Source of the DNA: Mytilus galloprovincialis
Taxonomy: Eukaryota; Mollusca; Bivalvia; Mytilida; Mytilidae
Direction of reading: 5' to 3'
Length of the DNA: 64,000 nucleotides
Assembly: GCF_965363235.1 (NCBI RefSeq)
Contig: NC_134839.1
Coordinates: 54,899,560-54,963,559, forward strand
The translations under genes and the position numbers were made by a program. Below the pieces are notes generated by a model that saw only the letters and a program-made list of their open reading frames with translations, made no database searches and was not told the origin of the DNA. This document shows positions 1 to 64,000 of the stretch, piece by piece. Position 1 is the stretch's first letter. Each line of letters begins with the position of its first letter.

Positions 1-1113
1 AATACTGATGCATACATGGCATCCTGACTTTCTATCTGACAGGCTTTCATGTGTCAATACTTGTGTTTCTATGCCTTTATCTAGTTCTTTTACTTGTTTT
101 TGAACTCAGAATCTACAGAAAAGAAGATTATCTCAGACAATATGTACAAAATGTGTTGTATAAATGACCCTTGTCTAACGCCCTGTTTGGATGAAGTCAA
201 AAGTGGGGTTCTTGGTACATAAAATTTGAAGTCCACAATAAAGACCTCACTAAATTTGTATCAAAAGCACTTTACAATGTCTATTGTACCTGTTCCATCT
301 CACATAATATCTTTCTTTTCTTCTGTAGGATAGCAAGTGGTTTAAATATAAGCCTGTTGAGACTAAAATTACAATCAAGTTTTTCATTAAAAAGGCAAAA
401 ATCTTTGTATCAGACCATACTGTCTGTAAGAAAAGTTAATTGCAAGAGCCTTTTTGTGCTCAGATTTGTTGTATCATATCACATGAGTATAGAAATGATA
501 AAAAAGACACAATTTTTTATTTCTTATAGCCTCAATATGCATTTTTTAATGTAAATATGTGGCACGGCCTAAATTGACCCTTATTTTTTTCCAGTCTTAC
601 TTGGCTTAAGACCCTTTTAAACTAATATGATATGTTATTTGTGACTTTTCTTTCCATTTAAAGTACATTCAATACATATGTAAGGATTATTTATAACCAA
701 AAAGCTTCACAAATTTAAAATTGCTGGAAAATATTACATCTTCATGTAAGGCCCCCTTTCATTGAAAAACCTCAATTTTTAGGCCCAGGCTGATATAAAT
801 TTGACTTTTGAATAATTATGCTAACTCTGATAAATCAAATGAGTACTCTATTGCTTTTAGTACATAATAAATGATATATTAGGGCATTTAAAAAGTATTT
901 TTTTGCAATATTTTAATTTTCAAAGCCCAAAATGTTGATAGTTGAAATTATTCAATTTTAACGTCAAAATTTAACACGCAAAGATGAGTATAGAATTTAA
1001 CATATTGTCTATAATATATATCCTATTGTTACGAAACTTTGCAAGTAGTGTTATAATTTATTAAGCTTTGGTCATACCAAGTTTTTTTAAGATTTGTCAA
1101 CTCTTTCTATCCT
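1..1113. other. Upstream non-coding DNA
   Basis: AT-rich; no exon, RNA gene or named repeat was recognised. A 5' UTR exon of perxA may lie somewhere in 1..3474 but could not be placed. Confidence 0.5.
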
Positions 1114-1572
1114 ATTAGGTCCGAGACCACAATTGTCGTCCCTTGATTTTCGTTGTTCACGAATATAGTCCCTAGTGTTAACAGTGGGTTACTTGCCAAT
1201 AATTTTTATACCTCTTCCAAATTTATTTCTCCATGTTTAATGCCTCAAATTGTAAGTAGGGGGGTGAAATTACACTGTAAAAAAATTTGGGTCCAAAATT
1301 TTACAGAAAAGTAGTGATTTGGTCCAGCTGAAAAAGGTTAAAAATTAGCACTTCGGAAGCTGTCAAAAGATTTCAAGACACCCTAAACACAAAATTGTCC
1401 ATATTTTGAGTTAGAGGCGATGAAGTTTTCTATAATTTTGATATAATTTGTCCCAAAAGTAGTACAACACACTGTAAAAATTTCATTGAGAAAGCGCAGG
1501 TGGGAATTTTTTAATTTTCATTTATGTTCTAAAAGAAATGCACTACGAATTAATTGTGTTCTCGGACCTAAT
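1114..1572. mobile_element. MITE-like element with inverted ends
   Basis: The ends are ATTAGGTCCGAGACCACAAT and, inverted, CTCGGACCTAAT preceded by AATTGTGTT. The 459-bp interior has no ORF. No clear target duplication was seen. Confidence 0.7.
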
Positions 1573-1660
1573 GAACAACTAGTATCAAATAGTTAGTTTT
1601 CAAAGGCCAAACAAAATGTGGAAATTCAATCAAAAACAATAAACAGAAAACATATAATAG

Positions 1661-1990
1661 ACAGTGACTATCTGCGGGTGGACGTTTCGTCCCGATGGTA
1701 TCACCAGCCCAGTAGCCAGCCCTTCGGTGTTACCATGAATATCAATTATGTGGTCCTTTTTGTAAATTTTCTGTTTACAAAACTTTGAATTTTTCGATAA
1801 ACTAAGGATTTTCTTATCCCAGGAATAGATAGACTTAGCCGTATTTGGCACAACTTTTTTGAATTTTTAATCCTCAATGCTTTTCAACTTTGTACTTGTT
1901 TGGCTTTATAACTTTTTTGATGTGAGTGTCACTGATGAGTCTTATGTGGACGAAACGCGCATCTGGCGTATATTTTTAACTACTTTTTAC
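1661..1990 (+). mobile_element. Hammerhead-ribozyme repeat, copy 1
   Basis: A near full-length copy of the 355-bp family. It contains the GGACGTTTCGTCC segment, a TTCGGTGTT segment, ATCCTCAATGC, and a ribozyme core at 1926..1969. Stem III is altered (ACGCGCATC). Confidence 0.8.
1926..1969 (+). ncRNA. Hammerhead ribozyme, stem III variant
   Basis: CTGATGA, a GTC/GAC stem II and GAAAC are all present. The expected ACGCGCGTC reads ACGCGCATC, which weakens stem III, so activity is doubtful. Confidence 0.6.
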
Positions 1991-2436
1991 TTCGGCAACT
2001 TTCAGGGTTGAACCTTTTCGATAAATGCTTTTCCATCACAGCTTGTTTAAATCTATGATTCACAAAAACATATTCTTTTTAAAAAATGTGTGGTTACTCC
2101 ATACCAATTGCTTTCAATATCTATCTGTTCTGTTCGATATACATTGTTTTAATTAATACAAAACTGTATTAGGAAAACAAATTTGATACATTCAAGATAT
2201 CAGTAATAATATGTAAGAAGGGTATAAAAACAAAAACAAAAAATGTGTTGTATTGTATCCAAAGAAAATTATAAAGGTAAGGGTCGTCAGTAGTTTACCG
2301 ATGTACAAATAATGTAAATACATGTTTAATGCTAGTAAAAAATTAAGTGAAAACGACTCACAATCGAAGACCCTTTCAAACACGTCGATTTGGAGTGTTG
2401 ATAAAGACGCATCGTATCGACTAGCCACTTTGCATA

Positions 2437-2589
2437 GGCGGATTTAGAGGGGGGGCCCAGGGGGCCCGGGCCCCCCTTTTTGGGAAAAAAATTGGTTGCT
2501 TATATAGGGAATCACTGAAGCGTGACTGGAGCGGGCCCCCTCTTAGGTCAGTCAGTGGGCCCCCACTTATGAAAATTTCTGGATCCGCC
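2437..2589. mobile_element. Short GC-rich foldback/MITE
   Basis: The ends GGCGGAT and ATCCGCC are inverted. Inside are long G/C runs such as GGGGGCCCGGGCCCCCC at 2458..2476 and a GGGCCCCC block near 2550. A diverged relative lies at 21863..21998. Confidence 0.6.
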
Positions 2590-3479
2590 ACTGCTTTGTG
2601 ATGGTGTTCAACCTTTTTGTGCAGTACGATTACAGTCGTTCTTTCTCGTAACCCATCTAGAGTATATTTTTGTAGTGAGTACATAAAGTTAAGAAGATAC
2701 CATAAACCAGTTATCACAAAACCTAGAGTCAAAGAAAAACCACAGCATCAACGCCTTTACAACATGAATATCATACTATAGAAATCTATAGTAAAGTATT
2801 CATGTTGTGTAGGTTTTGAAAACATAAACCCAAGAAAAAACGTCATGTTTACCCAAGTGCTTCCAGAGTGTAAATTGTTTTTGTACAATTTTTTTGACAT
2901 CAGATTTGTTGAGTAAAAAAATTGAATGGATAATTTCTGAAAAAAATAAATGTACTTGTGGTACAACAGAAAGAGATAATTACTTCCATTTCTTTATAAC
3001 GTGTTTATTTTAGAAAGATTTTAGAGAAGATACATGATCTGTTAGATAACATGAATTTTTAAATCAAAATATTGGCAAAACATATATATATATATATATA
3101 TATAGTATTTGGATACAAATATCTGAGAATGGGTATTGTGGTTTTAACGATTTTTTTGACAGTTTTAGGTTTTGTATTTACTAGATATGTATGGTTTGTT
3201 AATTCAAGTGCTGCAAAGTGTTATGAATGAGAATAAATTGGTATATCAGACCAGTATTCATTCGAAAACGTACATTTATCTCTCTACTTGTCATGGCTAT
3301 TCGTGACAAAATGGCAACTGACTATTAAGGAAACTACTCTGATCATGTGCTGAAAAAAGAATCATATACCAGACATGATTTTAGCAAAGAACTTGCTGTT
3401 CAGGATATTGATGATTCTTTCATTGTTTACCATTAAAAACATGTACATTTGTAGTTGATTATATTTATTTTCAGTTGAA

Positions 3480-20844
<17,365 letters not shown>

Positions 20845-20889
20845 TCGATGATAATAACTCAAAGGAGGAGAATGAATGATTCAAAAAAT

Positions 20890-20895
20890 AATAAA
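20890..20895 (+). promoter_or_regulatory. perxA candidate poly(A) signal
   Basis: AATAAA lies about 45 nt after the stop in an A-rich stretch. It would give a very short 3' UTR; other signals further on are possible. Confidence 0.4.
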
Positions 20896-21862
20896 AAAAA
20901 GACATTATCTCGCTTTTAATTCACATGTTGTTTTCAATTTATATCGAAACTGCAATACATTCATTAGAATGGACCGTTTAACTATGTAATGATAATTCAG
21001 TTGGACGGCAAACGAATTAATGGCTTCTAAGGTCAAGACATTGGTCACGTGATCAAAGGTCAGAGTTTACCCTTTTTTGGTAAACGTGCATGCCTCGTGG
21101 TTTTTGGACTCGTATGGTCTTATTCGTACATTAATAAAAACCAAAGTGTTCAATTCTAGATTGAATTAGCTTCCTTATTTTATATAATTATTATTAAAAA
21201 GTGTTGTTAAAATGTAATAAATTCACAGGTGAAGTGAAACTTTTTTTTATGAAAATTTGCGTAGGTCCACAGAAAAACCTTAATAATTCCTTAAATAAGT
21301 TTGGTAACGTGTTGAGGAGTATAAAATATGAAGTAAAATCATTTTTTGGTTTATATTTTACTCGGGAGATAACTCGGTAAGCGCATCGTAGAATATTGCA
21401 AGTTCACACAACAGTCAATTCGAGTTAAATTAATGATTGTAGATATATTTCGACGATTTCTTGAATAACTTTTCAATATTCCATGTTCCTCTCTTGTTGT
21501 AACATTAAAATAGTCATGGAAAGGTTGAATATGACATTTTGTTCAAGTATTTTCAGGTTATTGAACACTTTCAAAGAAGAAAATTATACATTTAACTGAC
21601 TTTTCTCTGAAACTTGGACATATTGTATATTCTCCAACACGCTTTTGGTAGATAGAAGGAAACAAGAGGGTTTATCAGTCATTTGTCAGCAGAACCTGTG
21701 TTACAATAGAATTGAACTTTTAATTACATTAAAACAAAAATATGGGAAAAAAAAAGGAAATATAGTCTTCAAAATTGTGAACATTACCATTGAATGAAAA
21801 TAAAATCAATTTGCAGTGGACAGAAGTACATGTACATTTTTTGTTTTATTATACCTACTTTA

Positions 21863-21998
21863 GTAGCGGATCCCAGGGGGTCTAGTGATTGGAACCTCCT
21901 CTTTTTATGGAAGATTAATGCATTTCAATGAAACCTTCCTTTTTATCCTTGGTTGAGAATACCACCAACCATGTTTAAAATTGTCTGGATTCACCCTG
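21863..21998. mobile_element. Diverged relative of the 2437..2589 MITE
   Basis: It starts AGCGGATCCCAGGGGG and ends GTCTGGATTCACCCTG, mirroring the GGATCC-type ends of the element at 2437. Confidence 0.4.
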
Positions 21999-22150
21999 AG
22001 ATAAAAAAAAAAACTATATAAGATGTACAAGTTCTGTTGCTTGCCTCAATCAAGAGAAAAAAATCTGAACATCCAAAGAACCAGAAAGGGATTTAAAACA
22101 TAATAATCAACAAAAAGATAACTGAACAAAAGCTGTATTGCAATCTGATA

Positions 22151-22600
22151 TCATGCAGTTCTCATAATTCCTATTATATGTATTATTTCAAGTTTTGCTT
22201 TATTTCCCCCCTTCTTATATTTGAATTCAAAAGTCCTGCAACCAATCTCTAGGTTTTCTTGAATAAAAAGCCAATTAAATTTGGCACTTGTGCTTAACTT
22301 TTCAAATTGTTTACAACTTATTATTATATCATCATTAAATTCTTTTCTTAAAAAGTTATAAAGGGGAAACTGACATTTAAATATGGTATAATTGCCAATG
22401 AGATAACAGTCTAGAAACTTATCACCAGAGTCCAAGTGTCTGTTAGCAGTGACAGTTAAATTACAAGTCACTTTACATACATCAACAATGAATACATTCC
22501 ATTGTTTTAAGGCAAATGAGGAAAACAATAGCTTTTGTCTTACTACATGTACAAGATAATAATAGAAATGATAATATAAATAAGAAAATATCAGAGACAA
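22151..22600 (-). pseudogene. 149-codon reading frame, possibly a LINE C-terminal fragment
   Basis: An open minus-strand frame with CQFPLYNFLRKEFN and STSAKFNWLFIQEN. These faintly recall the tail following LINE reverse transcriptases ('CP.Y..LR' then 'KF.WL'). There is no RT core nearby, so this is a weak guess; it could equally be chance. Confidence 0.2.
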
Positions 22601-22609
22601 AAAAGACAG

Positions 22610-24250
22610 GACTTAGCCATTGGGTTATATGTAAAGTATTCCCTTATTATCCTTAGAGGAGCTGCTGTATACTTAGAAAAATTGATGTTGAGGACTTGGT
22701 CCTATCAATCAGCATTTTAGACATAATTACATTATTGTCAATTTGCTCTATTTGTTCCAACCTATAATTAGTATCAAAATTTATACCTAGGGTTGGAATT
22801 AAACCCATGTATGTTCATTTGCTCTATTGTTCTTTGTGTACATAAAATGTACATGTATATGAAACATATAAATGCAAAAATATGCTTTAATGTAAATATG
22901 GTAATTTGTAAACATCATTACACCCTCACTATTTAAAGACCTAGTAAAGGAAGTCCCTGCACCTCGCTAGACGTGTTTCTTAGGCAAGATGTATTATATA
23001 ACTCTTGAAAGTATAACACGATAAAGGTTATTGCTTAGTATATAGTAACATCAACGTGCAAATTAAAATAAACAATCTGTCAAACATAAACAATCTACCA
23101 CGTGTTTCTCTGCTGTGCTTGAATTCAAAACGACCCATCAGACTTTTTTATACGAATTTTTGCTAAAGCAGACAGTTAAATGTGTCTTTTTACCTTGTGA
23201 GGTCTGTTAAGAATGGATTTGCTGTTATGACTTGTGGATGCATGGAAATATAATGAAGAAAACATTTTACCGTAAAGTTTGAATACACAACATTCCCAAG
23301 GTATCCCCATAAAACACATGGCTACTTTGTAACGATGGCTGGTAACATGTAGCCACTTTCTAACGGTAAATGTAATTGGATGATCTTCAATGATCAATAA
23401 TAAAATTGCTAATAAATGATTGGATACGAAATTGTATCAGCTTATAGATAGATGAAAAAATGTAAACATTGAAATCCGCCATTTTGAAGTAGGAAACAAA
23501 TTAATTTTCAATCTTGGATTAAAGGACATTGCGCACATTGCTAGCGTATCATGCATAACCAGTCATCTGCAAATATATCTTTCAATTTATTTTTTACACT
23601 TACTTTTCTATGTTTTAGTTAATTTAATGTTTTAATTTACTACAGAACGGGATATCGTTCTCAAAGATGCCGTAGAAAAAAAAATATAGGTGGCGCTGTT
23701 TGTGGGTGTAAACATTTTACATACGGGTCCTTTTTGAGTCGACAATTTGACCTTTATCTGTCAGATTCAGGCGTTTGCCGTCCAAGTGATTTTCAATACG
23801 TTGATCTATAAAGTCGAAAGTAGCAGACAGTTGTTCAAAAGTGACATTGAGAAGGCTAAATTTTAACCAAGAAATAAAATTCAGAGAGATACCAAGGGAT
23901 CTACCAGGTCTCTTAAAACAGTACCTTACAATTATAGGCTGGTTATTTAAGATATTATAATACTTCTCCAGATTTTAACTCTGTCAAATTCATGTTTCGA
24001 AATAATCAGTGACCTTTCTTTCACCTATTAAACAAAGATTTAGGTGCTGTGCAACAATCATTTGAATCTGATAAAATGCGAGAACTATTGTTGCGATCTG
24101 CAAATCTCAATTTCATCAAAGATCGTGTTGGGGCGTTACCATCGGATGAAATATGTGTATGTGGTATTGTGTTGCTATTATAAAGGTGGTCGGTGGGATT
24201 TACATACTAGAGAATAATAGAGAGAGAAAATATTTGCTGCTAAAATATAA
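22610..24250. other. Intergenic DNA after perxA
   Basis: No gene, RNA or clear repeat was recognised. Confidence 0.5.
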
Positions 24251-25045
24251 ACTAGAGGCTCTTAAGAGCCTGTGTCAGTCACTTTGGTCTTTGTGAATAT
24301 TAAAAAAAATTACACAGATAGATTCATGACAAAACTGTTTTGGTGATGGTGATGTGTGTGTAGATCTTAATTTACTAATCATTCTTGCTACTTACAATTT
24401 TCTCTATCTATAATTAACTTGGCCCTTTTGTTACAGAGGAAAATATTTTGTAAAAATTTACAAAAAATTACCAAATTAATGAAAATTGTTAAAAATTGAC
24501 TAGAAAGGGCAAAAACTTCTAATGTCTTATGTCTTATTTCATGTTGACTTATTTGTAGATCTTACTTTGCTAAACATTATTGCTGTTTACAGTTTATCTC
24601 TATCTATAACAATATTCAAGATAATAACCAAAAATAGCAAAATTTCCTTAAAATTACTAATTTAGGAGCAGTAACCAAACAAAGGGTTCTCCGATTTATC
24701 TGAAAATTTCAGAGCAGATAGATCTTGACCTGATAAATAATTTTATCCCCATGTCAGATTTGCTCTAAATGCTTTGGTTTTAGAGATAGAAGCAAAAATC
24801 TACATTTTACCACTATGTTATATCTTTAGCCATGGCGGCCATCTTGGTTGGTTGGCTGGGTCACCGGACACTTTTTTTTAAAGAGATACCCCAATGATGA
24901 TTGTGTCCAAGTTTGATTTAATTTGGCCAATAGTTTCAGTGGAGAAGATTTCTGTGAAAGTTAACGACGATGGACGACGATGACGGATGATGCCGGAAGC
25001 CGGACGTAAAAAAGGCTCACTTGGCCCTTCAGGCCAGATAAGCTA
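24251..25045 (+). mobile_element. Composite 'AGAGGCTC ... AAGTGAGCT' repeat, copy 1
   Basis: It begins with the palindrome AGGCTCTTAAGAGCCT and ends with a hairpin (GGCCCTTCAGGCC) after a GACGACGATGACGGATGATG tract. The interior contains CCATGGCGGCCATCTTGGTT and no ORF. A longer relative lies at 60811..62600. Confidence 0.8.
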
Positions 25046-25661
25046 AAAATGAAAAAAATATAGAGTACTAAAATGCCAAAAAAATAGCGTATAAAAAGGT
25101 GCCTGAATATAAAAAAAAGTAGACCAATGGAGGAAAAAAATTAATTGAGAAAAATTGCCGAAGAATACCGAAATGCAGTCTTCTTAAAAAGATAAGATAT
25201 TTAGATTAGTCAAATTCTTAGGCTAAGACAAGTAACCATGTTTACTCGTTAAATAATATGACCAGTTTTGTATACAATTCTCCCAAAAAATGATTTGTGT
25301 AACAAATAATGAAAAGCTTAGTTACATCAAATCACTATTTTACGATATTTTTTCACATGTAACAAGTGTTACTTCGAAATAACATATAAAAGAGGGACGA
25401 AAGATACCAAAGGGACAGTCAAACTAAGAAATCCAAAACAAACTGACAACGCCATGGCCAAAAATGAAAAAGACAAACAGACAAACAATAGCACACATGA
25501 CACAACACAGAAAACCAAAGAACAAACAACACGAACCCCACCAAAAACCAGGGGTGATCTCAGGTGCTCCAGAATGGTAAGCAGATCCTGCTCCACATAT
25601 GGCACCCGTCGTGTTGCTTATGTGATAACAAATCTAAATAGTCTAATTCGGTAGGTCACGT

Positions 25662-26392
25662 TCATGAAAGGGAAAGTGATTGCAGTAACGACGTAAGGAA
25701 CATATCCGATATTATTTGTGAAACGGTTATTCCATAACAGTCAACCAACTCGTGATGGCGTCCGTAAAATTTACGAAGGAATGATTTCAACTTCACCATT
25801 TGGAACTCTTGGTTTAATAGCTTCCTTGTGAGCAGCAACCCTCTATCAAGAAAATCATGATAGGAAATGCAAGCACGGGAATATCGTATCAATTGGGAGA
25901 TAAATACCCCGTATGCAGGTGCTGCTGGAATGTTGCTACTTAGAAATGGAAAGTTCATAATGGGAAAGCTGAAATCATCTCTTTTGTTGTAAAGTTTTGT
26001 TTTCAAACGACCCTCATTGTCAATATCTAGATGTAAGTCAAGATAAGAGGCTGACTTAACTATATCTGTAGTATCCTTTATCTCTAGTTCGATGGGATAG
26101 ATGCGTTCCACATAGTCACCAAATTTTGAATTATTTAGTGAAAGAACATCATCTATATAGCGGAACGTAGAGTTAAAAGATATTGCTAACTTCTTGTTGT
26201 TCTTCCTAAGAAGTTCCTGCATGAAGTCAGCCTCATAATAATAAAGAAACAAGTCGGCAAGTAGAGGGGTACAGTTTGTTCCCATTGGAATGCCGACAGT
26301 CTGTTGAAAAACACGTCCTCCGAAAGTAACAAATATGCTGTCAATCAAGAAATCAAGCATCTTGATAATATCAGTTTCAGAGAATTTTTTTG
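25662..26392 (-). pseudogene. Penelope-like element: RT catalytic core
   Basis: QQTVGIPMGTNCTPLLADLF, then TFRYIDDVLSLNNSKFGDYV with the DD catalytic pair, then SASYLDLHLDIDNEGRLKTK and YGVFISQLIRYSRACISYHD. An extra A in an A7 run at about 26385 breaks the frame from the upstream piece. Confidence 0.88.
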
Positions 26393-27291
26393 TTTGAATC
26401 AGAGTGATCCTTTACAAAGTAGGATTTATCCCTCCCTAAAACAAGATACTTGATAAATGTTTTAATACTGTTACAAGATGAAAAAAAGTTAGATTGTATG
26501 TACTCTAAAATATCTTTGGATTTTTTAAGTTTCCACATCTGATTCACGCCACCTCTAGAATAGGCAGTTTCACAATAACTTTGAAGCCCGTCTTTGATTG
26601 CTGATAAAATAGATGTCAATAATAATGAAAGAGGTTTCGTGGAGCACTTGGAAGACCCAGCAATATACCGTTGTTTGTAAGGACACTTATGTAGTTTAGG
26701 TATCCAATTGATGGATTTTGGCTCACGATATTTTGCACCTTTAGATAACACATTTCGTAGAGAAGTGTTATTCACAATGTTGAGGTCACCGGTTATAACG
26801 TGGCCAGGAGGATTACATGTGAATTGGTAACTAGCACAAGTGCAATCAGGAGGTTTAGACTTGAAGTCGTCAATATCGAGATCCTGCAAAACGTGTTTGT
26901 AATTGAAAAATTTAGTTGCAATAGGATTGGTATAGGTATAAGAAATGATTGGTACAGACTGGTCTTTGAAATAAGGAGGTATTTTCGATTGAACTAATTT
27001 ATGATGAAGGATATTGCCTTAGTTGACGCCATGGAGAACTTTGTTGGCAAAGGAAAGATTAAGGAAAGATCTTTTCTCTTTTTCATCTTTTCCAACGCGG
27101 ACTGGCTTGAAAAGTCTGTGACTGTCAATATCCGAAATTATAGCTTCAAGTTTGTATTGGTTTGAATTAGGGTTTGTAACAGTGGATTTCAAACATAAAT
27201 TGAACAGAGAATAGAGTTTTGAAAGGAGTAATGAATAAAGTTTCATGTGAATGTGATGAATACCTAACGGCTTTTGTATAAATGGCAGCAT
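26377..27291 (-). pseudogene. Penelope-like element: N-terminal RT region
   Basis: Pieces include LFKPVRVGKDEKEKRSFLNL, a TAA stop near 27009, then ISYTYTNPIATKFFNYKHVL and PPDCTCASYQF. SINWIPKLHKCPYKQRYIAG and STKPLSLLLTSILSAIKDGL follow, then NSIKTF. Sequence expected after SINW and after NSIKTF is missing, consistent with deletions, one of which removes the RT motif-A aspartate. Confidence 0.75.
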
Positions 27292-27299
27292 TTAATTAA

Positions 27300-27600
27300 T
27301 CATACAGAGAAGGTGATGTATAATGACGATGACCATGACTGCATCTACGTGGAGGAGTCAAGTTGAAAATATTCATCACATTCACCGAGTTACACGAAGG
27401 AATAGATAGAATACCTATACCATCAATTTTGTCATTGCAACCATAAGGTGTTAAATTTGTCTACGGAGAGTCGTTGAAAGATTAGGATTGTTAGATCTAT
27501 GATATATCTTTTCGATAATGCGAACTGTCATAGAAACGATGGAATGATCGGGCTGATTGAAATGCTGGTATAGAATGTCGTTAGCATTGAGGTTAATGTC
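27300..27600 (-). pseudogene. Penelope-like element: GIY-YIG C-terminal half and linker
   Basis: In a shifted frame it continues HRLDINLNAND, FNQPDHSIVSMTVRIIEKIY and, after another shift, YGCNDKIDGIGI and RRCSHGHRHYTSPS. The last may be the CxC-type linker of Naiad-like elements. At least two frameshifts were seen. Confidence 0.65.
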
Positions 27601-27988
27601 TAATCTATGACCGTTTGTTCAACCTTCCTTTCGTTTCACCGACGTATACAAATGCGCAAAAGTTGCACTCTAATCCGTAGACGACATTTATCTATTTACA
27701 GTTCAGATCACCGTAACTTCTGGTAAAATATGACTTCTTGGTCAAATTGCTAGTGAATTCAGCATCTGTAATTAAAATTGCACAAGTTTTGCAGCCTTTT
27801 GTCTCACATTTCGAAATGCGACAGTGTTGTACTGCGTCATCAAGAACCAAAATGTCTTTAAGGAGAACTGAACATGGCTGTATATGTGTAATATTGCTAT
27901 TGTCACTAGGACGATGATCGGAATGAGTCATGTTTGAGATAGTTGTCATGTCTGTTGATGAGGGGACACCTGCCGTATCAGACGACAC
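27600..27988 (-). pseudogene. Penelope-like element: Cys-rich segment and GIY-YIG core
   Basis: The minus frame from 27988 contains CETKGCKTC. After a stop near 27690 the frame encodes NVVYGLECNFCAFVYVGETK, matching a GIY-YIG nuclease: VYGL for GIY and YVG for YIG, with a CxxC just before. Confidence 0.8.
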
Positions 27989-27990
27989 TT

Positions 27991-28420
27991 ATGATTCTTA
28001 TCAAAATTTAATAAAGATTTTGAACGAAGATAACTAATAGGTTTTTGTTACAGTTATTAATAAAATTAATTAAAATTGTATTAGGTTGTCGTTTAATGTT
28101 TCAATGTCACTTTAATCAATTGGGCAATAATTATATACATCATCCCCTGTTAAAATCACGAAGTACGGACTTGACAATTCAAATGTTTTTGCAAAAAGTT
28201 TAATAGTGTCCCTTTATTGTATTCGAAAGCGAAAATTTTCAAAAATCTACCAAATGAAACCCGTCAGATGATCATAAGACCTAAGTCTATCAGCATTTCT
28301 AATTTTTGATATATGCATATATACATTACGGCTTCAAACTTTTTGCAAAACTGAATTAATTCCCACATTAACCTCATTTTGAGATATGGTCATTGATATT
28401 TAGATATGCGTAACTCTTTC
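27991..28420. other. Intergenic DNA
   Basis: Nothing recognised. Confidence 0.5.
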
Positions 28421-28432
28421 ACTTATAAATAG

Positions 28433-28462
28433 TTTTCAAAGGTACCAGGATTATAAAGATAC
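28433..28462 (-). mobile_element. Hammerhead-ribozyme repeat, end fragment
   Basis: Only the AAAGGTACCAGGATTATAA end survives; the ribozyme is missing. Confidence 0.6.
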
Positions 28463-28861
28463 TTTGCTGCTAGATGACGTAACAAAATGCCAGTAGCTTT
28501 GGACTATATTAACATGACTTGATTTATCAACTAACCAGTGACACTAGTAGAGAAGGAACGACGTCCCGCTTCGTAGCATACGAGTTCCTCAAAGTGTTGT
28601 ATTGTCTAATTGTGAAGTATTTTGTTGGAATTTTGTGTGTAGTCTTCCCTTTTCAACGTTTGTCAATGCTGCTTACTGTCCTTTGATTTTGAAAGTTGTT
28701 ATTTCCCTCTACTTTATTCCAGGGTAATTTTGTGATTGTAGCAGTACAAAACAGAATCAAATAAAGATGTTATCACATCATACAGTTAGGTTTGTTGTCA
28801 TCATGCATTCGAAAAGTTAATGACAGATCTGTGGTTTTTACATCAAGATTACCAATTATTT

Positions 28862-29020
28862 TATGTAAAAATAAGTAAGAATATGTGGTATGATTGCCAA
28901 TTATACATCTTTCCACCAGAAAAACAATTGACGTAGAAGTTTTACAACTACCACTTGAATCCACTGAATTTGGACTCTGGCGGATATTCGTCTCATTGGC
29001 AATCATACCAAATCTTCCTA
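28862..29020. repeat. Inverted pair of TGGTATGATTGCCAAT repeats
   Basis: GTGGTATGATTGCCAATTAT on the left faces TCATTGGCAATCATACCAAAT on the right, about 75 bp apart. Both are ends of a family also found at 39551 and 45095. Confidence 0.65.
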
Positions 29021-29099
29021 CCTATTTTTTACATTATACAATCGGGAAAAGGCCCTGAAATGACAAATGATAAATAATTCAAACGAGAAAATTAACATT

Positions 29100-31490
29100 T
29101 ATTTATGTATGTTGTAAATGTGTGTATTGGTTATTTCCAAGTAAAATAATATTGCTATTATTGTATTAAGAGAGTTTATATAAGTTGTCATAAGTTATTT
29201 CTAGTATTTCGTATATTGAAAGAGTAATTAACCTACGTTTTACTTTATGTAACTAGCTATATCGATAACGTCATTTATGGCGCAACTTTGTCATGTATTG
29301 TTCAGAACGTTACCGTTGGGTCAATATTTTAAGCGTGAACCCAAAAGTGTACATTTATGAGCTCTTAACTGGAAGAATTAATATGTCTAGATTTGTTTAT
29401 TCATAAAATTGTATTATTATTATAAGCATTTTGAATCGAGGACTCCTATATTTTATGTCAGCGTTTGACGTTATGTTTTTCTTACTACTTAAGAATATTT
29501 ACTTCCGGAAATTACAAATAAATACCAGTGCAACGTCACGTTCGTCAGTCTTGTGCTGTTTTTACATTTGGCTTGCAACAAGGCTCAGCCCGGGGGTTCC
29601 CAGGAGTAAGAAACAGCGCATTAAGCTGTATGCCTCGAAGTTTATAATACATGTAAGGGTCGTAGTTTAGAGGTAAGAAGCAGCGCAGAAGATAGCTGTA
29701 TGCCTTGCATTTATTCATATTGTCAATGTCATATTGAAGATAATCCCATACGAAAATACAAGAGAAAAAATACTATTTTAGTAGTTCCGCCCCGTATGTT
29801 AATTATATATTGTTGCTCGAATATTGTACATGCATTGAAATATATCGACAGTTCTAGATGTTTAATAAACGTATCATTTTTACCATTGATTATTTATTCA
29901 CGCTACCTAGAGAGAATAGAAAACTAGAAAACAGATTTGGCAGCCGTATTTATTTATCCCTAGTTTAGTTACAAGTTTTGTGAGTTTATTCGTATTTGCT
30001 GGCTTTATACCTATACAAACACATAGCAAGAAGCAGAAATTACCACAATGTACAAGACAATAAACGAAAAACGATTTTTTTTAACCATTTGGCTTTTCAG
30101 TGTATAAATATTGATTTAGTTATTTTATGTACAAACATCTTCTTTAAGAGTAAATACATGTACAAAGTTTGTCTGCATTTACTAAGTGTTATCAATGCAG
30201 CTATTTTGTTTTTCCTTTGATACAGGTAGGATAAAGACATTTCCAAATATATATAAATTCAACATGCCAGCCAGGTTGTTTTAGGTACAATGTGTCAACT
30301 CTTGTGTAAACTGCATATAAGATACAACATCACCTTATTACGTGAAGTTGATTGGGAAAGGACTGTAAATATGCTGAACCTTTAGGGCTACACAACTTTA
30401 TAAATAACTATGTATAGTTATCTATATATGTTTCTTTCCTCAATATGTAAACACACAAACTTGCATTTGGTAAATATATCATTGAAGCTTAAGCTGCTAA
30501 AATAATTTCTCCAGAAAGTTATAAATGATCACTTTTTATTGAATGGCACTTGTTTAAAACTCTAATTATAATGTTTTTGTAATGTAAATTATTTACGTCC
30601 TTCGAGCCCTTAAGGATGTATTCTTCTGACTTTTCAGTCTCGTTCAGTCTCGTTGAAATCTTGTTCTTGAATTATTTCCAAAACATGTGATACAAGTGGA
30701 AAATATAATGAATAAATATTATAATCAAACATAACTCTTTAAAAAAATTGTGTATTTACATTGAATGGTTTTTGAGTAATCCAGTTTTCAAATTTTACGA
30801 CCAAGCAAGTCAATATGTTTAGCCAAAATTTTGATAAAATGGGTGAGGGATACAAAAAATAATTTTACAAGAATCATGTACATTCTATATCATTTTGGTC
30901 TTTTCAAATTTCTCAGATATGTATTTTTGCAATCATTTATAACAAAAAAGTTGGAATAATATGCATTGTGTTCTTAAAACTGAGAAAAATCACAAAAAAA
31001 AACAAATTTGACAGCATTGTAAATTTTACACAAAAAAGCGTAAAAATATGATAAAACTTTCTTATATTAACACCTACCTATAGTTTTTTTAAGTAAAATT
31101 TATTAAGATTGGTCGACTTCATCTTTATAGAAAGTATGAACAAAAGTTTAATTGTGGAACTGTGATTTTTTCACGATTATAGCCCAAAAATAGCTAAAAA
31201 TCGACGAAAAATGGGAAAATCATCAAAATTGGTCATTTTCAAAGGGACGTAGCAAAAAAAAAAAAAAGAAATGCACCACCGTATGATATTTTCTTCACCA
31301 ATAATTTTGTAACAGTCTAATAAACCCAAAAATCAGGTTAAGAAAAAAGTTTACTTGTAGAATTTTTTGGCTCCTCAGAGGTGTTCAAAATCCTCTTCTT
31401 TTCCTCATTTTTATGGCATATATTTTGTAATTTGAATAAATTAACTGATTGACAGATTAGTTGATGCTTGCTAAACGTGCAAGACCAATG
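29100..31490. other. Intergenic DNA
   Basis: No coding sequence was recognised. Short direct repeats with CAGCGCA and AGCTGTATGCCT occur at 29604..29704. The stretch 30600..31480 may be another old repeat (CAGTCTCGTTCAGTCTCGTT at 30638), not identified. Confidence 0.4.
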
Positions 31491-31504
31491 GAACTGTTTA
31501 ATTA

Positions 31505-31665
31505 GTTATCAAAGGTACCAGGATTATAATTTAGTACGCTAGACGCGCGTTTCGTCTACATAAGACTCATCAGTGAAGCTCATATCAAAATATCTATAAA
31601 GCCAAACAAGTACAAAGTTGAAGAGCATTAGGATCCAAAATTCCAAAAAGTTGTGCCAAATAATG
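31505..31665 (-). mobile_element. Hammerhead-ribozyme repeat, copy 5
   Basis: A partial copy beginning TTATCAAAGGTACCAGGATT and running to AAGTTGTGCCAAATAA. Confidence 0.85.
31536..31579 (-). ncRNA. Hammerhead ribozyme (core intact, stem I altered)
   Basis: CTGATGA, stem II and GAAACGCGCGTC are intact. Stem I strands read GCTTCA and TAGCGT, with at least one mismatch. Confidence 0.65.
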
Positions 31666-32999
31666 CTAAGCTAAAGCGCTCTATTCAGTGGGATAGTTCT
31701 GCCGCTATGTGAATTGATACTGCAACAAACTATAGTTTTAAAGGTTTTATGATAAGATTCACCCTGATGTTCCGGTATTAAACATTTGAATATACAGTAT
31801 ATATCAACAGATGAAAAAATATCCGGAAGAAGTCGAATGTACGAAAATGTCGCCATGCGACGTTCACAAAAGTGAGCTTCAAAAAAGTGAGTCATTGGAA
31901 TATGCTACAGACATCCATTCTAAAAATATTAATAGCAAGCATGGATTATTGTCAAATAGTTATAAATATATCTAGAATATAAACAAAACATCAGTTATTT
32001 CTCAGATGTGAATGTAAGCATTGATGGTACCTAGGTGCTCCCTATTCCATTATCACGGATGATTTGGTCTACAAAATTAACAGGCACAGAATGGAAACGT
32101 TAAGTTTTCCATTTTTTCGTTACGCAACTTATTTTCTAATAATTAGGATATAAATATATATATGTGCCATGCTTACGTTTCGCGAGTCCGAAATATTTAT
32201 ATAAGCCGCTAATTCACAACTGAATTAAGTCAGTCGTTAATCGGAAACTGTGATTATCGCTGGAAGATATTCGACATGTCATATATCAATGATCATCAAT
32301 GACTTCTTTTCGTGAAAGATCTTAAAAATAGATAAAAATGTTGAAATGTAGTGTTGCCAATTTAAACTAGGTTGAAGGTGTAGTCGTTTTGACCAGAAAG
32401 GTTGTTATTTTTTTAGGATTGTAAAATGGTAGTAGGTTTTATAATTTGTAATCTCGATACTTAGGCATTTTGTTTTGTGAATATAATTTTATTTAATATT
32501 CATACCAATGTCATATTGATATATGTACATCTGTTTTTATATATAAAATACAGTGGAACTGATTAAAACAGACACAATGGTATCAAACATAAATACACTA
32601 CCAAGTATGTACTTACACTTTTACTGTACTTGTCTACACTCTTGTAAAACATCAATGAACAGATGCGGCAAAACAATGTAATGGTGTACTTTTGGTGAGT
32701 TCAGTACTGCTGAACTATACACGTTGTACGGTAGCTATTTCTTTTTATGTTCAGTTCTGTGAAGTTTTATTTTTTAGTAGTGTAACATTACTACTTATTT
32801 CTGAGTTTTTTAGTATTGTAACAGTACTAAGTTTACTGATTTTTTTAGTACTGTAATTGTAGTGTTTTGTTTATCATTAACATTTCAGTACTGATGATTT
32901 GGGTTTATTTCTGTAGTGTTTCCAAATGGATTTATTTCAGTTTTGATAGAATATTTACTACTGACTGCTGTTCCTTATTGATATGGCCGTATCTTTAAA

Positions 33000-33215
33000 T
33001 TAACTGTTTACAAAACTTTTCAATTTTTGAAATACTAAGGCTTTTCTATCTCAGGAATAGATTACCTTAGCTATATTTGGTAAAACTTTTAGGAATTTTG
33101 GTCCTCAATGCTCTTCAACTTCGTACTTTGCTTGGCCTTTTTAACTTTTTTGAATTAGAGCGTCAGTGGTGAGTCTTTTGTAGACAAAACGCGCGTCTGG
33201 TGTAAATACAAAATG
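33000..33215 (+). mobile_element. Hammerhead-ribozyme repeat, copy 6 (dead)
   Basis: CTGATGA reads GTGGTGA, and GACGAAAC reads GACAAAAC, so the catalytic core is destroyed. Confidence 0.75.
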
Positions 33216-33599
33216 TTATCCTGTTATCTATGATGAGTTTATTTATAAACAAGCATTTATGTTTTCTAAATGTAAACGCACCTTAAAGATCGCTCGTAAT
33301 TGAAGTATAATAGTGCATGAATCGTGAAAGCAGGAAAAAAAATAAAAACAAGCCACACCAAATCTATGAAAATAGAAATAAAATTAGCTAAAGCGTAGTT
33401 TAAATATAAATGTTTAGTAGAATGGAAACATTAATAGAATATCATCAAAACTGTCTGAAAAACACAAACTGCATCATTTACATCAACTGAAATAAAAATA
33501 AATTCACAAAAAACTGAACTCCGAGGAAAATTCAAAACGAAAAGTCTTGAATTATTGATACTGGTAAGGTAAGCACTGATAAGTAAGTCTTGATTTAGT

Positions 33600-33990
33600 A
33601 GGGACGTTCATCTGTCCACCGAACACAGCGAATAACATAGAACACGGATGCCCAAATCGCACATTCATTTGTTATGTTCAGTGGACCTTGAAATTGGGGT
33701 CAAAAATTTAATTTTGCATAAAAATATAAACGATCATCTCATAGGGAACATGATTACTAAGTTTCAAGTTGATTGAACTTCAACTTCATCAAAAACTACC
33801 TTGACCAAAAACGGGACAAACGGACAAACGAACGGACGGCCAAATTAACGGACGGACAAATGGACGGACCGACAAATGAACGGTACGACGAATGGACGGA
33901 CGGACGAACGAACGACAGGACGAAAGAACAAACAGACGAGCATACAGACGAATGTACGCACAGACAAGAAAAATATAATGCGCATTAATG
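33600..33990 (-). mobile_element. Dispersed GACGGACGAACG repeat, copy 2
   Basis: It has TAGGGAACATGATTACTAAG and TTCATCAAAAACTACCTTGA, then a GACGGAC/GAACGAAC tract ending AATATAATGCGCATTAATGG. It is the reverse-strand relative of 10000..10440. Confidence 0.75.
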
Positions 33991-34934
33991 GGGGAAAACT
34001 GTCCTGTTACAGTACTGATAACAAAAATTAGAACTATTACAGTTCTGCCAAAATCAGCACTGTTCTGGTACTGAAAAAAAAATCAGTATTTTAACATATT
34101 ACAAAAATCACCACTGTTACAGCACTTAAAGAAGTAAAGGAGTGAGAGAAAAAAATTGTACTGAATACAAAAAAATATATTGAAAATCATTTACAGAACT
34201 TTATTAGGCTATGACGCCATGTATTAATATTGCAACGTCAGGTTCATCCGCGTCAATTTATCAATGAAATGCACGCGACTTCGTTCATAAAACCGAACAA
34301 CTATAAAAAAAAAAAAAAAAAAAAAACGGTTTGTACGCGGAAAAATAGTTTTACTACTATAGTACCTTTTTTATTTAACTTCATATGTTTAACTAAAAAT
34401 ACAAACAGTTAAGACAAATGGAGATAAAATAAAAGTATGATGGAAAAAATGCTATTATTTTATAAGTCGGATAAGCTTGTGATGAGACAGATACTGGATA
34501 TGCATTGCCCGGTTATTTTATTGAGTCGGCAAAAAAATAGCCTATCAAGTTAATAATCCTTCAATAACAAGTCATTATAACAATAGCATAAATGACTTGC
34601 ATAATTTATTACAATTTAGATCCCCAGATTATGTCTGAATACCTACTGTTTAATTATATTTAATATTTTCAAAAGTAGCAAACTCTGCCAAAGCAGAATT
34701 AAAAATGTATTAAAAATGTAAAATGGAAAAAAACCTTTTAATAAAATATTAAATTAACTCAGATCCATGAGTTTTAAATAGAGCACTCACTTATACAGCA
34801 TTAGGATAAGGACTTGTAAAAAATCTATGCAACAACCAGCTATGTAGCTCTCTAACCACTTTAAACCACCGCTGATAGCTTATTACCATTTTACATTTTT
34901 TTTTAGATTTTAATAGGTAGCAAATAATTGTTTG

Positions 34935-34992
34935 TGTGGACGAAACGCACGTCTGACGTATTAAATTTTAAACCTGGTATCCTTTGTTAACT
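34935..34992 (+). mobile_element. Hammerhead-ribozyme repeat, 5'-truncated
   Basis: It starts inside stem II (GTGTGGACGAAACGCACGTC), so CTGATGA is absent. It continues to the usual end, CCTGGTATCC. Confidence 0.65.
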
Positions 34993-35090
34993 ATGATTCA
35001 TGTGTTTCTATGTCCCATATGTTTTCCCATTTATTTGTATTGTATTGTAGTCATGTCATGAAATGATGTCATTTTAATGTTATATTCAAC

Positions 35091-35375
35091 ATATTGCCAT
35101 AAAAGCGGGAGGTTTGGCATGCCACAAAACCAGGTTCAACTCTCCATTTTTTTCTTTAAATGTCCTGTATCAAGTCCGGAAAATGGCCATTGTTATATTA
35201 TAGTTCGTGTCTGTGTGTGTTACATTTTAATGTTCTGTTTCTGTTAAGTCGTAGTTCTCTTCTTATATTTGTTGTGTTTCCCTCAGTTTTAGTGTGTAAC
35301 CCGGATTTGTATTTTTTCTCAATCGATTTAATAATTTCTAACAGCGGTATACTACTTTTGCCTTTATTTAGAACC
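35091..35375 (+). repeat. Dispersed retroelement 3'-tail-like repeat, copy 1
   Basis: It contains GGGAGGTTTGGCATGCCACA, TTTCCCTCAGTTTTAGTGTG and AACAGCGGTATACTACTTTT then GCCTTTATTTA. Related tails lie at 45334..45480 and 54585..54660. Confidence 0.6.
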
Positions 35376-35875
35376 AGTTATGATCAGTTATGCTGATCTT
35401 AAATATTTTGATATACATTTATTTCTTTTTAAACCTTACTACTAAAAGATTTACTATCCAATTCAAAATGACATCTTTTCTTTATTAAAAACTACAAGAA
35501 ATTTTATATTTTATAATTGTGAACGATTGTTTGCTCGTTATGGTCTTAGTCGATGTTATTGGTATTATAATCACAAACGTTTAATCAAAATTTTTGAACA
35601 TTTTATGTTCAAAAGTAATCTGTTGTACATTGTGCAATATCAATCATTACTATAATACATAATAAAATATTGTTTTCCTTTGATGGACACATTAAAGATT
35701 TATATCCGCATAGTATTAAAATTCAATAAGCAGTTATAATAAAATAATGCTGAGTATTGTCTTAAGAAATAAAAATTATCTAGCAGTCTTTAAGATTAAA
35801 AGATTTTTATAGTCATGTACGTCCCAGGTGCAACAATTTTGCATTTATTTAATACAACGTACATTATCATTTCAA

Positions 35876-36095
35876 CAGAACAAATCGAATTTGATTGTAT
35901 CTGCTTACTTGGTGTTTAACGCCAGTTTCTTTTCAATTTGCCATTATGTGGAGGTCATTTTTCATTGGTGAAGGAAGCCGGGGTGCCCAGGTAGAGCAAT
36001 CGATCTTCGCGGGAGAAACTGGTTATCCTAATCAATTAAGATTTGAAGATGAGCGAAACTGTCGAACTCTTATACTCAGTGTTGACTGGCTATAG
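35876..36095 (+). repeat. Possible old SINE-like fragment
   Basis: A locally GC-richer block with GGAAGCCGGGGTGCCCAG and ATCGATCTTCGCGGGAGAAA. It resembles a dispersed bivalve repeat I recall, but no second copy lies in this window. Confidence 0.25.
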
Positions 36096-36329
36096 TGAAA
36101 CAATACATGGACTTTTTAGACAATTCGGACATCTTATGAGAGTCTGATAGGGGAGTTACAGAAAATTGAATAAGGACACAACGTGCTGAATGAAGGGTTG
36201 AAATCGTATACAAGATTAAAGAAAAAAGAAACAGATATAAAATAGTTGTAATAAGTGGTCCGAAATGTATTTACACTGGTCCATATGCTATAATATGATA
36301 TTCTTTGTTAAGTTGATAAAAGTTTTATT

Positions 36330-36425
36330 CTCAAGTGGTTCGAGTGTATTTTAAAGGGGTCCGAGTTGTCTTTAAAAGTGGCCGAAGTTGTCTTTAAATT
36401 GGTCAAAGTTGTCATTGTCATGCTT
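36330..36425. repeat. Degenerate ~27-bp minisatellite
   Basis: Roughly four units of GTGGTCCGAGTTGTCTTTAAA with substitutions. Confidence 0.6.
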
Positions 36426-37784
36426 GTTTCTGGCCCGAGTAGTCATGTACTCATATACAGCATACAAAGTAAATGTGCTAATCTTATTTGTAAAGAGTTT
36501 GTATGGGAGAACACTGCATTCATTGTCTCCCTAAACATTTAATTTTGATCGATTTCATAACGTTTTTTTGTGACGAGTTTTGGTTGTTCTAATCGAAGTT
36601 GGAATGAATCCTCCAAAACCCACTTTATTTCGCGGAATATTTTACAAGACGTTTTAAACCACAACACAAAGGAGATATCCCTCAGATTTATCTTTCTTGT
36701 ATAACAAGATCACGTTTATCATTTATTTATGTTCCGGACCAAAAGAGTATTTGGACCATACTATACATTAGGAGTTTCTAAAAAAAAAAAAAAAAATCAG
36801 TCATGTTGCAAACAATTTTACATGATTATTGAAATTTAGTGAATATGATTTACACGTAAGAATTAGTATAGTAAAATTGTTTTACATGGTTATTATTGAT
36901 TTATCATTAACTTTGTACGAAACACAATATGTTGACTTACATGGAAACTACAAGAAATATCTAAGTGACCTGTTAAACAATGGGTCAATTGCTTAACTTA
37001 CATAAACTTTTGTCATTGAACACTCCTTTTTTTCTTGTTAAATATTTCAATTGACTTTAGTTATCTAATCTATTCTTGTTCCATTTCATGCGATCTAACA
37101 AAGTCGTGAAAAATCGTATGACAGAACCAAACAATTACCGCATGGTTCAAGAGGAGGGGCCAATTTCCAATGAATTTATTTTACACCAAGGTTATTTCAA
37201 TATTATAATATGCTATTAAAAATATATTCAGAGGTAAAAAAAATAATTTCTCTTGCCCATTATTTGACTGCACATTATACATCTACTGCAAGCTGTGTTT
37301 AAATGCAGATTTTTATCAATCTTTATAAACTTTAATTAACAGCGAATAGGTTTAAAATTCACAATAATGTCTCATTAAAATTTTTCGTCGCAAGTTGTTA
37401 TCTAGTTATATATTTACTAGATATCAATTCAAAACTTTAATACAATATAATGAGGGAGATCGAATGCATCCCTTATGAAAAAGAACATCTGTTACACTCT
37501 TAAAAGATACATACATGTATGTGGTATAAAACAGTAGTCTGCAATAGCATTTACAAAACGATTGTCAAACAGTAATATACAACAACCATCAAGAAACAAA
37601 TCATTTACCAGAGATTTATAATACTGTGTGTCTTTGATGCTTACATGTTTGCTGCAGGTAAGAATTTTGTAAAACAAAATGAATAAAATAAGGATATATG
37701 ATTTTGATATGTTCATAGGGTAATAAAATTACCTATATCAATGTAGCATATAGTAAACTATTGTGTTAAAGTTTTATAATTTAA

Positions 37785-38035
37785 TTTTGGATGTAACGCG
37801 TCTTTTGATTGGGTGACGTTATTTTGTTATGAGCCCATAGACATAATTTAGTCATGTGACCGTGACGTCATTAACGTTTTTTCATGGTTTTCTACGGTTT
37901 AAAATGGAATTTAGAATTAAATTATAAGAAATGACTGTAATATTTTTTCTGTCTATTCAAAATAACATAAAAAATGAGGTGGACACTGTTAAATAACCCG
38001 CTACGCGCGTTATTCAGTGTGCATCAAATTTTTCA
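37785..38035 (-). mobile_element. Palindromic foldback repeat, copy 2
   Basis: The reverse complement of the element at 8960..9235, including GTGACCGTGACGTCATTAAC and AATAACCCGCTACGCGCGTT. Confidence 0.8.
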
Positions 38036-38674
38036 AAACGTGCTACCATTGAGATTTTGAGCTATCGTTGGAAGTTCATAATTTGGTGATATTTAAGAAT
38101 TAATATTTGAGACATTTTATTGTTAGAAACCTTACATGGACTGTGGTAATATGAATCCAAGCAAAGATTGAACGAAGTTTTAAAAATGAACCAGATGGAA
38201 ATTTTTATCACGGAGAAATTGACCTACCTCTTTTGATTTTTTTAGGCAATTTTTGCATTTATAGTCGTCAGTAACCAAAATGATTTATTTCGAAACAAAA
38301 TGACACTACTGCGCTTTATCGATTTGTACAAAATTGTAGTTTTGGTTAACTTTATCCCTTTTAAAGATTTTGAAGATATATCATGCAAAAACCAATTGCC
38401 AAATCTTACAAAAAAATCGGTTTTGGGTTATCTTCAAGCTCTTCTGTCCTTTACATTTTCACGATCTGATTATGCATAATATTAAAGTTTAATGAAATTA
38501 GACTTATAGCACGACATATAAATCTGACGAACAGACAGACAGAGTGCATTCATTTACTACAGGGCACCACTGATTAGTCGTCGAGCCATTTTACACTAGG
38601 TTAAACTGTCCAGACGACTAGTCAGTGATGCCCTGTAAAATGTCTTTTGAATACTCAGAACCTAACTTTTTAAC

Positions 38675-38825
38675 TTAGGATATCTGTAAAGTGCAAAACG
38701 CAATATCTGTAAAGTAAAACAACACGCAATATCTGTAAAGTAAAACACGCAATATCTAAAGTGCAACACGAAATATCTGTAAAGTGAAACACACAGTATC
38801 TGTGAAGTGAAACACCCAATATCAT
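38675..38825. repeat. ~22-bp minisatellite, about seven copies
   Basis: Unit AATATCTGTAAAGTAAAACACGC with single-base and length variation. Confidence 0.85.
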
Positions 38826-39550
38826 TATAATGAAATCACACAAGCAAATACTGACGAGCTCTAGTAAATCTTTCTATATCGATATGGAAAGGTTGAAATA
38901 ACTCACCCGTCTATTTGAACCTTCAGAAACACAAAAGTACCGATCAAAAATTTGCCAAAAAACATTCAGAAAAAATTATTTTGGTATGTACATCAGGTCA
39001 ATATTTATTCAATATCTGAGTTATTCTCTTCACGTATTTTGATACTTGTCGGTCGATGTATTTGCTTTGAGTTTTCTCGATGGAGATGAGTCCAAAATAG
39101 CTCTTCCAATTCATTAAATACATAAAGTTGGGTTTTTTTCTTTAATAAAATATAATGATATATTTTACTATAGTAAAATGTTTTAACCATCTGTGCACAA
39201 CTAGTTAGTTTAACAAGTGTATTTAAGCTTGTACTTGTGGGAGTTGTCATGTTTTATAAATTATTTCAACATATCCAGAATAGATAGAAACATTAAACAG
39301 ATCGGATGGTATAGGTAAGGTACAGGAATTTGTAAAAATTGAAATAACTGTATTTTTTCCTGGATATTAAACTCGTATTCTATCATATTTACTTCTCTAC
39401 AATACTTTTAATATTCATTTCAATATTTTAACGAAACCACAAAAAAACAAAATACAACAAAACTTTATTTAAAAAAGTATTTTGGGAAATTAAGTTGATC
39501 AAATGTTTGGTTAATTGTACCGGTACACTTTATAATTTTTCATAAAGTAA

Positions 39551-39665
39551 GGAGGTGCGGTATGATTTCAAATGAGACAACCACCTAAAAGACGAAGATG
39601 TTAGCAACTAAAGGTCGTTCTACTGCCTTCAATAATGAACAAAACCCGTACCCGTTCACATTCTA
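39551..39665. repeat. GGTATGATTGCCAATGAGAC family fragment
   Basis: GGTGCGGTATGATTTCAAATGAGACAACCA and CTACTGCCTTCAATAATGAA align with the better copy at 45095..45215. Confidence 0.55.
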
Positions 39666-40139
39666 CATAATACAATCAAGCATGAAGTAGAAACACTAGT
39701 CCAGTCATTGAATGGAATTTCAAAGAAACGAATGCAGTCTTTGATAATAGTTTAATTGAAAGAAAAATTGCATCTCATACCTTACAAATGACATCAAAAT
39801 AACTAGGCTCGTCAGATAAATCTGTGTTTACTCGTTTTAACATTGTCGTATGGTTAATCAATTAGTGTTAGGTGCTCTAGTTACAATAATGTTACTCTTT
39901 ATAAAAACTAATTTTATGAATTTTTATTTTTAAAAAAATTGTAGGAATTAACATAAAGTTTGAAAAACTTTTGCTTATTTACAACATTTAGAACAAAAAC
40001 AGGCAATTAGAGGTCAGCAGTCGGTCAATTTTGTTCATACCGTATGTCAAGTTTCAAAAGATTGATTTTATGTTTTGTTATGTTTAAGTTTGAAAATTGA
40101 CCTCATCGAAATAAATTGTTTCCAATTGTGAACAATTCA

Positions 40140-40430
40140 AACCTCACCTGCAGTAGTCAGCACTACTGACATGAATTCTTATTTATATGGTCATATTTAG
40201 AAATTTACTGTTTACACAACTTTTGTTTTTTTGAAATACTAAAGCTTTTCTACCTCAGGAATATATTACTTCAACTGGATTTGGCAAAAATTTTAGAAAT
40301 TTTGGTCCACAATGCTCTTCAACTTCGAACTTTATTTGGCCTTTTTATTCTTTTTTGGATTCGGGCGTCACTGAGGAGTGCGTCTGGAGTAGATACCAAA
40401 TTTAATCCTGGTATTTATGATGAGTTTATC
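40140..40430 (+). mobile_element. Hammerhead-ribozyme repeat, copy 8 (dead)
   Basis: A diverged copy. The stretch from stem II to GAAAC is deleted, leaving GGCGTCACTGAGGAGTGCGT. It lies just upstream of perxB. Confidence 0.7.
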
Positions 40431-40713
40431 TACAACAATAAACTGAAATTCACCCTTGACTTCTGAACGTTAAAACCTATTGAAAATGTTAGTTGTAAAT
40501 ATTGGTGGAATTACCCCCTATTGTCGTCATAATTTTTTCCTGAATTCATTTTATACATGTACAAGAAAAAAAATATCGGAAAAAAGTAGATCTTCGTCAG
40601 TGAATACAAGGGCGAATTTTGGAATATATGATGTCCTTTAGAACAAGATGAATGTGATTTGCTATGTAAAATTAAGATAAACTTTAAATTTATTTTTTGA
40701 TATTTTAGGTAAA

Positions 40714-40755
40714 ATGGCGAAGACTGTGTTTATTACCATAATCGTTTCTTCATTG
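40714..40755 (+). CDS. perxB exon 1 (start, signal peptide)
   Basis: It encodes MAKTVFITIIVSSL in phase 0 and ends at donor GTGAGT. Acceptor TATTTTAG ends at 40708, leaving GTAAA as UTR, the same 5-nt spacing as perxA. Confidence 0.85.
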
Positions 40756-43700
40756 GTGAGTATTACAATGTTACCCTTACCAGTAACCGTGAAACAATTG
40801 CATGAATTTACATATTTACATCGTTTAACTATCCCGTTTTGCAAACAATTTTAGACCTTGATAAACATATTGGGTTTCACCATTCATATTTTTCACGTTT
40901 AGCTGTTTTTTTGTTTCCATTTTATTAAAATAGAAACTAGTTGTTCAACAGATATACAAATACGATTTTGAGTCATGTACAGTCTTATAATTTGTTTTTA
41001 GAAATATCGACGACATTATAAGCACTACTGCTCAGACTTGTGATTAAGTACTTACAAAACAAACATTATTTCTAGTTAATACTGCACAATAGCGATCACT
41101 AAGACGCTTGATGAACTTTAATAGTGCAGGGATACAGGCGATCCCCTCTATCTGGTAAATGACGTCATAAAAGCGCGTATAATTCACGAGTTTTTTCCGG
41201 TGACGGATGAACTCGAAAGTGGTCTATTGTTAGGACAGTCATGAACTTATCATTTTTGGATAGTATGGAGACTGACTGAAAGACTGACAATGTCTTATTA
41301 ATTCATCAACCAGTAGCACTTTTCACAAAAAATCTTAAGATAAATTTTACTATAAAGAGTAATCTTAAGATTGTTAGGCTTTTCATAAAAAAAATCTTAA
41401 GTAAGTCTTATGAGTAAAAACTATCGTAACTTCAAGAGTGTTATTACCCACTCTTAAGTATATATTTTAAACTTAAGAGAAATCTTAAAAAGAAATCTAA
41501 GAAATTAAAATGGCTGCCTTAGTTATTTTCAATATTATAAACAGAAGAGCTTTAAGAAGAGATCATGTTTTGTAGTTAAATGTGCAAATTTGGTGCTCTC
41601 TATCACGTCCGCTATGGAGTGAAAATTGCAAATTATGTTACGCCAATTCCGAACACTTATACAAAAGCAAGACTCAAGGTTGTACAGATTTTTTAGAACG
41701 TTAAAAATCAATAAACATTTTTTCCAAAGCCTAAGATTTGTCAGTCTGATTATTGTACACACAGTTTCAGCAATGGCCACATTTGGGATGAGATATGGGG
41801 GTACTCTGATAAAGGGGAATTGTCCGATGACCTGTTTTTCGACTTACCTTTATTCAATCCATTTCAACTGCACATCTGCATATAAATGATTTCATGTTCG
41901 GGCTTTATTAATTAGAACAACAACAGTGCATGCTTATCCGACTTAGAAATGTAGCAGTTGCTTTCAAAGCCGAACATATAATTTATTATTTCAATGTAAC
42001 TGTTTCGGTCATGTTTTAAAAGGTAGTACATTGCTGCTTAAATGTTTGTTTACAATTAAAAGACATGATGGGTTTCATGAAAACACTTGGTATTCTGCAT
42101 ATCTGACATTAATTTCCATATACAACTAGTACAAGGTACATTATATGTACGTCCAATGTCCTTGCTAAGGGCTGCAGAATAACTTGTCAAAAAAAGGGTC
42201 AGACATGTTGATGACGAGTGAAAATCACAATAATAATCGACAACATTTAAAAAAAAACATAGAAAACCTAAACTAATAAATCTGGGAATATTGTCATCGA
42301 AAATTTAACAAAGCCTCCACTGACTAAAGTTTTTTTTTTTAATAAATATTATTATAGAACGAACTATATATATATATATACTGTTTCATCATAGGAACAG
42401 ATTTAAAAAAGGCGAAAGATACCAAGGGGTCAATTAAGCTCAAAGTTAGAAAACAAAACAAGACACACAGCTCTCCACTTACCCCAACATAAACTTAAAA
42501 AACTAATCATAAGCAACACCCCATTCCCCCCAAAAAAAAAACGGGTGATCTCAGGTGCTTGTTTTTAAGCAATGATGGCTTTCATTATACTGCATGCATG
42601 TCGATAAATTTTCCTAGTCATGAGATTGTAATGTCGTGGTTCTGTTGGGTAGTTTTTATCAATTTATTTTATTTTTTTTATTTCAGTTTTACATATATGA
42701 ATCCGTCCCGCGGGTGGTCTTCTCGTTTAACTAATTAAATGTTTTGTAAAGCCACAATCTTTTAAGCTTAACTCATGATATACTGAATTTTAAGCATTGA
42801 AGTCTTAAAAATCTTAATTTACTTAAGTTCTCGCTGCATTGAAAACCTATTGGTGAACTTCTGCTGTTGTCTGTTCTATGGTCGAGTTGTTGTCTCTTTC
42901 AAACATTCCCAATTTCCATTTTCAATTTAATGTTTTAGTATGTATAGTTGTTTTATCAACATTCATGCTAAATCAATACAATTCTATTTTTTTTGAAAGT
43001 ATATGCATTTTGTCCAGTGTCCCATCGTGATACATGTTTATTCACAGCGCAGATATATATATGATTCATCCGTTTAAATCAATGTTTCCATTCGCTTTAG
43101 CTCTCGCAATTCTCAGTGATGAGTACACTACTTGCAATATCCCGTGTACAAATTGTTAATCACATACAGTCACATAGATGTTCAATCCGTCCAAGCAAAT
43201 ATATCCTCGGTTGACAAAATATTGCAAGTTGCAGGGCGTAATTTCTGCAACAGTTATATTCTGAATAACACATTTATAATATCGTTTCCAATTTACCCAC
43301 TCATTGTATATTTCGTTCACCGGAATTTGCCGATGGTGTACTACATATTGATGCAGCGTGTAAAATATAATATATATATATTTTTTTTCTTTTTCGTAGG
43401 TTATGACAACATTGTAATTTGAGAATATTAGCAAAGGGGTGACTGTAAGTGATAGTCGGAAGGCGTCATTGCGCATGTGAAACTAAAGTGAAACAAGGTT
43501 GCTATGCAATTGTTTATCTTACGAGTAGTCGTAAGTTTTTACTTAAGATAAAAACTTAGGAATACTTTTAAGATAAAAAATAATCTTACGACCGCCTTTG
43601 TGAAAATGACTTAAGATTTCACTTACGATACTCGTAATTTCAGTTCCAAATTTTTATACTAGAATTTGCATGGCTTGTGTAATGAACACATATGGAATTT

Positions 43701-46700
43701 CACATAAAAATAGTAAAACGTTTTGAGGTGACACATTTTATATACACTTGCAAAGGGAAACAGTTCTTAACAATTATCATTGCAAAATTTCTGCTAGTTA
43801 TTATTTTTTTTTTCATTTCAGATTTTCATAGCAACTGCACTATCGCCAATAGGTAATGAAATTTGTCTGTTTTCTATAAGTTTTTGATACTTTTTTTTTG
43901 GCTGATCCGTTTATTTAGAAAAAAAGGATAATAACATAATTCTTTGACAAACATAAATAAACTAATCAAAGATGTCTGACTTAATATTTTGTTCGACAAA
44001 TGCGGTTTCATCTACAAAGGACTCACCAGTGACGTTTGAATACGTGTAAAAGACCAAATAGAATACGAAGATAATGAGCATTTAAATGTTTTCCCATTTC
44101 GAATGGAATAGCGATTCCACATTCTACTCGGAGAAAATGAACAAATGTACTAGAATATGTCTTTTGTATTCACCTAAGATAACTTAATGCGAGTTACGAA
44201 TGTAAGATGTTTCCAAAAAATTATTTGTTTTAATTCAATTGAATTGATGAATAGAATTCGTCGATATATCAATTTTCTTCAAACATTTGTTTCAATATGC
44301 AACAGCAAATAGAAATTTAAAACTTAAAACCGCATATACTGATCGATGTTTGGGCAAAAAGTTAGTGAGCCAGGATTTTGTGAAGTAATGTCCGGTATCT
44401 TTTTCCCTCAAAAAGTAAAAACAGAAAAGTAATAAGACATTGTTAATTCCGGTGCTAACTTATCAGATAATACAGGGTGACCTTGAGTTATAGATGATAG
44501 GTGCTAACGTTGTGTTTTATCTGTATTTTCCTTTAATATATCTTAAAAGTTGTGTAGTCTCGTATTGTATTATTTCTGTAACTAATAATCGGGATATTGG
44601 GGTTTCTTGCTGTCTTGTGTTTTGTATATTTTATTGTTTGTGTTTTTATCGTTTTTTTTTGGCAAGACGTCGTATGTTTCAATATCTTTTTATATATAAT
44701 CCGTTTCTCTTTTGTGTTTGTTTTGCTTGATCACACTATTCTAAAAAAAAACGTATAAAACTTATTTTTAACCGCAATTTTTCCTTCAAAAATGCCTGTT
44801 CAAAGAGAAGAATAGACAGTTGTTTTTCCGGTCGTTCCGTTTTATAATATGATGGACCATTTGGTTTTGCCAGTTTTCATGAATTTCTCATATTTTAAAT
44901 TTACTATGTAGTTCGGTGATTTGGTTATGATATCTTATATACATTTTGAAAGCATTTTATCTTTAATGAAAGTATTCAACAAGACAAGACAAATGCTATA
45001 AATGTATTATCTACTGCATGAAAATTGAAATTATTTTCGGTAAATTGGAAATAATTCTTGTTCAACTGGATAGTGTACCGTTGTTTGTCTGCTTATAAAA
45101 AAAAGAAGATGTGGTATGATTGCCAATGAGACAACTGTCCACAAGAGACCAAAATGACACAGACATTAACAACTATAGGCCAACGTACGACCTTCAATAA
45201 TGAGCAAGCCCTCCATAGATATCGAATAGGACATTATTCTGGGAAATCCTTCTAATACATCTTTTATATACTTTTCTATCCCAAATTCATGTATTTGGTT
45301 TTGATGTTATATTGGTTATTCTCATCGGATTTTGTCTAATGCTTAGTCCGTTGCTGTGTGTGTTACATTTTAATGTTGTGTCGTTTCCATCAGTTTTAGT
45401 TTGTTCCCCGATTTTGTTTTTTGTCCATAGATTTATGAGTTTTGAACAGCGGTATACTACTGTTGCCTTTATTTATATATACAGAGTCTTTTTATTTGTT
45501 GGACATAATGTTGTCAGTTGTTATTTTCTACTTTGAGTTTGAATATTCCTTTGATATCTTTAGCTTCAAGTCCACTAAGTTTTTGTAAAATTAACTACAT
45601 ATAGCTAGTTGATTAATTCACTGATTTGTGTTGTATCATGTTGAAATATGAAAATAATAAATTTATGAAAATAAAAATTGAAAATATTCATAGAATCAAA
45701 GAACAAAAGAATAGTACTATTATTATCAACAGATGTTTTGTTTTTAAATTATTTTAGCAATTAATCAATCCATGTCAAGATAAAAACAATGTGAATACAA
45801 GCTACAGTACAATTAATCAATAGTTTCTTACGTAAATGTTATTTTCTTGAATTGAAAACCGTACTTTAAAATGACATAAAGATAATGTTATAACTCATAC
45901 ATATTATTAAACAGCAGTACAATATATTCACACAAAATACAAGATTTTTCAAATTCAAAGTGTTATAGTTTTCTTTGCTAAAGAGTTATCAAAGGTACAA
46001 GGATTATAATCTAGTACGCCAGACGCGCGTTTCGTCTACATAAGACTCATCAGTGACGCTCATATCAAAATAGTTATAAAGCCAAACAAGTACAAAGTTG
46101 AAGACCATTGAGGATCCAAAATTCCAAAACGTTGTGCCAAATACGGCTAAGGTTATCTATTCCTGGGATAAGAAAACCCTTAGTTTTTCGAAAAAATCAA
46201 AGTTTTGTAAACAAAAAATTTTAAAAATTACCACATAATTGATATTCATGTCAACACCGAAAAAACTTATATAAGATATCAGATTAATAATTGTCAAAGT
46301 TGGCTAGAAAGACATAATGGCGAAATTGTATATATACGCTAAGACGAGCTGATATATGGTTTCAAACGTCAAGGTGCACCGACGTGGAGGTACGTAGAAA
46401 AACACATTTACTCAAAATAGAATGATCAAGTTTTCTCAAAATGTAGAGATCATAGATCATGCGTGCATCATTAAAGATGCATGAGTCATAGATCTTGCGT
46501 GCATCATAGATCTTGCGTGCATCAAAGATCTTGCGTGCATCATAGCTCATGCGTACATCATTAATCATGCATGAGTCATATATCACACTCGTGTCAATCG
46601 TTTCAAGTTCAGGTACATTCGCATGATTGATTGGTGTCTAGGTTTATGTTGTTAACATGTATAATATATAATATAGTACGTGTATAACTTATTGTTAACA

Positions 46701-49700
46701 TGTATAATATATAATATAGTACGTGTATAACTTATTGTAACTTGTAACCTTGTTTAAAGAAACCTTGTACAAACCATACTGTTGATAGTTATCAACGGTA
46801 CCAGGCTTATTATTTAATACGCCAGACGCGTGTTTCGTCACACATAAGACTCATCAGTGACGCAGATATCAAAATAGTTAGTGATGACCATAGAACCATT
46901 TTTTCAACATATGTATCAGAGATTAGTTTTTCAGGTTTTTATTTGTGAAATTTCTATTACGTAGTAAAAAAAATATTTGGCATATTGTAGCATAAAAAAA
47001 AGTGAACACAAAATATCACGTTATTTTGGAAGACAGTGAAAATTGTGGTTTGTTGTATGAACGTAGTCACATCCATGTCATTGATAAATCAACACGTGAC
47101 GTTGTTTAATGGGTTTTCTAGTGTATAAGGTCCCGTTAATGGTCTGAAAAATATTAGGTCGTAGGAGGAAAAAGAAAATGTAGAAATTACTGATAATATC
47201 TAATCTAGTATCTATTTTTTGTACACGAATAGCTAAAGTAGTGCAGTTTATTTCAATAATTTATTTTAAGAAGTGAATAAGATAATATGATTATTAGCCA
47301 ATTGTTCCAGTTCAGTTCTATAATTGAATGAAAGCACTAATGTCTTAACCTGTATGTCTTATTTCATTGTATTGGAAACTCAGTGTTATGTATTTTGTAA
47401 GGTCGGTTGTTTTCTATGGGTCCTCCGGCTTCATTCAAAACAAAATTAAAACGGCCGACTTTATAAACGTGCTGAAAGTAGCGTCAAACTAACAAACAAA
47501 AAACTTTTCTATAAATAAATGTTAATATTCTATATTTAGCTTGTCCGAAAAATGCCAGATATAGGACAATTGATGGGTCATGTAATAACTTGAAAAATCC
47601 CACTTGGGGGAAATGTGATATCACTCTGAGAAGATTGACTGACCATCGTGGACATCCAATGGTGGCATACGAAGACGGTAAGAGCTTAAATGCCAGTTAA
47701 AATATAACAAAGAACATTGAAATATACCTATATGAAACAATCCCTGATGCTTAATTTCAGTCGGTATATGTTGAACATATATTTGAGGATATAAAGTCCA
47801 GTACGTTTTTTAATAATTATTCAAAGTTAAAATAAATTTCCGGTTTTGACTATAATTCCCGGGTTTTCAAAAAAAAAAAGGAAAAGTATAAGATTTATTT
47901 TTTCTAGTTTAACATGTTTTTTCATTATAAATGTGCATACATTATGTATGTTTCTGCTGTTGTCTGCTCTATGGTCGGGTTGTTGTCTCTTTAGCACATT
48001 CCCCATTTCCGTTCTCAATTTTAGCTTATTTTGTTACACTTATTATAAAATGAATGACAATAGTTGTATGTGTATCATTTCAAGTCATTTCTGACTGGAA
48101 ATTCATTTTCGAAATTGGCAAATGGAGCATCAAAATGGTCATGGTATATTGTAACTACAAGAACCACGTGGATTGTTAATCATATTTGTTTACTACAAAG
48201 TCTTAAAACGGATGACGAGCACAACACATAGTTCTTTTAAATGTCATATTTTGAAATGTTAATACAGGCATTTTCAATAAATTAATAAACCTTACAAAAT
48301 TGTTAAATATTTATGTTACCCTCCAATCCTTTCTGATACAAAATTGCAATGTCTCAATGTATTAGCGTCATGTTTAAATAGCAGAATTTTCAGGCAATCT
48401 GTTTTTTAATGGATTGTGTTCCATTTCTGAGTGTTACTGCGTGCGAAATCACATTGCAGGTGGTAAATGCATAGCAAGATATGCTTTCCCTGTCGAAGCA
48501 CCAGGTCTCGCTCATGCTGTTCCCTCTGTTTGTCTGTGTTGTTTTTAATTTTTCTTCTTAATCGATTCATAACATTTGAAAATCGGTAAACTATATGTCT
48601 CGTTCTTGTTTACTATGTGTTCATACCCGGTTCAATTCAATATATATGTGATACCATTTTGTACTTTTGACAGGAAAAAGTCTTCCTAGAGGTTACCCGA
48701 ACAAACTACCAAACCCCAGAACTGTCAGCAATTTGGTATCAGATTCGGCTTTAGGACCAAGGAATCAGTATGACCGATGGAGAACTGGAGAGGTCATGTG
48801 TTTCGGTCAACTAATAGCGCATGATTACATTGAAACGGCTCCAGCGGCTGGTAATTTTTGATTGATTTTTTTTTGTATCTGCATGACACTTAGATGCATT
48901 ATTTTGTTGGTTTTGTTTTCTTGTACATTATTCAAAATTGAACTTTTTATAATAAAAAAAACATACATGTGCAGTTTCCCCACACACAAAATGCTATTTT
49001 ATACTTCATACATTTGAAAATAATTACTACGAGATTAATCACTTACATAACTAAGTCAGGCTTTATGTTTATTAACTCTGAATTATAGATTTTCATATGA
49101 AAAATAATTCCATATTCGCTAGTTTAAGAATTTTTTTTTCATATGGAGTATGGATGACAATTTCATTGCATTGTTTTCTTACTTCCGTGGAATCACAATA
49201 TGAATGAAAAGCAGTTTCTTGTATGTTTAGGAAAAAATCATTCTGTTTTACTCTTTAAAATTGCTTAATCTTGAGTTTTTACATATATTTCTTGTAAGAA
49301 TGTGGACATGTATTATAAATACCATTTTCCACTATGGACAGCCAGCTCAATGCAGTTCATATTTACAAATATATCATCATTTTTGTTTGATTTATAAAAT
49401 GAACCTGAACATGATAGGAATATGAATATGGGGGAAATTATCGATATTACTGGGATAACTATGTTAACTTATGGGGGAAATTATCGATATTACTGGGATA
49501 ACTATGTAAACTTATGGGGGAAATTATCGATATTACTGGGATAACTATGTAAACTTATGGGGAAAATTATCGATATTACTGGTATAACTATGTAAACTTA
49601 TGGGGGAAATTATCGATATTACTGGGATAACTATGTAAACTTATTGGGGAAATTATCGATATTACTGGGATAACTATGTTAACTTATTGCATGACTATCT

Positions 49701-52700
49701 AGGCTGATCTTTTTATAGCTGTTAACTGCTGCAATAACAAGGATCCACATTTTGGCAAGTAAGATGTTACTTTTATAATATATTATCTTCTATTATTAAA
49801 TGTAAAATGTAAATAATATATGCATGCTTACAATTGTGAATATTTTATATAATCGATTTCAGAAAAAAATATCTAATAGAAAAGCAAAATCGAACCAATC
49901 TTTTGTTATTTTACTGTGTTGATGTATCATTTATGTTTAATTATTTCGCATTGTTCATAACATATGTTCACACTACATACAATAATAATTTTGTTTCAGT
50001 ATTGATGTTTGTTTTCCTTTTAACATTCCTGCGGGGGATTCAAGTTTTCCACCAAGCTGTAAAAACTTTGTGAGATCAAAAGCCGCTCCAAAGAACCAAC
50101 ACTCACCACGTATGTATGATGTTGTCCTTGGGGTATCTAGTAGCAAAATGTATCCGATGACTGTTTCCATCTAACGAAATGGTCTCCAGGGCTAAAAATT
50201 GAACAAAGAGGTTAAATGCAGCGCTTGGCTAATATCTCTGAAACTAAAGTATTAAGGGCAAAACTAATAGGATTAAAATTTTAATCAGGTTAACATGACA
50301 AAATCTGTCAATTGACTCCTTAAAATCTTTTTCAAAATTCTTCTTTTAATCTACTTAACCAAAATGGAATAAAACTTAGCGACAATTACTATTAGAGAAT
50401 ATATATTGAAAATGTATCCGATGAACCAGCCCGACAACCAACATAGTCCCCATTGGTACAAATAGAACATAGTGATGCACTATGGAAATATTGAGGGAAA
50501 ATGTAAACAAAAAAACAAAATGGTCACAACTTGAAAACAAATCTAAATAATAATAAGGGGTCTTTAGTATTAACTACAGAAAGACTACAATGGGATCATT
50601 TAATTTTTTCAGGTTCGGGAATTAATTCAAGGGTGCTAATTATTTCTTCTTGATATGTTCCATTTTCAGAATTATTCAGTGTTACTTTTTCTATAAACCA
50701 TTATTGTATCTTTTCTTTCAGCATACTTATATTGGGTGAATGCCCTTAGAAATGTCGGGTTAGTCGGGGTTAGGGGAACCCCTGCCCAAATTTATATTGA
50801 AGAGTGTTCCGTAAAAACATTTACAGGCATTTTCACCATTATCCAGGCCTTGTGTGAAATAAATTTTGGAGCGGAAGAAAAGATTTAATTTTTTAGCAAA
50901 AATAGCAAACAAAGAAAGATCTACAAATAAGTGAACATGGTCAATTAGCACTTGATATTATGGGACTTTTTTCTTTAAACTTATTTTCTGCAATAAATTG
51001 GTAATTTTTGTAAATCTTTTAAAAAATCTTCTTCTTTTAATCTATCTACAGGGTAAAATTAAACTAATATTGGCCTTAATCATTATTAGGATATCTAAAT
51101 GAAATTTATAAGGATTTTAACATTAACAAAGATAATGAAAACAACATTAACAAGATCATTTACTTTATTGTTATTCTAAATATATTGAAAAATCATTTTG
51201 CAGCTTACAGGGAACAAGTGAACTTGATAACGTCATACATTGATGCTTCTTTTTTGTATGGCAGTAGGAAGGGTGTAGCAGTAGCAGTAAGGGTACCAAA
51301 CAGTTGTAAGTAATTTACGTATATATCAATAAAAGGTGATGAGGTGATAATCACTATGGCCAGCCATTGATATCATTTTTTTTAAATGTTTAAAAGCAAA
51401 CGATTATACCAAAAAGTTTTTTTTTTAACTGTACGCAGTGTATTTTACTTACCTTCTATTTATCCGTTGGGAAAATTTCTCTATTGCGACATTCCCAGAG
51501 GCTAAGCGACTAATTACCGGATTTCTACTTACTTAAACTACAAGACGGGCGTCATAGATGGAGCAGGTACTGCTTACCCTTTCAGGAGCATCTGATTTAA
51601 CGTATCATTTTTTGGTAGAGTTCGTTGCTCCGAATTTCTACATAAAATAGTTATCAAACATTTGATGAAACAACACTAACGTACCGATAGATGTATGAGG
51701 CGTCTTTCTTTAGTATACATACTATCTATATCATTATCTTTCAAAGAAAACAGAACATTTCCGTTTCATAAATGATGTAGGTATCTTTACGAAAACAAAT
51801 GTTATGCTGTTTATGTTTTTCTGTGCTGTTCACAATGTTTATTTTTTAATATTCGATGAATGAGGATCTTACAGATAGATATGTAGAATACAAATTTTAA
51901 AACTCCTTCTCTTCCCTTTCAACAGTCTTAATGAAGGTAGATCGTGGAAACATTTTGCCATCAATCGCTGGAGGAGGTTGTCTTAAAGACACACCTAATG
52001 TCCGCTGTCCGTTTGCCGGTAAGTGTTATTTTTTTCTTTATTTATCGACAGTTACCTGTTTCTTTTTCATCATGTTTATTACAATGAAATAGACCCGATT
52101 TGCGTAAATGTATTTCATACCAGAGTCTTTCAATAATCCTGATATTTTTAATGAACTTAAAAATTAATTTTTAAAGACTATCTACAAACAATCTGCCTTT
52201 AATGTTGAATAGATGAAACATATTGAGTAGTTGGTGGGAAACAAAGCTCCTATTGAAACCAAACATTTTCATCACGAGAAGCGAATCCTTGATAAAACAT
52301 TTCAGTCTACATACAGAGTTTATTAATATACTAATTTACTTTTAAAATATCAATTATTTATACATTAATTTCTGCCATTTGATTCGTTAAACATGTATCG
52401 ACACAATGAAGCCCAAATAACAATATCACGCGTTTGCAAGCATTAAAAGTCTTAAATCTTATCAATTTAAGAAATCTTTATTAGAAATTCCAAATTTGCA
52501 AAATGATAACAATACTATTTAATCAATTTAAGTCGAACTAAATTTATAAAATAGGTTGATTGCAGAATTTATTACTTTTTATATCTTCTAGGTGACAGCA
52601 GAAGTGTTGTGGTACCATATCTTAGTCTTAACCATTTGCTATATGTCAGGGAGCATAACCGATTATCTACACGACTCAAAAAGCTAAACTCATGCTGGAG

Positions 52701-55700
52701 CAACGAAAAAGTTTTCGAGGAAACTCGCAGAATCATCATAGCTCAACTGCAACACATCGTCTACAACCATTTCTTACCAGCTGTTCTAGACAAACATACC
52801 ATGAGAAAATTTCGCTTGTACTCTAGGAGATGGGGTTATAATAATGTATACAATGATCGAGTCGATGCGTCGATTTTTAGCAGCTTTAGTGGGGCGGCTG
52901 CTCGTTATGGTCATTCTCAAATAATGCCAGATGCGTCCGAATTAAAGAATGATTTTTCTACGGTGATTACTCACAAACTTGAGGACACTTATTTCAATCC
53001 TTATCTAATGCAACAACACTATGGATCAAATATCAAAGATCTTACTAGATGGATTGCTACAAAACAATCACAAAAAGTTGATACGTAAGTACAGTGGTAG
53101 TATATACTTATTATTCATGGGATCATTCGGGACTTTCAAATACTAATATTGAATAATACTAAAGAAAATGCATTTGTTTCTTAATACACACGAATGCCTC
53201 ATAAGAATACGTGAATTGGAAGTAAATAAGGTGTCATTGAAATTTAGCAATGAAATGAATTATTTTTTGAGTAAACAACGATATTACTCAACTTAAGATG
53301 ATTTAATTTAATTTTCCCCATGCCAGTTTTATCGAGTAGGTTAAGATTAAGGAACGATTCTTTTCGTGTCAGGTTATACGCTCACTTAAACTAAGGTAGG
53401 CATTTTAGTTTTCAATACTTTTATACGGACCGTTAGCATTAGTAAATACCTTCTTTAAGAGCGTTTCCTGAATGTTCGTTCTCAGTTAGAGTTGTGATGC
53501 TCCGAATTTTGATGAATGAATCAAATTCCCCGATAACTTTATATCTACTTAAGCTCTACCAGAAAAAAAAACACAACATAGTACAGAATAAACAAATTCT
53601 TGTTATAAAATCAACATTTGAATTTTAACTTGAATTCGTATATTCTTAATCACTCATTTTTTTTTATTAGTTTCTTTGTAGACGCAGTTCGTAATAAACT
53701 ATTCTCGAACAGAAATCCACCAGGTTCAGATCTATTTGCAAGAAATATACAGCGAGGACGTGAAGAAGGACTTCCTGCATACAATGAGTGGAGGAACTAT
53801 TGTGGGCTCAGAAAATTTAGATATTTTCATGAGTTCGGTTATTTTGGATCTAGACTTTCAAGTGTATATAAGTATGATTATTTCTTTCTTCAAAACTCTA
53901 GCTAATATCAGTTTAATGAAAATATTCATATTTGACATTTTCATGATGTGCAAATTTGATAACCAGGATTCTAATTTAACAAAAGGTTATTTTTTTATTT
54001 ATGTATACAACAATGTACGCGGATATCACTGTCAATTACCTTAACGATTAAGGTAACTCGCTGTGTATGTTCAAGAATCATTACCCTTAGAAGAATAAAT
54101 CACATTAGATCTTCAAATTACAAAATGCGTTGTTGTTTCGGTGATACATTTTGTTGTCTCATTTGTATCTTGCGTGTCATCCTCAGAGTAAGAATTTGAT
54201 AACGAACTCAAGTTAGAAAAAAGATAAACTCATGTTGGTGAATCGACAGTTCAGGCTCAAATATACATGTTTCTAGAACAATGTTTTCTTTGCTTTAATA
54301 ATCTGTCGATCCTATTTAACATGTTAATGCAAGTCCACTGTTTGCACTCATCATACTTAAATGCTGGCTGGTTATTTATTACAGCTTTCTCTATTTAAAT
54401 AGCGCAAATTGTAGTGTGCAAGGGCATGTTGGTATACCGGGATTAGAATGTATGTCGCCACATTGTATGATAAAAAATATATAGTTCTTATGTTTGTAAA
54501 CCATTTTTGTCTTTTAATGATGTCTTTGCATGCAGAAACTGATACCTTATTTTCAGTTTCCACTTGAGGTTTTATTCGATATTGTAACTCGGATTTGTTT
54601 TTTTGTCAATCGATTTGTAAGTTTCGAACAGCGGTATACTACTATTTCCTTTACAGTCATATGCACGCATAGCAGCTGATATTTATTATATTCGGGTGTG
54701 CAGTCAAAGCAACATATTGATTTATTTTGTTTTGGGGGTATCTTTTTTTATAATATTTTGAAATGATATTATACTTTACTCATATAATAATTCTTGAAAA
54801 ACTGGTCATTATTGTGATATATGGACTGCCCACAGGACAGTGGTATTGGCTTAATATAGTGATAATGACTGAGCCGAAGGCGAGGTCATTATCGCTGTCG
54901 CAGTCAATACCACTGTCCTACGGGCAGTCCATGCATCACGATAATGACCAGTTTTTCAAGAACTTTTATGTTTATTTCATTGAGAAATCATGTTTTGGAA
55001 AATTCTCATAAATTCAAAATGCCTACAGCGAACTCGAGTAGTTGTACGATTTCTATGGTCAAGAGTGAAGACCAGTCGCAGTAATACTGCCATTCATTTT
55101 AGTGCAATTTTTCAGTATATAAATACTTAATCAAGTTATCTTTAATTTTATAATTAACGAAAACATATAATAAAAATTCAACAACGTAAATATAATATTA
55201 AAAATAAGAACATGTTTTATAAAAGGTGCATCTCTCTAAACAGAGAAACCACGCCCCACCGGTCATTAACACAGAAAACACGCCCAAACGGTCATTATCA
55301 GACGGAAACCACGCTCCAACGGTCATTATCAGACAGAAACCACGCCCACCGGTCATTATCATGTAAAATTCGTTAACAACCGGTTTTCTGGTTCGTTTTT
55401 TTTTCTGTTAATGACCGATGGAATTTATTACTGAAGAATAATGAATGTCATGTGACCCCTTTTTATCCAATAAGAGAATCTTATTCTCAACCGATATGAA
55501 ATAACTTACTTTAATATAGGTCAGTAAACGATGTTGATTTGATACTATACTTTACTTTGAAATAGGTCAGTAAACGATGTTGATTTGACTTTACTTTACT
55601 TTAATATAGGTCAGTAAACGATGTTGATTTGATATTATACTTTACTTTAATATAGGTCAGTAAACAATGTTGATTTGATATTATACTTTACTTTGATATA

Positions 55701-57899
55701 GGTCAGTAAACGATGTTGATTTTACTTTACTTTACTTTAATATAGGTTAGTAAACGATGTAGATTTGATATTATACTTTACTTTGATATAGGTCAGTAAA
55801 CGATGTTGATTTGACTTTACTTTACTTTAATATAGGTCAGTAAACGATGTTGATTTGATATTATACTTTACTTTAATATAGGTCAGTAAACAATGTTGAT
55901 TTGATATTATACTTTACTTTGATATAGGTCAGTAAACGATGTTGATTTGATTGTCGGTGCACTTTTAGAGAAGGGAAGACGTGGAAGCGTTGGTCCAACC
56001 TTTGCTTGTATATTGGGTATACAGTATCATCGTTTAAAGGTTGGCGACAGATATTGGTACGAATCACATGACCGTCTCTTTGCTTTCACAAAAGGTAAAT
56101 TTGACTCATAGAAATTTTACCAAAAGCAGAAAATTAGGATAAATGATATTTATATTTATATTATCTATTTTACAGGTGTTTTTTATTTTCCGATTGCCTT
56201 GACACTTAAAATCAAATCAATAAAAAATTCTTCAGAACAAGATAATATTTTGCAAATAATATTTTTTTCACAAGTGTCAAATATTGTTTTGTTGTTGTTA
56301 CAATCGATTTAAACTGTGCAGCATTTTCACAACTGTATACAAACTTGTAAAACGAACTTTTTTTTAACCATTTATGAATATGATTTTAAAATCTATTTCC
56401 AGCTCAGTTGAACTCTATTAAAAGAGCCACTTCATTATCGAAAATATGGTGTACAAACTTTGGTATTGAGTATATACAAAAGAACATATTCAAAATTCCA
56501 CGCAGATCTAAGTAAGTAAATCTTTATCGTCAATATATTTGGTTGACATCAATGTGTAAAAGTTTTTAGAATCAAGTCGAAATGTATTTCCTCCAATTTC
56601 CGACAAATGGATATTTTATTTAATCTACTGACATTGTGGTAATATATTATTTTAATGTAAAGGTCGTTTGATGTTAGCAATCGACAAGTAATCAATTTAA
56701 AAAGGGAAGAAGGTATTAAAGAAACAACCACACCACTAAGTTCGGTGAGAAGTGCACCATGGAAAAAAGAAAAAAGGATAAGACAAATATGTCTGCGAAA
56801 CACTACAAAACTAAAGATTGACCAACAAACCTGCATGAACTTGAGTTATGCGGATGTCTGCTTTCCTAGTGACAGTGGTATTGCAAACATCAATTAAAAA
56901 CAAAAAAAATGAAGCTAAAATTAAAGAGCAATAAAAATATTTATTTGTAAATCTTAAACAAGGAACACTGTCTTCTTTCCCCTATCGTTGTTTTATATTT
57001 TAAAACAGGTTCCGGGCTTTATCTTCAAAAATATTACAAACACTCACCAAAGATACCAGTCTTATAATTTGGTATGCCAGCAATTCGTTTCGTCTACATA
57101 GGACTGGTCAGTGGCGTTCGAATCAACACAGTTGGAAGAACAAATAAAATGCGAAGACGCATCAAGAGCATTAAAACCGAAATTTTCGAAAACTAAAAAC
57201 CTTTTGACCTAAATGCTTGATTCATGTCATTTTCAGTTTTGGTGAACAAATGAATATAAATTGTATAAAATGTATAATATTTCCCGTTCATATGTCTCAT
57301 ACCCGCCAACTGTCACTATTTGCGGGGGTTTTCCCAATGGAGGCTCCCAAGTGGCAATTTTGTAAGAGCAATTTTGTCCACTATTTTAAAGAAAACAATT
57401 AATTTAACAATGGCTATGAGCTTGTTAAAGCACGAAGAAACTAAAAAAACCACATTAGAATATATTTGAAGGCCCTCTTGAAGGTTTTGTAGGACTATAA
57501 GAACCATCTTTCACGTAAAACCCCCATTGGCATTTTGAAAAGTTGGCAGGTATGATGTCTCTTAGAATATAAAGGAACACCCCAAGTTGTAATATGAATA
57601 ATCAAATACAAACGATTATGGACTCTTTTTTTCTACATTTCAAATAAATAACTCTTTCTGTGACAAAAATCTTGATTGATTTCTAAGAGTTTAATACAAT
57701 TTTGTTTGATTATGTGAGTGTGTTACAAATATATTATACTTGTCTTTAGGATATGAAATTAATATTGTATGTTTTTACTTTCAGTAAACTGCGACATTGT
57801 AAGAGAATTCGAGACATTAACTTGTACTTGTGGAAAGACCATAGTTGTGCTTCTAGTTCTTATCACCAAGTTTACTCGGGTAAACGTTATTCAAAATAA
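40714..57899 (+). CDS. perxB: secreted animal haem peroxidase, 13 coding exons (full span)
   Basis: Exons of 42, 31, 138, 177, 40, 110, 102, 93, 493, 201, 167, 109 and 115 nt join in frame into 605 residues plus a stop. A signal peptide (about residues 1-22) leads into the peroxidase domain, which begins at CPKNARYRTIDGSCNN. Landmarks are FGQLIAHD (114-121, distal His120), TSYIDAS (189-195, Ca2+ loop), Arg248, REHN, RYGH (proximal His352) and NIQRGREEG. Exon 9 looks roughly 60% identical to perxA by eye. Ala119 replaces the haem-ester Asp, and Val251-Val252 replace the Glu-Met pair of myeloperoxidase. Neither ester link to haem can form, so the haem would be non-covalent or the activity altered. 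An acceptor ends 5 nt before the ATG, exactly as in perxA, implying a 5' UTR intron. Exon 11 is preceded by a ten-copy array of its own acceptor. No stop or frameshift was seen, so I treat it as intact. The substrate is unknown. Confidence 0.9.
42405..42570 (-). mobile_element. 3'-end fragment of a Penelope-like element
   Basis: GGCGAAAGATACCAAGGGGTCA and GGGTGATCTCAGGTGCTTG match the tail of the element at 25385. Confidence 0.6.
42862..42932 (+). repeat. Dispersed repeat, TTGTCTGTTCTATGGTCG family
   Basis: CTGCTGTTGTCTGTTCTATGG then TTGTTGTCTCTTT; a second copy lies at 47955..48022. Confidence 0.7.
43156..43330 (-). pseudogene. Harbinger-type transposase fragment
   Basis: The minus-strand frame reads NITVAEITPCNLQYFVNRGY then ICLDGLNIYVTVCD and a stop. 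It resembles the 'FVNRKGYHSxNVQxVCD' signature of HARBI1-like transposases. Only this block is recognisable. Confidence 0.4.
43822..43852 (+). CDS. perxB exon 2 (end of signal peptide)
   Basis: A 31-nt exon after a pyrimidine-rich acceptor (TTTCATTTCAG) and before donor GTAATG. It encodes IFIATALSPI, phase 0 to 1, and completes the signal peptide. Confidence 0.8.
43990..44110 (-). mobile_element. Hammerhead-ribozyme repeat, diverged fragment
   Basis: GGTTTCATCTACAAAGGACT and CACCAGTGACG align with the ribozyme region, with several core changes. Confidence 0.5.
45095..45215 (+). repeat. GGTATGATTGCCAATGAGAC family, best copy
   Basis: GTGGTATGATTGCCAATGAG, CAAAATGACACAGACATTAA and CGACCTTCAATAATGAGCAA. 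No coding capacity; related pieces at 28862 and 39551. Confidence 0.65.
45334..45480 (+). repeat. Retroelement 3'-tail-like repeat, copy 2
   Basis: TTTCCATCAGTTTTAGTTTG and GAACAGCGGTATACTACTGT then TGCCTTTATTTA, as at 35091. Confidence 0.6.
45985..46260 (-). mobile_element. Hammerhead-ribozyme repeat, copy 10
   Basis: A well-conserved partial copy from GTTATCAAAGGTACAAGG to TTCATGTCAACACCG, in perxB intron 2. Confidence 0.88.
46016..46059 (-). ncRNA. Hammerhead ribozyme (full core, perfect stem I)
   Basis: GCGTCA-CTGATGA-stem II-GAAACGCGCGTC-TGGCGT, the same as the motif at 15127. Confidence 0.85.
46440..46582. repeat. ~20-bp minisatellite
   Basis: Repeats of CATAGATCTTGCGTGCATCA with substitutions, in perxB intron 2. 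Confidence 0.8.
46651..46736. repeat. 43-bp perfect tandem duplication
   Basis: GTTAACATGTATAATATATA then ATATAGTACGTGTATAACTT, repeated twice without a difference. Confidence 0.95.
46787..46880 (-). mobile_element. Hammerhead-ribozyme repeat, copy 11 (mutated)
   Basis: ACGCCAGACGCGTGTTTCGTC changes stem III (GAAACACGCGTC) and stem II is one base longer. Confidence 0.75.
47540..47677 (+). CDS. perxB exon 3 (start of peroxidase domain)
   Basis: Acceptor TATATTTAG, donor GTAAGA, phase 1 to 1. It encodes CPKNARYRTIDGSCNN, NPTWGKC and HPMVAYEDG. Confidence 0.92.
47955..48022 (+). repeat. Dispersed repeat, TTGTCTGCTCTATGGTCG family
   Basis: A second copy of the repeat at 42862, in perxB intron 3. 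Confidence 0.7.
48674..48850 (+). CDS. perxB exon 4 (distal haem side)
   Basis: Acceptor TTTTGACAG, donor GTAATT, phase 1 to 1. It encodes GKSLPRGYPNKLPNPRTVSN through FGQLIAHDYIET. Distal Gln, His and Ca2+ Asp are present; the haem-ester Asp is Ala. Confidence 0.93.
49430..49687. repeat. 43-bp minisatellite, six copies, perxB intron 4
   Basis: Unit GGGGGAAATTATCGATATTA then CTGGGATAACTATGTAAAC. Starts at 49430, 49473, 49516, 49559, 49602 and 49645 are spaced exactly 43 bp. The array ends about 30 bp before exon 5. Confidence 0.97.
49719..49758 (+). CDS. perxB exon 5
   Basis: A 40-nt micro-exon: acceptor TTTTTATAG, donor GTAAGA, phase 1 to 2, encoding VNCCNNKDPHFG. A 43-bp minisatellite ends about 30 bp upstream of it. 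Confidence 0.88.
50000..50109 (+). CDS. perxB exon 6
   Basis: Acceptor TTTGTTTCAG, donor GTATGT, phase 2 to 1. It encodes IDVCFPFNIPAGDSSFPPSC and KNFVRSKAAP, aligning without gaps to perxA exon 6. Confidence 0.9.
50110..51203. other. perxB intron 6
   Basis: Nothing recognised. Confidence 0.55.
51204..51305 (+). CDS. perxB exon 7 (Ca2+ loop)
   Basis: Acceptor ATTTTGCAG, donor GTAAGT, phase 1 to 1. It encodes YREQVNLITSYIDASFLYGS. Thr189, Tyr191 (backbone), Asp193 and Ser195 fit the peroxidase Ca2+ site. Confidence 0.92.
51306..51925. other. perxB intron 7
   Basis: Nothing recognised. Confidence 0.55.
51926..52018 (+). CDS. perxB exon 8
   Basis: Acceptor CTTTCAACAG, donor GTAAGT, phase 1 to 1. 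It encodes LMKVDRGNILPSIAGGGCLK and VRCPFAG. Confidence 0.9.
52019..52591. other. perxB intron 8
   Basis: Nothing recognised. Confidence 0.55.
52592..53084 (+). CDS. perxB exon 9 (catalytic Arg, proximal His)
   Basis: Acceptor ATCTTCTAG, donor GTAAGT, phase 1 to 2. It encodes GDSRSVVVPYLS (Arg248 kept; Val251-Val252 where myeloperoxidase has Glu-Met), NHLLYVREHNRLS, ETRRIIIAQLQHI and ARYGHSQIM with proximal His352. Confidence 0.95.
53085..53670. other. perxB intron 9
   Basis: Nothing recognised. Confidence 0.55.
53671..53871 (+). CDS. perxB exon 10
   Basis: Acceptor TTTTTATTAG, donor GTATGA, phase 2 to 2. It encodes PPGSDLFARNIQRGREEGLP and AYNEWRNYCGLRKF. The usual RDHG/RDQG Asp after NIQRGR is Glu here. 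Confidence 0.94.
54585..54660 (+). repeat. Retroelement 3'-tail-like repeat, fragment
   Basis: GTAACTCGGATTTGTTTTTT and GAACAGCGGTATACTACTAT, as at 35091 and 45334. Confidence 0.55.
54791..54965. mobile_element. Long foldback element in perxB intron 10
   Basis: TTCTTGAAAAACTGGTCATT on the left faces AATGACCAGTTTTTCAAGAA on the right. The arms continue through GGACTGCCC and AGGACAGTGGTATTG for about 80 bp each. Confidence 0.85.
55240..55365. repeat. ~35-bp minisatellite, four copies
   Basis: Unit AAACCACGCCCACCGGTCAT then TATCAGACAG. A related single unit in reverse orientation lies near 8650. Confidence 0.8.
55501..55951 (+). repeat. Ten-copy 44/46-bp array of the perxB exon-11 splice acceptor
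   Basis: Each unit carries TTTACTTTRATATAG|GTCAGTAAAC followed by GATGTTGATTTG. The GTCAG starts lie at 55520, 55566, 55610, 55656, 55702, 55746 (GTTAG), 55792, 55836, 55882 and 55928, spaced 46 or 44 bp. The last copy is the real intron-exon junction. Upstream copies read into TAG or TAA if used. Confidence 0.95.
55928..56094 (+). CDS. perxB exon 11 (last of ten repeated acceptors)
   Basis: Acceptor TTTGATATAG, donor GTAAAT, phase 2 to 1. It encodes SVNDVDLIVGALLEKGRRGS, VGPTFACILGIQY and KVGDRYWYES. The first 24 nt plus the acceptor are the unit of an upstream array. Only the start at 55928 gives an open frame and a length (167 nt) equal to perxA exon 11. Confidence 0.9.
56403..56511 (+). 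CDS. perxB exon 12
   Basis: Acceptor TATTTCCAG, donor GTAAGT, phase 1 to 2. It encodes AQLNSIKRATSLSKIWCTNF and IQKNIFKIPRRSK, matching perxA exon 12; its acceptor is not duplicated. Confidence 0.92.
57050..57200 (-). mobile_element. Hammerhead-ribozyme repeat, copy 12 (mutated)
   Basis: AGATACCAGTCTTATAATTT and TTTCGTCTACATAGGACTGG; CTGATGA reads CTGACCA on the ribozyme strand. Confidence 0.65.
57299..57554. mobile_element. 256-bp MITE with 7-bp target duplication
   Basis: It starts ATACCCGCCAACT and ends AGTTGGCAGGTATG. It is flanked by ATGTCTC at 57292..57298 and 57555..57561. It lies in perxB intron 12. Confidence 0.8.
57785..57899 (+). CDS. perxB exon 13 (C-terminus and stop)
   Basis: Acceptor ACTTTCAG. 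It encodes KLRHCKRIRDINLYLWKDHS and a Ser/Tyr/Lys-rich tail, ending at TAA. An AATAAA overlaps the stop (57895..57900) and is too close to be a convincing poly(A) signal by itself. Confidence 0.92.
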
Positions 57900-58353
57900 A
57901 TGATGAGTATCAGCACTTTGATCGTTTTGTTTTGTTTTCATTCACACATAAAAAAGAGTATCAGGTGACTAATGTGTACTTTTGTTGCTCATTGGTATTC
58001 CTCAAAAATGAGAAGCAACACTAGTATACAAAGGCCTGCATCAAGGTAGCGAGAGGACTATTTTTGGTTCATCAACAACTGTACAAAAGCAACAACTTCA
58101 AAAGTACGGATAGGCTGAGGAGGGAATTTGTAGTTGTTGATAAAAAGAAGGTGTGCATGTCTTGGATTCAGCTCCGCGGGTCCTAGTGAAGATATTGTAA
58201 ATTGAATTTCATTTGCATATTCATCACATCTTTTGATCTATGAAGAACTGATAGTTTCAACCTAGTTGACGAAATCATAGTTGATTTTGCCACTGTTTTC
58301 GTCTTCGTATTTTGACTTCTTTTCTACATATCTTCTTCAACAAATAAACACCG

Positions 58354-58937
58354 AAAGGAGTAGGTCCGGTAAGAGCCGATTTTGGCTTCAAATTTCAGGT
58401 TCATCTGACTAAAGATTTTGGACACATTTAAAACACTTAAGTGTCTATTTTAGTTGATTCAATTAGTTTAATTGAAAGATTTTAACTGATTTAGTCATTA
58501 AAAATGCTCCGATTCAGGCTATAATATGAAAAATCTATCAAATATGCCAAAAAATGTCACTTTTCAGATGGTTTTTGTCAAAAATGAAAGTGGCCGCATC
58601 TGTGTTCATCCTCAACCGTCGTATATGTTATGTATTATCAACAAATACAACTTACATTTCATGTTAAGAATGAACACAAATGCGGCCACTTTCATTTAAG
58701 ACGGAAACAATCGAAAATTTAACTAAAATACTTTAATTGTGAAGATTTCAGTAAATTAGCATGACTTAATGATGCTAATTCCCGATATATGTGCATTGTA
58801 TTGTAAAAAAACAGCCCATATTTATGTAGGAGATACATTCTATTTTCCAATAAATAACTAAAAGTTTACATTTTAACAATTTTGTAAAACTGCTATATTT
58901 TGGGGCCAAAAAGGAGTCTTACTGAACCTACTCCTTT
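58354..58937. mobile_element. Foldback/MITE element
   Basis: The ends AAAGGAGTAGGTCCGGTAAGA and TCTTACTGAACCTACTCCTTT are inverted. An inner inverted pair, ATGAAAGTGGCCGCATCTGT and AAATGCGGCCACTTTCATTT, lies at 58584 and 58677. Confidence 0.75.
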
Positions 58938-59189
58938 ATTGTTTTGGTCAATGTTTGTGAGAAATTACCGAGCCGGGTTAATGCCAAGTAACAAATATGA
59001 GATAATAAATGATGAGGGCAACTATTCAGGAAATTCCTCCTTTTGTTAATTAACTGGAATCTTGAAAAGAATAAATTGAACATGCATTTTTTATACTTTC
59101 AATTTTCGACAGTTGCTGTTTGATTCTAATTACTAAACGGAGAAAGTTTTAAAATTTCTTTGAATGTGTGTATACGTATTTTTCAAAGG

Positions 59190-59893
59190 TTTATTTTCAC
59201 CAGACTTCTTCTTATATGAGAGGTTTTTGACTTTTGGCAGATTTTCAGTTTCTTTTGACAAAATTTGGTTCCGCTCTATAGATGATGTCCTCTTACAAAA
59301 TAAGTCTAAGTTTGCTGACTATGTTGCATTTATCCCATACAACTTGCAATACATGATGCACATATACATTTAGGTCTACCTCATATTTTGACCTTCCTTT
59401 TCAATTTAGTGTATATCTCCGTGTTGACACGATATTCCAAAGTTGGTATTTCCTATAATGATTTCCCTGATACAGAGATGCTCTATACAAGAACGCTTTT
59501 AAACCAAGAGTTAAATGTGGGTAAGTCGAATTAGTTAACAGACTCCATTATGAGTTGGTTGATCGTATTGAAATATCTCTTTCAGATGAGGACGGACATG
59601 CTTCAATCCCGTCCCTTGAATATGACCTAGATTTATAAGACAATCACCGGGTTTGTACTTTCATGTGTAGCACAAAGGGTGCCTTCTTTAGAGCAGAATC
59701 TGTTTCCCTTCTGAACACCAGAGATCTCCCAGATTTATGGTGAGGTTCTTGGTGCATAGTTTTGCATGTTGTGTTTTGTATAATGTTCTTTGTTTTTTGG
59801 TCGAATTTCATTTTTACAGTGGCATTGTCAGCTTGTATAATTTTGGAATTATGGGTTTGTTTATCCCTTTTGGTAATCTTTCAAAAATAATCA
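59190..59893 (+). pseudogene. Second Penelope-like element fragment (RT core to tail)
   Basis: FRSIDDVLLQNKSKFADYV aligns with FRYIDDVLSLNNSKFGDYV of the minus-strand element. Then YNDFPDTEMLYTRTLLNQEL resembles its HDFLDRGLLLTRKLLNQEF. Stops and frameshifts separate the blocks. A diverged tail (GAACACCAGAGATCTCCCAG to TTTATCCCTTTGGTAATCTT) follows. Confidence 0.7.
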
Positions 59894-59899
59894 TAAATG

Positions 59900-60810
59900 G
59901 ATATAGTAAAGCTGATCCATTTTGCTGGTTGAAGTACACCAACCCCTCTCAAAAATAATACCACAGCATGTCATATCAATGGCATATGTCTAGTTATGGA
60001 ACTAGAAAGAAAATCCTCATGTTTAATGAAGATGTCACTCATTTAGATTGACTCAATATCCCTTTTTTTCTCAATTTAAATACCTTCTACTTCTAACAAC
60101 AATACATGTCTCGCCCATCCAAGCCATACTGTTATCTCAAGTGGATGTAAAATTGCATTGTCTCATGGGCACTCATAACACATCTTCTCATTTCTATGAC
60201 TATACACACAACAAGAAAAGACAATTCTATTGCATAAATAAGCTTTATTCTTTCCATATTTTTTTCTTCTTATGATTTTAAAAAATAACTTGGCACTTTG
60301 TAAATTGCTAACACTACTATAATGCTGATGATAACTTTTAAAGATATAGTATGAATTTGATTATTTAATAATAAACTACAATATTTGTAAGATTTGATAA
60401 TGAAAAGTAACACTAATAATATCATTCATAAGTATGAAAAGTAACAATTATAATATCATTCATAGGTAAAAGTACCATCATTCCCCCCCCCCCAAAAAAA
60501 AAATAAATTTCTACTAGTTATTGGGGAGGCACTTGGACAACTGTTTAATGTTTTTGTTACATAATTAATCTAAATAAGGCAGAAATAATTCATTGTAGTT
60601 ATAAAGTAACAAATTATATTCACTCAAAAGGAAGAGTTTGCTATTGCCATAGTTTGATGGAAAAAAAAATACTAACATGTGATTTTAGTATGCAAATAAA
60701 TTATTTAGGTATGTAGGAGGTTAAAGTTTTAGGTCTTTAAAACAAAAGTTTAAGGCTAAAAGATCAAAAGATCAAAAGACGTCAAATTTTAACTTTTCTT
60801 CTCCCAAAAC
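59900..60810. other. Flanking DNA with simple repeats
   Basis: It includes a 39-bp direct repeat (GAAAAGTAACA..AATATCATTCATA at 60400..60466) and a C12A9 homopolymer run at 60482. No gene was seen. Confidence 0.5.
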
Positions 60811-62600
60811 TAGAGGCTCTAAAGAGCCTGTGTCGCTCACCTTGGTCTATGTGAATATTAAAGGAAGCAGATGGATTCATGACAAAATTGTGTTTTGGTG
60901 ATGGTGATGTGTTTGTACATCTTACTTTACTGAACATTCTTGCTGCTTAAAATTATCTTTATCTATAATGAACTTGGCCCATTAGTTTCAGTGGAAAATG
61001 TTAGTAAAAATTTACAAATTTTATGAAAATTGTTAAAAATTGACTATAAAGAACAATAACTCCTAAGGGGGTCAATTGACCATTTCGGTCATGTTGACTT
61101 ATTTGTAAATCTTACTTTGCTGAACATTATTGTTGTTTACAGTTTATCTCTATCAATAATAATATTCAAGATAATGACCAAAAACAGCAAAATTTCTTTA
61201 AAACTAACAATTCAGGGTCAGCAACCCAACAACGGGTTGTCCGATTCATCTAAAAATTTCAGAGCAGATAAATGTTGACCTGATAAACAATTTTACCCCA
61301 TGTCAGATTTGCTCTAAATGCTTTGGGTTTTGAGTTATAAGCCAAGAACTGCATTTTACCCCATGTTCTATTTTTAGCCATGGCAGCCATCTTGGTTGGA
61401 TGGCCGGGTCACTGGACACATTTTTCAAACTACTAACCCAAAAGATGATTGTGGCCAAGTTTGGATTAATGTGGCCAAGTAGTTTCAGAGGAGAAGATTT
61501 TTGTAAAAGATTACTAAGATTTACGAAAAATGGTTAAAAATTGACTATATAGGGCAATAACTCCTAAAGGGGTCAACTGACCATTTCAGTCATGTTGACT
61601 TATTTGTAAATCTTACTTTGCTGAACATTATTGCTGTTTATAGTTTATCTCTATCTATAATAATATTCAAGATAATAACCAAAAACAGCAAAATTTCCTT
61701 AAAATTACTAATTCAGGGCCAGCAACCCAACAACGGGTTGTCCGATTCATCTGAAAATTTCAGGGCAGATAGATCTTGAACTGATAAACAATTTTACCCC
61801 ATGTCAGATTTGCTCTAAATGCTTTGGGTTTTGAGTTATAAGCCAAGAACTGCATTTTACCCCATGTTCTATTTTTAGCCATGGCGGCCATCTTGGTTTG
61901 ATGGCCGGGTCACCGGACACATTTTTCAAACTACTAACCCAAAAGATGATTGTGGCCAAGTTTGGATTAATTTGGCCCAGTAGTTTCAGAGGAGAAGATT
62001 TTTGTAAAATATTACTAAGATTTACGAAAAATGGTTAAAAATTGACTATAAAGGGCAATAACTCCTAAAGGGGTCAACTGACCATTTCAGTCATGTTGAC
62101 TTATTTGTAAATCTTACTTTGCTGAACATTATTGCTGTTTATTGTTTATCTCTATCTATAATAATATTCAAGATAATAACCAAAAACAGCAAAATTTCCA
62201 TAAAATTACTAATTCAGGGCAGCAACCCAATAACGGGTTATCCGATTCATCTGAAAATTTCAGGGCAGATAGATCTTCACCTGTTTAACAATTCTACCCC
62301 CATGTCAGATTTGCTCTAAATGCTTTGGTTTTTGAGTTATAAGCCAAAAACTGCATTTTACCCCTATGTTCTATTTTTAGCCATGGTGGCCATCTTGGAT
62401 GGTTGGCTGGGTCACCGGACACATTTTTTAAACTAGATACCCCAATGATGATTGTGGCCAAGTTTGGTTTAATTTGGCACAGTAGTTTCAGAGGAGAAGA
62501 TTTTTGTAAAAGTTAACGACAACGACGGACGACGACGGACGCCGACGGACGCCAAGTGATGAGAAAAGCTCACTTGGCCTTTTAGGCCAGGTGAGCTAAA
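60811..62600 (+). mobile_element. Composite 'AGAGGCTC ... AGGTGAGCT' repeat, copy 2 with internal triplication
   Basis: It begins ACTAGAGGCTCTAAAGAGCC and ends with AGCTCACTTGGCCTTTTAGG then CCAGGTGAGCT after a GACGGACGACGACGGACGCC tract. The middle is a tandem of about 500-bp units (TTAAAAATTGACTAT near 61035, 61538 and 62036). The short copy at 24251 has about one unit. No ORF. Confidence 0.85.
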
Positions 62601-63770
62601 AAGGAAAAACATTAGAAGCATAGTTTTGACATATGTTTGTGATTGAAAAATTGAAAAATATCAAGTTTATATGAACCATGTAAATATGTTTATGAGATGT
62701 ATTGTTAGTATAGAAAAGCATTACAGTAAATCAATGAGCAACTTCTACCATGCATGTTCCAAAATTCTTAAAAGATGTATGAATGCAGCACTTGGATTTA
62801 TCATGGAGTCATAAATCATAACCTACTTGTTTTAGATATGTAGAACTCAACAGAAAAGTTAACATAAATGGCAATCTTTAACCTTAGATCATGAACTTCT
62901 TTTCTGCAAAAATTAGACATAATAATGACCTTATCACATTGTCTTTTGGCATGTATTCTATTGCACTTTTTTACTCAATAATAAGTATCTCCCTTGTTTT
63001 ATAAAATGTAAGTTTGTTGCCACTGTTTTGCATTTTAAAATGTTATCCCAGTATTCTGACAGTGAGGATGACTAAATGATCTCCCAGTTGGAAATGTTTG
63101 TCAGTTTTAGGACTGAATGTTTTTTTTTTTTTATGCATGTTGTCTATGAGTGTTTATTTGAATATTTTGGTAACACATTCAAAAAATGCATCTGATAATA
63201 CCTATTTAAAATGAAACTTGAAAACTTGACATTTAAAAAAGTAATAAATACATCTATATACATAATTCTGTTGGTAAAGATTGTGTCGAGGACATTTACA
63301 GATTCTGACACTGTTATGTAAACATATTAACTTTGTTTCACATTCAACTATTTTCATAAAACAAATATACATATATGACAAATTAAAGGTAGGTAATGCA
63401 GAAACACATGATTAATAGCACCTGGTAATGATTCAAAGCCAAACTAGTTTGGGCTCTTATCTATATTACATAAACAATGTTTATCAAATTGTCTGAAAAT
63501 AAATTAACAAATCTGGATGGGTATACAGAAGTGACCTCAATAAAATTATTTAAAAAATATGTAAAATCTTAATAAGAAATTAATGTACCGGTATTTTGCA
63601 TGTACTTATGACTAAACACAATACTATTAAATATATCTAATAATGCCCGTACACAATTCTAACGTGGAATTTCTTATATGACAAAAAAAGATTTTATCAA
63701 CCTGAGGTATAATTTGAATAGTCTGATAATGCCCATACAATAATTTCACTGGAGATTCAATCAATACTTA
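62601..63770. other. Flanking DNA
   Basis: AT-rich; nothing recognised. Confidence 0.5.
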
Positions 63771-63774
63771 TAGA

Positions 63775-63926
63775 CTAACTAATTGAAGAATTCAAATAGA
63801 GAAAAATATTCAATGAGTGACCAAACAACACATTAATTCACGAATGTTCGTAGTGCACGAGTTAATTATCAGTGTTGTTCGGTCACGAGTTGAATATTTT
63901 TCGATATTTGAATTTTTTAATTAGTT
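63775..63926. mobile_element. Foldback element
   Basis: Arms containing GAATTCAAATAGAGAAAAAT and ATTTTTCGATATTTGAATTT, plus TGACCAAACAACAC and GTGTTGTTCGGTCA, form a hairpin of about 65 bp per arm. Confidence 0.8.
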
Positions 63927-64000
63927 ATTCTTTTTATTACATTGGCAAATGGCTTTTTTTAAAGAAATTAATGTAAAACATGTAAGTAACTATATCTTTT

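Follow-up and report, generated by a model that had tools for sequence, protein, structure and literature searches.

A ten-copy minisatellite whose unit is itself a splice junction lies at the 3′ end of an intron in a peroxidase gene of the mussel Mytilus galloprovincialis. Each unit joins an acceptor to the first bases of the following exon, and the remainder of that exon follows the last copy alone. We consider it probable, at about three chances in four, that this is a minisatellite of the type described as a mirage, that it is nearly neutral, and that splicing uses the copy joined to the exon, the surplus copies having become part of the intron. Within the peroxidase family, splice junctions are duplicated about as often as nearby intron sequence and several times more often than exon sequence.

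Genomic context and structure of the array

The window, by which we mean the whole 64,000-nucleotide stretch of DNA that was analysed, is part of a 115.9-Mb contig, has a G+C content of 31.5%, and contains two related animal haem-peroxidase genes. Four exons of the second gene, when joined, match PF03098 (1.2e-96); this is the array-bearing gene, and the name perxB and the exon number attached to it in the earlier note are that reader's own labels. Elsewhere in the window there is a perfect (ATG)62 tract with about 16.7 TGG copies after it (6891–7124, TRF), and at 25662–27018 there are two long minus-strand open frames that by eye resemble retroelement reverse transcriptase and have relatives of their parts in several of the fetched loci.

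The array has several prominent features. First, its period is regular, with TRF reporting 9.8 copies of 46 bp at a score of 752 (reporting threshold 50). The first exon-side bases of the ten copies are at 55520, 55566, 55610, 55656, 55702, 55746, 55792, 55836, 55882 and 55928, and the spacings between them are 46, 44, 46, 46, 44, 46, 44, 46 and 46 bp, which agrees with the 44 or 46 bp period of the earlier note. Second, the tandem unit crosses the exon–intron boundary, and on the exon side it matches the true beginning of a peroxidase exon, ACGATGTTGATTTG being present also in the paralogous exon at 18620. The proposals that the unit is the splice junction itself and that nine acceptor copies precede the working one at 55928 are both borne out, and AG is present in every one of the nine upstream copies. 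Third, the units are similar but not uniform. Their mean pairwise identity is 94% over a 39-bp stretch, and the block 55506–55722 is 98% identical to 55732–55948, which indicates that duplication of a 226-bp (five-unit) block shaped the present array. The unit had been described as the acceptor TTTGATATAG followed by 24 exon bases; this acceptor sequence is present in three of the ten copies (55702, 55792 and 55928), whereas of the other seven six have TTTAATATAG and one has TTTGAAATAG, and the 44-bp units contain about 22 exon bases each, not 24. Finally, a search of the whole genome (one assembly, 1.385 Gb) finds a single place that matches the array, and the five genome matches to an exact 28-base unit pattern are all within it. 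The coordinates of these and other features are given in Table 1, where positions are those of the window unless a locus (L) is named.

Table 1. Features of the junction array, its surroundings, and other duplicated junctions of the peroxidase family.
Feature	Position	Strand	Basis
Neighbouring peroxidase gene: acceptor and exon start in two 53-bp copies, exon-side bases 19052 and 19105	19025..19134	+	TRF, junction test, scores
Preceding coding exon, ending ATATAA|GTATGA, phase 2	53671..53871	+	Translation, paralogue tblastn
Intron, 2056 bp with the last copy as acceptor	53872..55927	+	Donor after 53871, acceptor before 55928
Left-hand fragment of the first unit, TGATATTATACTTTACT, separated from the rest; its last bases are TTACT	54764..54780	+	Identical to unit sequence
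Inserted repeated element, about 725 bp	54781..55505	.	Whole-genome DNA search, flanks
Junction minisatellite, ten copies, 46/44 bp	55506..55951	+	TRF, repeat finder, unit listing
First exon-side bases of nine upstream acceptors, each with a premature stop	55520..55882	+	Joined translations; acceptor scores 3.8–7.7 against 6.8 for the last copy
Animal haem-peroxidase coding exon, SVNDVDLIVGALLEK..., whose start is the last array copy	55928..56094	+	Translation, PF03098
Acceptor array, 13 copies of a different, 65-bp unit, in another peroxidase gene at the exon homologous to that at 55928	L048, about 4180–5030		
Donor array, 7 copies, mostly 69 bp	L041		
Donor array at which another peroxidase exon ends, 24 copies of 43–44 bp, CTC|GTGAGT or CCC|GTGAGT	L035, 2960–3963		
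97-bp junction copy 382 bp upstream, 90%	L034		

An element inserted in the first unit

The left edge of the array is interrupted by a repeated element that includes a palindromic part (about 54784–54969) and 31-bp repeats (TRF). TTACT flanks it on both sides (54776–54780 and 55506–55510), and this pair is probably a target-site duplication. The genome contains at least 40 copies of near-full length, this one included, the 39 others being 91–95% identical (40 scored of 652 candidates). All 40 scored rows end on the right at 55504 or 55505; on the left, 20 of the 39 others start at 54782 and the other 19 at query bases 60 to 92, so the left end is not fixed to the base. Wherever the element starts within TTACT, joining 54764–54780 to 55511 onward gives a complete unit with TGAT at 54764. 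Since the element splits the first unit, the original left end of the array is placed near 54764, and since the units downstream of the element are contiguous, the first duplication probably predates the insertion. An origin of the spacer by template switching or as copied filler DNA was entertained on account of a 17-base match to the unit about 850 bp upstream (at 54764), and was rejected because the intervening stretch is a repeated element inserted in the first unit.

Reading frame and splice-site strength

When the preceding exon is joined to each acceptor in turn, the frame is open from 55928 only, and all nine upstream copies run into a stop within one or two units. This confirms for every copy the earlier proposal that upstream acceptors would truncate the protein. 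The authentic boundary is still present at the exon-attached copy, with the frame intact in the four exons examined.

The strength of the sites was scored with weight matrices made from the peroxidase family (93 acceptors, with the target left out, and 85 donors). The last-copy acceptor scores 6.8, which is at the 24th percentile of the family acceptors; five of the nine upstream acceptors score higher (7.4–7.7), two are equal and two are lower (5.2 and 3.8), and another AG in the intron, with its exon-side base at 54657, scores 10.6, above every copy in the array. Judged by a simple weight matrix, site strength thus gives the last copy no advantage, and the AG kept in each upstream copy gives no sign of decoys silenced by mutation. 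The splice dinucleotides are likewise unchanged in the per-column variation of four arrays (with units of gene B, L041 and L035 chosen by motif), the arrays being too alike internally for this variation to say more about selection on decoy splice sites.

These observations bear on the suggestion of the earlier note that the array is a length-variable control of splicing, in which the number of units sets the use of decoy acceptors and so tunes the amount of full-length peroxidase. That all nine decoys retain AG and would introduce stops, and that five of them outscore the last copy, speaks for such regulated unproductive splicing, but we regard it as unlikely in view of the distribution of such arrays across the family, which is described below.

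A second possibility arises from the sequence on the exon side of the acceptors. Every copy contains AG|GT (AG|GTCAGT, with GTTAGT in one), as ratchet points of recursive splicing do, and this fusion of an acceptor to a donor-like site means that splicing to an upstream copy would restore a 5′ splice site. As donors these ten sites outrank every other in the intron, nine of them standing at the 59th percentile of the family donors and one at the 71st; regenerated behind the upstream exon, such a site scores 7.0 (7.7 in one copy), as compared to 7.0 for the natural donor. An upstream choice could then be re-spliced to a later copy and the error corrected, and the array would be a self-correcting ladder whose nine poison acceptors are tolerated through serial recursive splicing. 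Both the stepwise splicing and the ladder built upon it seem improbable to us. First, the GT is simply the first two bases of the exon itself. Second, AG|GT is missing from the two other acceptor arrays, which read AG|AAGCGT in L048 and AG|ATCAGC in the neighbouring gene. Third, ratchet points typically have strong acceptors and, in Drosophila, are reported from long introns, whereas the last-copy acceptor here is weak and the intron has only 2056 bp.

Duplicated junctions in the peroxidase family

An exon search of the genome gave 48 matches, on contigs C1–C14 only, and the survey comprised the window and 28 further stretches that together cover 30 of these, all from one gene family and with up to four exons per gene; among the other 18 matches, L052 was checked for its acceptor only. 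Junctions were retained where the match extended, to within fixed limits, as far as the exon end, and removal of two array-internal L041 matches left 179 junctions (94 acceptors and 85 donors). A junction was counted as duplicated if a copy was present within 1 kb.

Duplicates are present at 6 of the 179 junctions, five as tandem arrays (acceptors in 10, 13 and 2 copies, donors in 7 and 24) and one as a spaced copy. Both 3′ boundaries (the two window arrays and L048) and 5′ boundaries (L041 and L035) are affected, and the annotated exons of the genes with arrays, five in all, are free of stops (at most four exons were annotated per gene, and two in L048). L052, which is a paralogue close to the 13-copy gene, has a single acceptor at that place. 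In L030 a 30-bp repeat was considered as an acceptor array and set aside, as it is at no junction annotated in the survey. There is also a 43-bp array, read by eye, at 49427–49687 of the window in a part of the gene without annotated exons, which might be linked to a junction, and two peroxidase relatives, L012/L040 (one place) and L026, have a stop inside the homologous exon and are possible pseudogenes.

The duplication rate is 3.4% at junctions, 4.3% at intronic positions (145/3388) and 0.7% at exonic positions (9/1253), the junction figure resting on only six events and the test positions within a locus being non-independent. Bootstrapping by locus places the junction rate less the intron rate at −0.028 to +0.008, and the junction rate less the exon rate at +0.006 to +0.049. 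The junction count is the same under all six settings, over which the intron rate varies from 3.8 to 4.7% and the exon rate from 0.5 to 0.9%. With the window left out, 4 of 163 junctions and 120 of 3084 intronic positions are duplicated. The near-identical L043–L045 were counted separately, and without L044 and L045 the figure is 6 of 171. Shuffled flanks give no duplicates at any of the 179 junctions, and a first exon control at two offsets gives 1 in 358. All of the exonic duplicates either adjoin four of the six duplicated junctions or are in the duplicated exon of L034.

We have also weighed whether the array was expanded or collapsed during assembly. It is seen in one assembly, and a 226-bp block duplicated at 98% identity is a feature that assemblers can create; the units differ from one another at several positions, however, and arrays of other units at four further junctions of related genes make an artefact very unlikely.

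Comparison with known systems

The two papers found under the name mirage both concern amphioxus, and describe Adh3, the globins BflGb6 and BflGb9, and TnC, with similar repeats in PGBD5 (PMC3087553, PMC3902484). The repeats there are minisatellite-like tandem duplications of the intron–exon boundary, at both 5′ and 3′ sites, and many copies keep AG/GT, much as in the mussel genes. Regular splicing is reported there to be undisturbed, and the Adh and TnC mirages to generate no aberrant mRNAs (PMC3902484). Mirages are also reported to be polymorphic in length, their copy number differing among haplotypes or cells. The amphioxus units given are 150–160 bp in BflGb6 and 10–72 bp in Adh3, as compared to 44–46 bp in the mussel array, which differs also in its host and in having a repeated element inside the first unit. 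Among the titles on mussels, bivalves and oysters that were looked over there was no report of junction minisatellites in a mollusc, and we claim nothing wider. With a named phenomenon in amphioxus and five tandem arrays among 179 junctions here, splice sites inside satellite units do not have the rarity that the earlier note ascribed to them.

Several observations weigh against the regulated control of splicing described above. Comparable arrays also affect donor sites and other exons, with a frequency near the intronic background; most of the junctions surveyed (173 of 179) are unduplicated; L052 has no array despite its kinship to the 13-copy gene; and the published mirages are reported to splice normally (PMC3087553, PMC3902484). 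The proposed control by array length thus gains no support, and we retain it only as an outside possibility.

Several other systems are related in part. In CBS 844ins68, a human polymorphism with one extra copy as compared to nine in the mussel array, the more distal duplicated site is reported to be strongly favoured and normal mRNA to be made (PMC2630376, PMC1334203). An interferon-induced minisatellite, judging by the title of the report, also has splice sites inside its units, although these are donors rather than acceptors. In human duplicated genes, variable tandem repeats at exon–intron boundaries have been described, with 27 intron modifications kept after inspection of 162 alignments (PMC2812944); the repeats of that study form new introns, whereas the mussel array leaves the intron position unchanged.

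Probable origin and tolerance of junction arrays

A mirage-type minisatellite that is close to neutral accommodates these observations in the following way. Two TGAT motifs 46 bp apart, one intronic and one exonic, bound the ancestral segment, which suggests duplication at a short homology. The 46-bp segment between them, lying over the intron–exon border, would have been duplicated in tandem, and the array would then have grown through unequal exchange or slippage, the five-unit block duplication included, with the repeated element entering the first unit later. Since the exon continues from the last copy alone, any further copy arising upstream makes the intron longer and the coding sequence stays whole. 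The last copy would mostly be the one picked by the spliceosome and the others would be discarded as intron, while use of an upstream copy would give a truncated and probably decay-prone transcript. Junction arrays may persist for the reason that they are nearly neutral, like other intronic repeats.

The rates are in keeping with a simple rule: duplications that span a junction are tolerated, since the additional copy turns into intron. These arrays extend mirage minisatellites to a bivalve genome and provide a first rate for them, from one gene family, and their near-identical competing acceptors constitute a natural test of how the spliceosome chooses.
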